IMG/VR virus record: IMGVR_UViG_3300025645_000071
Coordinates: 1-63,180 of that record
Direction: 5' to 3' (one strand)
Length of the DNA: 63,180 nt
Source of the DNA: a virus
Shown piece after piece: positions 1 through 63,180 of the stretch. The first letter of the stretch is position 1, and each line of letters opens with the position of its first letter. The notes below the pieces were generated by a model. It searched no databases, was not told the origin of the DNA, and saw only the letters and a list, made by a program, of their open reading frames with translations. The translations under genes and the position numbers were made by a program.

Positions 1-26
1 TTTTGTGTGTCTGTAAATTGTTTCAT
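1..26 (-). CDS. 5' fragment of the 204-aa early protein (left edge copy)
   Basis: The ATG at 24-26 begins the same reading frame as the complete gene at 62441-63055 and runs off the left edge. It overlaps the stop of the upstream gene as ATGA. It is the redundant copy, not a separate gene. Confidence 0.85.
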
Positions 27-151
27 TTGATTTGGATTTTTTCGATTAGTATTTTAATGTTGCTTTCATCGCCTTCGTAGTATAGGTGCGGTAATTCGTC
101 ATCCTGACTGAATGTATTCGGATTAATATCTACTGTGCTATGCACATGCTT
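1..151. repeat. Terminal redundancy, left copy
   Basis: Bases 1-151 match 63030-63180 base for base except one position (T at 127, C at 63156). The window is therefore a closed circle cut at an arbitrary point, or a genome with a short terminal or permuted redundancy. The repeat lies inside two overlapping early genes, so it is not an obvious cos or pac site. The mismatch changes codon 58 of the 23-298 gene from ATT (Ile) to GTT (Val), which looks like strain variation or assembly error. Confidence 0.95.
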
Positions 152-298
152 AATGTAGTTGTGATGTACGGATAAGTAGTCCGTATAAGTTTCTTTTGCA
201 TCCTCAAATGACGCAAATAGCTCTGTCTGACAATAGTCAAGGAGTGAGTCTAATACGTGGACGGCATATACGTGTGTCATGATTGTTTTTTCGTTCAT
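23..298 (-). CDS. Hypothetical early protein, 91 aa
   Basis: No family recognised. It is acidic, with a helical N-terminal half and a short DELPHLYYEGDE segment near the C-terminus. I chose the ATG at 298 over one 12 codons upstream because it overlaps the TGA of the preceding gene as ATGA, the pattern used throughout this operon. It is followed by the 204-aa gene, also by ATGA overlap. Codon 58 is Ile here and Val in the right-end copy. Confidence 0.75.
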   Translation of the reverse strand: MNEKTIMTHVYAVHVLDSLLDYCQTELFASFEDAKETYTDYLSVHHNYIKHVHSTVDINPNTFSQDDELPHLYYEGDESNIKILIEKIQIK

Positions 299-477
299 TT
301 TGCTTGGTTTTCTAAGGTTTCTAATTGAAGACACAATCTGTCTAGAGTTGCCTCTGCATGACGTATACTTAGTTGTTGCTTCTTGATTTCATCTTTAGTG
401 CGGGCTATTAGGCCTGCTCGGTTTGTCTTCCACTCACGGAAATCTCGTTCTGATTGAGTTAAACTAATGTTATCCAT
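295..477 (-). CDS. Small coiled-coil early protein, 60 aa
   Basis: Function unknown. The sequence is charged and predicted almost wholly helical, with heptad-like leucines in the second half (RHAEATLDRLCLQLETLENQ), suggesting a short coiled coil. The leader reads AACCAATTCAAATG with no Shine-Dalgarno, like other early leftward genes. Inverted repeat IR1 lies about 90 bases upstream. Confidence 0.7.
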   Translation of the reverse strand: MDNISLTQSERDFREWKTNRAGLIARTKDEIKKQQLSIRHAEATLDRLCLQLETLENQAK

Positions 478-604
478 TTGAATTGGTTTTTAATTTGCGC
501 TAATGTATAAGGTTTTATTTCTATATCCTAATTTGGTTCCGACTTTCTCGGTATTAAGTAGTATATGTATTATATATCTCTCAATTACATTGAGATATAT
601 AATA
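478..604. other. Leader region with inverted repeat IR1
   Basis: A gene-free stretch of about 127 bases between two leftward genes. It holds the IR1 hairpin and an AT-rich leader. No recognisable TAnnTTTG box was found on the minus strand here. Confidence 0.5.
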
Positions 605-605
605 C
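567..605. repeat. Asymmetric AT-rich inverted repeat IR1
   Basis: Arms GTATTATATATCTCTCAA (567-584) and TTGAGATATATAATAC (590-605) are complementary apart from an extra TC in the left arm, separated by about 5 bases. It is one of five such elements, each shortly upstream of a leftward gene (here 295-477). On the right it is flanked by CTAAAGGTTC (613-622), a motif also next to IR2 and IR5. There is no U-tract, so a simple terminator is unlikely; an operator or leader hairpin is more probable. Confidence 0.75.
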
Positions 606-973
606 TATACTTCTAAAGGTTCAGCCTTCAACCTCTCCTCCTTGCTACGTAGGTACGCTTGCTCTGGAGTTTCCCCATCTCTAATTTCTAAAGAAATCGC
701 ACACCTCCGTGCTTTGTAGCTTGGTTCGACTTCACTCTTCAGATACGTAGTACATATGTTGGTACGTGCTTGCCTATGCTCCATTCTTTGGTTGCTATTC
801 AACCCTAGCCTAACCTTACGTGCAAGGTTCCTACCACTGAAATCTTTTACCTCCTCTAAAGAGGAAATGTGAACAGTCATCTCTTTAATTAAGCGCATAG
901 CTATCCGCTTGTTTTTTGTAGTCGGTTGCTGTTTAGCTAATCGTACAGCTGAACGTATGTCTGTGAATTTCAT
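605..973 (-). CDS. Hypothetical basic early protein, 122 aa
   Basis: No known domain recognised. It is Lys/Arg-rich. Residues about 5-45 resemble the N-terminal part of the 1127-1393 product: both share SAV, a TK(N/Q)K-A cluster and K-E-(M/L)-T followed by Leu and Val, suggesting paralogy. The start at 973 was preferred over one 21 codons upstream because it overlaps the TGA of the 27-codon gene at 970-1053 as ATGA. DNA or RNA binding is plausible from composition only. Confidence 0.65.
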   Translation of the reverse strand: MKFTDIRSAVRLAKQQPTTKNKRIAMRLIKEMTVHISSLEEVKDFSGRNLARKVRLGLNSNQRMEHRQARTNICTTYLKSEVEPSYKARRCAISLEIRDGETPEQAYLRSKEERLKAEPLEV

Positions 974-1053
974 CTGTTTGGGTATGAGTATGCTGTGAAT
1001 AGAATAGAGACTGAGATGATGGCAATGAAGCACCAAGCTATGTATGTAACCAT
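970..1053 (-). CDS. Candidate 27-aa single-TM micropeptide
   Basis: An ATG at 1053 opens a 27-codon frame starting MVTYIAWCFIAIISVSILF, essentially one transmembrane helix with a short polar C-terminus. Its stop overlaps the next start as ATGA, the coupling used by proven neighbours. The leader AACAAATCAAATCAGTTCAC resembles other early leaders. A second peptide of similar size and design is at 58246-58326. Function unknown. Confidence 0.45.
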   Translation of the reverse strand: MVTYIAWCFIAIISVSILFTAYSYPNR

Positions 1054-1077
1054 GTGAACTGATTTGATTTGTTACTG

Positions 1078-1097
1078 ACTACCCCCTTAGGGGTAGT
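1078..1097. other. Perfect GC-rich hairpin
   Basis: ACTACCCC and GGGGTAGT form an 8-bp stem with a 4-base loop, about 30 bases after the stop of the leftward 1127-1393 gene. No T-run follows on either strand, so it is not a classic intrinsic terminator. It may be an RNA processing or attenuation hairpin. Confidence 0.5.
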
Positions 1098-1126
1098 TTC
1101 GTCCACTCAGGACTCATCAGAGCAAC

Positions 1127-1393
1127 TTACTTACTTAGCGTAGCTAAGTGTTCAAGCAGTTGTGCTTTGGTCATCTTCGACAACCCCTTAACAGGAGTAG
1201 CTTTTGACTTGGCTTTGGAAGTCTTCGACTTCGCTTTCTTAGGCACAACCACCTTCAAGGCTTCAACCTCAGCAGTCAGTTCCTTTAGGAACTTCAAGGC
1301 AATAGCTTTCTTTTGCTTCGTGCAGTTGTACATAGCTTTGTTTACTGCTGACTTCGTCTCAGCAAGGACAGATTTTGATGTAGATTTTGACAT
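1127..1393 (-). CDS. Lys/Ala-rich histone-like early protein, 88 aa
   Basis: The middle is a run of Lys, Ala, Ser and Thr (residues about 50-70), like a nucleic-acid-binding tail. The end (TKAQLLEHLATL) resembles a SAP or Rho-N-type helix pair. The N-terminal 45 residues look paralogous to the 605-973 product. It is the first gene of the short leftward unit that begins at inverted repeat IR2. Role unproven; a DNA-compacting or regulatory function is inferred. Confidence 0.65.
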   Translation of the reverse strand: MSKSTSKSVLAETKSAVNKAMYNCTKQKKAIALKFLKELTAEVEALKVVVPKKAKSKTSKAKSKATPVKGLSKMTKAQLLEHLATLSK

Positions 1394-1443
1394 CTGAAAT
1401 TGGTTTTGAATGAGAGGGGATTTGCATATTTAAGTTGTTGTAT

Positions 1444-1487
1444 GTATTAAATATATCTCTCAGTAAGAACTGAGATATATTTAATAC
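1444..1487. repeat. Asymmetric AT-rich inverted repeat IR2
   Basis: GTATTAAATATATCTCTCAG (1444-1463) and CTGAGATATATTTAATAC (1470-1487) pair perfectly except for an extra TC in the left arm, the same asymmetry as IR1. Outer bases TTGTA and TACAA extend it to about 1437-1494. CTAAGGGTTC lies just right (1496-1505). It is about 50 bases upstream of the leftward gene starting at 1393. Confidence 0.8.
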
Positions 1488-1503
1488 TACAACTACTAAG
1501 GGT

Positions 1504-1523
1504 TCAGTGCAGGGTCAGTGCAG
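1504..1523. repeat. Direct repeat pair TCAGTGCAG (iteron-like)
   Basis: TCAGTGCAG occurs at 1504-1512 and 1515-1523, start to start 11 bp, roughly one helical turn. It sits four bases before the palindrome AGTAGTATACTACT. This is the layout of a protein-binding site in an origin or operator, but no binding protein can be assigned. Confidence 0.4.
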
Positions 1524-1823
1524 AGTAGTAGTATACTACTCTATATAGGAGGGGAGGAGTTGTCCCCCAAGCCTATTAGACTACCTTCGGTAACCCAAAA
1601 CTAAACGCATATACACACACATAAAGCTGCGCATGAGGTCGGTGCGGACAAATGCCTAGTCGTCAGTGAGTTAGCAAAAGCTGAAAAGTATGCGCAAATG
1701 CGTGAATGCACTGCGTATACGTTGATGCGAGTGCGTTTCGGTGTGCGTCAGCTAGCGTCTACATGTATATATAATCCCCAAGCTCTATATTTCTCAAAAA
1801 AATTTTCACCAATTTTTTCTACA

Positions 1824-1845
1824 GGCGCTATTTTCGCCGTTTTTT
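1824..1845 (+). terminator. Weak terminator-like hairpin
   Basis: GGCG and CGCC (loop CTATTTT) are followed by GTTTTTT. The stem is only 4 bp, so strength is doubtful. It would stop rightward readthrough before the promoter at 1951. Confidence 0.35.
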
Positions 1846-1950
1846 ACTCTTATGCGGCGGTTGCCAAATTCTTTAGGATCAGAATTGTGACTACCTAATC
1901 CTTATATTATCAATCCATTACAAATCATCACTTGAAGTAATTATTTACGA

Positions 1951-1981
1951 TTGTTTTTAAGTTTTTTATGGGTTAACTTTG
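1951..1981 (+). promoter_or_regulatory. Rightward promoter, TTG-20-TAACTTTG
   Basis: TTG at 1951-1953 and TAACTTTG at 1974-1981 are 20 bases apart, matching the Bacteroidota primary sigma consensus (-33 TTG, -7 TAnnTTTG). It is the only rightward box here with both elements clear. It faces the candidate small RNA and the late arm. Confidence 0.6.
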
Positions 1982-1986
1982 CTCAA

Positions 1987-2123
1987 GTTTACTAAACGAA
2001 TAGCTTTTGTAACTGTTTATGATGGTTTTAGTGTATTAGTTAATTTGTTTTTGTATGGGTTGATCAAGCCCAAGCTATATCCATCACTAAATGACACACC
2101 CCCTTAATATATGGGGGTTTTTT
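1987..2123 (+). ncRNA. Candidate small noncoding RNA, about 135 nt
   Basis: The stretch lies between a good promoter (TAACTTTG, 1974-1981) and a strong intrinsic terminator (2098-2123), and carries no credible reading frame. It contains an internal hairpin, TGGGTT-GATCA-AGCCCA, at about 2056-2072. A short structured transcript is the simplest reading. The alternative is an untranslated leader attenuated by the terminator. Confidence 0.4.
2098..2123 (+). terminator. Intrinsic terminator
   Basis: ACCCCC (2098-2103) pairs with GGGGGT (2113-2118), with a 9-base loop and a run of six T. It is directly followed by a new -7 box (2130-2137), so it separates the small upstream transcript from the late operon. 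Confidence 0.75.
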
Positions 2124-2129
2124 ATTTCT

Positions 2130-2137
2130 TATCTTTG
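2130..2137 (+). promoter_or_regulatory. -7 promoter box TATCTTTG for the first late gene
   Basis: Matches TAnnTTTG and ends only 4 bases before the ATG at 2142, so the transcript would be leaderless or nearly so. No clear -33 TTG. Confidence 0.5.
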
Positions 2138-2141
2138 CTTT

Positions 2142-3542
2142 ATGGAGAAGTCTAAGTTCAGAAACAATAAATTAAGAATCCTTTTAAAAGAGGGCTACCC
2201 ATTTAAACAAGCGGTAGCTATGGCTTACGATAAGGGGAAGAAGGGCGATGAGGGATTAACTACTGATCCAACTGATCCAAAGAAATCGGCAGCCTCGTCA
2301 GACTCTTTAGATGTAGCGTCTTTTAAGTCTGGTATTTCTCAGGTAGAAAGTGGGGGTGGACAAGAGATATTTATGATTAATCCTGAAAGCTCGGCTACGG
2401 GGTTGTATGGTCAAAGATTTAGCGAAATCGAGGATGATTATGATGGTACCAGGGAAGAGTTTTCTACAGATTTAGAGGCTCAAGATAAATATATGGATCA
2501 GAGGATAAATGAGGGTATTAACGCCCCTTCATTGCAACGTAATGCTACAGATCTTACTGCAGAATATAAAGATCAACTAGGTGATAAGTGGAATTTTTCT
2601 CAAAATGAAGTTGCTGCGCTGACCCATTTCTTAGGTAGGCAAGGAACTAGAGAATATTTCGCTGCTCTACGTGATGGAAAAGAGTATGTGGTTTCTGGCA
2701 CCAATAAAACCCCAGAGGAATATCTAGAGATATTTAATGAGGGGGAAGCAAAAGTCAAGAACTATGGTGGCTATGTAAGGCCTATTAAAAAAGGTGAAAA
2801 CGGTACAACTACAGACGATGGAGTTTTATCTAGCTTGATAAACCGAATGAGAGAAAAGCGTGACGAAAGGATAGATAGAAGGGGTGAGAGAAGGGTCGCT
2901 AGAACAAATGTTAAACAGTCTGAAATGACTGATGAAGAATTAGAGCAGATGATGGATATGATTTCATCTACAACAGGTGGGGATCGTGTTCCTTCTGCTG
3001 GTTATTTTAATCCTGCTACTAGAACTGCAGAAGTAGACTTTGATGAAAGATTTAAACCAGACGACTTAAACAAACCTACAGACCCTAATGAGATATTAGG
3101 CCACGAATTAATACACAGCACTCAGTTTGGACCTTTAAGACAGTTAGCAGAAAAGCTTGGGATTGATACAGCTCCTAGAGTTCAAGACCCAGATATAAGG
3201 AAGTCTTTCAGAAAAGTAAAAAGAAGTATTAGACAGCGTGATATGGAAGATAGCTTAAGTGATTACGGTAATTACATGGCTGGCAGAAGAGGGCAAAGAG
3301 GTGAATACGAAGCTATTATGAAAACAGGTATTACTTCTGCTCTTTCACAAGGTGTAGACCTTTCTGGAGACTTTGACTCTATAGCGAGAAATCTTTCACA
3401 AAATGCTGGTTCAACCAATATTAGACAACTTTCTGACTTCATGAACAACAATGATTGGGATAGTAATCAAAAACAAATTATTATGCAAGCTATTAGAGCT
3501 AGTGAAGAGTTTACCCCTTATAATATAGATCAAACTCTATAA
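2142..3542 (+). CDS. Lytic transglycosylase-like and HExxH metallopeptidase-like protein, 466 aa
   Basis: Two signatures are visible. Residues about 61-93 (SQVESGGG, then SSATGLYGQRF) resemble the catalytic-Glu and A-GLYQ region of SLT-type transglycosylases, which cut peptidoglycan. Residues 321-325 are HELIH in an ILGHELIHSTQ context, a zinc-metallopeptidase HExxH motif. A charged, Arg-rich linker separates them. The ATG at 2142 was chosen because an earlier one at 2091 would translate a terminator hairpin and precede the promoter. It is probably a virion-associated or endolysin-like wall-degrading protein. The peptidase part could act on host peptides or in virion maturation. Confidence 0.6.
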   Translation: MEKSKFRNNKLRILLKEGYPFKQAVAMAYDKGKKGDEGLTTDPTDPKKSAASSDSLDVASFKSGISQVESGGGQEIFMINPESSATGLYGQRFSEIEDDYDGTREEFSTDLEAQDKYMDQRINEGINAPSLQRNATDLTAEYKDQLGDKWNFSQNEVAALTHFLGRQGTREYFAALRDGKEYVVSGTNKTPEEYLEIFNEGEAKVKNYGGYVRPIKKGENGTTTDDGVLSSLINRMREKRDERIDRRGERRVARTNVKQSEMTDEELEQMMDMISSTTGGDRVPSAGYFNPATRTAEVDFDERFKPDDLNKPTDPNEILGHELIHSTQFGPLRQLAEKLGIDTAPRVQDPDIRKSFRKVKRSIRQRDMEDSLSDYGNYMAGRRGQRGEYEAIMKTGITSALSQGVDLSGDFDSIARNLSQNAGSTNIRQLSDFMNNNDWDSNQKQIIMQAIRASEEFTPYNIDQTL

Positions 3543-3554
3543 AGAATAATATCT

Positions 3555-3562
3555 TATATTTG
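3555..3562 (+). promoter_or_regulatory. -7 promoter box TATATTTG
   Basis: Perfect TAnnTTTG 12 bases upstream of the ATG at 3575, in the short gap after the 2142-3542 gene. Confidence 0.5.
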
Positions 3563-3574
3563 TAAAAATATCAT

Positions 3575-4000
3575 ATGGCAACACTTACTGTAACAATTAA
3601 AGAAGAATTAGTCCTTAACGGAAAGGATGTAGGGGGTACTAACATACATACCTATGGGGCTACAGAAGTATACCATCGTGTAGTAACCATAACAAATACC
3701 GAGAAAACGATATTGTTATTTGGTGCAGCCGTAGAAGGCGGTACTATTAAAGACAATACGCTTGCTTATTTAAGGATTACAAACTTAGACACATCTAACT
3801 CTATGAAGCTTAGAATAAGAGATGTAGCACAGGAGTTTATGATTCAAGTAGACGCTGGGAGCTCTTTTATTTTAACGGAAGATAAGCTGGATGCAGATGC
3901 TACTGGTAGTGATGAAACTATAACGCTAGCTCAAATAGACAGCATAAAAGCTACTGCTGGAACTAGCACTCAATCAATAGAAATATTTGCAGCATCATGA
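3575..4000 (+). CDS. Small beta-rich virion protein, 141 aa (family shared with 18447 and 18845)
   Basis: No named family. It starts MATLTVTIKEELVLNG and has AYLRITNLDTSN about two-thirds along, followed by a Gly turn and FILTEDKL. The 18447-18845 and 18845-19258 products share this layout: MAT start, alternating beta strands, an N-L-D or N-T-S strand in mid-protein, then a G-x-x-x-F segment. A beta-sandwich decoration or fibre-associated protein is inferred. Its stop overlaps the next start by 4 bases. Confidence 0.55.
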   Translation: MATLTVTIKEELVLNGKDVGGTNIHTYGATEVYHRVVTITNTEKTILLFGAAVEGGTIKDNTLAYLRITNLDTSNSMKLRIRDVAQEFMIQVDAGSSFILTEDKLDADATGSDETITLAQIDSIKATAGTSTQSIEIFAAS

Positions 4001-4605
4001 AGACTATAAGGGCAAATAAATATCAAGGTCTTTTAGACGCACCTAAAATGGACGCAGGGGGTCAAACTAATCCTGTTAGTAAAGGTAGTAGGAGTGTAAA
4101 ACGGTCAAAGTTAAGAGATATTGAAGATAGACAGATAGCACCTATTGAATCTTTATTAAGGCGTATAGCTATGAAACAAGAATTAAAAGAAGGTGAAAGT
4201 AAAGGAGATGCAGAAGCTTCTACAGGAGAGATAGACTTTAGCATGGGATCAGAGGGGGAGTCTTGTAAAGAGGTAGATGGAAAGATAGTTTGTGGGGCTT
4301 ATGGTTACGATCAGGGAGATGCAGCAGATTCAGCTGCAGGAGAAGATCGTGAGAAGAAATCTATGGCTCTTATATTAGCAGACTTAATTCAGGGCGGAAG
4401 AGACGCAAGACAAACAAGCCTTAAGAATAGAATGAAGAGGGTTGGCAAAAGAAGAGAGCTATACTCTAAAGACAAACAAATTGGCATGAGAAACCCAATT
4501 GCTAGGGCTAGATACAAATCACTACAAAGAAGGTTGGCTAGATCCGAGGGTCGAGAAGATGCAGGGGAGTCTGGTGGAATGCAGTTAATAAAGGCTTCTT
4601 TCTAA
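3997..4605 (+). CDS. Hypothetical protein, 202 aa, charged, probable virion component
   Basis: No domain recognised. It opens with Lys-rich residues and MDAGGQTNPVSKGSRSVKR, like other Gly/Lys-tagged virion proteins here. The middle is acidic with two Cys (SCKEVDGKIVCGAYGYD), and the C-terminal 80 residues are Arg/Lys-rich. ATGA overlap with the previous gene indicates co-translation. Confidence 0.5.
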   Translation: MKTIRANKYQGLLDAPKMDAGGQTNPVSKGSRSVKRSKLRDIEDRQIAPIESLLRRIAMKQELKEGESKGDAEASTGEIDFSMGSEGESCKEVDGKIVCGAYGYDQGDAADSAAGEDREKKSMALILADLIQGGRDARQTSLKNRMKRVGKRRELYSKDKQIGMRNPIARARYKSLQRRLARSEGREDAGESGGMQLIKASF

Positions 4606-4737
4606 TTGAAGAAATTTTACTTCAATCCTATAAAAAAAAGAAAAGATCACGTAAAAGAAGCGGAAAAGATTCGACTTAATAAACTTAAAAATGAAATTAG
4701 AAGTAATAAGGTTCAACAAAGGAAAGGACTCTACTAA
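4606..4737 (+). CDS. Candidate small basic protein, TTG start, 43 aa
   Basis: A TTG directly after the stop of the previous gene opens a 43-codon Lys/Arg-rich frame beginning MKKFYFNPIKKRKDHVKEAE and overlaps the next gene by 47 bases. It fills a gap that would otherwise be unusually long for this operon. The TTG start and the overlap keep confidence low. Confidence 0.25.
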   Translation: MKKFYFNPIKKRKDHVKEAEKIRLNKLKNEIRSNKVQQRKGLY

Positions 4738-5185
4738 CGGTATACTATTTGATATAACTAATGAAAGAAAATTTTTATGCTATACTCTCGAAGATGAGAG
4801 CCGCCAAGAAAAAGTTTGGGGAGAGACTTGTATACCTGAAGGAGAGTATCAAGTCAGGTTTAGAGATGTGGGTAGATACCACGCCAAGTACTCTAAAAGA
4901 TTTGCTGACATACATATGGGCATGCTTGAAGTCTGTGATGTTCCAAATTTTAAGTATATTCTTATTCATTGTGGTAATACTGATGAGGACACTGCGGGAT
5001 GTTTATTGCTGGGTGATTCGCAAGAGAACAACAACATCAAAGAAAACGGATTCATCGGGCGCTCCACACAAGCCTACTTCAGGGTCTACCCGCCCATCGC
5101 CGAAGCGCTCAAAGAAGAAGAAGAAGTAACTATTGTGTATAGAGACTTCTCTACGTCAGTAGTCTTAGATCCATTATCTTTGTAA
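4691..5185 (+). CDS. DUF5675-like protein, 164 aa, probable lysis or wall-associated enzyme
   Basis: Residues about 30-60 (CYTLEDE, then CIPEGEYQV) and 93-110 (ILIHCGNT, then DTAGCLLLG) match the pattern of DUF5675 proteins. Their H-G-N...D-x-x-G-C motif recalls the catalytic His/Cys arrangement of YkuD-type L,D-transpeptidases. The family often lies near phage lysis genes, and here it follows a transglycosylase-like gene. Enzyme activity is inferred. The 3' third uses unusually GC-rich codons, and a 122-codon frame with a transmembrane segment is nested in it. Confidence 0.65.
   Translation: MKLEVIRFNKGKDSTNGILFDITNERKFLCYTLEDESRQEKVWGETCIPEGEYQVRFRDVGRYHAKYSKRFADIHMGMLEVCDVPNFKYILIHCGNTDEDTAGCLLLGDSQENNNIKENGFIGRSTQAYFRVYPPIAEALKEEEEVTIVYRDFSTSVVLDPLSL
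4761..5129 (+). CDS. Candidate nested membrane protein, 122 aa (alternative frame)
   Basis: Lies wholly inside the DUF5675-like gene in another frame. It has one strongly hydrophobic segment (FQILSIFLFIVVILM, about residues 60-75) and a basic tail ending KRSKKKKK, the make-up of a small holin- or spannin-like protein. Nested lysis genes are known in other phages. It may equally be an accidental open frame; a coding test is needed before accepting it. Confidence 0.25.
   Translation: MKENFYAILSKMRAAKKKFGERLVYLKESIKSGLEMWVDTTPSTLKDLLTYIWACLKSVMFQILSIFLFIVVILMRTLRDVYCWVIRKRTTTSKKTDSSGAPHKPTSGSTRPSPKRSKKKKK
5175..5182 (+). promoter_or_regulatory. -7 promoter box TATCTTTG
   Basis: Identical to the box at 2130-2137 and ends 4 bases before the ATG at 5187, again implying a near-leaderless transcript. 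It overlaps the last codons of the preceding gene. Confidence 0.45.
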
Positions 5186-5186
5186 C

Positions 5187-6311
5187 ATGTTAGGATTAGC
5201 AAACACAGCATTATCAGGTTCAACACTAGAGGCTTTATATAGTATAACTCTTGACGGTACGGATGATTATATAGACTTAGGAACGGGTATAAATCTCGGT
5301 AGTAACGATTTCACTATTTCTCTTTGGGTGAAAACAGCCGACTTCCATTCCAAGTTTTTTATTTCAGAATACGAAGATGCAAATAATAGATGGTATTTCC
5401 ATACTAATAGTGTAGATCCACCTCAATTACATTTCGTTCAAGTTATAGGTGGCGTGGCACACACTACGTATGTTGATACAAGCGGAAATACAGATTTAGA
5501 TAGCCTCCAGAACGCTTGGACACATCTTGCTATATCTGCAGATAGAAATGGAAATGTGATAGGTTATGTAAACGGTGTTGCAGGAAGTACTACTTCTGGG
5601 CAGGCAACAAGTTTAACCACTGCAGCAAATGCAAGGATAGGAAGATACGCCGTCTCAACTTACAGTGATTTTCAGATTGACGAAGTTTCTATATGGAACG
5701 CAGCTCTAACCTCAGGCTCTATACAAGCTATATACAACCAAGGGAGTGCAATAGACGTAGCTTCAGGAGCAAGCATAGACTCTACGTATCTTAGAGGATA
5801 CTGGAGGATGGGGAATGGAAAGGATGATGATAAAATAAACGGAGTTATTCACGATCAGCATGATCCTGGGTATGGGGCTGATGTAGTTACTGATGGTGAT
5901 TTTCCAAGCCTTGATAATTGGACTATAATAAATGCAACAGGAGCAAATCAGGTTACTCTTGTTGATGGTACGGCAAAAATAACATATGATCATACTGTGT
6001 CAGCAGATGGTTTAGGTGTACGTCAAAGTGGTATACTCGTGGTAGGCAAAACGTATAAGTTAACGATGGATGTTGTTTCTATAAGCGGTGGCGGTGTGAA
6101 ATATTTCAGTGGCTCAACGGAACATGAGAATTCAATTGGTACTGGTGCTCATGAGTCTTATTTTATTGCCACTGGTGTTGATTTTACTGTATATCGACAA
6201 ACACCCAGCTCATCTTCAGTTTCAACTTTAGATAACATTGTTATAAAATCACTAAGAGGTATCCCAGGTTTAACTTCTGGCGGGCCAACATTTAGCTCTG
6301 ACACCCCTTAA
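5187..6311 (+). CDS. LamG/concanavalin-like adhesin, 374 aa, probable tail fibre or spike
   Basis: Residues about 15-200 are a LamG-like jelly roll: LDGTDDYIDLG, FTISLWVKT, a WTHLAIS strand, then IDEVSIWNAALT and IQAIYNQG. Residues about 230-350 form a second beta-rich module starting with DGDFPSLDNWTI, like carbohydrate-binding beta-sandwiches. This suggests polysaccharide binding at the host surface. No enzymatic motif seen. It starts immediately after its own promoter. Confidence 0.65.
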   Translation: MLGLANTALSGSTLEALYSITLDGTDDYIDLGTGINLGSNDFTISLWVKTADFHSKFFISEYEDANNRWYFHTNSVDPPQLHFVQVIGGVAHTTYVDTSGNTDLDSLQNAWTHLAISADRNGNVIGYVNGVAGSTTSGQATSLTTAANARIGRYAVSTYSDFQIDEVSIWNAALTSGSIQAIYNQGSAIDVASGASIDSTYLRGYWRMGNGKDDDKINGVIHDQHDPGYGADVVTDGDFPSLDNWTIINATGANQVTLVDGTAKITYDHTVSADGLGVRQSGILVVGKTYKLTMDVVSISGGGVKYFSGSTEHENSIGTGAHESYFIATGVDFTVYRQTPSSSSVSTLDNIVIKSLRGIPGLTSGGPTFSSDTP

Positions 6312-6320
6312 TAAAAGACT

Positions 6321-6572
6321 ATGACTACATACGTAATACTAAATACAACAGAGGTAAAGGATGAAGATGGTGAAGTCCTTATAGATTTTTCTCAGCTATC
6401 TAACCGTAATGCTGATATGTTACGCTACAGTAAAGACGGTAGTAAAGCCTTAGTTAAGTACAAGGGAGATCAACCATCGTTTTTAGATGGTAAGACAACG
6501 TATACACACGCAGAGATAATGGTTGTGTTAAGAGATACTGACGGAGATTGGCACGCAGAGGCTGAAGACTAA
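6321..6572 (+). CDS. Hypothetical protein, 83 aa
   Basis: Acidic, with alternating strand pattern (YVILNTTEVKDEDGEVLIDF) and no recognised family. It follows the adhesin by 9 bases and probably shares its transcript, so it may be an accessory to that fibre. Its stop codon overlaps the stop of the opposite-strand gene at 6569-6991. Confidence 0.6.
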   Translation: MTTYVILNTTEVKDEDGEVLIDFSQLSNRNADMLRYSKDGSKALVKYKGDQPSFLDGKTTYTHAEIMVVLRDTDGDWHAEAED

Positions 6573-6991
6573 CCTTCTAAATCTTTATAAAACCGTTGAA
6601 CAAAAAGCCTAGCTTTTTGAGTTAAAGCATATCTCACTCTGTAATTATATTTAGTTTCATCTCTAAATAAATGGTCTTCATATGTGTCTGAAGGTGTTAA
6701 TTTATCAAAGTGTTTATATATGTATCCAATTTTCATTAATGGGTACACATATCTTTTTCCCATATTAGATCGGCTTGATTCAAAGTCTTTGCTAGCGTAA
6801 TCTAAAGTAAAAAATTGCAGGTCGTATGCCCATAGCATAAACTCTATTTTAGAAAAATCCATTTCTAGTTTTTCCGAATACTTATTTTTTAAAACTTTTA
6901 AGTTTTTAAGATAGTTGTTATTAATATATATCTTATCTTGTTTAGCGAAGTCTCTAAATAAGATTTTTTTTGATATCTTACTTTTAGGCAT
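6569..6991 (-). CDS. Winged-helix-like regulator candidate, 140 aa
   Basis: The only leftward gene inside the late arm. Residues about 40-75 form helices, 80-110 a Lys-rich recognition-like segment, and YALTQKARLFVQRFYKDL near the C-terminus matches the final strand and helix of MarR/PadR-like winged-helix proteins. It faces the 7021 gene across a 29-base gap with back-to-back -7 boxes. Autoregulation and control of the rightward unit are inferred. The helix-turn-helix call is by eye only. Confidence 0.5.
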   Translation of the reverse strand: MPKSKISKKILFRDFAKQDKIYINNNYLKNLKVLKNKYSEKLEMDFSKIEFMLWAYDLQFFTLDYASKDFESSRSNMGKRYVYPLMKIGYIYKHFDKLTPSDTYEDHLFRDETKYNYRVRYALTQKARLFVQRFYKDLEG

Positions 6992-6997
6992 TTGTAT

Positions 6998-7005
6998 TAA
7001 ATTTG
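6998..7005 (+). promoter_or_regulatory. -7 promoter box TAAATTTG (rightward)
   Basis: Matches TAnnTTTG, 15 bases before the ATG at 7021. It shares the 29-base divergent gap with the leftward box at 7014-7021. Confidence 0.45.
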
Positions 7006-7013
7006 TATTAAAG

Positions 7014-7021
7014 CAAAACTA
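7014..7021 (-). promoter_or_regulatory. -7 promoter box TAGTTTTG (leftward)
   Basis: CAAAACTA on the + strand reads TAGTTTTG on the - strand, fitting TAnnTTTG about 22 bases upstream of the ATG at 6991. It would drive the lone leftward regulator-like gene. Confidence 0.4.
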
Positions 7022-7323
7022 TGACAAAAGATTTCGAATTCTTACTTCATATGCAAAGACTTATGTTTGAAGCAGAAGCTTTGGCAAAGCAATATGACGT
7101 AGAAGATAGATTTATTTCAATTATGTTTGCTGGATTAATTGACCCTTTACATGGTAATATATCAAAACTTAATGCAATGTATAGTTATAACATACAAGAT
7201 GTTGATGAATTAATGGAGATACAAGATTTTATATTTCATACATACAATGTTGACGAAAAAGATGAATTAGACAATAGAGATCTAGGTAATTTACTAGATG
7301 GAACAGGAATAGAACTAGAATAA
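7021..7323 (+). CDS. Hypothetical helical acidic protein, 100 aa
   Basis: Family unknown. Mostly helical, acidic C-terminal third (DEKDELDNRDLGNLLDG). First gene of a compact rightward block leading to the terminase. Confidence 0.6.
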   Translation: MTKDFEFLLHMQRLMFEAEALAKQYDVEDRFISIMFAGLIDPLHGNISKLNAMYSYNIQDVDELMEIQDFIFHTYNVDEKDELDNRDLGNLLDGTGIELE

Positions 7324-7324
7324 A

Positions 7325-7567
7325 ATGGAAGGAGTTATCAGAAAAATTATTATTGGAAAAGATCCAAAAGACGCTATGGCCTATTATATAGGAATGAGAG
7401 CTGGAAGAGGGGAGGTTAGCGCAATAGTACGTGACGAGAAACATCTTCACAGATATGGCAAAAATAGATATTTGGTATATTTACAAGATGATAACGATAA
7501 TTCTCAAGCGTTATGGAAAAGTGTGGATGACATGCCATGCATGTTAGAATTTGATTGCAACTTTTAA
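7325..7567 (+). CDS. Hypothetical protein, 80 aa
   Basis: Begins one base after the previous stop. It has a mixed alpha/beta pattern (VIRKIIIGKDPKDAMAYYIG). Marine phages carry small proteins of this look next to packaging genes, but no function is known to me. Confidence 0.6.
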   Translation: MEGVIRKIIIGKDPKDAMAYYIGMRAGRGEVSAIVRDEKHLHRYGKNRYLVYLQDDNDNSQALWKSVDDMPCMLEFDCNF

Positions 7568-7568
7568 A

Positions 7569-7871
7569 ATGGTAAGAACAGAACTATATACATCTGGAGG
7601 TGAATTTAACCTTCCTAATGGAAAAGAATATATTGGGGCATATCATGTTCACTTTGATAAAGGTGCTATGGTAGGAGGGTTTCATAAAGTAAAAGCTCAC
7701 GACAGATTAAAACCTATGAATAGAGCTGCAGAACAATTGGTTCAATCAATAATGAAAAATCTTCAAACAGAAAGAATGCAAGAAATTGCAATAAAGTCTT
7801 TATCTAGCGGCACATCTTCAAGGTCAAGCTCTAGTGGATCAGGAAGCTCAGGAGGTTCAGGAGGTTATTAA
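7569..7871 (+). CDS. Hypothetical protein with Ser/Gly tail, 100 aa
   Basis: The ATG at 7569, one base after the previous stop, was chosen over one six codons upstream that overlaps the preceding gene. The first 75 residues include LYTSGGEFNLPNGKEYIGAY and HVHFDKG; the last 25 are almost only Ser and Gly, as in flexible virion-associated tails. Function unknown. Confidence 0.6.
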   Translation: MVRTELYTSGGEFNLPNGKEYIGAYHVHFDKGAMVGGFHKVKAHDRLKPMNRAAEQLVQSIMKNLQTERMQEIAIKSLSSGTSSRSSSSGSGSSGGSGGY

Positions 7872-8014
7872 TGAAAACAATTAAAAGTAAAGGGTTTGGA
7901 GACACAATAGCTAAATTCACAAAAGCTACAGGATTAAACAAGCTAACACCAAAAGATTGCGGTTGCAATCAAAGGCAAGAAAAATTAAATAAAATATTTC
8001 CTTATAAAAAATGA
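7871..8014 (+). CDS. Conserved marine-phage micro-protein, 47 aa
   Basis: A 47-codon frame with ATG overlapping the previous stop and its own TGA overlapping the next ATG. It contains GDTIAKFTKATGLNKL, then CGC and QEKLNKIFPYK. I recognise this pattern (FTKATG, paired Cys, KLN-x-FPY end) from small proteins of many marine phages. The Cys pair could bind metal. Role unknown; its place before the terminase block suggests an internal or packaging role. Confidence 0.6.
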   Translation: MKTIKSKGFGDTIAKFTKATGLNKLTPKDCGCNQRQEKLNKIFPYKK

Positions 8015-8601
8015 AAACATTAAATCTATTTATTGTTGAGTTAAAAAAAATTATTAAAGATACAATTACTACAGAAAGCGGTTTTGAGCTATATGTAGAT
8101 TCTAAATTTGAAGGCGGTGAGTTTGAACATAGAATTACTGAAGGTCCTGTTGTCTGTGCTCCCTTAAAATACAATACTGGGGTAAAAAAAGGTGATACTA
8201 TATACTTTCACCACTTAGTAGTAGTTAATGATGGTCAAGCTTTAACAGGCGTAGACGATCATTATTTAATATACTATGATGACAAAAACACAATTAATAA
8301 TCAGGCAATAGCTTATAAGTGTAAGGATACTGGAGAAATAAAACCTTTAGCTGGATGGTCTTTACTAGAGCCTGTAGAAGAAGAAAAGAAAGTAGAATCT
8401 GAATTAATAGAACTTGTGTCTCTTAAAGAAAAATTACCTACTACAGGTAAGGTTGCATTTGATGCTCCTTGGTTAAAAGAAATGAATATTTCATCAGGAG
8501 ATATTGTAGGGTTTCAAGAAAATAGAGATTACCGTATAAAAATAGATGGAAAGGAATATTATCGCACTCGTGCAGAAGACTTAATGTATAAATTAAATTA
8601 A
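8011..8601 (+). CDS. Possible two-domain GroES-like co-chaperonin, 196 aa
   Basis: The C-terminal 55 residues follow the GroES order: GKV near the start, (S)GDIVGF, then YRIKIDGKEYYRTRAEDLMYKLN, comparable to the GroES end in which a VLF-G strand leads to a strand with V-DGEE and a D-I-L-A end. The N-terminal half repeats the order (EGPVVCAP, then VKKGDTIYFHHLVV). A tandem GroES fold that caps the host GroEL for capsid folding is inferred; the mobile-loop sequence is not clearly conserved. Alternative: an unrelated SH3-like barrel protein. Confidence 0.45.
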   Translation: MKTLNLFIVELKKIIKDTITTESGFELYVDSKFEGGEFEHRITEGPVVCAPLKYNTGVKKGDTIYFHHLVVVNDGQALTGVDDHYLIYYDDKNTINNQAIAYKCKDTGEIKPLAGWSLLEPVEEEKKVESELIELVSLKEKLPTTGKVAFDAPWLKEMNISSGDIVGFQENRDYRIKIDGKEYYRTRAEDLMYKLN

Positions 8602-8602
8602 A

Positions 8603-8863
8603 ATGTTTGATAAAATAGAATTATGGGAAGAGCTTGAAAGCAATGAATGCCTTTTAGCTGATGGATTAAACGATGCTGTAGTTGGTATAAGCTATGGAGT
8701 AGAACCTAAAACAGTATATAGTGTTCATAAAATAATTGAAATACTTATGGAAGACGGTATGGAATGGGAAGAAGCAATCGAACATTTTTCTTACAATATA
8801 GGTGGGGCTTATGTAGGTGAAAAAACACCAATCTTTATTTATGATTTAGATGAGCAGGAGTAA
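8603..8863 (+). CDS. Conserved hypothetical phage protein, 86 aa
   Basis: Acidic. The pattern DAVVGISYG, then EEAIEHFSYNIGGAYVGE and TPIFI resembles a small uncharacterised family found in many phages. It sits in a tight rightward operon and overlaps the next gene by 14 bases. Confidence 0.6.
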   Translation: MFDKIELWEELESNECLLADGLNDAVVGISYGVEPKTVYSVHKIIEILMEDGMEWEEAIEHFSYNIGGAYVGEKTPIFIYDLDEQE

Positions 8864-9140
8864 GTTTACTACCATATCTGCCTCTCAAAGGCTTATGAAA
8901 AGTATGGAGGAAGCTATAGATAACATGATAGAAGAAATCAAAAAACCTGTTGATCCTGAAATCAATGGTAGCGCAAGAAAAGCTGAACTTCAGTCTATTA
9001 AACAAACAGCTACCGACTGTAAGGAGTTAATTATAGAAAGGCAACGTTTAGAACAGATGGTTAAAGATCTAAAAACAAGTGGGGAAATAGGGGATACAAA
9101 AGATTATACTGGAGGGTTTGCAGAAAGATTTTCTAAGTAA
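8850..9140 (+). CDS. Small helical protein, 96 aa, possible small-terminase candidate
   Basis: Residues about 25-80 are a long helix with heptad pattern (KQTATDCKELIIERQRLEQM). No DNA-binding motif is certain. No other small terminase is visible, and this helical protein lies about 1 kb before the large terminase, so it is the best candidate by position only. Both ends overlap neighbours. Confidence 0.45.
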   Translation: MSRSKFTTISASQRLMKSMEEAIDNMIEEIKKPVDPEINGSARKAELQSIKQTATDCKELIIERQRLEQMVKDLKTSGEIGDTKDYTGGFAERFSK

Positions 9141-9505
9141 TGGCATACAAAGACCCTAAAGATCAAGCAGCTGCATCAAAACGTCATTATGAAGCTAATA
9201 AAGAAAAGATTATAAAGAGGTCTAAAAAAAGAAATATTAGACAAAGAGATAAAAATAGGCTTTATGTAGAAAACATAAAAAAACAATCAGGTTGTGTTGA
9301 CTGTGGAGAGTCAAATCATCTTGTTTTAGATTTCGATCATATAGAAGACAATAAATATAAATGCATATCTAATATGGTTTATGAATCTTACAGTATAAAA
9401 ACCATACAAAAAGAAATAGATAAGTGTGAAGTAAGGTGCTCTAACTGTCATAGAATAATTACACATAATAGAAGAAATAATAATAGTAACTTGCAAGAGT
9501 TATGA
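9140..9505 (+). CDS. HNH-type endonuclease, 121 aa
   Basis: CVDCG at about residue 51, LDFDHIEDNKY about 20 residues later, and a second pair with CSNCHRIITH near residue 100 give the zinc-stabilised HNH fold, with the DH supplying catalytic residues. The basic N-terminus (KRSKKRNIRQRDKNR) should bind DNA. HNH proteins near terminase genes are known to aid packaging cleavage, though a homing or defence-cleavage role cannot be excluded. Confidence 0.75.
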   Translation: MAYKDPKDQAAASKRHYEANKEKIIKRSKKRNIRQRDKNRLYVENIKKQSGCVDCGESNHLVLDFDHIEDNKYKCISNMVYESYSIKTIQKEIDKCEVRCSNCHRIITHNRRNNNSNLQEL

Positions 9506-9747
9506 GAGCTATAAAAAAGAAAAGAAATTATAAGAAGGAGTATAAAAAATTCCAATCTTCATCTAAGTCAAAGAAGAATCGTGCTGCAAGAAATAAGAGA
9601 AGAAGATATGCTGTCAAAAAAGGTAAAGTAAAAAAAGGTGATGGGAAAGATATTCACCATATAGGAAGTAAAACTAGAATAGAATCTAAATCTAAAAATA
9701 GAGGTAGAAAAGAAAAGTCAAGATTAAAAGGATCTAAACGTAAATAA
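9502..9747 (+). CDS. Basic HNH-like small protein, 81 aa
   Basis: Very Lys/Arg-rich. The segment KKGDGKDIHHIGSK followed by SKSKNRGRKEKSR resembles small conserved marine-phage proteins with a degenerate HNH core (D-H/H-H and an N-R pattern). The zinc Cys pairs are missing. It directly follows the full HNH protein, so the two may act together in packaging. Confidence 0.6.
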   Translation: MRAIKKKRNYKKEYKKFQSSSKSKKNRAARNKRRRYAVKKGKVKKGDGKDIHHIGSKTRIESKSKNRGRKEKSRLKGSKRK

Positions 9748-9755
9748 AATTTAAT

Positions 9756-9995
9756 ATGTATTTAATTAAAAAAATGAGATGGCTATTCATTATAGCTTTT
9801 TGGTGTGTAGTTATTTCTATGCTTTCTTCTTGTTCTTTGCAGAATCAACATAGAAGATCTCAATCTAACGATTATAGCCAATGCTGGTGTATTGACCCGT
9901 GGGTTGGAGCTGCTGAATGGTGTTGTCCTGGTAAAGAGCCAAAATATATGGCTCCTTATAAGCATAAGAAAGGTTATACTAAAGCGTCATTCTAA
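9756..9995 (+). CDS. Small predicted lipoprotein, 79 aa
   Basis: The N-terminus has a hydrophobic stretch (WLFIIAFWCVVISML) ending in LSSC, a plausible lipobox with Cys lipidation. The mature part is short, with four further Cys (CWC, CC) and ends basic. An exported phage lipoprotein next to packaging genes is unusual; a surface-exclusion role is possible but not shown. Confidence 0.55.
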   Translation: MYLIKKMRWLFIIAFWCVVISMLSSCSLQNQHRRSQSNDYSQCWCIDPWVGAAEWCCPGKEPKYMAPYKHKKGYTKASF

Positions 9996-10201
9996 TGGCT
10001 GATTTTAAATGTGAGTGTAACAATAAGGTTGTAAGTAAATCTTCAGTTACGATAAGATACATTGAAGGTTACGGAGTGATACCTGATGTAAAATGTGAAA
10101 GTTGCGGAGAATATATGACTTCAATTACAAAAGAAAGAAATTACACAAAAGATGGAGTTGCTTCTCTTGGTAGGATGAATAGGAACGGTAGCAGCTATTG
10201 A
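9995..10201 (+). CDS. Small zinc-ribbon protein, 68 aa
   Basis: CECNN at residue 6 and CESCGEY near residue 34 form a two-knuckle zinc ribbon. Its stop TGA overlaps the ATG of the terminase. It may bind DNA or partner with the terminase, but position is the only support. Confidence 0.6.
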   Translation: MADFKCECNNKVVSKSSVTIRYIEGYGVIPDVKCESCGEYMTSITKERNYTKDGVASLGRMNRNGSSY

Positions 10202-12321
10202 TGTCTGTATTACTAAACATAAAAGAATATGAAGAACCTGCTGTTAAGATTTGTCCCAACGGTACGGAAGGTGAGCTTATCGAACTCGGTGGGTTACTCA
10301 TTTGTCTTCCGAAAAGGCCGCCGAAGAAAGAAATTTTCGGATATAAAGAATCAGACTCTATGCAAATGTGGAGAAGGTTATCTATGCCGACGGAATTGTC
10401 TCGTATTCGTTCTATGGATGAGTGGGCAGAAATGCCAAGGGAGTTTAGAGAGAGGTTTCGTCCATATGTCGAGGAAGAGTTTAGGCGTAGGCGTGAGGGT
10501 TTTTGGTTTTATAACAACGGTGCAGCTACATATATTACGGGGAGGCATTACATGATGCTACAATGGACTAAGCTAGATATTGGCTATCCATATTATTTAA
10601 ATTTTCAACGTGAAATATTTTTACACATGGCTGCTTGTGAGGCTGACCCTCGTTGTATCGGTCAGCTTTACACTAAGTGTCGTCGCTCTGGGTATACCAA
10701 TATATGCTCTGCCGTACTTGTTGATGAGGCTACACAAGTTAAAGACAAGCTTATGGGGATACAGTCTAAGACTGGTAAGGATGCACAAGAAAACATATTT
10801 ATGAAAAAGGTTGTTTTTATGTTTAGGAACTACCCTTTCTTCTTTAAACCTATTCAAGATGGTACAACTAACCCACGTATGGAGTTAGCATTTAGAGAGC
10901 CATCAAAGCGTATTACCAAGAAAAACAAAACAGCTCAAACTGGTGAAGCGCTTAATACAGTGATTAATTGGAAAAACACAACTAATAATGCATATGATGG
11001 TGAGAAGCTGCACATATTATATTTAGACGAAGCAGGAAAATGGGAAAAACCAACAGACATAAGAGACGCTTGGAGGATACAGAGGACCTGTTTGATCGTC
11101 GGAAGAAAAATCGTGGGAAAGGCTCTAGTGGGAAGCACAGTAAACCCTATGTCAAAAGGCGGAAAAGAATACAAGAGTTTATGGGAGGATTCGAATCCTT
11201 CGGAGAGGAACAAGAATGGGAGGACTAAAACTGGGTTATACAGATTGTTTATATCAGCAGAGCAGTCTCTTGAAGGCTTCTTTGATTTATATGGGAATCC
11301 AGTTTCTGAAGATCCAGAAAATCCTATAGAAGGTATAGATGGTGAAGATATAGTTATTGGCTCTAGAACATACCTTAAGAATGAACGATCTTCTCTAAAA
11401 GATAATGCTTCTGAAATGAATGAGGTTATACGTCAATTTCCTTTTACTTCAGACGAAGCATTTAGAGACAGTATAGAAGGAAGCGTATTTAATATTGGAA
11501 AGATATACGAACAAATAGAATATAACGATGAGCTTTTTCCAAACCCTGTAGTTACTGGTAACTTTATATGGAAAGGAGGTAATCAAGATACCGAGGTTGT
11601 GTTTAGTCCAGATCCAAACGGCAGATTTAAAATATCCTGGATGCCACCTGTAGATTTAAGAAACAAAAAAGCAGCTATAAGAGGCAAAAAAATAGCCCCT
11701 AACTCTCATATGGGTTGCGGAGGAGTTGACTCTTATGATCTTGATGCTACTGTAGACGGCAGAGGCTCTAAAGGAGCATTACATTTATATAATAAATTTC
11801 ACATGGAGCACCCTTCTAATATGTTTGTATTAGAATATGCCTCTCGCCCTCCTCTTGCAAAAATATTTTATGAAGACGTACTTATGGCTGCTGTGTTTTA
11901 TGGGTATCCTATCTTAATTGAGAACAATAAGTACGGCATCGCAAGATACTTTGAATCAAGGGGTTACGACGGATACCTAATGGACAGACCTAAACACTTA
12001 AAAACTGGTACGGCTAAAGTTAAAGTAAAAACAAAAGGGATCCCTTCAAACTCTCAAGATATAATTCAAGCTCATGCTCACGCTATAGAGTCTTACATAC
12101 ACGAACATGTTGGGGTAAATCATGAGGCCAATAAAGTTGGTAATATGTATTTTAATAAAACTCTTGAAGATTGGATAGGTTACAAAATTGATAATAGAAC
12201 TAAGTTTGACCTTACTATTAGTTCTGGTTTAGCTTTACTTGCTGCTCAAAAGGTTAAAAAGAAAAAAGTTAGCAGCTTTGATGAAAGGAAGTTTTTTAGG
12301 CGATACAAAGTCGTCGGCTAA
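10201..12321 (+). CDS. terL: Terminase large subunit, 706 aa
   Basis: The packaging motor and genome-cutting enzyme. Visible features: a deviant Walker A (KCRRSGYTN, about 159-167), Walker B LHILYLDE (about 270-277), a coupling-type motif VGSTVNP (about 310), and the RNase H-like nuclease with first acid cluster VDSYDLD (about 509-515). Length fits large terminases of Bacteroidota podoviruses. The ATG at 10201 overlaps the previous stop as TGATG and is preferred to a TTG one codon upstream. The Walker A lacks the usual GKT, as in some divergent terminases. A portal gene follows at once. Confidence 0.88.
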   Translation: MSVLLNIKEYEEPAVKICPNGTEGELIELGGLLICLPKRPPKKEIFGYKESDSMQMWRRLSMPTELSRIRSMDEWAEMPREFRERFRPYVEEEFRRRREGFWFYNNGAATYITGRHYMMLQWTKLDIGYPYYLNFQREIFLHMAACEADPRCIGQLYTKCRRSGYTNICSAVLVDEATQVKDKLMGIQSKTGKDAQENIFMKKVVFMFRNYPFFFKPIQDGTTNPRMELAFREPSKRITKKNKTAQTGEALNTVINWKNTTNNAYDGEKLHILYLDEAGKWEKPTDIRDAWRIQRTCLIVGRKIVGKALVGSTVNPMSKGGKEYKSLWEDSNPSERNKNGRTKTGLYRLFISAEQSLEGFFDLYGNPVSEDPENPIEGIDGEDIVIGSRTYLKNERSSLKDNASEMNEVIRQFPFTSDEAFRDSIEGSVFNIGKIYEQIEYNDELFPNPVVTGNFIWKGGNQDTEVVFSPDPNGRFKISWMPPVDLRNKKAAIRGKKIAPNSHMGCGGVDSYDLDATVDGRGSKGALHLYNKFHMEHPSNMFVLEYASRPPLAKIFYEDVLMAAVFYGYPILIENNKYGIARYFESRGYDGYLMDRPKHLKTGTAKVKVKTKGIPSNSQDIIQAHAHAIESYIHEHVGVNHEANKVGNMYFNKTLEDWIGYKIDNRTKFDLTISSGLALLAAQKVKKKKVSSFDERKFFRRYKVVG

Positions 12322-12326
12322 TTTCC

Positions 12327-12334
12327 TATATTTG
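12327..12334 (+). promoter_or_regulatory. -7 promoter box TATATTTG before portal
   Basis: Exact TAnnTTTG in the 33-base gap between terminase and portal, 20 bases before the ATG at 12355. Confidence 0.5.
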
Positions 12335-12354
12335 CAATATATACTCCAACGTTA

Positions 12355-14784
12355 ATGAAACAATATAGCGGTAAAAAAAATTTCCCAGACCCACTTGCTC
12401 CCCAAGAACAGAAGGAGAGTAAAGAATATGGTCTAAGATATGCTAAGGCTATCGAGTCTCAGTGGGGGAAAAAGTCTGAAAACTCATCTTTATTTTCAAA
12501 AAGATATACGCTGTTTGAAAGAAACAAGGAGTACGCTAATGGCGTTCAAGATACTTCAATCTATAAAAGATTATTAAACGTACAAGACCCTAATGCAGGG
12601 GATGGTAGTTTAATGAATATTGACTATACTCCTGTTCCTATACTACCTAAGTTTGTTAGAATTGTAGTAAATAAAATATTAGGGAGAAATCTTTATCCAA
12701 ATTTAGAAGCAATCGATCCTTTGTCTTCTTCAGAAAAAAATAGGGATAAAAAAAGAATTGAGATTCAGGTTGCTTTAAGGAAGCAGCTAATGGCTTTTAA
12801 AGAAAAAACAGGCGCAACTATTGGTATGGATCCAGAAATGATTCCAGATAGCGAAGCTGAAGCAGAAATATTTATTGGAGAGAATGTAAAAAGCGATGCT
12901 GAAATAGCAGCTCAAGTTGCTACTGATATGACATTGTCTTGGAATAATTTTGACGATAATATATTTAGAAGGTGTGTAAACGATTTAGCTACAAATGGAA
13001 TGGCTGTAGTTAAAAGATCAAATGATCCTAATTACGGAATTAAAACTCATTATGTAGAACCTAAAGATTTTATTCATAGCGAAACTAATGATCCAAGTTT
13101 TGAGGATATAACCTACGGAGGGCATATTAAGAGTATGCCTATTCAGGAATTAAAAAGAATAGCTAGTGGGGAGTTAGAAGAAGAAGATTTTGAAAAAATA
13201 GCTAAGAAAACTTCTGGTAGATCATCTAATGGTCGCACTTATGATAACAATTTAGGGAAAAACGTATATGACTACGATGAGTATTCAGTTGATGTACTAG
13301 AATTTGAATTCTTGTCTACTGACTGCATGCATTTTGAGGAGAAGGAGAATAGATTCGGCAATAGAAACTTTTTCTATGAAGGCTTCGATTATAAAGAAAA
13401 GGCTGGTAGTGTTTTTGAGAGAAAGCCACATAAAATGGAGATTGTAAATGTTTACAAAGGCTATTACATTGTAGGCACAGATTATTTGTTTGGATACGGT
13501 AGAATGCATAATGTGCCTAAAAACATATACGATATAAGTAAAGCAAGACTTTCGTATTCTGTTGTTGCAACAAACCTTACCGATATGATGCCAAAATCTA
13601 TGGTTAATAGCTGTATAGGTTTTGCTGACATGTTACAATTAACCCACTTAAAAATCCAACAAGCTATTGCTAAGGCAAAGCCAGATGGACTTATCATTGA
13701 TATTGAAGGGTTAGAAAATGTTCAGCTTGGAAAATCAGGTGAATTGCAACCATTAGATTTGCACGATATATATGAGCAAACTGGTGTATTCTATTACAGA
13801 AGTAAAAATCCTGAAGGTGGATTCCAAAACCCGCCAATTCGTGAGATAGGTAATAGCATTAGAAATATTAATGAGCTTATTGGCCTGTACAATCATTATC
13901 TAAGAATGATACGTGATACTACGGGAATTAATGAAGTTGTTGATGCTAGCACGCCAAAATCAGAAGCTTTAGTAGGAGTGAGAGAGCAAGCTATTGCGGC
14001 ATCTAATAACGCAACTTATGATGTAACAAACGCATCTATGATTCTTTACAAGAATGTTTGTAATGATATAGTTAAGTGCATGCAAATACTACCAGAAGAA
14101 TCTGTTATTATGGATGTGTATAAAAATGCAATTGGCGAAACAAACATGAGTGTTCTTTCTAGTTTTGCTAGATTACCTATGTATAATTTTGGAGTTCAGG
14201 TTCAAAGAGATATGGATGATAAAGACCAGGCTTATTTAGAGCAGGCCATTCAAATTTCTCTTCAACAAAAAGAAATAGATCTTGAAGATGCTATGGCTAT
14301 TCGAGAGCTTAAGGATGTAAACCAGGCTGAAAGACTTCTTATAGTTAGAAGAAAAAAGAAGATGCAGCAAGCTCAGGCGATGATGATGCAACAACAGCAA
14401 ATGCAAGCTCAGATGGCGCAGCAGGCTAAAGCTACTGAACTCCAGATGGAAGGTCAGAAGATGCAAGCTGAAGCTCAAATAGAAGCTCAGAAAATGCAAC
14501 TTAAAGCACAAATAGACGCACAACTATCTTCAATGAGGCATGAGTTTAATAAAGAAATTGAAACTATAAGAGCTAAGGCTACTTTAGGATTCAAAGAAAC
14601 TGATGAAGAATTTAAAGAAAAACTTGAAGTCCTTAAAGAAGACAGAAAGGATGATAGAGTAGAAAAACAAGCTGTACAACAATCTAAACTTATTTCTCAA
14701 AGGAAAGGAAATAGAACTGAATTACAGCAAGGTGGTGAAAATCCAATGAGACAAATGTTAATGAATATGCAAAATGGCCAGTAA
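12355..14784 (+). CDS. Portal protein, 809 aa
   Basis: Position right after terL and overall pattern identify a portal, the dodecameric ring through which DNA is packaged. It has an N-terminal region with conserved Tyr/Asn, a long central alpha/beta body, the stretch LIGLYNHYLRMIRDTTGINEV (stem-like helix), then a C-terminal tail from about residue 655 rich in Gln, Met and Ala forming a long coiled coil. The length of about 800 aa matches portals of crAss-like and other Bacteroidota podoviruses. Its end overlaps the next gene by 11 bases. Confidence 0.8.
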   Translation: MKQYSGKKNFPDPLAPQEQKESKEYGLRYAKAIESQWGKKSENSSLFSKRYTLFERNKEYANGVQDTSIYKRLLNVQDPNAGDGSLMNIDYTPVPILPKFVRIVVNKILGRNLYPNLEAIDPLSSSEKNRDKKRIEIQVALRKQLMAFKEKTGATIGMDPEMIPDSEAEAEIFIGENVKSDAEIAAQVATDMTLSWNNFDDNIFRRCVNDLATNGMAVVKRSNDPNYGIKTHYVEPKDFIHSETNDPSFEDITYGGHIKSMPIQELKRIASGELEEEDFEKIAKKTSGRSSNGRTYDNNLGKNVYDYDEYSVDVLEFEFLSTDCMHFEEKENRFGNRNFFYEGFDYKEKAGSVFERKPHKMEIVNVYKGYYIVGTDYLFGYGRMHNVPKNIYDISKARLSYSVVATNLTDMMPKSMVNSCIGFADMLQLTHLKIQQAIAKAKPDGLIIDIEGLENVQLGKSGELQPLDLHDIYEQTGVFYYRSKNPEGGFQNPPIREIGNSIRNINELIGLYNHYLRMIRDTTGINEVVDASTPKSEALVGVREQAIAASNNATYDVTNASMILYKNVCNDIVKCMQILPEESVIMDVYKNAIGETNMSVLSSFARLPMYNFGVQVQRDMDDKDQAYLEQAIQISLQQKEIDLEDAMAIRELKDVNQAERLLIVRRKKKMQQAQAMMMQQQQMQAQMAQQAKATELQMEGQKMQAEAQIEAQKMQLKAQIDAQLSSMRHEFNKEIETIRAKATLGFKETDEEFKEKLEVLKEDRKDDRVEKQAVQQSKLISQRKGNRTELQQGGENPMRQMLMNMQNGQ

Positions 14785-15226
14785 AGTAAATTTAGACGTA
14801 TCGGAAGTTTTAGACATCACTTGCCGTCAAGGAGATACATTTAGCCTAACCCTAACCCTAAAGGATTCTTCAGGGGCAGGCCTTACCTTGTCTACTTCAA
14901 ATTATGCATTTGTCATGCAAGTATGGCCATCTAATAAAAGAGGATCTAATCCTTTAATAGCCACTACAGAAAAAGGTTTAAAAGGAAGAAATTTAAAAAC
15001 AACAGAAATTCCAGGAGGTGCTTATTTTGAGCCTTTCGTTGTTGATGATAATGGTAATGTAACTATTACGGCTACGGCAGCTACTATGAGGAATGTGCCT
15101 TCAGGAAGGCATTTGTATGATCTTCAATATATTTTACCTACAACATCTGGAGTTGATACTCACACTACTGTTCTTCGTGGTTCTTTTGTTATTAATGAAG
15201 ATGTAACTAAGACAAACAGGAAGTAA
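14774..15226 (+). CDS. BppU N-terminal-like fibre-base protein, 150 aa
   Basis: The pattern ITCRQGDTFSLTLTLKDSSG, then NYAFVMQVWP and RHLYDLQYILP resembles the beta-rich N-terminal domain of phage upper-baseplate BppU proteins, which joins receptor-binding proteins to the virion. It overlaps the collagen-like fibre gene by one base, supporting a role as fibre anchor. Confidence 0.55.
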   Translation: MASKVNLDVSEVLDITCRQGDTFSLTLTLKDSSGAGLTLSTSNYAFVMQVWPSNKRGSNPLIATTEKGLKGRNLKTTEIPGGAYFEPFVVDDNGNVTITATAATMRNVPSGRHLYDLQYILPTTSGVDTHTTVLRGSFVINEDVTKTNRK

Positions 15227-16989
15227 TGAGCGTGAGTACAACAACTTCTCAGGGTAACACTGTAGATGTTTCAGTATCTGGCGGCAATACGGTAAGCTTA
15301 ACTCAATCATCAACCAGTATAAGTGTATCTACTCCAGCTACATCTAATATTGTTGTTACGGAAAAAGGCCCAAAAGGATTAACTGGAGCTACAGGAGCTA
15401 CAGGAGCTACAGGAGCTACAGGATCCGCAGGAGCTGCAGGGCCTACATATAGTGTTTCTTGTGTAGATGGGGATAGCTCTGACGAAGAAAAAATAAGATT
15501 AACAGGAAGCGACTCATCTACAGATGATGTTGTTATTAAGGCTGGCATTGGATTAAGTATAGCCAGAAATACTGATAAAATACTTCTTACTAATACTGTA
15601 TCAGACACTAATACTACTTATACTGCGGGAGATGGATTAAATCTTTCTGGGACTGAGTTTAGTGCTGATCTAAAATCTGATGGAGGATTAGTTATAGAGT
15701 CTGCAAAACTTGCTGTAGACTTAGCGGCCTCATCTATTACTGGAACTTTAGCTACAGGCGATGGCGGAACGGGTAGCACTTCTACCACATATTGTGCTTT
15801 AGGATCTAATGTGTCTGGAACTCTTCCTGTAGGTAATGGAGGTACGGGGGCTACAAGCCTTGCAGATAACTCTATTCTTACTGGTACTGGAACTAGCGCT
15901 ATAACAGCTGAAGCTAATTTAACATTTAGTTCTAATGTTCTTGCTATAGGAGCAGACGCAGATATAGAGCCTAAGATAACATTAACTAATGATGAGAACT
16001 CTGTAGAAATAGGTATAGCCAACGCTGCAGACGATATGGTAGATTTATCTACTGATGGAGATTTAGTTATTAATTCGGTTGGGAATCATAATATTATTTT
16101 TGCTAATAATGACGCACAAAGATTAACTATAGAGTCAGGGGGGGCTACTAAATTAGGAAGAGCTAATATTAACTCTTTGGTGAATTTTGGGACGATTCAA
16201 AGGTCAAATAGCGGCGCAGGTAAGGCACTAAATATTTCTGGAGGAAACCCAAAAACTGGAGAAACAGATACTAATGGAGGAGATTTAACTTTTGAAGGTG
16301 GTAAGGGAACGGGTACTGGAACAGGAGGTGATGTAGAAATTAAAACTTACCCGCCCTCTGGGAGTACTGGCACTAGCTTTAATCTTTCAGCTGAGATTTG
16401 GAAGTTTACTGATAATGGAGTGTTCCAAACACCTGGCGTTATAGAACTTGGTAACGCAAACGATACTACTATAGCTAGAGCTTCAGCTGGTAAAGTTACG
16501 ATAGAAGATAATCAAATAGTTACAGCTGGCGCTGTCAGTGTAGCTAGTGAAGCTCAAACTCCTGTAGGTATAATGGTAGCGAGGCGAACTATAACTACCG
16601 CTGAAGCCAACGCAATGAATTCAACACCTATTGAAATAGTACCAGCTCAAGGATCTAATACAGTTATCGTGCCTTTAAGCGGTATGATAAGAATTGACAG
16701 AGCCTCTACACAAAGCGCAAGTGCTGCTGATTGGAACATGCACTATGCTGATCAAGAGCCAGGCGCTTACCTTACCGCATCAATTCATCACATAAGAAGA
16801 TTTATGTACAACGAAACTGGTGATAGAATATATCACATAACACCTGGTCTTGCGTCCACAGAGGTAGGTCAAAGTTTAACTGAAGACGTTAACAAAGCTG
16901 TAGAGGTTAGCTTTGATTCAGCCACAACAACTGACTGTTTTACTAGCATAGACGTATATTTAACTTACCAAGTAATATCAATAGCATAA
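15226..16989 (+). CDS. Collagen-like tail fibre, 587 aa
   Basis: Residues 1-45 are Ser/Thr-rich beta strands, followed by GPKGLTGATGATGATGATG and further Gly-x-x triplets (about 48-70) that should trimerise. A glycine-rich repeat region follows (ATGDGGTGS, LPVGNGGTGATS), then a globular C-terminal domain (about 450-587) with HYADQEPGAY and HHIRRFMYNETGDRIYH. The C-terminal domain is probably receptor-binding. Such triplet fibres are common in marine phages. Confidence 0.7.
   Translation: MSVSTTTSQGNTVDVSVSGGNTVSLTQSSTSISVSTPATSNIVVTEKGPKGLTGATGATGATGATGSAGAAGPTYSVSCVDGDSSDEEKIRLTGSDSSTDDVVIKAGIGLSIARNTDKILLTNTVSDTNTTYTAGDGLNLSGTEFSADLKSDGGLVIESAKLAVDLAASSITGTLATGDGGTGSTSTTYCALGSNVSGTLPVGNGGTGATSLADNSILTGTGTSAITAEANLTFSSNVLAIGADADIEPKITLTNDENSVEIGIANAADDMVDLSTDGDLVINSVGNHNIIFANNDAQRLTIESGGATKLGRANINSLVNFGTIQRSNSGAGKALNISGGNPKTGETDTNGGDLTFEGGKGTGTGTGGDVEIKTYPPSGSTGTSFNLSAEIWKFTDNGVFQTPGVIELGNANDTTIARASAGKVTIEDNQIVTAGAVSVASEAQTPVGIMVARRTITTAEANAMNSTPIEIVPAQGSNTVIVPLSGMIRIDRASTQSASAADWNMHYADQEPGAYLTASIHHIRRFMYNETGDRIYHITPGLASTEVGQSLTEDVNKAVEVSFDSATTTDCFTSIDVYLTYQVISIA
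15385..15420 (+). repeat. Four tandem 9-bp repeats (GGAGCTACA) in the fibre gene
   Basis: GGAGCTACA occurs four times without interruption, encoding Gly-Ala-Thr triplets, and is followed by two degenerate units. The unit is a multiple of three, so slippage would lengthen or shorten the triple helix without a frameshift. Confidence 0.85.
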
Positions 16990-17585
16990 TGGCATTATCA
17001 ACGGCAAAACACGAAAAATTTTATGAAACATCAGGAAGTGGTGCGGATAAAGTTTCAACTAAAAACTTAACTGCCGCAACGAATGGTTGGGCTACAGAAA
17101 AAGCCGAGGGATGTTCTAAGTATATAGGTGACCCTATACTAGGTCCATTAATATACCAGTTGCAGCAGATGCAAGATGAGATAGATTATCTTAGAACAGA
17201 GATCAGCGCTAACAAAGATAAAGCTACGTTCCCAGGACTTGGTACATCTGGTAGCACAGCGTTAGCAGGAGACACTACTACTATATCTGGGGCTCAAGCT
17301 AGTGCTATTACAGCCAACACAGCTAAGACTAGTATGGCTTTAGGGACTAGCGGATCTACAGCTTTAGCAGGTGATACTAAAATCCCAGCGTTTACAGCTG
17401 ATGACACAAGCGTGGCTAACACTACCAAATCTACAGCTATTACGTTCGGTAATTTTACAACAACAGTTGTAGGTAAAAGCACTACGTATACCTTGCCTAT
17501 AACAGTGGCAGAAACAACTGTAGTTACAGGTAGTAAGCCAAGTACAACCACTTTAACTAAAACAGCAACTTTAACATTAACGTAA
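16989..17585 (+). CDS. Structural protein with internal repeats, 198 aa
   Basis: The N-terminal 85 residues have a helix (YQLQQMQDEIDYLRTEIS) suited to trimer formation. The rest is Thr/Ala/Ser-rich, with two copies of LGTSGSTALAGDT and a strand-rich C-terminus. It is probably an accessory fibre or decoration protein, given its single-base overlap with the fibre gene. Confidence 0.55.
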   Translation: MALSTAKHEKFYETSGSGADKVSTKNLTAATNGWATEKAEGCSKYIGDPILGPLIYQLQQMQDEIDYLRTEISANKDKATFPGLGTSGSTALAGDTTTISGAQASAITANTAKTSMALGTSGSTALAGDTKIPAFTADDTSVANTTKSTAITFGNFTTTVVGKSTTYTLPITVAETTVVTGSKPSTTTLTKTATLTLT

Positions 17586-17603
17586 TATAAGTATATTTAA
17601 ATT

Positions 17604-17807
17604 ATGTCTTACTCAACAAATAAAACAACTAAAAAAAGAATAGATTCTCTTTTACAGAAAAATTCTTTATATCAATCATCCAATATGTGTGTTACAAATA
17701 GCAAAACAGCTAGAGAAAATATAAACAGGCATTGTAGAGTGAATTTTATTAACCCTATAAAAGATATTGATGAGGTTTTTTATAAAACAATATCCGTAGG
17801 GTCTTAA
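17604..17807 (+). CDS. Hypothetical protein, 67 aa
   Basis: Polar and basic with two Cys; no recognised family. It is the first in a run of four small basic genes between the fibres and the capsid genes. Confidence 0.5.
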   Translation: MSYSTNKTTKKRIDSLLQKNSLYQSSNMCVTNSKTARENINRHCRVNFINPIKDIDEVFYKTISVGS

Positions 17808-17808
17808 C

Positions 17809-18006
17809 ATGGCTAAAGTTATAAAATATAAAAAAGGGGGTAAGCTTTCTATAAGTAGTAAAACTGTATCTGTTGATCCCCCACAAGGTTATCACTGGAT
17901 GGAAGAACAAGGAAGATACTATCTTATGAAAGGTGATTATAAACCACATCCAGGAGCTGTTGCTAAAGCAAAATTTAAAACTGCCAATCATGCCAAAAGC
18001 AATTAA
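17809..18006 (+). CDS. Small basic protein, 65 aa
   Basis: Starts MAKVIKYKKGGKLS and carries PPQGYHWMEEQGRYYLMKG in the middle. The Lys-Gly-Gly start is shared by several small virion-locus proteins here. It overlaps the next gene by 17 bases. Confidence 0.55.
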   Translation: MAKVIKYKKGGKLSISSKTVSVDPPQGYHWMEEQGRYYLMKGDYKPHPGAVAKAKFKTANHAKSN

Positions 18007-18166
18007 AAAAACCGAAGAATATAAAAAAGGAGGCACTACTAAAGATGCTTGTTATCACAAAGTAAAAGCACGTTATAAAAAATGGCCTTCTGCTTACGCT
18101 TCTGGCGCTTTAGCTAAGTGTCGTAAAGTAGGTGCTGCAAATTGGGGTAATAAGAGTAAAAAGTAA
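17990..18166 (+). CDS. Conserved marine-phage basic protein, 58 aa
   Basis: The ATG at 17990 (MPKAIKKTEEYKKGG) was chosen over an upstream frame start inside the previous gene. It has CYHKVKARYKKWPSAYASGA, then KCRKVGAANWG, a pattern I recognise as widespread in marine phages with unknown role. Two Cys and a high Lys content suggest nucleic-acid contact or an internal virion role. Confidence 0.65.
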   Translation: MPKAIKKTEEYKKGGTTKDACYHKVKARYKKWPSAYASGALAKCRKVGAANWGNKSKK

Positions 18167-18414
18167 TGGCTGTTCGCAAAACCAAAAAAGGCCTTGCTTT
18201 AAAAAGATGGTTTAAAGAAAAATGGAGAACACCTAGAGGAAAGAAAAAATATAAAGGGAAAGACAGAACCTTTAGACCTACAGTTCGTGTGTCAAAAAAA
18301 ACACCAGCTACGTGGTCTGAGTTAAGTCCTTCAGAAAAAGCTAGAGCCGCAAAAGAAAAACGAAAAAAAGGAAGAGTATCTAGATATAAGGTCAAGAAAA
18401 AGACAAAGAAATAA
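18166..18414 (+). CDS. DUF5872-like basic protein, 82 aa
   Basis: GLALKRWFKEKWRTPRGKKK at the start and RPTVRVSKKTPATWSELSPS in the middle fit the DUF5872-type family of small marine-phage proteins: a K-W segment, an R-V-S-K-K-TP segment and a W-S-E-L segment. Function unknown. It overlaps the previous gene by one base. Confidence 0.6.
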   Translation: MAVRKTKKGLALKRWFKEKWRTPRGKKKYKGKDRTFRPTVRVSKKTPATWSELSPSEKARAAKEKRKKGRVSRYKVKKKTKK

Positions 18415-18418
18415 TAAC

Positions 18419-18426
18419 TATATTTG
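18419..18426 (+). promoter_or_regulatory. -7 promoter box TATATTTG
   Basis: Exact TAnnTTTG 20 bases before the ATG at 18447, in the gap before the head-gene cluster. Confidence 0.5.
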
Positions 18427-18446
18427 CATATAAATAACTATTAATT

Positions 18447-18845
18447 ATGGCAACAACAACTGCAACATTAACACTTTCGAGCGCTGACCTAACTGGTGAC
18501 GCTCTATCGTTGTCTACAACGGCAACACTAACTAAAGCTGGTACAGTAACTGGATTAAACCAAACTACTGGTGTGGCTAGAAAAACTACATCTGCTACTT
18601 CTCAATATACATTGTTTGACGGAGACGCTTATGGAGATGGATCTCATAAGGTTTATATTAAGAATACAAGTGCGGTAGCTACAGAGTATGTAACTATAGA
18701 AATTAATTCTGAGCAAATGGGTAAACTATATGCTGGAGATTGGGCATTCTTTCCTTGGGAAGCTAATGCTGATACTAACGATATTAAACTTCAACCAAGC
18801 GTTGCTACAGCATTTACTGTAGAGTACGCTTTATTCTACGAATAA
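18447..18845 (+). CDS. Small beta-rich virion protein, 132 aa
   Basis: Begins MATTTATLTLSSADLTG, with HKVYIKNTSAVATEYVTIEI in mid-protein and a G-x-WAFFPW segment before the end. It shares its plan with the 18845 and 3575 products. Probably a head-decoration or fibre subunit placed before the capsid gene. One-base overlap with the next gene. Confidence 0.55.
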   Translation: MATTTATLTLSSADLTGDALSLSTTATLTKAGTVTGLNQTTGVARKTTSATSQYTLFDGDAYGDGSHKVYIKNTSAVATEYVTIEINSEQMGKLYAGDWAFFPWEANADTNDIKLQPSVATAFTVEYALFYE

Positions 18846-19258
18846 TGGCCACACTTAGAGTAACAGTAACATTAAACAGCGCTTCTGTTTTAGCTAGCCC
18901 CGTTAATGTGGCTGCAGAATTTTCTGCTGCTGCTGATTCTGGTATTCTAAGTAGAGCTAAAGTTGTAAAAACAGCCGTTGATGCAAACGCATTAGAGGTT
19001 TATACAGCAAACGATAAAACTGAATCTGCATACTTATTCTTAAAAAACTTAGATCTAGAAAAAGAAAACTATGTAACGGTATATAATGATACTGATTCTG
19101 ATGGTCATGTTTCTAAAATTGGTGGAGGTGAGTTTTGTTTTATTCCCGTTGCAGTGAATAAATCATACAGGGTATTTGGAACTAAAGTAGATCAGATGGT
19201 AGAATTCGGTGTATTTGGACTAGACAGTTCAGCTGCAGGACCTTTTAATCAAAACTAA
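18845..19258 (+). CDS. Small beta-rich virion protein, 137 aa (paralogue of neighbour)
   Basis: Starts MATLRVTVTLNSASVL, with SAYLFLKNLDLEKENYVTVY in the middle and GGGEFCFIPVAVNKSY. The AYL-x-L/I-x-N-L-D strand is nearly the same as in the 3575-4000 product. Three copies of one fold in the virion region point to duplication. Confidence 0.55.
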   Translation: MATLRVTVTLNSASVLASPVNVAAEFSAAADSGILSRAKVVKTAVDANALEVYTANDKTESAYLFLKNLDLEKENYVTVYNDTDSDGHVSKIGGGEFCFIPVAVNKSYRVFGTKVDQMVEFGVFGLDSSAAGPFNQN

Positions 19259-19266
19259 ATAAAGAC

Positions 19267-19602
19267 ATGGCAACATTAGCAAATCAAGGAGTAGCTTCAC
19301 AAGCATCATTCGGACAATTAGGTAGTACTCATATTGATAGAACAGGAACGGATTACACATGCCCTAGCGGTATGGTGTTTGTTGCTGTTACTTGTCTTGA
19401 AGATACTACATTTACACAGCTAGAAGCTGAAGATAATACTAGGTATTTTGGAACTGACGGTACTGATCAAGATGTAGACGGTCCTGGTGATTATGTGACT
19501 ACAAGCACTGTTTTTCCAAAAGGATTAACTATTTATGGGAGATGGGATACTATCGACCTTGCGTCAGGAAAAGTAGTTGCTTACTACGGCCCATCAAAAT
19601 AA
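19267..19602 (+). CDS. Conserved small structural protein, 111 aa
   Basis: The pattern HID-R-x-T-Y/DYTCPSGMVFVAVTCLED, then FPKGLTIYGRWDTIDLASG and VVAYYG is typical of a small virion protein common in marine phages. Located just before the scaffold and capsid genes. Function within the particle is not known. Confidence 0.6.
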   Translation: MATLANQGVASQASFGQLGSTHIDRTGTDYTCPSGMVFVAVTCLEDTTFTQLEAEDNTRYFGTDGTDQDVDGPGDYVTTSTVFPKGLTIYGRWDTIDLASGKVVAYYGPSK

Positions 19603-19622
19603 AAAACAACTAATTTAATATA

Positions 19623-20765
19623 ATGGAAGACAACAAAGAAAATGTCGGAGGGTTTGAGATATTTAGCTCACCCGAAGAACTTTCTGCATCAATGAATGCA
19701 GAACCACAACAAACAGAAACAGTAACTGAAGAGGCTCCACAACAGGAGTCTCAAGTAGTTTCTGAGCCTACTGAACAAGTAGCTAGCGAACCACAAGTGG
19801 AAACTGCTAGTGAACCGCAAGTAGAGCAACAACCTGAGGGCGATCAAGCTCCTCAAGTTAATCAAGAAGAATTGACTCAGCAACAACCTGCTGAAGTACA
19901 ATATAGTGATAATCAAATAGAGACTGCTGTTATGACTTACTTAAGCGAGAAGCTTGAGAGAGATGTAACTTCTTTAGATGATTTATTCACGCAACAAACC
20001 CCCGTTGATGAAAGGGTAGAAGCTATAGCTAAATTTGTATCGGAGACTGGAAGGCCTCCTTCAGATTGGTTTGCTTACCAGTCATTAAGCACATCTGAGA
20101 TGGATGATGCGACTTTGGTAAAAGTAGACATGGCGTTACAGTATCCTAATCTTTCTGCTAGCGAGGTAAACACTCTTATTCTGAATAAGTACAAGTTAGA
20201 TCCAAACAAGTACTCAGAAGACGAAGTAAAAGTTGGAGGCCTTCAAATGAAGGTTGACGCAGCTAACGCTAAAACTCAAATCGAGGAAAAACGCATGAGA
20301 TATGCGGCTCCTGAGGTTAAAGAAGAAGTTGCGGAACAAGAAAGCTTTGTTAACGACGAGTGGATTTCTCAAATGAAAAAAGAAGTTAATGATTTAACTG
20401 GATTGGAATTTGATTTAGGTAATGAAAAGACCTTTACCTTCGGATTGGATGACCGATACAAACAAGACCTTATGAATAAGAATACTCGTCTTGATGAGTA
20501 TTTTGACGCATATGTTCAAAACGATGGAAGTTGGGATTTCGACACATTAAACTCACACCGTGCTATCATTGATAATATCGATGCTATTGTATCGTCTACT
20601 TATAGGCAAGGCCTTAGTGACGGACAGAAGGGAGTAGTACAGAATGCGGCTAATGTTTCAGCTCAAGTTCCTCAACAAAGTTCGAAACCTAATGCTAATC
20701 CTTTACAGGAACAATTAAAAAGCATTATGGGGTCAACTTCAAGTAAAATGACTTTTAAAATATAA
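19623..20765 (+). CDS. Probable scaffolding protein, 380 aa
   Basis: Strongly acidic N-terminal third rich in Glu, Gln, Pro and Val with repeats (ASEPQVETASEPQVE), then a helical charged middle, and a short basic end (KMTFKI). Position immediately before the major capsid gene, acidity and low complexity fit a capsid-assembly scaffold. No protease catalytic motif was found, so a separate or host protease, or non-proteolytic scaffold release, is implied. Confidence 0.65.
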   Translation: MEDNKENVGGFEIFSSPEELSASMNAEPQQTETVTEEAPQQESQVVSEPTEQVASEPQVETASEPQVEQQPEGDQAPQVNQEELTQQQPAEVQYSDNQIETAVMTYLSEKLERDVTSLDDLFTQQTPVDERVEAIAKFVSETGRPPSDWFAYQSLSTSEMDDATLVKVDMALQYPNLSASEVNTLILNKYKLDPNKYSEDEVKVGGLQMKVDAANAKTQIEEKRMRYAAPEVKEEVAEQESFVNDEWISQMKKEVNDLTGLEFDLGNEKTFTFGLDDRYKQDLMNKNTRLDEYFDAYVQNDGSWDFDTLNSHRAIIDNIDAIVSSTYRQGLSDGQKGVVQNAANVSAQVPQQSSKPNANPLQEQLKSIMGSTSSKMTFKI

Positions 20766-20778
20766 AAACTAAGAAAAT

Positions 20779-22209
20779 ATGGCTACAATTACTGGGGCAT
20801 CAATCGATCAGGCATCACCTGATTTACGATTAACGCCCGAAACATATACAACTATTAACCAGCTTTTAAAAGCTAACAAAGATTTTGTTATGCCTGAGCT
20901 TGTTCAATCATACGGTGATCAAGGTATCACTGGATTTTTACGACTAACTGGTGCTGTTAACAGCGGAGGAACTTCTGACCAAATTGATTGGTGGGAGGCA
21001 GGCCGTCGTCACAGAACTCTTTCTGGTGCTGTTTCAGCATCTGCTGCTGGATCAGCAGGAACTGCACCTGGTGTAGCTACTTTTACTGTAGATGACACTA
21101 ATGGTTCTGGTGACGGTACAGACAGTGCTCTTGGCTTGGTTCAAGCTAATGATGTGCTTATGAATGCTACTACTGGTATAAAGTACTTAGTAAACTCAGC
21201 TCCTGCAAGTGCTGACGCAGCTTTAAAGCTAGAGCGTTTAGACGGAGCGAATGCTTCTCCTGCAGACAACGCTTCTGGAATTACTATGATTCACCTTGGA
21301 AACATCTATGCTCAAGGTACAGATCAACCAACTCACTTCACAGATGCTGACATCAAGAAGTATAGCAATCCATTCCAAATTGTAAAAGATCGTTACCAAG
21401 TAAATGGATCTCAAGCAACTAACATTGGATGGGTTAATCTTGGAAACGGAGAATACCGCTGGTTCATGTACGGTGAGCAAGAGGCTCGTAAGCGCTTTGA
21501 GGATCGTCGTGAAATGATGATGCTCTTTGGTGAGAAAAACGCAGCTACAGCAAGTGATGATGGCGATAACGACCTAGGTAAAGCACTTGCTGGTTCTGAA
21601 GGTTACTTCTCAGCTATCGAAGATAGAGGTATTAACGTCTCTAACGCTAACGCTAACCCTATGGACAGTTTGTCTGAGTTTGATGATCTTATCATCCAGC
21701 TTGATAAGCAAGGCGCTCCTGCTGAGTACGCTATGTACTTAAACAGAAAGCAAGACCTAGCTATCGATGACATGCTTGCTTCGGGTATTGCTACTGCAAC
21801 TACTGCTGGTCTACCTGGACAGTTTGGTGCGTTTAACAACGATGCTGAAATGGCTGTTAAACTTGGATTTAAGTCGTTCACTCGTGGTGGATACACTTTC
21901 CACAAGCATGACTGGAAGCTACTTAACGATCCTACTCTTCTAGGTGCGTCTAACTACATTCAAGGAGCTATGGTGCCTCTTGCTAATGTTGCTGATGCTC
22001 GTTCTGGAATGAAGGCTCCTTCTTTATCTCTTTACTACAAAGAGGCTAACGGTTACAGCCGTGAGATGGAGCACTGGGTAACTGGTGGCGGAGTAATGGG
22101 ACATAACAACAATGGTGATGCTGGAAATGACTCTATGACTTTCCACTACCGTTCAGAGACTGCTCTTTGCGTTCGTGCTGCTAACCAACACGTCCTTATT
22201 AAAGGATAA
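20779..22209 (+). CDS. Major capsid protein, 476 aa
   Basis: Identified by order (portal, scaffold, capsid), by size, and by an HK97-like pattern: N-terminal arm (residues 1-60), a peripheral alpha/beta body, a glycine-rich stretch (about 75-120), MFGEKN and a long helix near 240, and a strand-rich end. Codon use is more C-ending (AAC, TTC, ATC, CGT) than in the tail genes, as expected for the most expressed product. A terminator-like hairpin follows within 20 bases. Confidence 0.8.
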   Translation: MATITGASIDQASPDLRLTPETYTTINQLLKANKDFVMPELVQSYGDQGITGFLRLTGAVNSGGTSDQIDWWEAGRRHRTLSGAVSASAAGSAGTAPGVATFTVDDTNGSGDGTDSALGLVQANDVLMNATTGIKYLVNSAPASADAALKLERLDGANASPADNASGITMIHLGNIYAQGTDQPTHFTDADIKKYSNPFQIVKDRYQVNGSQATNIGWVNLGNGEYRWFMYGEQEARKRFEDRREMMMLFGEKNAATASDDGDNDLGKALAGSEGYFSAIEDRGINVSNANANPMDSLSEFDDLIIQLDKQGAPAEYAMYLNRKQDLAIDDMLASGIATATTAGLPGQFGAFNNDAEMAVKLGFKSFTRGGYTFHKHDWKLLNDPTLLGASNYIQGAMVPLANVADARSGMKAPSLSLYYKEANGYSREMEHWVTGGGVMGHNNNGDAGNDSMTFHYRSETALCVRAANQHVLIKG

Positions 22210-22224
22210 TATTAACTAAGGGAT

Positions 22225-22250
22225 AAGAGTTGGGCTTCGGCCCTTCTCTT
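22225..22250 (+). terminator. Terminator-like hairpin after the capsid gene
   Basis: AAGAG/CTCTT outer and GGGC/GCCC inner stems, separated by a TT/TT internal loop, close on a TTCG tetraloop; the tail TGATCTTTTAAATCTTTTA is T-rich. It could be partial, setting capsid mRNA above downstream mRNA. Confidence 0.65.
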
Positions 22251-22272
22251 TGATCTTTTAAATCTTTTAATT

Positions 22273-22779
22273 ATGGCTACATATAAATATCCGAAAGGGA
22301 CAGTAAATATTGTAAAAACAGTTGAGGTTGACGAAGCCTTTGTTACTAACAGTTACGTTGAAGCAACAATGGTTCAACCAGCTAACACAATAATTCAAGA
22401 GATTAAGCTTGTTGTTACTGAAGGACCTACTATTACTATAAACGCCGCATCAGATCTGGGGTATAAAGTTGGTACAGACACATCTACGGCGATTGCTGAC
22501 GGTGCCGATGATATAGTTGAAGATGCTGATGGCATTATTGACGCTGCAGATGCAACGGATTCTCTTCCAACTGGTTTCGTACAAAGCATCTTTGCTTCTT
22601 CAACTGCTACCGCTGGCGGAACAGCTGTTCCTGCTAAAGCTGCATCTCAAACAGCTAATGTTGGTTACACGGCAACTGAAAGAACATTATACATGAACAC
22701 TCTAGCAACTTCAGCTGCGGCTATTACTACTGGGAATGGTGGTAAAGTTCGTTGGGTTGTTGTGTTTGCTTTTGCTTAA
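22273..22779 (+). CDS. Small virion protein, 168 aa
   Basis: Ala/Thr-rich. Opens MATYKYPKGTVNIVKTVEVD and ends with a strand (KVRWVVVFAFA). The middle is an Asp/Ala-rich loop. It lies between two hairpin terminators directly after the capsid gene, so it is probably an abundant head-completion or decoration protein. Family unknown. Confidence 0.55.
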   Translation: MATYKYPKGTVNIVKTVEVDEAFVTNSYVEATMVQPANTIIQEIKLVVTEGPTITINAASDLGYKVGTDTSTAIADGADDIVEDADGIIDAADATDSLPTGFVQSIFASSTATAGGTAVPAKAASQTANVGYTATERTLYMNTLATSAAAITTGNGGKVRWVVVFAFA

Positions 22780-22797
22780 TTCTTAAACTAACACGTG

Positions 22798-22821
22798 AAA
22801 GGAGGCTTCGGCCTCGCTTTT
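22798..22821 (+). terminator. Intrinsic terminator
   Basis: GAGGC-TTCG-GCCTC with flanking AAAG and GCTTTT pairing around a one-base bulge. Same TTCG loop as the hairpins at 22225 and 23705. Confidence 0.7.
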
Positions 22822-22863
22822 GCATTAATATATGATTTTATTAACTATATAAACTTTTAAAAA

Positions 22864-23685
22864 ATGGCTGCAAAATTTTTATACTTCGATCCAGATTCTA
22901 ACAACGCTTTAACTATGCCAGTAGAGAAGCTTTTATCTATGGATCAAACTGGCAACACAACTATCGTACTAACGTTTGAAGACAAAGACGCAACTGTAGG
23001 CTCTACAACTATTGCTACTCTAACTGTTGATGCAGGCACTGAAAAAGCTGTTATGCAGTCTATTTCAGAAGCTATAGCTTTCAGTAAAGATCAGTTTGTC
23101 GTTGTTGCTGACGCTGTTAATAGCGATTACATTAACGCTTCTATTACTGGAGTGGCTGTAGATGCTGACGTAACTTCTTCTAGCGGTCTTATGAGTGCTG
23201 GATCAGGTGCTGATGGTGGTGAAACTTACAAAAGCTCTGTTAAAAGAGTTGGGGATATAATTGAAACAACAATTATTTTTGATCTTGATGACTTGGCTTC
23301 TACTGCTGCTGACGGAAATATTGTCGGTGAAGGAACAACTGCTAGGGCGTACATAGCTTATTTAACTTCCGCAATTAATGGTAGTATTTTTCACTCATGT
23401 GAAGTTACATGCGTTGAAGCTATTGCAGGTGGTGAGCCTGACTTACATTTAGTTGGAGGTGCAACTAGCACTGACGCAGCTGGAGGGGCGGTTACATCTG
23501 GAGACTTATTAGCTGACTTTAATGGAGATATTACTCTTGGAGCTCAAACTAGAACGGGGATAAACTCTGCTGTAGTTCCAACTATAGCTAAACCTTATCT
23601 ATTCTTAAGAAACGGTCATGGAACTTCTGATGCCGCTACATATACTTCAGGAAAACTTATGGTTAAAATTATAGGTTCGGTTTAA
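22864..23685 (+). CDS. Virion protein, 273 aa
   Basis: Begins MAAKFLYFDPDSNNALTMPVEKLL and is acidic and Gly/Ala/Thr-rich, with strand-forming segments (VVLTFEDKD-like at the N-terminus) and a C-terminal KLMVKIIGSV strand. The position in the head cluster, between terminators, suggests a head-associated structural protein. No known family recognised. Confidence 0.5.
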   Translation: MAAKFLYFDPDSNNALTMPVEKLLSMDQTGNTTIVLTFEDKDATVGSTTIATLTVDAGTEKAVMQSISEAIAFSKDQFVVVADAVNSDYINASITGVAVDADVTSSSGLMSAGSGADGGETYKSSVKRVGDIIETTIIFDLDDLASTAADGNIVGEGTTARAYIAYLTSAINGSIFHSCEVTCVEAIAGGEPDLHLVGGATSTDAAGGAVTSGDLLADFNGDITLGAQTRTGINSAVVPTIAKPYLFLRNGHGTSDAATYTSGKLMVKIIGSV

Positions 23686-23704
23686 TCGAATAACATTAAA
23701 AAGA

Positions 23705-23728
23705 AAAGCTCCTTCGGGGGCTTTTTTT
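23705..23728 (+). terminator. Strong intrinsic terminator
   Basis: AAAGCTCC and GGGGCTTT pair (one G-T) around TTCG and run into seven T. It lies 9 bases before a -7 box, forming a terminator-promoter pair. Confidence 0.8.
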
Positions 23729-23736
23729 ATTTGTCG

Positions 23737-23744
23737 TATATTTG
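23737..23744 (+). promoter_or_regulatory. -7 promoter box TATATTTG
   Basis: Exact TAnnTTTG 21 bases before the ATG at 23766, directly downstream of a terminator. No clear -33 TTG at the right spacing. Confidence 0.5.
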
Positions 23745-23765
23745 TACGTAAATTTAATCTTCTAA

Positions 23766-25052
23766 ATGAAATTTTTTCTGTTTAATATATCCGAAGTATC
23801 CTTAGGTAGCGAAAGAGCTTCTGACTCTGGTATAGGGATAAGTAATATTAGTATTCCAGCAGACAAGTTATGCAATATAACATCTTCTAAAGGCTTCATT
23901 AATATAACCTTTGATGATGCTGGCATATATGAAGAATCTTTTTTAAATATAGGGGAAGCTAGAGAGAAAGTTAATATATCCGTAGCTTCTAAAGAAGGAG
24001 AGGAGTCTGATTTAATAACACAGATATTAGAATTTATAACATCTGAAAAAGGAGAGCGAGTGTTAAAGTTTGACGCTATTGCTCAATCCTCATCAGTTAG
24101 ATCGTCTAGTATAAACTCATCATCTGATCTTCGTGTAAAAGTTTCTACTGTACCTGTAAGTATGAATACAGGGAATATGTCGGTTGGAACTGAAAAACAA
24201 AAATTTCAAAACACAATAGCTGGTATAAACTTTAGGGGAAACCTACCATCTCTTGATTTTAATCACGAAGGATTAACTCAGTTTGCTGATGGAGCTGAGG
24301 TAACGTCATGGTATAACGCTGGAACAGGTGGTAATACTTACAGTATAGCTAGTAATGTAAATGATCCACTATGTGAAACTTCTGCTGCTTCAAGTGGTAT
24401 AAATCAAAAGTCAGTTTCTCTTCAGTTTGGAGATTCTTTTGTAATACCAAATGATTTTACTGTTAGAGGAGATTACACTATGTATTGCGTATTAGGCGTT
24501 TCAGTTAGATCTATGGTACTGTATGGAGATTCAGCGGGAGAAACAATGGGATTTGGCGGAGGGTTAGTAAGTGGGGCTATTGCAGATGCAAATGATGTAA
24601 GCCCTAAGGCTCAATCTTTTACCGTAAGGCATAGTGGTATGACAGGCGCTGCTGCTAGCGTACAAACAGACAACACAAATGACTCAACTGTAAGTTATAA
24701 GTGGCCAGATTACTATGAAAGCGAGCAAGATGTTTCTAAAATGGATGTAGATATATGGATCATTAGAAGAGACAAAGAAGATAATATGTATTTACATAAT
24801 AGAGATGGAGATATTATAGGATTTATAGCAGCAAAATCCTTAAAAACAGACGATACTTTATTACCATCATCTTCAGGAAGAACAGATGGTGATTTATTAA
24901 TACAAGAGTTAGGAACAAGTGGTGGTGTTGAAACTGCTTCATTTGTTTACTTTAGAGGTTTTATATCAAGATTTGGAGTTATTCCTAACGATATAGGATC
25001 TTCAAAAGCTGCAACCTTAGCTCAAGACTTATTTGAATTTTATAACCCTTAA
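23766..25052 (+). CDS. LamG-like head fibre or adhesin, 428 aa
   Basis: Residues 1-140 are a charged N-terminal region. From about 160 there is a jelly-roll-like succession: LPSLDFNHEGLTQFADG, VTSWYNAGTGG, SVSLQFGDSF, YTMYCVLG, and a closing FVYFRGFISRFGVI. This resembles LamG/concanavalin folds in sugar-binding phage proteins. A head-fibre role is likely from its place among head genes. Confidence 0.5.
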   Translation: MKFFLFNISEVSLGSERASDSGIGISNISIPADKLCNITSSKGFINITFDDAGIYEESFLNIGEAREKVNISVASKEGEESDLITQILEFITSEKGERVLKFDAIAQSSSVRSSSINSSSDLRVKVSTVPVSMNTGNMSVGTEKQKFQNTIAGINFRGNLPSLDFNHEGLTQFADGAEVTSWYNAGTGGNTYSIASNVNDPLCETSAASSGINQKSVSLQFGDSFVIPNDFTVRGDYTMYCVLGVSVRSMVLYGDSAGETMGFGGGLVSGAIADANDVSPKAQSFTVRHSGMTGAAASVQTDNTNDSTVSYKWPDYYESEQDVSKMDVDIWIIRRDKEDNMYLHNRDGDIIGFIAAKSLKTDDTLLPSSSGRTDGDLLIQELGTSGGVETASFVYFRGFISRFGVIPNDIGSSKAATLAQDLFEFYNP

Positions 25053-25064
25053 TTTATTTTAATA

Positions 25065-25913
25065 ATGCAAACAAAAGAAAAAAGGTCTACTGGACGACCT
25101 AAAATCCAAAACGAAGCAGTGGCTAAAGCCTCTGTAATGGAAGCCCCTATAAAGGCTTCTACTAAGAAGAAAAGATCTATTAAACGTAAAGAGACAGTAT
25201 CTACCGTTTCAGAATATGAAATCATAAAAGGCGGAGGAATAGTATTTATGTTACCACAAAAAGGCGTAACTATTTACGATAAAGAAAATGACACAGTAAG
25301 AGAGATTAGGTATTGCCCTAATGAGCCTTCTATTTTTGTAGATGAACAGTCTGAAAACGCCTTAAGAGAGTCTGTTATTTTTAATAATAGCCGATTGTTT
25401 ATTCCAAAAGAAAAACCTAATTTAAAGAAATTTTTAGAATTACACCCAAGTAACACATTAAATGGAGGTTCTTTATTTAAAGTCGTTAACAAAACAAAAG
25501 ACGCTTCAGAAGAGCTAGAAAAAGAATTTTTAGTTTCTGACGCAATATCTATTGTTCGAGATAGAGATATTAACGATCTTCTTGCTATTGCAATGTATTA
25601 TGGTATTAACATTAATGCAGACACTACTGAAATTAGATACAATCTTCTAAGAATTGCAAAGTCTAAACCAAAAGATTTTTTACAGTCTTTAGACTCTCCA
25701 GAAGTAACGTGTAGATCATCTGTAAAGCAAGCTGGCGATTATCAAATTATAGCATTAAAATCAAATGGTGTTTATTGGTTTGACTCTAACGCTTTAATTA
25801 TATCTGTTCCAGTAGGTCAAGATCCTGTTGATACAATGGTAAGGTTTTGCCTTACGGAAAAAGGAGCTTCTACCTTCTCTCTTATTGAAGAGAAATTAGA
25901 TAAGCTTTCTTAA
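25065..25913 (+). CDS. Hypothetical protein, 282 aa
   Basis: Basic N-terminal 50 residues (KKKRSIKRKE), then an alpha/beta body with GGGIVFMLPQKGVTIYDKE and several long helices. It has no clear homologue in memory. Its place between the fibre and the connector genes and its following terminator suggest a virion or assembly protein. Confidence 0.5.
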   Translation: MQTKEKRSTGRPKIQNEAVAKASVMEAPIKASTKKKRSIKRKETVSTVSEYEIIKGGGIVFMLPQKGVTIYDKENDTVREIRYCPNEPSIFVDEQSENALRESVIFNNSRLFIPKEKPNLKKFLELHPSNTLNGGSLFKVVNKTKDASEELEKEFLVSDAISIVRDRDINDLLAIAMYYGININADTTEIRYNLLRIAKSKPKDFLQSLDSPEVTCRSSVKQAGDYQIIALKSNGVYWFDSNALIISVPVGQDPVDTMVRFCLTEKGASTFSLIEEKLDKLS

Positions 25914-25931
25914 AAATAAAATTATATATAG

Positions 25932-25959
25932 AAAGGCCGCCTAAAATGGCGGCTTTTTT
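25932..25959 (+). terminator. Strong intrinsic terminator
   Basis: GCCGCC and GGCGGC pair around TAAAAT, with flanking AAAG and T pairs and a run of six T. It is followed after 6 bases by a -7 box. Confidence 0.8.
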
Positions 25960-25965
25960 ATTTCG

Positions 25966-25973
25966 TATATTTG
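25966..25973 (+). promoter_or_regulatory. -7 promoter box TATATTTG for the tail operon
   Basis: Exact TAnnTTTG four bases before the ATG at 25978, so the tail transcript would be near-leaderless. Third terminator-promoter pair in the late arm. Confidence 0.55.
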
Positions 25974-25977
25974 TCGT

Positions 25978-26775
25978 ATGGTAAACGTAATTGATGTATA
26001 TAATGCTGTAAGAGATCTTTGTAATAAAGATCAAAGAGGGTTTGTCACCCCAGAAGTATTTAGTACGTTTGCTGGTATAGCGCAGCAAAATGTATTTAAC
26101 GAGATGTTTCAAGAACTTCTTGTTGCTAATAAATCTAGGAAAGCAGGTATTGACCCAGCTCGTGACAAGTCTATGTATAAGATGATAGAGGAGGATTTAG
26201 CCTACTTTATTACAAACATGGATCTTAGTGATGCAGCGGCACAGCCTGATGATTGGATAACTGATCCAGATAGTGCGGATTATGTAGGTGAGTATGTAGA
26301 TCCAGCAGACGAAGGGGCAAGCACATTTAGTAAGCCTTTAGATTTAGCTAGAATTATAAGTATTAGATCTACAGAAGGTAGTACTAATTTAGATTTAGTG
26401 TATAACTCAGAAACTGCTGAAAGAATACTAACAAGCAATTTATCTGCTCCTACTCTTGCATTCCCTGTAGCTATTATATCTAATGTGATAGAAGTGTTTC
26501 CATTTGAACTTAATGCTATAAGGCTTAAGTATTATAGGCAGCCAAAATCTATTAATGCATATGATTATTCTGTTGACATAACTTCTACGCCAGTATATAT
26601 AGAAATGTCAATGGGTGGTGCCATAACAGTACCAGATATGCTTAACTCTAGACACTTTGAGTTGCCAGACCACTATAAAAATGAATTAATCGTTGAGATA
26701 GCCAAAATGATTGGTATAAGATTAAGAGATAGTTATCTATCTAGTTTTGCTATTTCAGAAGAAAAAGCTGAATAA
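25978..26775 (+). CDS. Head-tail connector (ring) protein, 265 aa
   Basis: Opens MVNVIDVYNAVRDLCNKDQRGFVTPEVF with FAGIAQQNVFNEMFQELL following. That N-terminal helical signature (LxNKDQRG-xVTPxxF then AQ-x-VF) is common in small connector proteins of Bacteroidota podoviruses. The gene order capsid, this, 299-aa connector, giant tail protein matches crAss-like ring-protein loci by inference. One-base overlap with the next gene. Confidence 0.6.
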   Translation: MVNVIDVYNAVRDLCNKDQRGFVTPEVFSTFAGIAQQNVFNEMFQELLVANKSRKAGIDPARDKSMYKMIEEDLAYFITNMDLSDAAAQPDDWITDPDSADYVGEYVDPADEGASTFSKPLDLARIISIRSTEGSTNLDLVYNSETAERILTSNLSAPTLAFPVAIISNVIEVFPFELNAIRLKYYRQPKSINAYDYSVDITSTPVYIEMSMGGAITVPDMLNSRHFELPDHYKNELIVEIAKMIGIRLRDSYLSSFAISEEKAE

Positions 26776-27674
26776 TGCCGTATGTAGACGTATCAAATAG
26801 AGGGATGAACTACATCACTTTGCGCCAAATAATAAATGATTACATTATTACAATGGACGGTGATGATTTTGCAAGCAATGCATCTGATGCAGCTATAAGA
26901 AATATTGCACTAAGAGGTATTCGTGAGTTTGGGTTTGATGTAACTTCTAGAGTAAAATCTATTAAAAGAACTATAGCAGCAAACAATACTATTGCTTTGC
27001 CAGACGACTATATTGATATAGTAAAGCTAGGCTCTGTAGGTAGCGATGGTATTATTAGGGTTTTTAATCAAAACAAACATATTAATTATTCTCAAAGGAT
27101 TCTTCAAGATACTAGCGGGGACGTTGTTAACGACCCTCAATCGACTGTAGGAGATACTGTTTTAACAGGCGATAGCGAACAAGGACCTTTAAATTTAGAT
27201 AACAATCTAATCCTTAATAAAGAGGATGATAAAGGGGCTACTTCATCTTCTAGTGCTGATAGCGGAAATTTAGATCATTACATATTTGAAAATTATCTAT
27301 CCGAAGGTAGTTTAGGAAGGTTGTATGGTGCTGGCGGGGCTTATGCTCCTGGAGCATACAGAATAAACTTAGACCAAAACAGAATTGAGTTAGATACTAG
27401 TTCAGATACTACAGACATTGTTTTAGAATATATATCTGACGAGGCTAGATCTACAAACCCTGTAATACATGTCTATGCAGAAGAAGCCTTAAGGTGTTAC
27501 TTGTATTATAAACTTTGCGAAAGGAAGTCTACTATACCTGCTAATGAAAAGACAAGAGCTAGGGCTGAGTATTACAATGAAAGACGTAAGGCTAAAGCAA
27601 GACTTTCTAACTTTAGTAAAGAAGAGGCATTTAAGACTATTCGTAAAAACTTTAAGCAAGCACCTAAGTATTAA
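26775..27674 (+). CDS. Head-tail connector (ring) protein, 299 aa
   Basis: Starts with YITLRQIINDYIITMDGDDF, then AAIRNIALRGIREFGFDV and TIALPDDYIDIVKLG, an adaptor-like helical start joined to beta strands. The C-terminus is helical and basic, with EEALRCYLYYKLCERKSTIPANE. It is comparable in position to the second ring protein of crAss-like virions. It overlaps both neighbours by one base. Confidence 0.6.
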   Translation: MPYVDVSNRGMNYITLRQIINDYIITMDGDDFASNASDAAIRNIALRGIREFGFDVTSRVKSIKRTIAANNTIALPDDYIDIVKLGSVGSDGIIRVFNQNKHINYSQRILQDTSGDVVNDPQSTVGDTVLTGDSEQGPLNLDNNLILNKEDDKGATSSSSADSGNLDHYIFENYLSEGSLGRLYGAGGAYAPGAYRINLDQNRIELDTSSDTTDIVLEYISDEARSTNPVIHVYAEEALRCYLYYKLCERKSTIPANEKTRARAEYYNERRKAKARLSNFSKEEAFKTIRKNFKQAPKY

Positions 27675-30600
27675 TGATAGATAAGGTAACACCTCAAGGT
27701 ATAAATTCTGACGCAGACTCAAGGGTAAGACCTTCGAGTCAAATGATCGATGCATTAAATATAGCATTTGAACAAAGCTTTAAAGATAGTGTAGCAGGAG
27801 CGCAAACGAGTGATTACTCTGGAGATTTTACATCTTTAAAGCCTATGACTTCTAACCAAAGTATAGAGGATATATATGATTTAGACCTTCAAGATCAAGT
27901 ATTAGATGAAACACAGATTAGAGTTATAGGATCTGTTTCAGACGATATATTTAACCTTATTTTCTTTTTTGTTTGGTCAGACGATCCTAACCAAATGGGA
28001 GTTTGGGCTTGGGATCAAGAGGGGCTGTTGCCAGGCTCTTTAGGTCCAGGACGATATATCAAAGTATATTGTTCAGAAAAGTTTAATTTCCCAAGCGATG
28101 GGTTTGTAAAAGGTGACGTAGTTCATATAGGCCAAAGAGAATCCTTTAACCCTGAGCTTAGAAATGCTAGCTTAGAACGGAGGTCAGCTGATGCTGGAAA
28201 CTTTGATGACGGAGGATACAATCCAGGTGACGTTGAAGAACCGCCTAGTTATATAGACCAAAATGATAGGCTTGACAGGGTAAGGAATATACTTTTATAT
28301 TTTACAGATAATAGAAATGAGCCTAAGAAATTAGATGTCTTTAAAGTTATGAGTATGCCTCTTCAGGCTCTTTATCAAGATTATAATAATGATGATTTAT
28401 TAGATCTAATATGTGCTTGCCCAAGGACTCCACAAACTCCTATAACTTTTGTTTTTGATTTTGACAATGATAGACCATCTTCAAACTTTATAAATCTGCC
28501 TGGTATGCAATTCGCATATCAATATGTTTATGATGATAATGTAGAAAGCGCAATATCTGCATATTCAAAAATAGCTATACCTCCAGCTTATATACAAATG
28601 GGGGCCGCTACAGGAAGCCCCTTTTTGCAAAACAGATGTAGATTACTCGTTAGCCGAGGGACTAGAGAGGTTAAACATATACGTCTTTTAGTTCGGTATG
28701 GTAATGCTGGAAGTTTTAGAACAATTGATGTTTTAAGAAACATAAATGGTAATAGCCCCCTTTTTGACAATGCTAGCCCTACTATACTTTATGATTTTTA
28801 TAACGATAGAGTGTTGGTTCCTGTTTCCCAAGAAGAACAAAACGCTCAATACAGTAATTTACCTAGAGTAGCTCAAGCGCAAACTATAGTTTCTGATAGA
28901 CTTATATATGGTAATTATTTAGAAAATTATCCAGAAATAGCAACTTCTTGTGAATCAGAGGTTATTTACGGGGGTACTCCAGAGGCAGGGTATGCAATTG
29001 AGTTAAAAGTAACTCCATTTATAGTAGCTCCTGATAACTATAACAATCAAGCGACTGTTTCTACAGTTGGTAACTCTAGAGTTGCTGGGTGTTATATAGA
29101 TTTAAGTGGCGTACCAAACGGAGCTCTTGGAGGTGGATCAATAATGAATGTCTCTTGGAGCATGATGCCTGATGATAATTTTCACATATACAACCATCAC
29201 AAGTCTTATCACGGTACTAGTGAAAGATATTTTGGGAATAACGATGTAGGTAATTACGATCCTGCAAGCAATAACGAATCAGCAGATGTTCTATGGAATA
29301 ATGGTGAATATGACCCTGAAATGTATGATTTTTATCGAGAGGGAAGATCTACATTTGGCAAAAATAAAGGGGTTAGATTTTTAGACGGGGCGGGAGGTGA
29401 AGACGACTTTAATAAATGGAAATATCAAAGGCCTGACTTTAATAATCCTGGAAGCTTTATACAAGAAGAAGTCCCATGTGTTTATGGTACATCAGCAGCA
29501 AATCCTTTAATTTTAAAGGGGGAAGGTCTTTATTTTGAGCTAACTGTTCAAACGATGTGGGCTATTTCTGATAACCCTCAGGATTATATTAAAAACGGAT
29601 TATATAGCCTTCTTACTAATACTCCTTCTATGATGCCAATGCAAAATGGAATACCGTTACTCCAAACTGTTGGAGATTCAAGTCAAGTAGAATATGTGCA
29701 AAATATAGATCTTGGTTTAAACGGTAATGTGCAGTCAATTGGTGTTACTAGTGAGAATAATGACGAAAGGAAAAACCTTATATGCTCTTTGCTAGATGCA
29801 AATGTTGACAATCCAGAACACCAAGAGCCTATTGGTTATTTTATAGTAAATGAAGCTACTGCCACTTGGGGGCTAACCGCACATCCAGATATGGAGGGCT
29901 TAGGGGGTGAAGATAATGCTGGATTATTTTTAGGGTTGAACCTTAAGTCTTTAACAAATATAGATGTTAGAACATGTATACCTAATGTGCCTTGGGATCA
30001 TGGCGGGTATAATATAGGAATTCCTAATAGTTCCGCTACTGAATATCACATAGAAAATTCTGGAGAAAACGACGAAGACTGGGGTAATTTATTTTTTAAT
30101 CTTGGCAACCCTTCAACAAACGTTAAAGTGCAGGGCTGGATGCCTCCTCAGATAATGAATTGCACTGTAACTGAATGGAAAACATTTAACAACAATTATT
30201 TAAACGGTTCAGACCCCACCAATATCGTAGGTAATGCACCGTGGGACAATTTAGGGTATCCTTACAATTCAACTCAAGTTAGTAAAGTAGGTCATAAGAA
30301 TTTACTTTTTGCACAACCACAAAATATAGCTGTTTTTTTAGAGTTGTTTCAACAAGATGAAGGCGCAGGAGTTACAAATAATTATACCCCAAGTGTATCT
30401 ACAGACACAATGGGTTCCGTTGCTTTTCCTTGTATGTCAGAAGGGTTAAATAGATATAAAACTATAGGTGTGTTAACTGGACCATCTGGGGATACCAATA
30501 TTACTAGCTTAATCGATTCTCCAAGTAGAGTATCTAATCATTATGGGGATTTAAACTGTATGTTTTCTTTAGTAGATGGCGAGGGTAATATGGGGCATTC

Positions 30601-33448
30601 TGAACATGGTGGAGCATTTGACTTAACGGGTTTGTCGACTATTGATCTTGAATTACTAAATCAAATTGACTCAACTTTAGGTAGCGTTCTTCCCGTGCAG
30701 GTGTTTACAGGTCAAATTACCCCGCAACCTATTGTTAGTGGCGGAATTGCTCAAGGGGTTAGCGCTATGGCAGCTTTAGGTTTTAGAGCTACACCTTTAA
30801 AACATCTTCGCACACCTGTATATCCTGGTTCAGGCATTTCAGAACAAGGGCCAGCAGCTGCGTTTCCTTCACCAAGTCAAATAACCAATGAAAACTGGCT
30901 TTGGGATGCCCCTGGATCTCAAGGTTCAATAGGTATTTACTATTTAGGAAATGCATGGGAATATTATGATGATTTGTCGTCATATGGTGGAAACGGTACT
31001 GCGAATAACAACTGGGTAGAGATTGTATCTGAAAACTCTACTGTAGCTTTAGCTGGGGGTGAATATTACCATAGATCCTTTAAAACAAGAGCCCATCATG
31101 AATTTGGTATTGTATATTATGATCAAAGAGGTAGGTCTGGTCATGTTAATTATTTAACTAACGCATACGTTAAAGGTTATTCAGCTATAGAAAGGCCAGC
31201 ACAATTAAAGGGAAGGGTTGATATTATGTTAACTCTTTTTCATTTTCCTCCCAGATGGGCTACTCATTATCAAATAGTGTATGGGGGTAATAGTACAATA
31301 GGAGATTTTGTACAATACACTACAGGATTAGCTTTTGTAGAAAACTTAGATTCAAACGAATCTATTGTTACTACTGGTTCAGCTTACGATACCCCAGTAG
31401 ACAGCGACGACGCAATTATATATGTTAGCTTAGGATACCTTCAAGGAGAAAACAACGCTTCTTATAGCCACGCTTTTGGAGCTATGAGAAAAGATGGATC
31501 TAAAGATTTATATACATACTCTGAAGGAGATAAGCTACGTATAAAACAATACACAGACCAAGACGGGGTAGTCCAATATCCTGACAGTAATAAATATGAA
31601 TTTGAAGTTATTGGTGTAAAGACTATGACATCTAATGCAGACGAAAATATAATTCATGATGGGACTGGAATAGTCCCAATGCATAAAACGGGTTCATTCC
31701 TTATGCTTAAAAGCAATCCAATGGCCATTGGATTTAGGTATGTTGACGTTAATGGAGATATGCCAATGTTGGGTGGTGATTATGTAGCTCAACATCATAA
31801 TTGGAATAATAGATGTATTGTAGAAATCTACTCACCTAAAAGCGTAAGAGATTTTGACGATAGATTGTATTACGAGGTAGGAGAAAAGTATGATATTGTA
31901 TTAAATGAAAATGGAGTTAAAATTCATAGTCAAAATAATATTTTACTTAAAGACGGAGATGTATATTGGAGGAATATACCTGTTAACGAATGTATTAGGA
32001 ATACAAATGATAACTTATTCTATAGTATTATACAGGGTACATCGGAACATGACGGAAATACTAGCAAACCTAGATTTAGAAACTATTTTTTAGAAACCGA
32101 TACATTTACAGACACTATTCCTGAAGCTGATGGAAAAGATTGGGGGAAAGTAAAAGTTATTGTACCTAAAGCTCAGACTTTATATAAAAGATCGTCTGTT
32201 TGTTTTTCAGACAAAAACAATTACTCTGCAAAACGTAATTCATATACTATGTTTAACGGGTCTAAATTTAACCATAAGGATTTACCTAATGAATATGGAT
32301 CAATTAATTACATATTAAATGATTACGATAGTCTTTTTGTTATACAAGAAGACAAAGCAAGCACCATTCCTGTTAGCAGGTCTATTCTTTCTACAGCTGG
32401 GGGTCAAGAGTCCTTAATAGCTGCAGACAAAATTCTTGGTACGCAGAAGTATTATCAAGGAGATTATGGGACTGACGGTAATCCAGAAAGTGTAGTTAGA
32501 GCTGAAGAAAATATTTATTGGGCTAGTAAGAGTAGAAGAGAAGTATATAAATGGAGTAGATCTAAAGCTATAAAAGTTATATCTAATGTTGGGATGAAGG
32601 CATATTTCAATAATATATTTAAAAGAGCGCTAGAAGATCAAGAGATGGGTGAAGGTCAAGTAAGAGTAGTAGGGGGGTATGATTCTCTTCGTGATGAGTT
32701 TATCATATCTATTCACAATATGTATGATTTTAGTGATGATGAAGGATTTTATGATTTTGAATATGACGGAGAGTATATTGAAATAGAAGATAATGGAGAT
32801 GGTGATGATGGGGATGGCAATGGAGGCGGTGGTGGCGGCGATCCAGATGTTGAAGATCCAGTAGAACCTGAAGGACCTGACGAACCTATAAAAGAATGTC
32901 CAGAATTAACTTTTTCTTCTTTCACCTCAGGTTCTCTTTCAGAGATGCAACCTGGAGATCAAGCTACTGTAACTCTTACTATTCAAAACACCTCATCTGT
33001 AGTTGCTAACTTAAGTAATGCAGATATTTATCCTATTCCAAATCACATTACTAGTATTGACGGTATTAACAGTTTACCATTAGGGTTACCTTCTGGAGGT
33101 TCAATTTCTTTTGTATTTAACATTACTATTCCTAACAATTATAACACAGGTATTTATACATACAATACTGCATTTCACTACGATGGTAAAAACGATGACT
33201 GCCCTAAAGAGTCAATTGAATTCCCAATTGAGCTTGAAGTAGATAAGCCTCCTAGACCAGAGGACCCAGACGGCGGTAGCGGTGGCGGTGGAGATCCAGA
33301 CGTTGATGAACCAGGCGGTGACATTAAAGACCCTGCTGACGGAAAAAAAGACAACCTTTCTGATGATCCTAAAATTATTTTTAATACAGACGAAGAGAGT
33401 AAATTATTCGTGAAAAAAATAGAAAATGAATCAAACTATATCCTTTAA
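27674..33448 (+). CDS. Giant tail protein (muzzle/tail-hub-like), 1,924 aa
   Basis: N-terminus MIDKVTPQGINSDADSRVRP, a start seen in large tail-tube or muzzle proteins of Bacteroidota podoviruses. The main body is beta-rich with Asn/Gly/Tyr-rich loops. A C-terminal part from about 1710 has a Gly/Asp/Pro linker (GGGGGGDPDVEDP), an Ig-like module (ECPELTFSSFTSGS... to IELEVDKPP, about 1740-1860) and a second, similar linker (GGSGGGGDPDVDEPGG). The muzzle role is inferred from position and size; the Ig-like module suggests surface contact. Confidence 0.6.
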   Translation: MIDKVTPQGINSDADSRVRPSSQMIDALNIAFEQSFKDSVAGAQTSDYSGDFTSLKPMTSNQSIEDIYDLDLQDQVLDETQIRVIGSVSDDIFNLIFFFVWSDDPNQMGVWAWDQEGLLPGSLGPGRYIKVYCSEKFNFPSDGFVKGDVVHIGQRESFNPELRNASLERRSADAGNFDDGGYNPGDVEEPPSYIDQNDRLDRVRNILLYFTDNRNEPKKLDVFKVMSMPLQALYQDYNNDDLLDLICACPRTPQTPITFVFDFDNDRPSSNFINLPGMQFAYQYVYDDNVESAISAYSKIAIPPAYIQMGAATGSPFLQNRCRLLVSRGTREVKHIRLLVRYGNAGSFRTIDVLRNINGNSPLFDNASPTILYDFYNDRVLVPVSQEEQNAQYSNLPRVAQAQTIVSDRLIYGNYLENYPEIATSCESEVIYGGTPEAGYAIELKVTPFIVAPDNYNNQATVSTVGNSRVAGCYIDLSGVPNGALGGGSIMNVSWSMMPDDNFHIYNHHKSYHGTSERYFGNNDVGNYDPASNNESADVLWNNGEYDPEMYDFYREGRSTFGKNKGVRFLDGAGGEDDFNKWKYQRPDFNNPGSFIQEEVPCVYGTSAANPLILKGEGLYFELTVQTMWAISDNPQDYIKNGLYSLLTNTPSMMPMQNGIPLLQTVGDSSQVEYVQNIDLGLNGNVQSIGVTSENNDERKNLICSLLDANVDNPEHQEPIGYFIVNEATATWGLTAHPDMEGLGGEDNAGLFLGLNLKSLTNIDVRTCIPNVPWDHGGYNIGIPNSSATEYHIENSGENDEDWGNLFFNLGNPSTNVKVQGWMPPQIMNCTVTEWKTFNNNYLNGSDPTNIVGNAPWDNLGYPYNSTQVSKVGHKNLLFAQPQNIAVFLELFQQDEGAGVTNNYTPSVSTDTMGSVAFPCMSEGLNRYKTIGVLTGPSGDTNITSLIDSPSRVSNHYGDLNCMFSLVDGEGNMGHSEHGGAFDLTGLSTIDLELLNQIDSTLGSVLPVQVFTGQITPQPIVSGGIAQGVSAMAALGFRATPLKHLRTPVYPGSGISEQGPAAAFPSPSQITNENWLWDAPGSQGSIGIYYLGNAWEYYDDLSSYGGNGTANNNWVEIVSENSTVALAGGEYYHRSFKTRAHHEFGIVYYDQRGRSGHVNYLTNAYVKGYSAIERPAQLKGRVDIMLTLFHFPPRWATHYQIVYGGNSTIGDFVQYTTGLAFVENLDSNESIVTTGSAYDTPVDSDDAIIYVSLGYLQGENNASYSHAFGAMRKDGSKDLYTYSEGDKLRIKQYTDQDGVVQYPDSNKYEFEVIGVKTMTSNADENIIHDGTGIVPMHKTGSFLMLKSNPMAIGFRYVDVNGDMPMLGGDYVAQHHNWNNRCIVEIYSPKSVRDFDDRLYYEVGEKYDIVLNENGVKIHSQNNILLKDGDVYWRNIPVNECIRNTNDNLFYSIIQGTSEHDGNTSKPRFRNYFLETDTFTDTIPEADGKDWGKVKVIVPKAQTLYKRSSVCFSDKNNYSAKRNSYTMFNGSKFNHKDLPNEYGSINYILNDYDSLFVIQEDKASTIPVSRSILSTAGGQESLIAADKILGTQKYYQGDYGTDGNPESVVRAEENIYWASKSRREVYKWSRSKAIKVISNVGMKAYFNNIFKRALEDQEMGEGQVRVVGGYDSLRDEFIISIHNMYDFSDDEGFYDFEYDGEYIEIEDNGDGDDGDGNGGGGGGDPDVEDPVEPEGPDEPIKECPELTFSSFTSGSLSEMQPGDQATVTLTIQNTSSVVANLSNADIYPIPNHITSIDGINSLPLGLPSGGSISFVFNITIPNNYNTGIYTYNTAFHYDGKNDDCPKESIEFPIELEVDKPPRPEDPDGGSGGGGDPDVDEPGGDIKDPADGKKDNLSDDPKIIFNTDEESKLFVKKIENESNYIL

Positions 33449-34703
33449 CAACACTACAGAATATTGGAAAACTAGGTATTCATACTCTCCTTCGTGTATG
33501 ATGAATTTGAATAAATTATTCTTTACTTCACCGAGAGAAAAGCTTGAAAACGATGGTAATGTTATGATATGGAGGCATAATGATACCAATAGTGGTTATA
33601 ATAGTTTTTATAATAGTGGGGGTCACTCCCTACCATCAGCTATAGGTGTTAGTTTTAACGGATATACAAAAAATAAAATGGCAACTGGCAATAACGTGTC
33701 TAGTAATAAGCTATTTAAATCATTTTCTATAGAAGGAAGTAGTCAATCTTTGTCTTTAGGCTCTAGTATGTTTATAGTAAACAATAATTCTACAACAGAA
33801 AATCTTATTGATAACCATCGTTTTACCCCTCTTACAAGAAAAGGAAGGGCTATATATGGGGAGATAGGTAAAGAACAAGCCTTAACAGGAACAAATATTA
33901 AGGCTATAGGTAGAATACGCAATGTATATCGGCATTGGGATTTTGATGATGATTCTGGAGTTAATAGATGGGTTAATTTAAGTACTGGCGGTCCAAGTAT
34001 TGCAATTGAAAGCATTCCTGGATTACATGTAGACTCTAATGGAGATGATGTTGATCCATCTATTGGTAATAGACTATACGCTTTTGAGATTGAATCGTAT
34101 ATGTCTAACAATCCTATCCCTGCAACTATTAGCGGTGGTAATGCAGGGGAATATGTAAAATTTTTTAGTGGAAGAATTAATAATGATCAAGACGACATGC
34201 AATCAGCTCCATATAGGACAATTCCTTCAGATCCTCCGTATGTTCCTAACGAAGCTCATTATTTAGAAAATTTTGAAGAATCTTTTGATTTTGCACAGGG
34301 GCAAAACTACAATAGTTATCTTTCATATGGAGATCCATATTCTGACGCAAACAATTCTTTTAAAAAAAGAAACTATTTGATGATAGAATATAATTCTTTA
34401 GCAACAAGCCCTCATGTAAGATTTGAAAGAACTCCTGGGGGACATAGAAGTCACAACCTATTAGGTTCTTATACATTTTCACAGGTACCTACTTCTGAAC
34501 ATAATTATGTGTATCAGGAAAGAGAAGTGTTATTTGCTATGACTCCTGGAGAAATAAACGGATCAGACGCTCATGGCACATTTGCAGATGCGTTTGTTGT
34601 GTTGGGTAGTAATAATTTTGAAGTAACATCGTTAAACGTAGAATATGAACTCACAGAATACGATCATGGAGGCAAACCGAGTAAGGTTGCTGCTAAGAAA
34701 TAA
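33426..34703 (+). CDS. Tail-associated structural protein, 425 aa
   Basis: Overlaps the giant gene by 23 bases. Asn/Ser/Tyr-rich, with a WKTRYSYSPSCMMNLN start and many beta-type segments; the last 40 residues are charged, ending KVAAKK. Probably assembles with the giant tail protein. No enzymatic motif or family recognised. Confidence 0.55.
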   Translation: MNQTISFNNTTEYWKTRYSYSPSCMMNLNKLFFTSPREKLENDGNVMIWRHNDTNSGYNSFYNSGGHSLPSAIGVSFNGYTKNKMATGNNVSSNKLFKSFSIEGSSQSLSLGSSMFIVNNNSTTENLIDNHRFTPLTRKGRAIYGEIGKEQALTGTNIKAIGRIRNVYRHWDFDDDSGVNRWVNLSTGGPSIAIESIPGLHVDSNGDDVDPSIGNRLYAFEIESYMSNNPIPATISGGNAGEYVKFFSGRINNDQDDMQSAPYRTIPSDPPYVPNEAHYLENFEESFDFAQGQNYNSYLSYGDPYSDANNSFKKRNYLMIEYNSLATSPHVRFERTPGGHRSHNLLGSYTFSQVPTSEHNYVYQEREVLFAMTPGEINGSDAHGTFADAFVVLGSNNFEVTSLNVEYELTEYDHGGKPSKVAAKK

Positions 34704-34708
34704 TTTCG

Positions 34709-34716
34709 TATTTTTG
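34709..34716 (+). promoter_or_regulatory. -7 promoter box TATTTTTG
   Basis: Fits TAnnTTTG 18 bases before the ATG at 34735, heading the internal-protein genes. Confidence 0.4.
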
Positions 34717-34734
34717 TAAAACAATCAGAATAGT

Positions 34735-36219
34735 ATGTTAGGAACATTAGCAGTAATAGGTCAACTTGCGGGAGCAGGTATGAATATATATCAGGGGTAT
34801 CAGCAGAAAAAAGACGGAGAAACGTTAGCAGAACAAGGTAGAGAGGATATGTTAAAAACTGCTGGTCCTACAGATGAGTTACTTTCGTCTGTAGATGAGC
34901 AAAAAAGACTAGTTACAAGATCTGGTGATTTAGCGCAAGAAAGAATGGATATGTCTGTGACAGGTCTTTTAGACGCTTTAGCTTCTGGAGACCCTGCTGC
35001 TCTTCAAGGAATGCAAGGATTTGGATCTAATTTAGCTAAAACATCACAAGATGTAGGGTTAAAAACAGCTACTGCTATAGCTCAAGCAAATCAACCAGCA
35101 GTTGATGCTGCAGAATCTGCAATGGATGTTAGTAGAAATTTAGCTCAATTAGATTTACAATCAGGAACAGCAGCCTTTAACCAAGGACAACAAACTATCA
35201 ATGAAGGTATAGGTGCTGTTGTTAATATGCCTATGGACATGGCTTCTCTTCAAACTGCAAATCCAGACGCATATTCAAATCTATTTGGTGAAAAAGGCCT
35301 TAAAACAAAAAGAAAAGAGAAAGATGTGCTGTTAGAGTTAGCTATGGGCGGTTTAGTTTATGGTGGTACTGGTATTTCTGGGAGGTCTTTTAGAGATATT
35401 GTATCAGAATCTAACGCTCCAGGGGCATCTCAAGACCAGTTAGAAGAGGAAGAAGGGGGGTATATGGGATCTTCATTTGAGTCTAAAGAAGAAGCACAAG
35501 CAGCTTTAGATGGCATGTCTGAAAAAGAAAGAGCTAAATATGAAAGACAAGCTAAGAGAGAGCTTAGAAAAAATAAAAGGATTGCAAAAAGAAAAGGTTA
35601 TGATGTAACTGGTTACGAAGAAGATGAATCTGTATATGCTGATGAAACTGAAGGAGAAACTGCAGATGAGTCAAAAGGTAAATGGGCGCAAAGGCTTGAG
35701 CAGGCGTTAGGCAAAGATAAAAGTTGGGCTCGTATTGTAGATAAGTTAAAGAAGGAAGACGCTGAAATTGGTAAGCGAGGCCTTGTAACCAATGAGCCTA
35801 CGAGCGAAGGACTTAATGAAGAGATAAAAATGTTGCAGCTGCAACTGGAAAAAGAAAAAGTTCAAAAAGAACTTAGTGAATATGCAATGGGAGGTGTGGT
35901 CGATCAAATTATAGGTGCAGGAGGTAGCTTTGTAACTCCTGGTGTAGAAGATCACGACAAACAAGAATATAATATAGAAGACGCTAATACTGGTGAAGTG
36001 GTAGCTAAAACTACTGGTGATGAAACCCATATGGTAAATGAAGATGGGACTCTTACTGTAATGAATAGCGAACAAACTGATTCTATTCACGACGCATTTA
36101 AAGATGTAGATGTAGATATGGTATTAAAAGCACTGCAAAAAAATCCACAAAAAGGAAGCGTAAGAGATTTACTTTCAGCATTAAATAAAGTCTTCAGTCA
36201 AAAACAATTTAAATCATAA
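34735..36219 (+). CDS. Internal virion or ejection protein, 494 aa
   Basis: The first 25 residues (LGTLAVIGQLAGAGMNIYQGY) form a membrane-active hydrophobic segment, as in gp14-type ejection proteins. Long Ala/Gln helices follow (about 60-170), then MGGLVYGG, a highly charged Glu/Lys middle, and MGGVVDQIIGAGGSFVTPG with a beta C-terminal domain (HMVNEDGTLTVM). Part of a three-gene block of overlapping large genes likely carried inside the head. Role inferred. Confidence 0.55.
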   Translation: MLGTLAVIGQLAGAGMNIYQGYQQKKDGETLAEQGREDMLKTAGPTDELLSSVDEQKRLVTRSGDLAQERMDMSVTGLLDALASGDPAALQGMQGFGSNLAKTSQDVGLKTATAIAQANQPAVDAAESAMDVSRNLAQLDLQSGTAAFNQGQQTINEGIGAVVNMPMDMASLQTANPDAYSNLFGEKGLKTKRKEKDVLLELAMGGLVYGGTGISGRSFRDIVSESNAPGASQDQLEEEEGGYMGSSFESKEEAQAALDGMSEKERAKYERQAKRELRKNKRIAKRKGYDVTGYEEDESVYADETEGETADESKGKWAQRLEQALGKDKSWARIVDKLKKEDAEIGKRGLVTNEPTSEGLNEEIKMLQLQLEKEKVQKELSEYAMGGVVDQIIGAGGSFVTPGVEDHDKQEYNIEDANTGEVVAKTTGDETHMVNEDGTLTVMNSEQTDSIHDAFKDVDVDMVLKALQKNPQKGSVRDLLSALNKVFSQKQFKS

Positions 36220-38246
36220 TGTCTGAGGTAACTGGACCAATATATACTGGGGCTGGAATACCCCTTAAAGGCTTTGACCAACTTATAGAGGTTGCAGCTA
36301 ACGCATCAACACTTGAGCAAAGAAGAGCTCAACAGTTAGAAAAAGCAAGATTAGGCCAACAAAACAGAATCCAGAAAATGATGGATGATGTGTATACGGA
36401 AACTGGGGCAGACCTAGCTCCTGGCCTAAGGCCTTTTTGGGTAGAGCATGTAACTATGGTTGACCAGCAAATACAAAGTATGCAGCTTGCAGATGGCACA
36501 GCTATAACAAGTGTTGCTCAAGGTAACGAATTGTTACGTCAAGCAAATGCGTTTTACGATGAGCTCTATGGGTATAACCACGTAGAAGGTAAATATGTTG
36601 CGGATGATGAAGTAGAACTAATAGAGGGATTAATTAGAGATCCTAAAAAACAAAAATCCTTTTTAGAAAACGTACCCGTAGATCAAACATATAATTTTAC
36701 TAACGCTGAAACAGCTAATAGTCAATTAGCTGAAATGACTAATTATGCAAATTATGGCTTTTTAGGAGTTACCGCAGATGAAATAACAGATGGAAGCTAC
36801 ATGGCTGGGGGTTATCAAAACTATGGTCAAATAGATTACTCTGGTCCTACACCTACATTAGTTTTAAATAGACCAAATGGGGTGACCGATAGGAATAACT
36901 CAAGTGGATTTGCACAACCAGGATCAAGACTAAACGGCCTTTCTATATATGGGGCAAACCATGAGCAACTATTTAATGTTCAAAGATTTGCTGTAAACAG
37001 ACAGTCTGACGATTTGTTTAATTTAGGTCAGGAATTTTTACAGCCATTAGTAGAAGCAGACAGAAAAGCGCTAGGATGGAAAAGACAAACTGCCCAGCAG
37101 TTAGTTACAGGGCTTATTAATGACGACGGTGAGTCTGGTCAAAGAATTAGATACTCTATGCTTACTCAAAATAGAGATCTTAATCCAACTTATTTAAATG
37201 AAGCTGAAAGTAGAGCCTTTGTATACAACAATCCTTTATTAGCATTTGAAACAAACGACAGAGGCAAAACTACAGCAAGTAAAACTGATATTGAAGCTCT
37301 TCAAAAGAAATTTGAAACCATCAAAGGTAACAATGATTATATAACACCTCTTGTAAACGGAAGTAACTATGACAGGAATGTACGAGCAGATGCGACAGAG
37401 GATGAAAGGAATAACGCTTTAGAAAACACTCTAGGGGCTATGACTACTGTTAATCCTAACGATATATTCTCTATAGATCAAGTCTCTGACATGATCAACG
37501 GTCAACTATTGTTTACTGGGAATAATGAAGCTAATGCATTTAACGGTGCTTACGCAAGGCTTCTTGCTCAAAACTATGCTACTGTGGGTGGTGATATTCA
37601 ACCAGGAATGTCAATAGCAGATATTGTAATGGTAGGAGGTCCATCATATGCATTGGCAGGTACTCAAACTGATTCAGATGCTGGTGTTACAAGACGATTT
37701 ATTGAACAATTTGAAGGGGGAACAAGTAACTTACCGCAAACAGTAGGTAACTTTTCTGTTAACATGAAGGGTAGTAGCCAATATGCTTTCTCTCCTCAAA
37801 CTGGAGTAGAGGGGTATATAGATAATGTATTTTTTACGCAAGCTCCAAATGGTAAAATGAAAATCGGAGTAGCCTTAAATAAGAGTGGAGTTGTTGGATA
37901 TGGTGTAAGTCCTTCAGGGAAAAACATTAAGCCTCTTGAAGGTAGCGTACAGTTCCAGATAGGCGATCCATTCTTTACCGTAGGGGTAGATGGAACAGGA
38001 GCTAACATTTTAATGGATCAAGGACCTATTGCACAAGGTAGTAGTCTTATAGCTCAACCATATGAAACTGGTTCTCCTGAATTAGTATTCTATTTTGACC
38101 CAACAAATAGTGCTGATATTAGTAGACTTTCTACGCTTGGTTCTAAGCTTGACGAGTTCTATGGTAAAAAGGGACAAGGTTTCCCTAATGGGATTAACCC
38201 TGACTTTGGGTATACAATTAACGCTATGTTTGCTAAAATTCAATAA
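36219..38246 (+). CDS. Internal virion protein, 675 aa
   Basis: Helical N-terminus rich in Gln and Arg (STLEQRRAQQLEKARLGQQN), then an acidic mixed body with no recognised enzyme. It starts on the stop of the previous gene (one-base overlap) and ends 5 bases before the 1,752-aa gene. Likely a cargo protein ejected with the DNA. Confidence 0.55.
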   Translation: MSEVTGPIYTGAGIPLKGFDQLIEVAANASTLEQRRAQQLEKARLGQQNRIQKMMDDVYTETGADLAPGLRPFWVEHVTMVDQQIQSMQLADGTAITSVAQGNELLRQANAFYDELYGYNHVEGKYVADDEVELIEGLIRDPKKQKSFLENVPVDQTYNFTNAETANSQLAEMTNYANYGFLGVTADEITDGSYMAGGYQNYGQIDYSGPTPTLVLNRPNGVTDRNNSSGFAQPGSRLNGLSIYGANHEQLFNVQRFAVNRQSDDLFNLGQEFLQPLVEADRKALGWKRQTAQQLVTGLINDDGESGQRIRYSMLTQNRDLNPTYLNEAESRAFVYNNPLLAFETNDRGKTTASKTDIEALQKKFETIKGNNDYITPLVNGSNYDRNVRADATEDERNNALENTLGAMTTVNPNDIFSIDQVSDMINGQLLFTGNNEANAFNGAYARLLAQNYATVGGDIQPGMSIADIVMVGGPSYALAGTQTDSDAGVTRRFIEQFEGGTSNLPQTVGNFSVNMKGSSQYAFSPQTGVEGYIDNVFFTQAPNGKMKIGVALNKSGVVGYGVSPSGKNIKPLEGSVQFQIGDPFFTVGVDGTGANILMDQGPIAQGSSLIAQPYETGSPELVFYFDPTNSADISRLSTLGSKLDEFYGKKGQGFPNGINPDFGYTINAMFAKIQ

Positions 38247-38251
38247 TAGAT

Positions 38252-41200
38252 ATGGAAGAAGAAGAGATCTTACAATACATTGAAACTCAACGTAATGGCG
38301 GCATGGCTGACAATAAAATCGGTATGCAATTACAGATGAAGGGGGTATCCAATTATACGGACTACTTAAAAAAAAAAGACGATACTTCAGGATCGCCCTC
38401 TGCTTCGGACGAGGAAGATACGGAATCAACGCAGAATACACCTATTCAGGGAGGACAAGGAGCTGGTTCTTCGGTTTTACCTGTAACACAAAATGATCCC
38501 ACTGTAAACACTCTTGTTAATGGAGAGCCAGATTTATCTATTGACCCTCTTACTGGTCAGGTAATACAGCCTTGGACAGATACTCCTGCAAATAGACAAA
38601 GATTAGAAATTGATCCAGTTCATTACGATGGATTTCAAAAAGCTGGATTTATTAAAGTTATGGAGGGATTAGACCCTTCGTATATAACACCAGAAATAGA
38701 AGCATCTTTTTTTGATTTTGCATCTAACAGTGGTCAATGGTGGTGGAATTCTGTTGGCGGGAATGTTGATGCTATATCAGCAGAATTAGCAAAAAATGAT
38801 GAGTATCTTTCTACCGCAGGTATTGAGGTGTCACCTACATCAACAGAATTTGGTGCAAACCCTATGTACATGAGTAATCTTCAAGGCTCAGGAATGGTTG
38901 CATCAATGCCTTTTATACCTAACCTTCCAAAACAAAAAACTGAAGAGCAGATAGCGTTTGAAAAAACAACCGCTGTAAAAAAATATTTAACCGAACAGCT
39001 TAATAATACAGTCGTAGAGTCTCTTCAAAGTAATATGCCAGCAGATATTAGCGGGAGCGAAGAAGCCTTGCTTTATATGGAGCAGTTTATGTTAGAGAAT
39101 TATGGCTCTATGCTTGATTTAACTGGTGAAGGCCAAGTAGGAAACACCCCTTTTTTACAATTTGACGGTTTTGAACCTAGCGGTTACATTGGTGCAGGTG
39201 GTTCAGGATATAGACCTAAATTTTCAGGATATATTGTAGACAAATTTGACGCTGCAGGTATTGATGTAATAAATGGAATTTACAATATGTTTGGGGGTGA
39301 CGCAAAAACAGTCGTTGAAATGAGAGAGAAGGCTGAAGAACTACGTGCAAACACTCTTCAGTTCACAGAAAGCATGAGTGGTAGTTTTACAGACGGTCAG
39401 TTTAAGAACGGCATGATGCAAATGGGTGGTTTTGTTAGTGAAGCTGCTCCAACTATGGCAATATTAATACCAGCAGCTACAGTTACTACAGTTGCCACTG
39501 GTGGAGCAGGCGCTCCGTGGTGGGTTACTGCGGGTATAATAGGTTTAGAGGGGGCGACATTAAGCACTACTATAGAAGCAGCAAGAACTCGTGAACACCC
39601 TATGTTTAAAAGGTACACAAAAGATGGTGTTACTATAGGGCATTATGAAATGATGGAAGCTACGGGAGGTGATCCAGAGTTAATGGCTAATTATGAAGAA
39701 AGTTTTGACGACTCAGCAAGAATGGGACATCTTAGTACTGTCTTTGCAACTGACTTTGTTGCTAGTGGTGCTACATCATTGTTCTTCTTTAAAGCTTTAA
39801 AAGGAGCTGGTATGCCTACCAATGTAGGGCCTAATATGAATGGATGGTGGAATGCTCACTTAACCAACATGGGGGTGTCTGTACCAGTAAATAGTGTTAC
39901 CGCATCTACCGCAGCTATGGTGCAATACATGAGCATGAATCCAGAAGCAACTCAAGACGAAGTTTTTGAAGTTGGAATGGATGTAGCTTTAGGTGTTGTT
40001 CCAATAACCTTAGGCGCTAGTGGAACTGGTTCTGCAATTAATTATGTTAATACAAAAGCGCAAATAGTAAATGCTTTAGCTAGAGACGCAGTTGGTAGAA
40101 GCGGAGGTAATGTCAGGATAAATCAACAACGAACACAATACTTAGAGACACTTAGAAATAGCAAGGATAATAACGCTGTAATCCATGCTGAGAGAATGTT
40201 GGTTCAATTAGAAGAGCAAAAACTCAGCACAATGGCTGCTGATGAATCATTCTACTTAAGAATGAATCCAGAGGACTACGAAACTATTGTAGGTCTTCAC
40301 AGAGATTACAATTCTTTGTTGCGTCAATTAAATCAAATGGATGACCCAGATTCACCTATGGGGAAGTCTTTGAAAACACAATTAGACGGAATTAAAGAAA
40401 AGAGGCTTAATATAGAAAAATTATACGAAGTAGATGAATCTTCAATTGGAGATCCTACTATGCCCCCACCAGACATATTTGAACCTACAGTAACTGGGCC
40501 TGACGGAAAACCAACTCCATTAGCGTTTACACCTGGTTTATCTAAATGGTGGTATACTGAATTCTTTGATAAGTATGGGGATGTAAATTCACTACAAAGG
40601 TCTATTATGGAAGCCTTAGACACAGATAATACGGGTAAGAGAATTGAGCTTACTCAAGACTTTGAGGTGTTGCAAAAACTATCTACATCAAAGGCTGCTT
40701 TTCAGATTGAAGAAATGGTAAGGCTTAGGACTCAAGATGGGGGGTTAATACCTCAGTTACGAGAATTACAGAGAACCACATCTTCAGATCTGTACGAAGG
40801 GTTGCCAGATGTCTACGATAAAAACATTATAGGCCTTTATGATAGATGGGCTGTATCAAAATTTGCCCCAGAAAGAAACGCAAAAATTCTTGCTGACAAT
40901 CAAGCAGAATTAACTGCGTTAAAGTCTAAAGAAACTTTATCTTCTTCAGAGAAAAAACGAATAACATTTCTTGAAGAAAAAATTGCAGAAAGAAGAGGTA
41001 GTGGTATGGCTGACGAAGAAGCTGCCAGCTTTTTAAATTCCCTACCCGATGAACTAAAGGCTTCTTTTGAAAAAGTAAGAGAGGAGCATAGGTCGATTCA
41101 ACAAAACACTAGAGATGCTGCTTTAGAGTATGGTTTTATAGATCAGGCCATGTACGATAAACTTCAAACAACAGCTGAAAACTATGTAACCCTTACAGGT

Positions 41201-43510
41201 GATGGCATGAATTCTGTTGATGGAAATCTAACGTTAATTGATAATGATATAGTTCAAGCTATATTCCCACAAAGAGCTTCACAGGGTGGAGTGCCTGATA
41301 GCTATAGAAAAGCTTCTGGTCGTAGTGATGAGACTGGTAGTATATTAGGAAAAACTATAGATCAAAACACACAGGTACACGTAGCAGGACAAAAAAACGT
41401 AGCTCTTAAAGGGTTATATGAAATGTTATTAAACAATCCAAACTCTAAACACTACTCTATATCTGATGAAGGCAATTCAGCAGCTAAAAATACAGTAATG
41501 GTTTATGTAAATGGAGAAAAAAAGTTTATTACGTTTGCTAACGAAGCTTATGCAAAGCCTTTTAAAACTCAAGCTCCTAGCGATAACGAATCATATGTTA
41601 GGATTGTTCAACCTATGCAAAGATTATTTAGTAATGTACCTAAAATGTACACGCAATGGTCTACTACATTCTGGGCAGGTAATAGTGTAAGAGATTATCA
41701 ATCTTCTATAACAAACGCAATAAGCGCAGCAGAACAACAGTTTGGATATGCTTTAAATAACGCTGAAGGTCAACCCATAAATATAAAGCAGTTAGTTTCA
41801 GACTCTCACCTTTTGGGTAAAGGCGAGTACATACGTGCTTTTAAAGCCATCGCTAATGATGAGTTTGGTCCAGGCGGTGATATGCGAGGCCCAGAAAACG
41901 TGCTATACCAAGAGTATAAAGCTCATGGAGGAAAGACTGGATGGGCTTATAGAACGCCTTTACAAGATTTGTCTAAGCAATTGGCAGGCGAGATAGACGA
42001 TGGAATAAGAGGGCAAAAAGCTACACAATGGATGTATGACAATAGCTTAGGTCTTATTGAGTCTTTTAATAATACGTTTGAGAACGTCTTTAGATTTCAA
42101 GTATATAAAGGTTTAAGAAATCAAGGGGTTGCCCCAGACTATGCCGCAGCTGTAGCAAAAGACGTAAGTATAGACTTTAATAGATCGGGTAATACTACAC
42201 CGATGTTAAGCTCTATGAAGTTCTTTTTAAATGCTGGATTGCAAGGCGCTGACATGACCGTAAAGACTTCTACTGCATTAAAACCTAAAGTAGATGTTGA
42301 AGGAAATGTAAGAAACCCTATACAAAGATTAACGAACGCTCAGAAACTCCTAGGAGGAGCTGTTGGTTTTAGTTATATGTTGACTAATTTCAATCAATCT
42401 GTATCAGAAACAGATACGGACGGGGTTACTTTTTACGACAAGATTCCTGATCAAATAAAACAAAGAAATCATATAATGATGATTCCTGGCAGTCCTACAG
42501 GAGAAAAAGTTCTTATCCCTAAGGCTTATGGGTTTGGGGCGTTCAATGACTTAGGCGTTATGTTTGCTGAGGTTCAAAGCGGAGAAAGAGATCCTGCAGA
42601 CGCAGCTTTATATTGGGGCTCTTCTGCTATAACTAACATGTCCCCAGTACATTTTGGAACCGTAGGGGGTTCAGACGATCCGACAAAGTCTGTTAATCCA
42701 GTATCAACACCAGGCGAAATTGTTAGAGAGATTATTACTCCAGACCCTCTAGCCCCAATCATTGACGTTGCTACCAATGTAGATGGTTTTGGGAATACTA
42801 TAGCTGCAGAAGAAAAACCTGGAGTGGCTAGATCTTCTCAGGGGTATGATTCCCCAATTATTTTTGAACAGATTGCTCAGATTTTAAATTCAGCTACTGG
42901 TAGTGATGAGATAAGTGGACCTTTAGATTTTAACCCAGACCAATTAAACTATTTAATGCAAAGCTATTTAGGAAGTTCTTATACGATGTTTGGTGACGCA
43001 TCTGAAGGCATCTTGCAGGTGACTGCTGGGCAGGATCACGTAGACACATGGCCTATGATAAAGAAGTTTTATTCTGAAGATTTTGAATATTCAGCTTATG
43101 GAAAGTATTACGATAGCAAACAAGTTGTAAATTCATACTTAGCAGAATTTGGCAACGTAGAGGACCTTCTTGAAAATAAAGACAAACCTCTACCTAGTCG
43201 TGATGAAAGACTTGCTGATTATGCAGCTACAGAAACGGAGCCAGGAGGTGCTGCAACAAGGTATGGACATGCTTTAGGTATGGCTGAATTATTTTCAGAT
43301 ATTGAAACAGACATGAGAGAGATTACTGAAGCTAAAAAAATATTGCAAGAAAAACAAAGCGATCTAGGTTATCACATGTTTAACCTTGAGGTGGCAGACG
43401 AATGGGGAGGATTAGAAGATAAAATCTACAAACTAGAGCAAGCTGAAATGCTATTAATGGAAAAAGTTCTAAAAGAATATTATAAATTTTACAGAAAACC
43501 TGAAGAATAA
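38252..43510 (+). CDS. Giant ejected protein with LPD38-like region, 1,752 aa
   Basis: N-terminus LQYIETQRNGGMADNKIG, then Ser/Pro-rich linker to about 100. Residues about 400-440 hold a hydrophobic pair (MAILIPAATVTTVATGG, WWVTAGIIGLEGATL) that could insert in membranes. The middle has long coiled-coil helices (about 600-1000). From about 1230 to 1500, a pattern with NTFENVFRFQVYKGLRNQG, AKDVSIDFNRSG and RNHIMMIPGSPTG resembles large polyvalent protein-associated domain LPD38. The role, delivery through the host envelope on infection, is inferred. Confidence 0.55.
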   Translation: MEEEEILQYIETQRNGGMADNKIGMQLQMKGVSNYTDYLKKKDDTSGSPSASDEEDTESTQNTPIQGGQGAGSSVLPVTQNDPTVNTLVNGEPDLSIDPLTGQVIQPWTDTPANRQRLEIDPVHYDGFQKAGFIKVMEGLDPSYITPEIEASFFDFASNSGQWWWNSVGGNVDAISAELAKNDEYLSTAGIEVSPTSTEFGANPMYMSNLQGSGMVASMPFIPNLPKQKTEEQIAFEKTTAVKKYLTEQLNNTVVESLQSNMPADISGSEEALLYMEQFMLENYGSMLDLTGEGQVGNTPFLQFDGFEPSGYIGAGGSGYRPKFSGYIVDKFDAAGIDVINGIYNMFGGDAKTVVEMREKAEELRANTLQFTESMSGSFTDGQFKNGMMQMGGFVSEAAPTMAILIPAATVTTVATGGAGAPWWVTAGIIGLEGATLSTTIEAARTREHPMFKRYTKDGVTIGHYEMMEATGGDPELMANYEESFDDSARMGHLSTVFATDFVASGATSLFFFKALKGAGMPTNVGPNMNGWWNAHLTNMGVSVPVNSVTASTAAMVQYMSMNPEATQDEVFEVGMDVALGVVPITLGASGTGSAINYVNTKAQIVNALARDAVGRSGGNVRINQQRTQYLETLRNSKDNNAVIHAERMLVQLEEQKLSTMAADESFYLRMNPEDYETIVGLHRDYNSLLRQLNQMDDPDSPMGKSLKTQLDGIKEKRLNIEKLYEVDESSIGDPTMPPPDIFEPTVTGPDGKPTPLAFTPGLSKWWYTEFFDKYGDVNSLQRSIMEALDTDNTGKRIELTQDFEVLQKLSTSKAAFQIEEMVRLRTQDGGLIPQLRELQRTTSSDLYEGLPDVYDKNIIGLYDRWAVSKFAPERNAKILADNQAELTALKSKETLSSSEKKRITFLEEKIAERRGSGMADEEAASFLNSLPDELKASFEKVREEHRSIQQNTRDAALEYGFIDQAMYDKLQTTAENYVTLTGDGMNSVDGNLTLIDNDIVQAIFPQRASQGGVPDSYRKASGRSDETGSILGKTIDQNTQVHVAGQKNVALKGLYEMLLNNPNSKHYSISDEGNSAAKNTVMVYVNGEKKFITFANEAYAKPFKTQAPSDNESYVRIVQPMQRLFSNVPKMYTQWSTTFWAGNSVRDYQSSITNAISAAEQQFGYALNNAEGQPINIKQLVSDSHLLGKGEYIRAFKAIANDEFGPGGDMRGPENVLYQEYKAHGGKTGWAYRTPLQDLSKQLAGEIDDGIRGQKATQWMYDNSLGLIESFNNTFENVFRFQVYKGLRNQGVAPDYAAAVAKDVSIDFNRSGNTTPMLSSMKFFLNAGLQGADMTVKTSTALKPKVDVEGNVRNPIQRLTNAQKLLGGAVGFSYMLTNFNQSVSETDTDGVTFYDKIPDQIKQRNHIMMIPGSPTGEKVLIPKAYGFGAFNDLGVMFAEVQSGERDPADAALYWGSSAITNMSPVHFGTVGGSDDPTKSVNPVSTPGEIVREIITPDPLAPIIDVATNVDGFGNTIAAEEKPGVARSSQGYDSPIIFEQIAQILNSATGSDEISGPLDFNPDQLNYLMQSYLGSSYTMFGDASEGILQVTAGQDHVDTWPMIKKFYSEDFEYSAYGKYYDSKQVVNSYLAEFGNVEDLLENKDKPLPSRDERLADYAATETEPGGAATRYGHALGMAELFSDIETDMREITEAKKILQEKQSDLGYHMFNLEVADEWGGLEDKIYKLEQAEMLLMEKVLKEYYKFYRKPEE

Positions 43511-43941
43511 TGAGTAAGAAAATAAAAGAAACAAAACTAGGTGCTTGGTTAAAAGACAAAGCGCCTCAAGTATTAGGCGTAGTAGGAGACCTTCTCCCAG
43601 ATAGCGGTGGATTAGGAATAGTAAAAAACCTTATCGATCAAGATCCAAAGGTTGACTCTGAAGAAGCGCAACGTGTAATTGATGCGGAGGTACGCTTCCA
43701 AGAGAACGTCACAGAGCGATGGAAGGCGGATATGGGTAGCGACGTAAAGTTAGCTAAAATGATCCGTCCAGTAACGCTTATATGCCTTATGGCGATGTTT
43801 ATGGTTACTATGTTTATAGACAGCATGGATAACGTAGCATTTAATGTAAAAGACTCTTATGTATCTTTGCTTGAGTTATTAATGCTTACAGCGTTTGGTG
43901 CATACTTCGCTGGAAGAACTATAGAAAAGAAATCTAAGTAA
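43510..43941 (+). CDS. Holin, 3TM-type-like, 143 aa
   Basis: Residues about 80-97 (RPVTLICLMAMFMVTMF) and 118-135 (LLMLTAFGAYFAGRTIEK) are transmembrane. The soluble N-terminus has amphipathic helices, and the RP-x-T-L-I before TM1 and G-AYFAGR in TM2 fit the GTA-holin 3TM family. It would open the inner membrane for the lytic enzymes. These lie 40 kb away at 2.1-5.2 kb, so lysis genes are split. Confidence 0.65.
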   Translation: MSKKIKETKLGAWLKDKAPQVLGVVGDLLPDSGGLGIVKNLIDQDPKVDSEEAQRVIDAEVRFQENVTERWKADMGSDVKLAKMIRPVTLICLMAMFMVTMFIDSMDNVAFNVKDSYVSLLELLMLTAFGAYFAGRTIEKKSK

Positions 43942-46157
43942 TGATCCGTAAAGTACTAACAACCTTTGTTTTAAGCCTGCTTACTTTAAGTAGTGCTTTA
44001 TCTCAGGGTAGCTGGCTTGATGTTCAAATTCAAACAGATCAGTATGCTGGAGAAAGTTCTTGGCAAATACTTAGTAATTCAACGGTTGTAGCTGTGAGCC
44101 CTCCACTACAAAATAGTACTTTACAGAATTACATGGTTTTTTTACCAGCAGGCGATTATGAATTTATAATGATGGATTCTTTTGGTGATGGGATATGCTG
44201 TGGGTTTGGTGAGGGTTGGTATAGGATAAGTAATACTTGTGGTTTAGATACAGCGGTGTATGATTTTGACACAGCGCTAGACACTATACCTTTTACTTTG
44301 AACCCATGTATACCGCCAATTCCTGGCTGTACTGATCCAGTATCTAATAATTATAATCCTTGGGCTAATATTGACAATGGTAGCTGTAATGTGCTTGAAT
44401 GTGACTCAGCTGAAACTTTTGTTTCTATGGATTTGACATTAGATACGTGGCCTGGTGAGACTGGGTTTACGTTGGTTGATATAGCTAGTGGAGAGTTCTA
44501 TGATCAAGTTATACCTGGAGAGTTTGACTTTAGTGATCAGTCAGTTACGTACACTTACGATTTTTGCGTAAGCTTAGGTTTTGAGTTGATTTTAGTAGAT
44601 GAGTTTGGAGATGGATTAAATGGATATGCTTCAGGAGGACAAGACGGGGCGTGTGTAATAACGTCTTGCGATAGTATCATATGGGAGTTAGAAGATTTAG
44701 CATTTACTGAATTTGATGACGGTAATACAATGTACTCTGGTGCTATATTCCCTGAACCATGCCCACCAGCACCGCCTATTTACGGGTGCATGGATGATGA
44801 TTATGTAGATTACAACCCAGACGCTGAGTTGCCAGATACTTGTGAGACATTACATACGTGGGGCTGTACTAATCCTGAAGCATTGAATTACGACAGCACT
44901 GCAACTATAGCAGATCTTGTAGGCCCTTGTACAATACGGATAATACTAGAAGACGATGCTGCAGATGGATGGGGTAACTCTAAAATAGGCATGGTGCAGG
45001 GAGAGCAACAGTGGTTATTTACTGTAGGTCCTGGTGAGTTTTATCAGTCTTGGGATATTGTACTTGATTCAGATGAAGAGGTGGATATATATTACTTCCA
45101 AGCTGGTAATCAACAGCAATCGTCTCAAGAGCTTGCATTCCAAACACTCCATAATTCTGTACACGTTCTTAATGAAGCGGGAGACACTTTATTGTCTGAA
45201 GGTAGCAACCCTTTTATAAACAATGGTCAGAGTGCACTTCAACCATTTACAGGGCCAAATTGGACAGTTTATCACTTTACTCCTTTCTGTGGTGACAGCT
45301 GCATACCTTATGTATATGGGTGTACTGATGAATCAGCATGTAACTATAATTTAGAAGCTAACACAAACTCTGATTGTAATTATCCAGTCCAATATTATGA
45401 TTGTTATAACGCTTGCGTGAATGATGATGATAGTGATGGTGTGTGTAATGAGCTTGAAGTTGTTGGCTGTCAAGATCCTATGGCTTTTAATTATAATGCT
45501 TCAGCAACTGACGCTGGTGATTGCATTCCAGTAATATTTGGATGTACCGATCCAACTCAATTTAATTATAACCCAGAAGCTAACACAGAAAATGGAGGTT
45601 GCGTACCGTTTGTATATGGATGCATGAATCCAGACGCTTTTAATTATAATCCAGACGCTAACACAGAGCTTGAAGACTCTTGCATTGAAGTGGTTGTTGA
45701 TTGCATGGATCCTGATGCGTTTAATTACAATGAGTTAGCCAACACTGCTGATGAAGAAACTTGTTTATATGACGCAGGTTGTATAGGTGGTCCTGGCGAG
45801 CCATACTGGTTAAACGATGGATGTTATGCTTGGATCATAGATGTTGACCCATATTGTTGTGAAGTTGAATGGGATGGAGCCTGTATTGAGCTGTATGATT
45901 ATTGTGAGGCTGGATGGCCTACTGGTGTATATAATATACATGATGTATATAATGTATATCCTAATCCAGTAACAGATGTTTTAAATATACAAACCTCCTT
46001 AAATATAGTTACAGAGGTATACAATGTGTTTGGGCAGCTTGTAGTGTTTGGTACTAGAGAAAAGAGAATTGATCTTAGCAATCTACCCAAAGGCTTCTAC
46101 GAAGTTGTTATAAATTATAACGGAAGAATTGTAAATAAGAAAATTATAAAGTCATGA
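43941..46157 (+). CDS. T9SS-exported Cys-rich repeat protein, 738 aa
   Basis: Signal peptide (residues 1-22: VLTTFVLSLLTLSSALSQ). Then come beta modules with DSFGDGICCGFGEGWY and DEFGDGLNGY, typical of flavobacterial surface proteins. About eight repeats follow of type GC(T/M/Q)DPxxxNYNPxAN...C (for example GCTDPTQFNYNPEANTENGG). The last about 70 residues are a T9SS type A sorting domain: VYPNPVTDVLNI, VYNVFGQLV, DLSNLPKGFYEVVI, NKKIIKS. The product should cross the inner membrane by Sec and the outer membrane by the host T9SS, then be anchored or released. Host origin and a role at the cell surface are inferred. Confidence 0.88.
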   Translation: MIRKVLTTFVLSLLTLSSALSQGSWLDVQIQTDQYAGESSWQILSNSTVVAVSPPLQNSTLQNYMVFLPAGDYEFIMMDSFGDGICCGFGEGWYRISNTCGLDTAVYDFDTALDTIPFTLNPCIPPIPGCTDPVSNNYNPWANIDNGSCNVLECDSAETFVSMDLTLDTWPGETGFTLVDIASGEFYDQVIPGEFDFSDQSVTYTYDFCVSLGFELILVDEFGDGLNGYASGGQDGACVITSCDSIIWELEDLAFTEFDDGNTMYSGAIFPEPCPPAPPIYGCMDDDYVDYNPDAELPDTCETLHTWGCTNPEALNYDSTATIADLVGPCTIRIILEDDAADGWGNSKIGMVQGEQQWLFTVGPGEFYQSWDIVLDSDEEVDIYYFQAGNQQQSSQELAFQTLHNSVHVLNEAGDTLLSEGSNPFINNGQSALQPFTGPNWTVYHFTPFCGDSCIPYVYGCTDESACNYNLEANTNSDCNYPVQYYDCYNACVNDDDSDGVCNELEVVGCQDPMAFNYNASATDAGDCIPVIFGCTDPTQFNYNPEANTENGGCVPFVYGCMNPDAFNYNPDANTELEDSCIEVVVDCMDPDAFNYNELANTADEETCLYDAGCIGGPGEPYWLNDGCYAWIIDVDPYCCEVEWDGACIELYDYCEAGWPTGVYNIHDVYNVYPNPVTDVLNIQTSLNIVTEVYNVFGQLVVFGTREKRIDLSNLPKGFYEVVINYNGRIVNKKIIKS

Positions 46158-46336
46158 AGATAGATTGGATAAACAGTTGGAATGCTGGTAACAAAAAAGA
46201 AAAGTATGAGATCAATATAAGAATAGGTACGGTTACTGTACTTGAGATTTCATTTTGCCCATGTCCTGCTTGTGAAAAGAAAGGTCATTGTAAAAGATTT
46301 AGATTTATGATTTTAAACTTTGGTTTTGAACTATGA
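46154..46336 (+). CDS. Small Cys-rich protein, 60 aa
   Basis: Contains FCPCPACEKKGHCKRFRF, four Cys in a cluster that could bind a metal. Lies between the T9SS cargo gene and the outer-membrane gene with ATGA overlaps at both ends, so it is translated with them. Function unknown. Confidence 0.6.
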   Translation: MKIDWINSWNAGNKKEKYEINIRIGTVTVLEISFCPCPACEKKGHCKRFRFMILNFGFEL

Positions 46337-47430
46337 TGTCTCAAGAAGCAAATAATATTAAAAAAAGGTATAGAATTTACGAATTGATTCTTTACAGCGT
46401 TATTATGCTTGTAGTTTTTTTATTAGGAACAATTGACGTACAAGGACAAACTTTAAAAAAAACACTTAAGTTTGCTACATTTTACACAGCGTTTAGCGGT
46501 GGAAACTCTATAGCTGACGACAATATATACTCTATAACAAATGGGTTACAGACTGATATATTAAAAACTCCTTTTGATTATTCATTTACAGCTGGTGTAC
46601 GTAAAATTGCTAGATTCGGATACGAAAATAGAGCTAATGTGTTTTATGACGGAACAGAAAAGTCGTACAGCGATGCCGCTACGGTGGGTAAAGTAAAAGG
46701 CTTTGAGTTCTTATTCGAGGCGGACTGGCGTAGACAGCAGGGAACAAACTTCCTGGATCAAAATCATTTCCTGAGATACGTAGCTAAAAACTGGGTGACG
46801 AAGGTAGAGTATGTGCAGGACGGGTTTGCAGACGTTCAGTATTTTGAAGGTTCACAAAGGGGGAGATTAAAGATAAATGATCACCTTAGCTTTAACTTAG
46901 GGGTGGCTCAGCGTATATCTGAGCCTTACGGTTACGATGCTTTGGAGGAGTGGATGCTCTCTAACGGGAACTTACATTATACCAACCTAGCTATACAAGA
47001 GGGGTATACAGTTGATGTCCAGAATTCCGTGTATTATGAACCTAATGGCGATATATGTGCAGAGAGTTCTGATGTATGGGAGCAGGTTGTTATACCTGTA
47101 GTTTTAGATGACTACGTTTCTCGTAAAAGATCTGAGCTTCCGAACCAATGGAACTACTCTATGGTGGTTGGGTACGACTATTATAAATACTCTAAGGACT
47201 TCTGGTTTCATAGCTGGGCGGGTGTAATGCCTTACCATTTGCGGGTTGACAACGAATACTCTTATTTCGAAGCAACGGATGGGGCGCAGTGGGTGGATTA
47301 CGCTGGAGGCCTTATCTTTGGCTGGAGATTAAACAAGAGCCTCGGAATATTTCTTGAGGGAAAATATAACAAATACTGGAACAGGGAATGGCACGATTTC
47401 TCTGTTGGACTTAACTACGTAATATTATAA
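46333..47430 (+). CDS. Outer-membrane beta-barrel protein, 365 aa
   Basis: Hydrophobic signal segment at residues about 16-36 (LILYSVIMLVVFLLG), with VQGQ as a likely cleavage region. The mature part alternates aromatic and polar residues in many strands (RFGYENRANVFYDG, FEFLFEADWRR, WNYSMVVGYDYYKY) and ends GLNYVIL, a typical barrel C-terminal strand. No TonB box seen. Codons from about 46,680 on are more GC-rich than the surrounding genes, suggesting acquisition. It may alter receptors or cause superinfection exclusion; this is inferred. Confidence 0.7.
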   Translation: MMSQEANNIKKRYRIYELILYSVIMLVVFLLGTIDVQGQTLKKTLKFATFYTAFSGGNSIADDNIYSITNGLQTDILKTPFDYSFTAGVRKIARFGYENRANVFYDGTEKSYSDAATVGKVKGFEFLFEADWRRQQGTNFLDQNHFLRYVAKNWVTKVEYVQDGFADVQYFEGSQRGRLKINDHLSFNLGVAQRISEPYGYDALEEWMLSNGNLHYTNLAIQEGYTVDVQNSVYYEPNGDICAESSDVWEQVVIPVVLDDYVSRKRSELPNQWNYSMVVGYDYYKYSKDFWFHSWAGVMPYHLRVDNEYSYFEATDGAQWVDYAGGLIFGWRLNKSLGIFLEGKYNKYWNREWHDFSVGLNYVIL

Positions 47431-47432
47431 AA

Positions 47433-47717
47433 ATGGCAAAGCAGATTGGAGAGGACACTAAAGTAACATTTGACCTAAAAACTATAGGATTAGGGGTGGC
47501 AGGGCTTGCGGCCCTTATTGGGATGTGGTTTACACTACAAGCAGATATAGCATTAGCTAAAGAATTGCCAGAGCCTTCTGATCCAGAAATTACACGTATG
47601 GAATTTGACATGAAAGATCAATTAGTAAGACAAACTATTATGTCTACACAAGAGGATGTTTCAGAACTTAAAACTGATTTAGATCGTATTGAAGAAAAAA
47701 TAGATAAACTAAAATGA
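47433..47717 (+). CDS. One-TM coiled-coil protein, 94 aa (XhlA/spannin-like)
   Basis: TM at about residues 17-36 (TIGLGVAGLAALIGMWFTL) and a C-terminal coiled coil (DVSELKTDLDRIEEKIDKLK). This pattern fits XhlA-type lysis accessories or inner-membrane spannin-like proteins. It overlaps the next gene by 4 bases. The lysis link is inferred from shape. Confidence 0.55.
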   Translation: MAKQIGEDTKVTFDLKTIGLGVAGLAALIGMWFTLQADIALAKELPEPSDPEITRMEFDMKDQLVRQTIMSTQEDVSELKTDLDRIEEKIDKLK

Positions 47718-48052
47718 AAAATTTAATCTACATATGTTTGTTTGCAGCTATATCTCTTGGTATGGGTATACCAGACTCAGGTGTTTGTGTCGTTGAGTTT
47801 AACGCAAGTTTTAATGCAGATAACAGTGTAGATTGGATAGACGAGTTAAGCGATTGCAAAGGTAGAAGGGTTGACATAGCTATTAATCCTGATTTACAAA
47901 AACAACATAAAATTGTAGTAGTCCCTACTATAATTGTATTTAATGATGGAGAGGAAGTAGAAAGGTTCCAAGCAAACATTATGATGCAATTGGAAGCTAC
48001 TAAAAACGAAGTGCAAGACGCTGTTGATGAAATCATAATGAGTAATTTTTAA
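47714..48052 (+). CDS. Exported thioredoxin-like protein lacking CxxC, 112 aa
   Basis: Signal peptide-like start (NLIYICLFAAISLGMG). VVEFNASFNADNSVDWIDEL stands where thioredoxins have the active-site WCGPC. VVVPTIIVFNDGEEVERFQA supplies the cis-Pro strand and following turn of the fold. Without the CxxC it cannot be a normal thiol oxidoreductase; a binding or chaperone role in the periplasm is more likely. Two Cys remain (residues about 25 and 48). Confidence 0.6.
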   Translation: MKNLIYICLFAAISLGMGIPDSGVCVVEFNASFNADNSVDWIDELSDCKGRRVDIAINPDLQKQHKIVVVPTIIVFNDGEEVERFQANIMMQLEATKNEVQDAVDEIIMSNF

Positions 48053-48363
48053 TGAAAGCTTGTAAGTGCGAACATAAAGAAATGAAGAAAGGAGGTAAGA
48101 CTCCTGCATGGACACGAAAAGAAGGTAAAGACCCGAAAGGTGGATTAAACCGAAAAGGTGTAGCTTCTTATCGTAGAGCTAATCCAGGCAGTAAGTTAAA
48201 GATGGCTGTTACTGGAAAGGTGAAACGAGGATCTAAAGCTGCTAAAAGACGTAAATCGTTTTGTGCTAGAATGGGAGGGATGAAAGGGCCTATGAAAGAT
48301 AGCAAAGGTCGCCCTACAAGAAAAGCTTTAGCTTTAAGAAAGTGGAAGTGTAGAAAAAAATGA
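48052..48363 (+). CDS. DUF6321-like basic protein, 103 aa
   Basis: CKCEHKEMKKGGKTPAWTRK, then GKDPKGGLNRKGVASYRRAN, SFCARMGGMKGPMKDSKGRP and ALALRKWKC match the DUF6321 pattern of small marine-phage proteins. Very Lys/Arg-rich with a Cys pair at the N-terminus. Possibly binds DNA or is packaged; unknown. Confidence 0.65.
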   Translation: MKACKCEHKEMKKGGKTPAWTRKEGKDPKGGLNRKGVASYRRANPGSKLKMAVTGKVKRGSKAAKRRKSFCARMGGMKGPMKDSKGRPTRKALALRKWKCRKK

Positions 48364-50495
48364 GGTATAGCAAGAGAAAAAGAAAAGGTACTAAAGTTAA
48401 AAAGTTAGCTAATGGAGGTAATGGCGACCCACCTAAAGGAGATCCGCCATACGTATCTCAAGCTTACGGAGGCTTTCCTTTATATAAAGAATTTGGAGAA
48501 CTAACTCCAACTCCAACAAGTGAATTTTATACAAAAGCTGAGGAAAGAGGATATTATGAGGGATTACCTTTGCTTTTACCAGAAGCAGAAGTTGTTGCAG
48601 AATCTACAAATCCTTTTGATTTATCTTCAATAGACAATGTTGTACGACAAACTGGAGCTGGAGTACTTGGTGATTATGCTAATATACCTGCAGATGTAAG
48701 GGAAGCATATGAAGCTCAAGTTACTCAAGGCATAAATGAGGGCGCTGTTTTAGCGGCTGTTGGCATGTCTCCACTATTAGCTATGGGCGCTGGTCCAGTT
48801 TTAGCTAGAGGTTTAGCAGGTTGGTCAACAATATCAAGTCTCCCATTAGTGTCTATGGAAGGGGCTGGATTGGTTACTGTTGGTCAGGCTGTGGATTTAG
48901 TTGGAGCAGGAATAGCTGTTGAACATGCTCCCAAACATGTAAGGGACTTTATAGAAGAGCCTTCAATTGGTGGTGGCGCTTGGCTAGGTCTTGATCTTTT
49001 GGGGTTAATGATGGGTGGCTCTGCTGCTAAAAGTATATATACTCAAAGCTTGAGGGCTGGTGAAAATTTAACAACTCCTATGACCTTTACTTCTGCCGTT
49101 AATTTAGGTGATGAGGCGATTATAGCAGGTAAACTAGATGAAGCTACAGTGCTATTCAACAGAGTCGTAAAGGATGAAATTTCTCAAATAGCTACTAGCA
49201 CAAAAATAAATGCAGCAGATAAACAAGCAGCGATAGACGAAGTCTTAGAGTTTTATTCAAACTACTTAAATAATCCTGCAGCTTTAGAAAAGCTTGTGGC
49301 TCAAAAACAAATGTTAGGTGGAGCAAAACAAGTTCCTATGTCTCCAGTCATTGCTGAAGAAGCGTCACTTCAGTCTTATATATACAACAAGTCTACACCA
49401 TATTACTCTGTGTTTGATGATGCGGGAGGAAGGATAGGAGCACATGTAGATCCTGCAACCCCCATAAGGTCTTTCACTTTAACTCCAACAGAAGTGTCTC
49501 CAGGAGTGTTTGAAGCCAAGGCCTCAGTTAGTTACTTTAGTAATACTACGCCAGGAAGACAAGCTGCAGCAGAAGCTTTGTTAGAAAACCTTAGAACTGG
49601 ATCTGAGTCAGCTAAAAATGCTGTTTTAAGAACTCAAGAGTATTTAAAACAAACTTATGGATATAGCGCTAGAGGTATAGCTAAACCACAACTTAATATA
49701 AGCGGCCAAGTTGATATGGTTGATGGTGTTGTAATTCCAGAAGGAGGGTTTTCAAGTTTTGATTTAAGTGCACAGCAGATTGAAATGCTTGAAACTTTAA
49801 CTCCAGAACAATTTGTTTCTACTTTGATTCACGAAACAAATCACAATATGTTAACTCCATTTTTAAATCAAATGGCTGATTTGCAAATTATGGAAATGCA
49901 TATGATCGGAGCTACAAATAGAATACCTCAATTCAGAAATGCAACACGAGTAGCTGATAAAAGTCTTGCCCCTGGATTTCACACGGCAGATGATATGGTG
50001 TCAGGCATTCGGGAGGTGTCAGCAAAATATAATAATCTACATCCAGAGTTTTCTACAGGAGAGCTTGACAGACATATAATGGAACTTCTTTTACCAGATG
50101 AAGGAATAGCTAGGTTATGGGAAATTAAAAAAGCATATTCAGCGCAAGCAGCAAAACAGGGTATGAGTTTTGAAGACTGGATGTATAAGTTTACACCAGA
50201 AGAAGCAGAGAAAGGCCTTAATGCGTGGAGAAACGGAAAGCAAGCAGGAGGAGAAAAGTTTATTGAAGCAGATTTATTTTTAGATCTTTTTCAAGGAAGT
50301 AACACAGAAGAGAAACTTAGAAGTTTAACTTCAGCTCTTAATGAAACATTCACTCCCCTTCCTGTAATTACAACTGCTGGGGCTGCTGCAGTTGCAACAG
50401 ACGCTGTTATCTCAGACGAAGAAACCCCCACGATTAATAAACGTGGAGGCTTCATATCAAAGAAAAAAAGACGTAAAGGTTACAGGTCTATATAA
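48360..50495 (+). CDS. Large HExxH-containing virion protein, 711 aa
   Basis: The N-terminus is Lys-rich with KKLANGGNG, like virion-tagged proteins here. Residues about 130-210 have hydrophobic helices (MSPLLAMGAGPVLARGLAG). HETNH at residues 491-495 in STLIHETNHNMLTPF is an HExxH zinc-peptidase motif. The basic end is KKKRRKGY. A second HExxH protein starts the late arm (2142). Possible envelope-degrading or maturation protease; activity not proven. Its stop directly abuts the stop of the opposite sigma gene. Confidence 0.5.
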   Translation: MRYSKRKRKGTKVKKLANGGNGDPPKGDPPYVSQAYGGFPLYKEFGELTPTPTSEFYTKAEERGYYEGLPLLLPEAEVVAESTNPFDLSSIDNVVRQTGAGVLGDYANIPADVREAYEAQVTQGINEGAVLAAVGMSPLLAMGAGPVLARGLAGWSTISSLPLVSMEGAGLVTVGQAVDLVGAGIAVEHAPKHVRDFIEEPSIGGGAWLGLDLLGLMMGGSAAKSIYTQSLRAGENLTTPMTFTSAVNLGDEAIIAGKLDEATVLFNRVVKDEISQIATSTKINAADKQAAIDEVLEFYSNYLNNPAALEKLVAQKQMLGGAKQVPMSPVIAEEASLQSYIYNKSTPYYSVFDDAGGRIGAHVDPATPIRSFTLTPTEVSPGVFEAKASVSYFSNTTPGRQAAAEALLENLRTGSESAKNAVLRTQEYLKQTYGYSARGIAKPQLNISGQVDMVDGVVIPEGGFSSFDLSAQQIEMLETLTPEQFVSTLIHETNHNMLTPFLNQMADLQIMEMHMIGATNRIPQFRNATRVADKSLAPGFHTADDMVSGIREVSAKYNNLHPEFSTGELDRHIMELLLPDEGIARLWEIKKAYSAQAAKQGMSFEDWMYKFTPEEAEKGLNAWRNGKQAGGEKFIEADLFLDLFQGSNTEEKLRSLTSALNETFTPLPVITTAGAAAVATDAVISDEETPTINKRGGFISKKKRRKGYRSI

Positions 50496-51365
50496 TTAAT
50501 TTAAATAGTTTATTAAGACCGTGTGACGAGATGAATGCTTGATTCGCTTCAAAGCACGTTCACGTATTTGTCTCACTCTCTCTGATGATAAATCAAATAT
50601 CTCTGATATCTCTGTATTAGATTTAGGGTGATCTCCGTCAAGGCCAAACGACAGCCTTAAAGTAGCGCTTTCTCTTGGGGTCAACCATCTTAGGCAAGAT
50701 TCTATTTCATGTCTTAAGCTTTCATTTAGCAGCTCTTTGTCAGGATCTAACGCATACTTGTCGGGCATAAGATCACCTACTCTGTTTGAACCAGCTTCAT
50801 CCTGAGATACAGGCATATCTAAACTTACATGTTTATTGGAATTTTTAAGAATTAATCTAACATCTGCTACATTCATGTTTAACTCTGCAGCAATTTCAGA
50901 CTCTGTAGGTGGTCGTTCATACTTTTGCTCAAGCCTTGAGTAAGACTGCTTGATTTTTATTAAGGCCCCTATTTTGTTTTGCGGCAACCTTACCATCCTA
51001 GAGTGGTCGGACAATGCAGATAATATATTTTGTCTAATCCACCACACAGCATACGAGATAAATTTAAAGCCACGGGTTTCGTCGAATCTTTTGGCTGCAC
51101 GTATCAGACCTAAATTACCTTCGCTAATAAGATCTGGAAGGCTTAATCCTTGATTTTGATACTGTTTAGCTACAGATACAACGAATCTTAAATTTGCTCT
51201 TGTCAGTCTATGTAGAGCTTGTTGATCGCCATCTCTAATTTTTCTCGCTAACTCTACTTCTTCCTTAACTGTAATTAATTCTTCTTTAGTAACGTCAGAT
51301 AAATATCTGTCTAGACTTGGCTGTGACCTGTCTGTTATTTGCTTTGTTATTTTAAGCTGTCTCAT
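50496..51365 (-). CDS. RpoD-like sigma-70 factor, 289 aa
   Basis: Region 1.2 (residues about 16-50, SLDRYLSDV), region 2 (about 58-125) with ANLRFVVSVAKQYQNQG, EGNLGLIRAAKRFDETRGFK and SYAVWWIRQNI, region 3 (about 130-210), and region 4 (about 225-285) with LTPRESATLRL and SSERVRQIRERALKRIKH. It lacks region 1.1, as does flavobacterial RpoD, which it resembles throughout, including the MRQLKITKQ start. It should direct host polymerase to TAnnTTTG promoters; late-gene control is inferred. It overlaps the DnaA-like gene by 14 bases. Confidence 0.9.
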   Translation of the reverse strand: MRQLKITKQITDRSQPSLDRYLSDVTKEELITVKEEVELARKIRDGDQQALHRLTRANLRFVVSVAKQYQNQGLSLPDLISEGNLGLIRAAKRFDETRGFKFISYAVWWIRQNILSALSDHSRMVRLPQNKIGALIKIKQSYSRLEQKYERPPTESEIAAELNMNVADVRLILKNSNKHVSLDMPVSQDEAGSNRVGDLMPDKYALDPDKELLNESLRHEIESCLRWLTPRESATLRLSFGLDGDHPKSNTEISEIFDLSSERVRQIRERALKRIKHSSRHTVLINYLN

Positions 51366-51750
51366 TCTTATTTTCTCTTTCTAATTTTCTCATTAATCTT
51401 TCTTTGGTCTGCACAAGTGTAGTTATTCTATTATCAATAGACTCTACTTGACTTTTTAATAAATAATCTTGTAATACGTCATCGACTACATCTTTTGCAA
51501 TTCTGTATATATCTGAATAACCACTCCAATAATCCATGTTTTGAAAATGCTTGCCAGTATAATAACTAACCGTTGATCTATCTCGACCTATAGCACAGCC
51601 AATTTCTTCTGTATTGCAATATGGAGTAAGTGCTACACCAGTAGCTGCTCTAACTTGAACATGAAACTTTATTCTAGATTTACTACGGGTAATTCCTAAG
51701 GTTTCGTATACCTCTGTTACAGCTTGCGTTATCGCTTTTATTCTTTTCAT
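51352..51750 (-). CDS. DnaA domain IV-like DNA-binding protein, 132 aa
   Basis: Residues about 5-70 follow the DnaA C-terminal DNA-binding domain: a helix with V..VYETLGI and SRSK, then the turn and recognition helix EEIGCAIGRDRSTVSYYTGKH, like the DnaA signature G-RDHSTV. No AAA+ ATPase domain. The C-terminus is a charged coiled coil. It may bind phage or host DnaA boxes to hijack or block initiation. Cotranscribed with the sigma factor. IR3 lies about 35 bases upstream. Confidence 0.7.
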   Translation of the reverse strand: MKRIKAITQAVTEVYETLGITRSKSRIKFHVQVRAATGVALTPYCNTEEIGCAIGRDRSTVSYYTGKHFQNMDYWSGYSDIYRIAKDVVDDVLQDYLLKSQVESIDNRITTLVQTKERLMRKLERENKNETA

Positions 51751-51783
51751 TTTATTTAATTTTTATTTTTTATAGTTTGTTAC

Positions 51784-51818
51784 ATAATATATCTTCATAA
51801 AATGAAGAGATATATTAT
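51784..51818. repeat. Asymmetric AT-rich inverted repeat IR3
   Basis: ATAATATATCTTCAT (51784-51798) and ATGAAGAGATATATTAT (51802-51818) pair apart from an extra GA in the right arm. The asymmetry is on the opposite side to IR1 and IR2, so the element is inverted. It stands about 35 bases upstream of the DnaA-like/sigma operon and overlaps the stop of the preceding gene. Confidence 0.75.
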
Positions 51819-52336
51819 ATAACTAACCTATCATTTGTATCTGGATGGATGTAAGACTCTTTATATTTTATTATCTCGTAACTTTTTAATTGACGTAAGT
51901 CGTTTAATACGAGCGTAGTTATTTTGTCTTTTCTACCTTTCCGTTGATATATTTTTTTATATGCGTCTTTCTTATATAAGACGTATTCATTGAAGTCTAC
52001 GTTGCCTAAGCACCAATCTAAAAGTTCTTTTCTTTCAACACGTACAAAGCCACCGAGCTCGCAAATCTCAAATGCTATCCATTTTGCTTTACCTAAAAGC
52101 CATCCTAAATCACCATGTACATTTCTAAACTCAACCCATATTTCATCAGGCAGGTTGTTGCCTTTTACATCTACACCGTCAGATCCGTGCCAAAAGTCTA
52201 CGTGAAGTTCTATGTCTTCTTCACGAGAGGACTTTCTTATATCATTAAAAATCCTTACGTATCTAGTAGCAGATACTCCACCGTCTTTCCAAGATTGTTT
52301 GCGTCTTTCGTTAAAAAGGTTGTTGGTCGTGATCAT
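51815..52336 (-). CDS. Hypothetical protein, 173 aa
   Basis: Acidic alpha/beta protein with HVDFWHGSDGVDVKGNNLPD, EIWVEFRNVHGDLGWLLGKA and a charged C-terminus. The D, then E-x-W-x-E spacing could be part of a nuclease-like fold, but this is not secure. Recombination-gene context. Its N-terminus overlaps the next upstream gene by 26 bases. Confidence 0.55.
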   Translation of the reverse strand: MITTNNLFNERRKQSWKDGGVSATRYVRIFNDIRKSSREEDIELHVDFWHGSDGVDVKGNNLPDEIWVEFRNVHGDLGWLLGKAKWIAFEICELGGFVRVERKELLDWCLGNVDFNEYVLYKKDAYKKIYQRKGRKDKITTLVLNDLRQLKSYEIIKYKESYIHPDTNDRLVI

Positions 52337-52538
52337 ATTCTTTTGAGATTTCTTTAATTAGATCTAATTCTGTATTTACCCAAACTCTAAAGTCCTTTAT
52401 ATTACTCATTACATCTTCAATCTCAGTAAGAACATCTTCACCATCTTCACTATAAAGGCTTTCATGCAACGTACTTGTTGCGTGGTGAATTCTTTCACAT
52501 GCCTCCATATAAAAAATGCTTGCTTCTTTTTTAGTCAT
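52311..52538 (-). CDS. Hypothetical helical acidic protein, 75 aa
   Basis: Almost all helix, acidic in the middle (LYSEDGEDVLTEIEDVM), no known family. It overlaps both neighbours in the leftward replication operon. Confidence 0.55.
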   Translation of the reverse strand: MTKKEASIFYMEACERIHHATSTLHESLYSEDGEDVLTEIEDVMSNIKDFRVWVNTELDLIKEISKEYDHDQQPF

Positions 52539-52983
52539 CTTTCATAGATTTTTTTATCTCGTCAATGGCTTGATTTACTTGCAATTTATTTTTAGCTAAG
52601 TAAACATCACAATCCATTTTGTTATCCATGATGTGTTTTAGAAACAACTTCCAACGCATTGGAAAATCGTGATGCGATGGTAAATATCCTTTAGTCTCTA
52701 TAATCCAAGTAGAATCCTTACAAACAAAGTCTGGTGTATATCGTATAGGCTGCTGTATGCTATTTGACCTATCAGACATGTCTTTTCTTTTACTTGTCAT
52801 CTTGAAATACTTATGTTCAAACCTAAAAGATTCTACTAAAGTAAATTGTTCTTTCTCATAATCAAAAGGTATTCCGTGTTCACTTAATTGATCAGCACAA
52901 TACTTTTCTATTGATGATTGATACTTTCCAAGATGTTTTTTTTTAGATTTAGAAGTTCTTTTGTTTCTCTTCTTTCTCATCAT
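52531..52983 (-). CDS. PD-(D/E)XK endonuclease, 150 aa (resolvase-like)
   Basis: A Lys/Arg-rich start (KKRNKRTSKSKKKH), then SSIEKYCADQLSEHGIPFDYE with the first acidic residue, and RYTPDFVCKDSTWIIETKG with catalytic D and E-x-K. The layout resembles T7 endonuclease I/DUF1064 proteins that cut branched DNA. Role in resolving replication or recombination intermediates before packaging is inferred. Confidence 0.7.
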   Translation of the reverse strand: MMRKKRNKRTSKSKKKHLGKYQSSIEKYCADQLSEHGIPFDYEKEQFTLVESFRFEHKYFKMTSKRKDMSDRSNSIQQPIRYTPDFVCKDSTWIIETKGYLPSHHDFPMRWKLFLKHIMDNKMDCDVYLAKNKLQVNQAIDEIKKSMKDD

Positions 52984-53003
52984 GAGGTAAAGTTACTCCA
53001 TAA

Positions 53004-54812
53004 TTAATTGTTAGACGATAAAATGTTAGAAAAATTTATTGCTTCTTGTTTATCTGATTGAAAATGAATAGATTTAAATAAAGGTTTTTTCTTAAGCCAT
53101 GATATAAAACCCGTTTGTGATGAGTTCATAACTATCCTAAATGGATCTTCTATAGGTGTTGGATAACCTCCAGTTTCTGTTTCTCTGACTTTTCTTACAT
53201 GTAACTCGCTGAGTTTCCTTATGTTATGGTCTGGAGATTGAACCTTTCGATGAATAGTAAGGAAGCAATCAGCTCTGTTTACGAACTTTCCGCCGCCTTC
53301 TGTATCCTCAGCGTATGGTGCTACAGGTAATCCGTCAGGACCCTTACGTCTTTGCGCTTCCGTAAAAGCATGAGTGTTTAACCACACAGCAATATTTTGT
53401 GCTTTTGAAAATGTAAGAAACGAACTAGCCGACTCATAATGATAGTCATGTACACCTATGTTACTGCCTTTCATATCAAGCTTTAAACTGTTGTATGGAT
53501 CTATAAACACACCATCTACTGGTTGTTGCTTTAAAATCTTTTCCATAAACAGAATGATATCTGAATAGCTGTAAACTTGATTGTTATTGATGATAGTGAA
53601 GTGTTCTTTCACCCACTCATATGCAGCTTTTCTTTCATAGAAGCTCATGTCAGAAACCTTTCTGTCTGACGCAAACTGCATTAACTGCATTTTAATAGAC
53701 GCTGTTCTATTCTCTGATGAATAAAGTATCCACTTCCATTTATGTTGAATAACAGAGTTTACAATTAAGTATAACGCTGATGTAGTTTTACCTACATTAC
53801 TGTGTCCGTTAATAATAACAAATTCCTTTTTATATCTGAAGTGCTCATCAAGATTGTCATCTCCAGTTTTTAATCCAATCTCAATCTTACCCTGAGAGAA
53901 ATCATCTATCCACCTAAAGTCCTCATCGTCAGAAGATATGAAAGACATATCTCCATCATTGATAAGCAGGTTTCGTTCTGCTGATTGCTCATTATCTATT
54001 AAGGCTTTGATAGGCATTTGTTTACCCTTCTCAATACCATCGATAACGGTTATTTTTGCGTGTTCCAAAGAGTCAACATCCCTCTTCTCTATCTCTCTCA
54101 TAAGGACTCTAATAACCTCGTCCTGTTCCATACGCCCAGCAGATATATATCCACCACAAAGTATAGCAGCTTTGTTTAAATTCACCCACTTCTCACCGTC
54201 TTGAGCGTTACGTATCATACGTGCGGCCAAGTTTAACTTCATGTAATCCGTGTAAGAGTAAGCTTCGTTATCAGGAGTTTGTTTTTCCGCAAACTCAGAA
54301 GTAAAAGCCCCAAACTTTTTAGAGTTATCTTTAACAATGATGTCAGGATCAAATGATTCAAAGCAAGCTCTTGACTCATTAATACCAGACTCATCTACCT
54401 CTAAGCAATACCGCTTATTGAAGTATGTGCACAAAGCTCTAAAGTGATCTCGATGTCTCTCAGGATTAGTTACTTTAACTAAGGCTTTAATTCCATCACC
54501 GCTAGGCGAAACCCAGCATGAGTGAATATAATCGTCAGTAGCTAATGATTTCTTTACCTCACTAACATTAACGTGGTCAAAGTCAAGTATGATAAATCCT
54601 GAGTGCTCAAACAAAGCATCATCAGCCCTAGACGAAAACTCCCCACTGAAACAAACAATGGGGAGCTCTTTCTTTTTAGGTTTTTCTCCAGCCCTAATCT
54701 TCGCTATAAGTGACTCGGACTTTCCCTCCTGTATACGTCGAAGCGCTGTGGGTATCGTTATGTGATGTGGACTCTTCGTGTCCTTTATGCTCTGGAAGAT
54801 TGTTACTTTCAT
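53004..54812 (-). CDS. Primase-helicase: VirE-N primase domain plus RecA-type ATPase, 602 aa
   Basis: Residues 1-160 resemble the VirE N-terminal/BT4734 primase-polymerase-like domain (MKVTIFQSIKDT, FSGEFSSRADDALFEHSGFI, ILDFDHVN, WVSPSGDGIKALVKV). Residues about 334-580 are a DnaB/RecA-type ATPase with Walker A GHSNVGKTT (about 336-344) and Walker B VFIDPYN (about 434-440). It would unwind and prime phage DNA. The ATG at 54812 gives the standard family start even though it overlaps the upstream gene by 119 bases. No DNA polymerase is seen nearby. Confidence 0.8.
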   Translation of the reverse strand: MKVTIFQSIKDTKSPHHITIPTALRRIQEGKSESLIAKIRAGEKPKKKELPIVCFSGEFSSRADDALFEHSGFIILDFDHVNVSEVKKSLATDDYIHSCWVSPSGDGIKALVKVTNPERHRDHFRALCTYFNKRYCLEVDESGINESRACFESFDPDIIVKDNSKKFGAFTSEFAEKQTPDNEAYSYTDYMKLNLAARMIRNAQDGEKWVNLNKAAILCGGYISAGRMEQDEVIRVLMREIEKRDVDSLEHAKITVIDGIEKGKQMPIKALIDNEQSAERNLLINDGDMSFISSDDEDFRWIDDFSQGKIEIGLKTGDDNLDEHFRYKKEFVIINGHSNVGKTTSALYLIVNSVIQHKWKWILYSSENRTASIKMQLMQFASDRKVSDMSFYERKAAYEWVKEHFTIINNNQVYSYSDIILFMEKILKQQPVDGVFIDPYNSLKLDMKGSNIGVHDYHYESASSFLTFSKAQNIAVWLNTHAFTEAQRRKGPDGLPVAPYAEDTEGGGKFVNRADCFLTIHRKVQSPDHNIRKLSELHVRKVRETETGGYPTPIEDPFRIVMNSSQTGFISWLKKKPLFKSIHFQSDKQEAINFSNILSSNN

Positions 54813-55065
54813 TGTCTAATGCAATCATTAAAAGTATAAGATATCCAGCCAGATCCATAACGGTATCTTCTGTTTCTCCATGTACTCCTACGTTTTTTAT
54901 TCTATTTAATTTATCGTCTATCCTAGCTTTAAGAGCTTCTATTCTATCTAAACGAGAGAATATACCTCCAGGTTGTAATGCACTATTACCGTAAGCAGAG
55001 TTTTTGTTTAAAAGCAATTCTTTAATCTCGTCACTTTTTTCTATTATACTGGCTCTTATGTTCAT
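54694..55065 (-). CDS. Nmad1/DUF1599-like protein, 123 aa
   Basis: LLLNKNSAYGNSALQPGG, then FSRLDRIEALKARIDDKLNR and ETEDTVMDLAGYLILLMIA follow the DUF1599 (nucleotide modification-associated domain 1) pattern: N-x-x-YG, D-K-L-x-R and E-x-DTV-DLAGY. It may act in nucleotide metabolism or base modification. The last 35 residues are low complexity and overlap the primase start. Confidence 0.65.
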   Translation of the reverse strand: MNIRASIIEKSDEIKELLLNKNSAYGNSALQPGGIFSRLDRIEALKARIDDKLNRIKNVGVHGETEDTVMDLAGYLILLMIALDNESNNLPEHKGHEESTSHNDTHSASTYTGGKVRVTYSED

Positions 55066-55297
55066 CTAATGTTAAATTTGAGTGTGATAACTCCACACTA
55101 TCTAATATCTCACGTATGATAACCTCTTTGTTTTTAGACTTAGCGGTATAGTAAGTCCTACGTAATCGTGACATTACTTTTTCATCATAACGCATGATAT
55201 CAGATGGCGTGTCGTATATAGTGACAATCCACTCACAGCGCTCATGTATCTCCTTCCGTTTCTTGAAGGCTACACGAACCTGTGAGTGTTTTATCAT
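55031..55297 (-). CDS. Hypothetical basic protein, 88 aa
   Basis: The ATG at 55297 (MIKHSQVRVAFKKRKEIHER) was chosen, 7 bases after the SSB-like stop. The longer open frame would overlap that gene for 180 bases. Arg/Lys-rich, mainly helical, no known family. It overlaps the DUF1599-like gene by 35 bases. Confidence 0.55.
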   Translation of the reverse strand: MIKHSQVRVAFKKRKEIHERCEWIVTIYDTPSDIMRYDEKVMSRLRRTYYTAKSKNKEVIIREILDSVELSHSNLTLDEHKSQYNRKK

Positions 55298-55304
55298 AGG
55301 CCTC

Positions 55305-55607
55305 TTAGAATGGCATTCCATCAGATACAGCCTCAGTTGCGGCCTGCTTTTCAGCACGCTTTTCTTTAGCTGCCTCACTGTTTGGATCATACACGGTTGT
55401 GTAAGGTTTACCATTTTTAGATATAGCTGTTTTGCAGAAGACGTTACCGCCGTCACCATTCGCTTGAACAGGTGTTGCGTATTTGTCAATCATCTCCTGC
55501 AGTTCAGTGACTTTATATTTCACTGTTACACCTGCAAACTTACCATCGTAAAAACGTGGCTCTTCTGTGTACCCTACGAGTACGGAATCATACTTAGTAT
55601 CACTCAT
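55305..55607 (-). CDS. SSB-like protein, 100 aa
   Basis: A compact beta-rich start (YDSVLVGYTEEPRFYDGKFA, then VTVKYKVTEL) and GGNVFCKTAISKNGKPYTTVY, then a charged tail ending SDGMPF, like the acidic/hydrophobic PF tip of SSB proteins. The OB fold is inferred. It lies between nuclease and primase genes, as expected for an ssDNA binder. Confidence 0.5.
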   Translation of the reverse strand: MSDTKYDSVLVGYTEEPRFYDGKFAGVTVKYKVTELQEMIDKYATPVQANGDGGNVFCKTAISKNGKPYTTVYDPNSEAAKEKRAEKQAATEAVSDGMPF

Positions 55608-55660
55608 TATTAAAATAATTTATAAATTATATTGAAAGCAAACTATTTGCTTTTACAACC

Positions 55661-56443
55661 TTATGCATCGAAAACAGCGTAATGTGTTTCCGTTTTATGT
55701 CCATTAGCTAACCACTCTTTTATATTGGTGAGCGCTTCATGGAATTTCATTTCACCCCTTAACATTGTTTCTTCAGTGCACCTTACTAAGGCGGGGTAGT
55801 ATGGGTATGCCTTTTCTTGCACAACCCAATAGTAGTTATCTATGCCAAATACAGTTGAGTATATGTATGCTTGAATATCATACGACCAACTATTAACATC
55901 GTATTTAAATTTATTTACGCTTCTAGCGCTCTTACTATCTGTTATAAATCCGTCACCAAGACAATCAAGGAATCCTTTTAAAGGGACACCATTGATATCT
56001 TCATTAAACTCAACTTGGTATTGCCCTTTAAGATATGTGTCTCTCAATCCACAAGCATCTAATCTTTCGATCATTTCATTGGCTTGTTTCCAATCATCTT
56101 CAGAACATAGTTCCTTACCAATAGCCTCAGCTTCCTGTTGCATATCAGACTTTATACTTTTGTACTCTGCCGTCATAGCAGGCCTTTTAGAGTCTTGCGT
56201 TTTCTGAGAGCATGACGCTAAGATCTGATCTGCATCAATAACTGTATACGTTTCAATAGCTTTCTCTCTTTCGAAAAGGAGCATGTCGTACAGTGTACCA
56301 AACGTTAAAGCATCAGACTGCTTTCTTAATTGCCCTCTCATATACATCTCCCAGAGACGCATGTCTCCAAGAGCGTATTTAATAGAGGAGTAGGATAGAT
56401 GTTCTTTCCCTACTGCTTCTTTGAGTTGTTGTCTTAAAGTCAT
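55661..56443 (-). CDS. RecE/YqaJ-like PD-(D/E)XK exonuclease, 260 aa
   Basis: N-terminal HLSYSSIKYALGDMRLWEMY and FGTLYDMLLFERE follow the phage RecE/DUF3799 layout. NGVPLKGFLDCLGDGFITDSKSAR carries the catalytic D, D-x-K core, and YDIQAYIYSTVFG the following Q-x-x-x-Y motif. It likely makes 3' overhangs for the annealing-like protein two genes upstream. Confidence 0.75.
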   Translation of the reverse strand: MTLRQQLKEAVGKEHLSYSSIKYALGDMRLWEMYMRGQLRKQSDALTFGTLYDMLLFEREKAIETYTVIDADQILASCSQKTQDSKRPAMTAEYKSIKSDMQQEAEAIGKELCSEDDWKQANEMIERLDACGLRDTYLKGQYQVEFNEDINGVPLKGFLDCLGDGFITDSKSARSVNKFKYDVNSWSYDIQAYIYSTVFGIDNYYWVVQEKAYPYYPALVRCTEETMLRGEMKFHEALTNIKEWLANGHKTETHYAVFDA

Positions 56444-56697
56444 TGTTGCATTAGTTTATATCCAATAGATTTTATTGTTTGATCAATACGGTCCATTTCA
56501 ATTTTACTTGTTTTTATTTTGCTGTCATTACGAATGTTATCCCATTCTGTTGATCTGTATGAAATTAAAGGAATTATTTCTAAAGCCTCGCAATACATAT
56601 GATTTCTAACAAACTTATCATATTGGCGAGATAATTCTGTACGAGTTATTTTACCCTCGTTAAATTCCTCCAGCCATGCTTTAGTATTTTTATACAT
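56440..56697 (-). CDS. Hypothetical protein, 85 aa
   Basis: Helical and charged, starts YKNTKAWLEEFNEGKITRTE; no family recognised. Overlaps both recombination neighbours by 1-4 bases, so it probably works with them. Confidence 0.55.
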   Translation of the reverse strand: MYKNTKAWLEEFNEGKITRTELSRQYDKFVRNHMYCEALEIIPLISYRSTEWDNIRNDSKIKTSKIEMDRIDQTIKSIGYKLMQQ

Positions 56698-57215
56698 TAA
56701 ACGAACTTTTTTAGACCAGCCTTTTGCTTGTCTGTAAGATCGTTTCCGTATTTAGATACTACATTCTCGTATGCTTTTTTCTTATCTGTTGAAGACTTGA
56801 TATAACCTACTGCGCTGTCCATGATATTAGCCTTAGGCTTTGCTTTTCCAGTAGACTCTTGTTGGTGTATTGCATCTGCAACTTCACCAGCTGAAGCCAT
56901 AGAATCGTCTACACCTATACCCATAACCGCTAATGCTCTACCAATAGCTGATGTCTCACAGTTTTCTATGTAAGAAGTCTTATTGATATTGCCATTCGCT
57001 TGGATCTCATGAGCATGGCCAGTAGATATAACTCTTTGTGATGTGTCTGCAACCGTTGCTTTACATACACAATGCTCTGAATCTAGCACCGTGAACTCTG
57101 TTGCAATGGTCCAATTTTCATACTTCTTTTCTTGGCGGAAGTATTTAACCCTTTCTTTTACCTCGACATATTGTTTGCCTCGGATGTTTACTGTTTTGAA
57201 CTTGTATGTTCCCAT
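56697..57215 (-). CDS. Single-strand annealing-like recombination protein, 172 aa
   Basis: The core YVEVKERVKYFRQ, WTIATEFTVLDSEHCVCKAT, then TSYIENCETSAIGRALAVMG is typical of phage Rad52/ERF-type annealing proteins, especially the ENCETSAIGRALA helix. The C-terminal 55 residues are a Lys-rich tail. With the 55661 nuclease it forms a two-component recombination pair. Exact superfamily not certain. Confidence 0.65.
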   Translation of the reverse strand: MGTYKFKTVNIRGKQYVEVKERVKYFRQEKKYENWTIATEFTVLDSEHCVCKATVADTSQRVISTGHAHEIQANGNINKTSYIENCETSAIGRALAVMGIGVDDSMASAGEVADAIHQQESTGKAKPKANIMDSAVGYIKSSTDKKKAYENVVSKYGNDLTDKQKAGLKKFV

Positions 57216-57254
57216 AATAAATTAAATTTTGTGTGTAAAATTACGAATAATAGT

Positions 57255-57701
57255 TTAACATTCAACTGTTTTTTCTATAGTTTTTTTCCTATCTCTTAAT
57301 ATATTTATTTGCCTATTTATAAACTTAACTTGCATAGCGCTTGACTTAACCCACCCTTCAGTAACCATCTTAATCCCCACATTCTTAGTGTTTTCGTACA
57401 AAGTATTAAAGGTTTTGTTTAAGCCTAATTCTTTTATAGCGTTATCGTGTAAGCGTTTAATTTGAATCTTATTGTAATCATCAAAGTATTCAGCTATCGC
57501 TGTGTTTGTTTTTTTTCCATACCTAAACATATGCTCATTACAAAACAATATGTAAAGCATGAATGATATTTTTTTGTATTTAGAGTACAAGCTTTCGTCC
57601 CTCATTTCAAATGGTCTTCTAAGGAATATACTCATAAGAGCATTCATCTCTTTTTCTAGATCGTTAAAATCACGTATGGCTTTATCAGTAAGTATCTTCA
57701 T
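57255..57701 (-). CDS. Hypothetical helical protein, 148 aa
   Basis: Mostly helix with several aromatic and basic residues (MLYILFCNEHMFRYGKK); ends VEC. No function known. It overlaps the next gene upstream by 17 bases. Confidence 0.6.
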   Translation of the reverse strand: MKILTDKAIRDFNDLEKEMNALMSIFLRRPFEMRDESLYSKYKKISFMLYILFCNEHMFRYGKKTNTAIAEYFDDYNKIQIKRLHDNAIKELGLNKTFNTLYENTKNVGIKMVTEGWVKSSAMQVKFINRQINILRDRKKTIEKTVEC

Positions 57702-58071
57702 TGTATTGTATTTTAATAAATTCGTGTATTGAATAATATTTTGTCATTACGTTCATCATTTTTAATGAGGCTAATGCTATTTTCTTAGACTCCTTTAGTG
57801 TATCTACTCGGTCTTGATCAGATCCCAGTAGCTCATCTATAAGGAATTCACCAACTTGTTGAGAGTCAATTTCGTCTATCAACTCTTTTACAGAATCATC
57901 TAGCATTTCCGAAAACATTTTTGATATATCAATTGGATCCAACAGTACCCATTCGTCCAACCCATACGCTTCTATATCATGAACGCAAAGGTCAATAGCA
58001 CAATTTGTAGACTGATTGTTTATTAGCCGCATGCTATCTATAATCATTAAAGCTTCTTTTTCTGTAATCAA
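57685..58071 (-). CDS. Hypothetical helical acidic protein, 128 aa
   Basis: Acidic, all-helical composition (VKELIDEIDSQQVGEFLIDE). Not recognised. Chained by ATGA-type overlap with the 58068 gene. Confidence 0.6.
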   Translation of the reverse strand: MITEKEALMIIDSMRLINNQSTNCAIDLCVHDIEAYGLDEWVLLDPIDISKMFSEMLDDSVKELIDEIDSQQVGEFLIDELLGSDQDRVDTLKESKKIALASLKMMNVMTKYYSIHEFIKIQYNEDTY

Positions 58072-58253
58072 AACCCATAGTTTTTACATGACTCATAAAA
58101 ATCATTTAAGATGTCTAACCTTATACCTTGTTTGTATATGTTTGTTTCTGTAACGCCCTCATATTCTTTAACAAACGATTTAATTAAATGTATAGCATCA
58201 AGATGTTCAGGTTTTAATTGTCTAGACGGATATGTTATATGTTCTTTACTCAT
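58068..58253 (-). CDS. Hypothetical protein, 61 aa
   Basis: Helical, with HITYPSRQLKPEHLDAIHLI and FYESCKNYG near the end. No known family; it starts the short overlapping run down to 57255. Confidence 0.55.
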   Translation of the reverse strand: MSKEHITYPSRQLKPEHLDAIHLIKSFVKEYEGVTETNIYKQGIRLDILNDFYESCKNYGF

Positions 58254-58326
58254 CTTTATTGCATTGATATGTTAAATAAATAGCTGTTACTAAATAAAAC
58301 ATCGCTATTGGTATTAGTATATTCAT
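58246..58326 (-). CDS. Candidate 26-aa single-TM micropeptide
   Basis: Begins MNILIPIAMFYLVTAIYLTY, then a short QCNKDE tail: one transmembrane helix only. It starts 2 bases from the stop of 58328-58555 and overlaps the next start by 8 bases, so it fits the operon. Similar in shape to the 970-1053 peptide. Confidence 0.4.
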   Translation of the reverse strand: MNILIPIAMFYLVTAIYLTYQCNKDE

Positions 58327-58327
58327 G

Positions 58328-58555
58328 TTAATATGTTTGTTTAGTCCCATACCTAGGTGGGTTTTTAGCTGATTGTTTAGTTATATACTCAGTACGTTGC
58401 TTCTCAGCTGAACCCGACTGATTACGAAGGACTTGTATGCCTTCCTCAATAGCGTATACTCTAGCTCTAGTGTTAATGTCATCCATAATTTCGTAAAGAG
58501 ATTTGTTTGATTCTAAAAGAGTACGCAACTCTTTAACTCCTATTAGTCTTTTCAT
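58328..58555 (-). CDS. Hypothetical protein, 75 aa
   Basis: Helical first 45 residues (KRLIGVKELRTLLESNKSLY) and a polar, basic end (NPPRYGTKQTY). Unknown family. It lies directly downstream of the tRNA-like element. Confidence 0.55.
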   Translation of the reverse strand: MKRLIGVKELRTLLESNKSLYEIMDDINTRARVYAIEEGIQVLRNQSGSAEKQRTEYITKQSAKNPPRYGTKQTY

Positions 58556-58570
58556 ATTAAATTAATTAGT

Positions 58571-58664
58571 GTGAGTGGGGGAATCGAACCCCCTGCTAAA
58601 CCAAATCAAAAGCAGTCAGATCGGGTGGGTACATCACTCCCCAGCGGATCATCCAGACACTCAC
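58571..58664 (-). tRNA. tRNA-like element with atypical core
   Basis: On the minus strand GTGAGTG pairs with CACTCAC as an acceptor-like stem, next to a perfect T-arm with five G-C pairs and loop TTCGATT. The total is 94 nt without encoded CCA. The core is not a standard cloverleaf: one hairpin TGGG-CCCA (loop GAGTGATGTA) and a second CTGCT-AGCAG. One weak reading gives loop TTTTGAT, like glutamine UUG. It could be a degenerate tRNA, a long-arm tRNA or a tRNA mimic. Confidence 0.55.
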
Positions 58665-58669
58665 TATGT

Positions 58670-59278
58670 TTAATGCATAATCAATCCAACCTTGTTTGAA
58701 CGATTAAACCATTTTGTTGCCATAACATCAGACTCCATAGCGCAAACATAACCTGCACTATTTAAGGACTCCATGTTGTCAAATATTTTACAATGTCTAT
58801 CCTTAGAGTAATCAATTAAATCATCACGAGTACCACCTTCACTATATATGATATCGAAATTGCTCGGCATATCTTTATCAAGAAATAAAGGAATAGATTT
58901 TGTGTACGAATAGAACTTAACATCAGGTAAAGCCTTAGCTATAGCCACCCATTTGTTTATGTATTTTTTAGAGTAATAATCTCCCGAATCGTGAACTCTA
59001 AGCATATCAACTTTTTTCTTTTTAATCTCTGCTGTCATTTTATCTACAAATGAATCGCATTTTGTCGCTAAGTATCTGTGTTGAAATGCAGGTGATACGT
59101 TACTCCAAACATACGCACCTTTTTGAGCATAACAATATTTTGCACAAGCCCCAGCAAAAGGACAAGTTCTTTTACCTTCTGAATCTTCGAACGCAGGTAT
59201 CCCAAAATTAAATACTCTCCGTCCAATAATCTTACTAGTCTTTTTTAGCTTAGTGTTTTGTGTTATTAAATGTGGCAT
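58670..59278 (-). CDS. GP88-like protein, 202 aa
   Basis: CPFAGACAKYCYAQKG near residue 38 gives a C-x6-C-x3-C-type cluster. It is followed by RVHDSGDYYSKKYINKW and VKFYSYTKSIPLF, a sequence order like the phage Gene product 88 family. The clustered Cys could bind iron-sulfur or zinc. Function of the family is not known to me. Its leader lies just after IR4. Confidence 0.65.
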   Translation of the reverse strand: MPHLITQNTKLKKTSKIIGRRVFNFGIPAFEDSEGKRTCPFAGACAKYCYAQKGAYVWSNVSPAFQHRYLATKCDSFVDKMTAEIKKKKVDMLRVHDSGDYYSKKYINKWVAIAKALPDVKFYSYTKSIPLFLDKDMPSNFDIIYSEGGTRDDLIDYSKDRHCKIFDNMESLNSAGYVCAMESDVMATKWFNRSNKVGLIMH

Positions 59279-59295
59279 TGATTTTCCCTTTAGAT

Positions 59296-59345
59296 GTAGT
59301 GTATTATATATAATTCATACTGAATTATTATATATAATACACTAC
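59296..59345. repeat. Asymmetric AT-rich inverted repeat IR4
   Basis: Arms 59296-59317 and 59321-59345 (GTAGTGTATTATATATA... with centre ATTCA-TAC-TGAAT) are complementary except for an extra TAT in the right arm. The centre is identical to that of IR5. It lies about 18 bases upstream of the ATG at 59278. Base pairs at its right edge are part of the upstream gene's stop. Confidence 0.8.
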
Positions 59346-59479
59346 AATAACCAGTCTTTTTCTTCGTTCATGTCGTTCCAGTATCCACCAGCACAATCTT
59401 TAGAGCAGAACTGCCCTTCTTTTTCTACTCGCTCACTAGCGCAGTAATCGCAGTAGTGTTCTTCGTCTTCATTCTCCAT
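59342..59479 (-). CDS. Small zinc-knuckle protein, 45 aa
   Basis: ATG at 59479. HYCDYCASE and QFCSKDCAGGYW form a C-x2-C...C-x3-C treble-clef-like metal site. It is chained by 11-base overlap with the 59469 gene and ends inside IR4. Confidence 0.55.
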   Translation of the reverse strand: MENEDEEHYCDYCASERVEKEGQFCSKDCAGGYWNDMNEEKDWLL

Positions 59480-59639
59480 CTTTACTTTCTTTTAATTTAT
59501 TAATTTCTATTTGTAAATTCTCAGCCATTATACGCCACTGCATAGCCGCTTTGAGTAAGCTAGTTTTGGTGTTGGCTTTGAGGGCTGACTTAACTTGATC
59601 TTTTGTCCACCCATCTAGTGGGTTAAATTCTTTTTCCAT
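59469..59639 (-). CDS. Hypothetical helical protein, 56 aa
   Basis: ATG at 59639, MEKEFNPLDGWTKDQVKSAL followed by a long helix with a leucine-rich heptad end. It starts 2 bases from the upstream stop and belongs to the chain of tiny early genes. Function unknown. Confidence 0.55.
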   Translation of the reverse strand: MEKEFNPLDGWTKDQVKSALKANTKTSLLKAAMQWRIMAENLQIEINKLKESKDGE

Positions 59640-59640
59640 G

Positions 59641-59895
59641 TTAGCAGTATAATGATGTTGGTATATTCTCCTGTAATTCTCGTATCTTCTCGATGTGCTT
59701 GAACCATGTGTTTGTAGTCTCCGCTTCCTCCACCATGTTTTTCCAATCCTCCTCGTTCATACATTCGTGTATGGACTCTTCTAATCCTTGTAGTTGGTAC
59801 AGCATCTCGTCGTTGTAGTCATACCCTCCGTATTCGTGGAAGATATCATAACATTGACCGCTGAGTTTGTTTACTCTTTCTTTGTGTATATTCAT
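59641..59895 (-). CDS. Hypothetical early protein, 84 aa
   Basis: Acidic, helical, with YDIFHEYGGYDYNDEMLYQL and WFKHIEKIRELQEN. Not recognised; resembles acidic early proteins of flavophages in composition. Confidence 0.6.
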   Translation of the reverse strand: MNIHKERVNKLSGQCYDIFHEYGGYDYNDEMLYQLQGLEESIHECMNEEDWKNMVEEAETTNTWFKHIEKIRELQENIPTSLYC

Positions 59896-59943
59896 GTTTA
59901 GTTATGCTATTAGGTGAGTTGATTCACTTATTGTATTCTTTAA

Positions 59944-60081
59944 TTATATACAGTCCATACATTCATTTATATCTTTATCCTCATTGAATGCGACCCTGTC
60001 TGTGCGATCACCACATGAATCACAGGTATACTTGCTTAAGTATACTAAACGATCAACTTCGTTGTATTCGTTATCGTTCAT
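59944..60081 (-). CDS. Small zinc-ribbon protein, 45 aa
   Basis: ATG at 60081. TCDSCGDR and ECMDCI give two Cys pairs separated by 22 residues, a minimal zinc ribbon. It overlaps the previous gene's end by 11 bases. Possible DNA- or RNA-polymerase-binding factor by analogy with other phage micro-ribbons; not shown. Confidence 0.55.
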   Translation of the reverse strand: MNDNEYNEVDRLVYLSKYTCDSCGDRTDRVAFNEDKDINECMDCI

Positions 60082-60214
60082 CGTTCATTAGTTTACACAT
60101 GTTACGTCTTAGTCTACCTACTTTGAGCTCATACATATTTACTCTTGCTGAATAAGCAAGTATGGTTTCTTGTAGATGTTTGTTCTTTTCTGTTAGTTTT
60201 TCTATATCAGTCAT
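60071..60214 (-). CDS. Small coiled-coil protein, 47 aa
   Basis: ATG at 60214, MTDIEKLTEKNKHLQETILA then a basic second half. The heptad pattern suggests a dimerising helix. It overlaps the neighbour upstream by 8 bases. Confidence 0.5.
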   Translation of the reverse strand: MTDIEKLTEKNKHLQETILAYSARVNMYELKVGRLRRNMCKLMNDER

Positions 60215-60368
60215 GCTTTCTTATTTGATTTAATTGTCTGCCTATATCGAGTATGTTCTCACCCTCTGCCATACCTAAGTTATAGTGTTGCCTCCATGCA
60301 TCGCATGAAAGGAAGTTGTTGAACCAATCAAGGTACATAGCTTCTATCTGTGTGTTAGTGTAGTTCAT
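60207..60368 (-). CDS. Hypothetical early protein, 53 aa
   Basis: ATG at 60368. Trp/Tyr/Asn-rich (YLDWFNNFLSCDAWRQHYNL), polar end. It is linked by ATGA overlap to the 60365 gene. Unknown function. Confidence 0.5.
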   Translation of the reverse strand: MNYTNTQIEAMYLDWFNNFLSCDAWRQHYNLGMAEGENILDIGRQLNQIRKHD

Positions 60369-60514
60369 GCTTTCTTGTGTTCTAAAGGTCTGTTCTGTTG
60401 TAGTATTTCATCTTGATTTGGTTTATTGTTTGTACCGATTACTAGCATCTCTGCAAATTCCTGCATATTAAATGATGCGAACCCTGATTTTGTTTTTGGT
60501 TTACGTTCACTCAT
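60365..60514 (-). CDS. Hypothetical early protein, 49 aa
   Basis: ATG at 60514, basic start (MSERKPKTKSGFASF) and a polar acidic/Asn middle. Both ends overlap neighbours as ATGA, which supports that it is real. Confidence 0.5.
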   Translation of the reverse strand: MSERKPKTKSGFASFNMQEFAEMLVIGTNNKPNQDEILQQNRPLEHKKA

Positions 60515-60648
60515 AGTCTTGGTAAAAAATGTTCGTCATCTCTCATGATTCCTGAGATATCGTGTATGATGTCTTGAGATCTAAGGTTTGTTATCTCCTC
60601 AATACGATTTGCCCATTCGATTAACTGCTTTTTACTTGATTCCATCAT
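60511..60648 (-). CDS. Hypothetical early protein, 45 aa
   Basis: ATG at 60648 (MMESSKKQLIEWANRIEEIT), helical throughout. ATGA overlap with both the 60645 gene upstream and the 60365 gene downstream. Confidence 0.5.
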   Translation of the reverse strand: MMESSKKQLIEWANRIEEITNLRSQDIIHDISGIMRDDEHFLPRL

Positions 60649-60980
60649 ACTACTTCTTTTGGTGTTAAACGATACTCTCTAATAAATTCTACTACTGCAT
60701 TGTAAACATCTCCTATGCACCTTGTAGACAATGCATCCTCAATGCTTTGTATGCGTTCACGTTGTAGGTGGTCGATCTCCTCTATTACAGGCATCAGCCA
60801 ATCCCATGATGTGTGGTACTTTGAGTACTCAGTAATTCCTTCCATTACTTTCTCCTTACTATCTTCTGTTATGTAAAAGAATGGAGCATCACTCCAAGAG
60901 TGTATGTTACCTGCAATGGAGTCTAATGATATCTCATCATACAACCCCATAAATTCTGCTATTAGTTTGTTATCGTTCAT
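60645..60980 (-). CDS. Conserved early phage protein, 111 aa
   Basis: KYHTSWDWLMPVIEEIDHLQ in the middle and YNAVVEFIREY near the end give a pattern I associate with small early proteins of Bacteroidota phages. Function unknown. The leader TTAAATCACACACAAAATG lacks a Shine-Dalgarno. Confidence 0.6.
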   Translation of the reverse strand: MNDNKLIAEFMGLYDEISLDSIAGNIHSWSDAPFFYITEDSKEKVMEGITEYSKYHTSWDWLMPVIEEIDHLQRERIQSIEDALSTRCIGDVYNAVVEFIREYRLTPKEVV

Positions 60981-61018
60981 TTTGTGTGTGATTTAATTAG
61001 TAATGATTTCATGATGTA

Positions 61019-61207
61019 TTATTTTGGTTTACCTAATGGTATGCGGTAGTCATAAGGGAAGGCTTCCTCTAGTCTGCGCCTGTTCTCTCCGTCTGCTCTA
61101 CGCCACGCTTCTATGAGGTTGTAGTGGAAACCACCAGCGTATTGCCTCATCTCAAGCACCCAATCTATGTGTTCTTGCTCGGTGCAGTTTTTTCGTAAGT
61201 ATATCAT
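61019..61207 (-). CDS. Hypothetical early protein, 62 aa
   Basis: NCTEQEHIDWVLEMRQYAGG then an Arg-rich C-terminal half (WRRADGENRRRLEEAFPYD). No family name known. It overlaps the stop of the 61204 gene. Confidence 0.55.
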   Translation of the reverse strand: MIYLRKNCTEQEHIDWVLEMRQYAGGFHYNLIEAWRRADGENRRRLEEAFPYDYRIPLGKPK

Positions 61208-61377
61208 AATGTTTGTCCTTCGTATTTATTAAAATTATTTACTATTATCTCGCACATGCCGTCCATAGCTTGTTCATGCACGGCTATGGCTTCCATATTA
61301 ATCAGTACGCCATCAAAGTATGTAAGCAAGTCCTCTTGCACTCGCTCTCTTAGTTCGTGTAGTTGTTGTTTTGTCAT
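61204..61377 (-). CDS. Hypothetical early protein, 57 aa
   Basis: The ATG at 61377 (MTKQQLHELRERVQEDLLTY) is preferred to one six codons upstream that overlaps the previous gene. Helical, acidic. Unknown function. Confidence 0.55.
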   Translation of the reverse strand: MTKQQLHELRERVQEDLLTYFDGVLINMEAIAVHEQAMDGMCEIIVNNFNKYEGQTL

Positions 61378-61381
61378 GATG

Positions 61382-61642
61382 TTATTGTATTTCAATTAGT
61401 TTTCCGTTTATCTCTTCGTACTGGTGTTCGCTCTCATCCTCCCACACAGTCCAGAAGTATTCCTCATTATTGTATGATTCAGTGAGTATAAACTCGTCAG
61501 ACAATTCGTTGTTCTCATCTACGTTCCATGAACGTATAAGAGCGATGAGGTCTTTCTCGTACTTGACTGGTGTGCAATCCCCTACAAGATAGCCTTCGTT
61601 CATTCCTTCGCCCGTTACAGAGCATTGTCTTGCGTATTTCAT
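61382..61642 (-). CDS. Conserved early protein, 86 aa
   Basis: RQCSVTGEGMNEGYLVGD at the start with a Cys pair nearby, then an acidic body with EYFWTVWEDESEHQYEE. The CSVTGEGMNEG pattern recurs in small phage proteins; no activity is known. Confidence 0.6.
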   Translation of the reverse strand: MKYARQCSVTGEGMNEGYLVGDCTPVKYEKDLIALIRSWNVDENNELSDEFILTESYNNEEYFWTVWEDESEHQYEEINGKLIEIQ

Positions 61643-61644
61643 AG

Positions 61645-61935
61645 TTATCCTTTTTCTGATGTGAATCCAAGTTCGTTGAATAGTTGCTCACCCGACTTGC
61701 GCTTGGTTGTTTTTACGGATAGAATTTCTGTGTCGCATTGCTCAAGCTCTGCTTCACCTAGCGTATCCCATATCTCGTGGTATAGGTCATCTTCAAAGCT
61801 CTTACCCTTTGTATCCCACTCAACTGTATTGCCTAGCGTTATTCTTTCAACGTCGTATGGCGATAGGTCGTCAGGTAAAGCTACCTCGATTGTTGTGGTG
61901 TATGTACGCACCACTTCCATTTCAAAGTTCTTCAT
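61645..61935 (-). CDS. Hypothetical early protein, 96 aa
   Basis: Acidic with a strand start (EMEVVRTYTTTIEVALPDD) and a helical end. No known family. It ends 2 bases before the 61642 start. Confidence 0.55.
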   Translation of the reverse strand: MKNFEMEVVRTYTTTIEVALPDDLSPYDVERITLGNTVEWDTKGKSFEDDLYHEIWDTLGEAELEQCDTEILSVKTTKRKSGEQLFNELGFTSEKG

Positions 61936-62126
61936 GCTAATTCGTTTTCTAGGTTTTCTAATGCTAACTTGTATCCGTAGTTAATTGCCATTTGCATAAG
62001 TAATATGTCACTACAACCATTGTTTGCGTTAGCAAATGATTCTAGGTCTTCTCTAGTGTGTGGTGTAGCTACGATGCCTCTATTTAGCTTACGCATCTCT
62101 TCCTTGATGTGGTTTTGTATGTTCAT
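61932..62126 (-). CDS. Hypothetical early protein, 64 aa
   Basis: Helical, with REDLESFANANNGCSDILLM in the middle. It overlaps the 61935 start by 4 bases. Not recognised. Confidence 0.55.
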   Translation of the reverse strand: MNIQNHIKEEMRKLNRGIVATPHTREDLESFANANNGCSDILLMQMAINYGYKLALENLENELA

Positions 62127-62128
62127 GT

Positions 62129-62347
62129 TTATTTGATTATGGTTTTTACTTCCTTGATTACATTCATGATGTGTTCGCTTACGTCTATATCACTAGCTAC
62201 ACACTCTTCATAGTGGTCTTCTTCGTGAGGCTCTAGGTAGTCTACCAGCCTTTCTGTAAGCATCGACATTTCCTCAATTTGAGAACGCAGTTCTGTTATT
62301 AGTCTGCCTTGCGCTTCAATGGTTTTGAATAATTCGTTGTTTGACAT
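62129..62347 (-). CDS. Coiled-coil early protein, 72 aa
   Basis: Leucine heptads in residues 4-45 (LFKTIEAQGRLITELRSQIE), acidic end. The leader AACCAAATCAAAATG follows IR5 by about 20 bases; it heads the leftward run down to 61019. Confidence 0.6.
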   Translation of the reverse strand: MSNNELFKTIEAQGRLITELRSQIEEMSMLTERLVDYLEPHEEDHYEECVASDIDVSEHIMNVIKEVKTIIK

Positions 62348-62366
62348 TTTGATTTGGTTTTAAGAG

Positions 62367-62418
62367 GTAGTGTATTATATATATAATTCATACTGAATTA
62401 TTATATATATAATACTAC
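62367..62418. repeat. Asymmetric AT-rich inverted repeat IR5
   Basis: Left arm 62367-62390 and right arm 62394-62418 are complementary around TAC, apart from an extra TAT in the right arm. Central AATTCA-TAC-TGAATT is as in IR4. CTAAGGGTTT follows on the right (62425-62434), matching the motif beside IR1 and IR2. Confidence 0.8.
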
Positions 62419-62440
62419 TACTCTCTAAGGGTTTGACGTT

Positions 62441-63055
62441 TTACTGATTTAGGTATTCTAATTCCTCTTCAATTTCATCGCTATCCATATACTCTCGCAA
62501 GTATTGGTGTATCATCCAATCATCTTCGGTTTTGAATAGCTTCGCATCGGTGTAGCCACCTCTAGCATCACAACCTCCGTGTATCTGTAAGAGCAGGTAT
62601 GTTTCCCCGTCCATATCTAGCCATGCACCTTGTAAGATTTGGGATAGGTCGCTATCTCCGTTGTATGTATTGAACTGATGTTTACTTTCCATACCTATCA
62701 ACTCAAGGAAGTCAGCACCTGCTTGTGATACTCCGTAAGCAATATCTCCATTCCAATCATCACAGTCAGTATTCCGTGCGTTAAAATTAACGCACAGGTG
62801 ATCGAGTGTAAGTTCGCTTAGGTAGTGAAAGATTGACACTCTACGTTCATACTCAGTGTGTACCTTTCCATCTTTGTCAGTCCATTCAGACTTTTCGATG
62901 GATTGCTCTTCCTCATTATCAAAGTCCTCGATAGTCTTGGCTTGGTTTCTTGACCAATTCCTACCATACGCACCGCCTGAATCACATACGTGGCTACCTG
63001 TGTTTTCCGTAAGCATAGCATACACTAGCTTTTGTGTGTCTGTAAATTGTTTCAT
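62441..63055 (-). CDS. Conserved early protein, 204 aa
   Basis: Acidic alpha/beta protein with SGGAYGRNWSRNQ near the N-terminus, DWNGDIAYGVSQAG in the middle, and a conserved-looking NTYNGDSDLSQILQG plus LLLQIHGGCDARGGYTDAKL. I have seen this late pattern in other phage early proteins, function unknown. The start overlaps the TGA of the upstream gene as ATGA (63052-63055). IR5 lies just after its stop. Confidence 0.65.
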   Translation of the reverse strand: MKQFTDTQKLVYAMLTENTGSHVCDSGGAYGRNWSRNQAKTIEDFDNEEEQSIEKSEWTDKDGKVHTEYERRVSIFHYLSELTLDHLCVNFNARNTDCDDWNGDIAYGVSQAGADFLELIGMESKHQFNTYNGDSDLSQILQGAWLDMDGETYLLLQIHGGCDARGGYTDAKLFKTEDDWMIHQYLREYMDSDEIEEELEYLNQ

Positions 63056-63180
63056 TTGATTTGGATTTTTTCGATTAGTATTTTAATGTTGCTTTCATCG
63101 CCTTCGTAGTATAGGTGCGGTAATTCGTCATCCTGACTGAATGTATTCGGATTAACATCTACTGTGCTATGCACATGCTT
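63030..63180. repeat. Terminal redundancy, right copy
   Basis: Second copy of the 151-base end repeat, same orientation as 1-151, one mismatch. Removing it leaves a unique genome of about 63,029 bp. It holds the start of the 62441-63055 gene and the C-terminal part of the gene complete at 23-298. Confidence 0.95.
63052..63180 (-). CDS. C-terminal fragment of the 91-aa early protein (right-end copy)
   Basis: Same frame as 23-298, cut by the right window edge. It carries Val instead of Ile at codon 58. Redundant copy caused by the circular join. Confidence 0.85.
   Translation of the reverse strand, partial: KHVHSTVDVNPNTFSQDDELPHLYYEGDESNIKILIEKIQIK

Follow-up and report, generated by a model that had tools for sequence, protein, structure and literature searches.

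The window (the whole stretch of 63,180 nucleotides that was analyzed) carries a predicted cargo gene of the type IX secretion system (T9SS) in a long collinear late region that also encodes a terminase, a portal and a virion structural protein. The ATG start of the cargo gene overlaps by one base the stop codon of the holin-like gene 43510-43941, and four short genes follow it downstream, at 46154 (60 aa), 46333 (365 aa), 47433 (94 aa) and 47714 (112 aa), all of which recur downstream of cargo relatives elsewhere (Table 1). Two large genes lie just outside this group. Upstream, on the plus strand, 38252-43510 encodes a protein of 1752 aa in which an LPD38 domain (large polyvalent protein) was identified with E = 1.6e-19; it might be an internal virion protein that is ejected. 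Directly after the group, also on the plus strand, 48360-50495 encodes a 711-aa protein with an HETNH (HExxH-type) motif, for which neither Pfam nor NCBIfam yielded a family match.

Table 1. Positions of the cargo gene, its domains and the neighboring genes in the window
Feature	Position	Strand	Basis or remark
Holin-like gene, immediately upstream of the cargo gene; neighbor, not cassette core	43510..43941	+	phrog_3427, E 5e-23
T9SS type A cargo protein, 738 aa	43941..46157	+	PF18962, TIGR04183, CTD fold
Predicted Sec signal peptide, residues 1-22, cleavage near ALS/Q	43941..44006	+	Sequence inspection, model helix
Eight GC(T/M)D-NYNP-AN repeats, interspersed with beta-rich FGDG-motif domains	44325..45764	+	
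Most conserved cargo block, residues 601-660, PYWLND-CYAW-D-YCC-WD-C, just before the CTD	45741..45920	+	
T9SS type A C-terminal sorting domain (CTD), residues 672-737	45954..46151	+	HMMs and fold
Conserved small protein, 60 aa, between cargo and barrel; accessory, not universal	46154..46336	+	27 of 101 distinct barrel loci
Outer-membrane beta-barrel protein, 365 aa; cassette core	46333..47430	+	AlphaFold2, Foldseek
Inner-membrane protein, 94 aa, one N-terminal membrane helix and predicted coiled-coil tail; cassette core	47433..47717	+	Conservation; 82 of 101 barrel loci
Secreted thioredoxin-like protein, 112 aa, without CxxC; cassette core	47714..48052	+	TIGR01068, E 8e-5

The cargo N terminus reads MIRK, followed by a hydrophobic stretch and ALSQ, and its AlphaFold2 model shows a helix at residues 2-20 (judged by eye). 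At the C terminus, the original prediction had placed a type A sorting domain and named the absence of any HMM hit as its refutation. Both models proposed for this check matched significantly, PF18962 from Pfam with E = 8.5e-12 (45.6 bits against a cut-off of 27) and TIGR04183 from NCBIfam with 36.3 bits (cut-off 23). Moreover, the predicted CTD superposed on 8glk_D, the CTD of the substrate NucA solved in a T9SS complex, with a TM score of 0.75 on the target and 2.2 Å, and a second fold match was found with 8glj_D (0.73). The cargo model as a whole, built with 26 relatives, was modest (pLDDT 69, pTM 0.30); outside the CTD, the fold search of the whole cargo yielded nothing beyond weak, generic beta-sandwich matches, and PHROGs had no match for the cargo.

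As a control for chance matches, the CTD HMM that we built was run on the 10,319 ORFs of the fetched loci, of which it matched 185. GCxD repeats were present in all but 7 of these proteins, and those 7 were cargo genes truncated at contig ends. No more than one CTD per record was observed in the 17 whole viral records searched; 15 had one, and the 2 without belong to a group with a short C terminus that is described below. On the strength of the profile matches and the modeled fold, the 738-aa protein is very probably a substrate of the host T9SS, its export itself being inferred. The original claim, that the phage encodes a T9SS cargo, is thus upheld by two HMM libraries, the fold, the phage operon context and conservation across viral contigs, whereas the cassette that surrounds this gene had been missed. 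The roles suggested along with that claim, namely receptor masking, a block to superinfection or altered attachment, are hypotheses.

The repeats, previously put at about eight, number exactly eight of the GC(T/M)D type, at residues 129, 282, 308, 460, 509, 534, 560 and 587. The composition of the protein is extreme, with 109 acidic but only 3 basic residues in the mature cargo minus its CTD tail, and the protein contains 37 cysteines. Calcium binding by such an acidic, cysteine-rich protein is plausible, with no binding data available. Conservation within the cargo is highest in the block of residues 601-660 (0.71-0.78, versus 0.34-0.49 in the CTD), and mean column identity is 35% for the cargo versus 65% for the barrel. 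The number of repeats differs among cargo relatives. We did not accept the repeats as a sign of T9SS, since the Synechococcus cyanophages S-CAM4 and ACG-2014j have a similar one in proteins with a virion structural annotation. GC(T/M)D repeats were also seen in large proteins without a CTD, probably virion fibers, on three viral contigs (L015:2-4645, L038:3-3041 and L130:5138-9643).

Among the partner proteins, the 365-aa product was modeled with about 12 strands (AlphaFold2, pLDDT 69), and its top PDB matches in Foldseek were outer-membrane barrels. It had no sequence relative above cut-off in PDB, Pfam or NCBIfam and no match in PHROGs; a viral protein in BFVD, A0A516LKJ4 (22% identity), is a possible distant relative. 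As a predicted outer-membrane barrel encoded beside a CTD cargo, it meets a carrier-like layout. Homology to the known carrier families PorP/SprF or PorV was nevertheless not supported: NCBIfam gave no match to TIGR03519 or NF033709, and HHalign returned probabilities of 5.9% for PorP and 0.6% for PorV. This test is weak, because the PorP-PorV control itself reached only 32.9% and the barrel profile is of low diversity. A host origin of the barrel was rejected as well, given that two Bacteroidota MAGs contained no copy outside their phage contigs and that the genome collection had it on only three contigs, all phage-like. A lipobox-like start was present in only 13 of 101 barrel proteins. The tail of the 94-aa protein is very conserved and coiled-coil-like, and its topology resembles that of an i-spanin. 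The 112-aa protein is thioredoxin-like and has the VVPT (cis-Pro) motif of that family; unlike thioredoxins, it lacks CxxC in all 90 relatives examined and therefore cannot perform dithiol chemistry.

Cargo relatives were found in 67 viral loci. For a linkage test without selection for the cargo, viral contigs were searched with the 365-aa barrel family alone, which had relatives in at least 596 viral stretches. In the best 80 of these, which were kept, a CTD cargo was present in 79 loci, directly upstream of the barrel in 76 and downstream in 3; cargo and barrel overlapped by 4 bases in 43 of the 76. Selection of 80 loci by the 94-aa family recovered the barrel and the 112-aa family in 79 each and a CTD cargo in 70, several of the cargo-less loci having truncated flanks. 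Some contigs belong to both sets, which are therefore not fully independent, and each set was limited to the closest relatives. Over 101 distinct barrel loci, the cargo was present in 100, the 112-aa family in 84 and the 94-aa family in 82; no other family exceeded 44. The cargo is hence part of a conserved cassette comprising the cargo, the barrel (46333), the coiled-coil protein (47433) and the thioredoxin-like protein (47714). Since it occurs at varied genome positions, in records of about 60 to 171 kb, the cassette behaves as a unit. That its four genes act together appears highly likely, although their joint function is inferred.

The original prediction had allowed that the gene might prove to be a chimera confined to this assembly, with homologues at the same locus as the opposite outcome. 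The latter was observed: cargo relatives occupy this locus in independent assemblies, and chimerism or host contamination could be excluded because contig L020, which stems from a different metagenome, repeats both the holin-cargo junction and the order of the downstream genes (holin-cargo-60aa-barrel-TM-Trx). In several other contigs (L100, L102, L103 and L104), tandem pairs of CTD cargo genes lie directly upstream of the barrel. Searches of isolated phages, within 50,697 phage records, gave no credible relative of the cargo, barrel, coiled-coil or thioredoxin-like protein; the CTD alone weakly matched two uncultured phage records of about 640 kb (E = 0.002-0.003).

A Bacteroidota host, which had been predicted from the restriction of T9SS to that phylum, gained support from two further genes. 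The phage has a sigma-70 factor (50496-51365, minus strand) that might redirect the RNA polymerase of its host; across 288 of 289 residues it shares 59% identity with a sigma factor of the Flavobacteriales MAG G001. The terminase matches phages of Flavobacterium, Cellulophaga and other flavobacteria, with 42-49% identity for the best listed. This MAG encodes SprA (2384 bits), PorV (433 bits), PorP-family proteins and about 42 CTD matches, and it includes a contig of a related phage. The host is accordingly given as Flavobacteriales by inference from sequence similarity, the true host being unknown.

Taking the cassette as a whole, we propose that the cargo is exported by the T9SS and held by the phage barrel so that the cell surface is remodeled against adsorption; we assign this explanation a probability of roughly 0.45, its function being untested. 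Sec would move the cargo, the barrel and the thioredoxin-like protein into the periplasm, where the host SprA/PorV translocon would recognize the CTD and export the cargo. The phage barrel would then hold the cargo on the cell surface, probably via the conserved cysteine-rich block before the CTD, and the two periplasmic partners might tether or regulate the complex from inside. The predicted parts would together span the envelope, with the cargo at the surface, the barrel in the outer membrane, one protein in the periplasm and one in the inner membrane. A long, acidic, cysteine-rich stalk could in this manner coat or remodel the surface, such that other phages and the phage's own progeny would be unable to adsorb.

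Anchoring by the barrel is argued by analogy: host T9SS type B adhesins are held by a barrel carrier encoded beside the cargo, as in SprB-SprF (PMC12618676, PMC12635249), and the phage barrel would likewise hold its exported cargo. In the absence of interaction data, we give this step an even chance. The blocking of adsorption is our leading candidate for the purpose because gliding adhesins exported by the T9SS may be receptors for phages and mutants in gliding genes show phage resistance (PMC13288928, PMC7345892), yet as an inference it remains the more doubtful part. Several observations speak against the proposal. The barrel has no detectable relation to the PorP or PorV families, albeit by a weak test, and distant members with a short C terminus miss the known CTD models yet use the same barrel. 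Exclusion genes are frequently early, but the cargo gene is located in the late region. Furthermore, PorV normally deals with type A cargo by itself, without a barrel devoted to it (PMC12618676).

A part in lysis is the strongest alternative to surface remodeling, because a holin-like or endolysin gene is found within 3 kb in 43 of the 101 loci (a count without a matched background control). The cassette would then be the outer-envelope part of the lysis system, in which the coiled-coil protein acts like an i-spanin and the barrel and cargo weaken or bridge the outer membrane, completing the work of holin and endolysin. Consistent with this are the topology of the 94-aa protein, the holin that adjoins the cassette and precedes the cargo in the window, and the amidase or M15 endolysins and holin-like genes close by in several other phages, with an amidase endolysin adjoining the cassette in larger phages, L041 (155.7 kb) among them, and on the MAG contig L071. 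As in the two-component spanins of Gram-negative phages, an inner-membrane coiled-coil protein is encoded near holin and endolysin in some relatives, but no small outer-membrane lipoprotein partner was recognized, its place being taken by the barrel and a T9SS cargo. Neither a holin-like nor an endolysin gene lies within 3 kb in 58 of the 101 loci, in many relatives the cassette is located between portal and capsid genes, and no known spanin employs a secreted adhesin-like protein, so that we regard a lysis role as unlikely, if still worth considering.

The cargo might instead jam or saturate the host T9SS, stopping gliding and the export of adhesins that other phages use as receptors, with the barrel as a decoy shuttle. 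All CTD proteins share one SprA translocon, and late phage genes are usually highly expressed. T9SS mutants also lose adhesins and some phages (PMC13288928), but overproduced type A fusions are still efficiently secreted in Flavobacterium johnsoniae (PMC12618676), and simple saturation is therefore improbable for type A. We consider it similarly improbable that the cargo is a secreted factor serving the infected population rather than an anti-phage device, for instance an adhesin that clumps cells or binds particles; its stalk-like repeat architecture does resemble host proteins with the same repeats, and T9SS-tagged enzymes are known from Cryophage (PMC7468147), but almost all relatives have a dedicated barrel and periplasmic partners, which implies that the protein is kept at the envelope instead of being released. 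Least credible by far is a virion fiber or structural component whose resemblance to T9SS cargo was inherited but is unused. The similar repeat of the cyanophage proteins annotated as virion structural and the repeats of the probable fibers mentioned above are in its favor, yet those proteins lack a CTD, whereas the cargo combines a predicted signal peptide with a CTD that divergent relatives retain, and its gene is linked to those of the barrel and a secreted thioredoxin-like protein.

Phage-encoded T9SS cargo as such is already known. Bellas et al. (2020, PMC7468147) described Cryophage genes of a Bacteroidota phage with T9SS type A sorting domains, proposed use of the host system and mentioned superinfection exclusion as an option; those genes encode a tagged endoglucanase, a GH39 protein and a PA14 protein in variable regions, in contrast to the Cys-rich stalk protein described here, with its conserved cassette and its own barrel. 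Cluster 2 of the crAss-like phages (de Jonge et al. 2019, PMC6949934) likewise has genes near the head genes with T9SS sorting domains, but these encode BACON-domain proteins and no barrel cassette was described. The pairs of a type B CTD protein with PorP/SprF, including SprB-SprF (PMC12618676, PMC9143113), share the order of a surface adhesin gene and, immediately after it, that of an outer-membrane barrel carrier; here, however, the CTD is of type A, the genes are phage encoded and the barrel has no detectable PorP/SprF or PorV homology. The cassette itself is apparently undescribed: we found no description in the literature searched, although subscription papers and preprints lay outside that search and absence is not proof.

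Whereas earlier phage T9SS cargo came from single genomes or clusters, the present genes form a conserved cassette core whose barrel has at least 596 viral matches. The cassette spans phages that clearly differ in genome size and layout, none of them a phage isolate that was searched, and it names three partner families of unknown function. These data suggest that the viruses carrying it rebuild the surface of infected cells, and they offer a concrete case, open to testing, in which viruses would exploit a phylum-specific secretion machine to that end. More tentatively, and at somewhat less than even odds, many marine Bacteroidota phages may share a portable four-gene envelope machine, which would rely on the host T9SS for one part, supply its own outer-membrane carrier and periplasmic partners, and provide a type A cargo with a dedicated barrel; it would then be a novel type of system by which phages remodel the cell surface. 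If the barrel proves to be a carrier, the carrier-cargo pairing of type B would extend to type A.

One cassette-bearing contig (L069) comes from a MAG labeled Candidatus Nitrosopelagicus, an archaeon, and is almost certainly mis-binned phage DNA. In a divergent group of loci (L057-L068), the cargo keeps the cysteine-rich block and is paired with the same barrel, but it terminates with a shorter motif to which the CTD models give no match. This motif of about 40 aa, VTDILGR...YSDGTVEKK, replaces the CTD in L057, L059, L060, L061, L063, L064, L065 and L068, and in the four proteins that were checked it was not matched by any NCBIfam model. It also ends at least 10 ORFs of the Flavobacteriales MAG G001, several of which have signal-peptide-like starts, and it may be an undescribed sorting or secretion signal.
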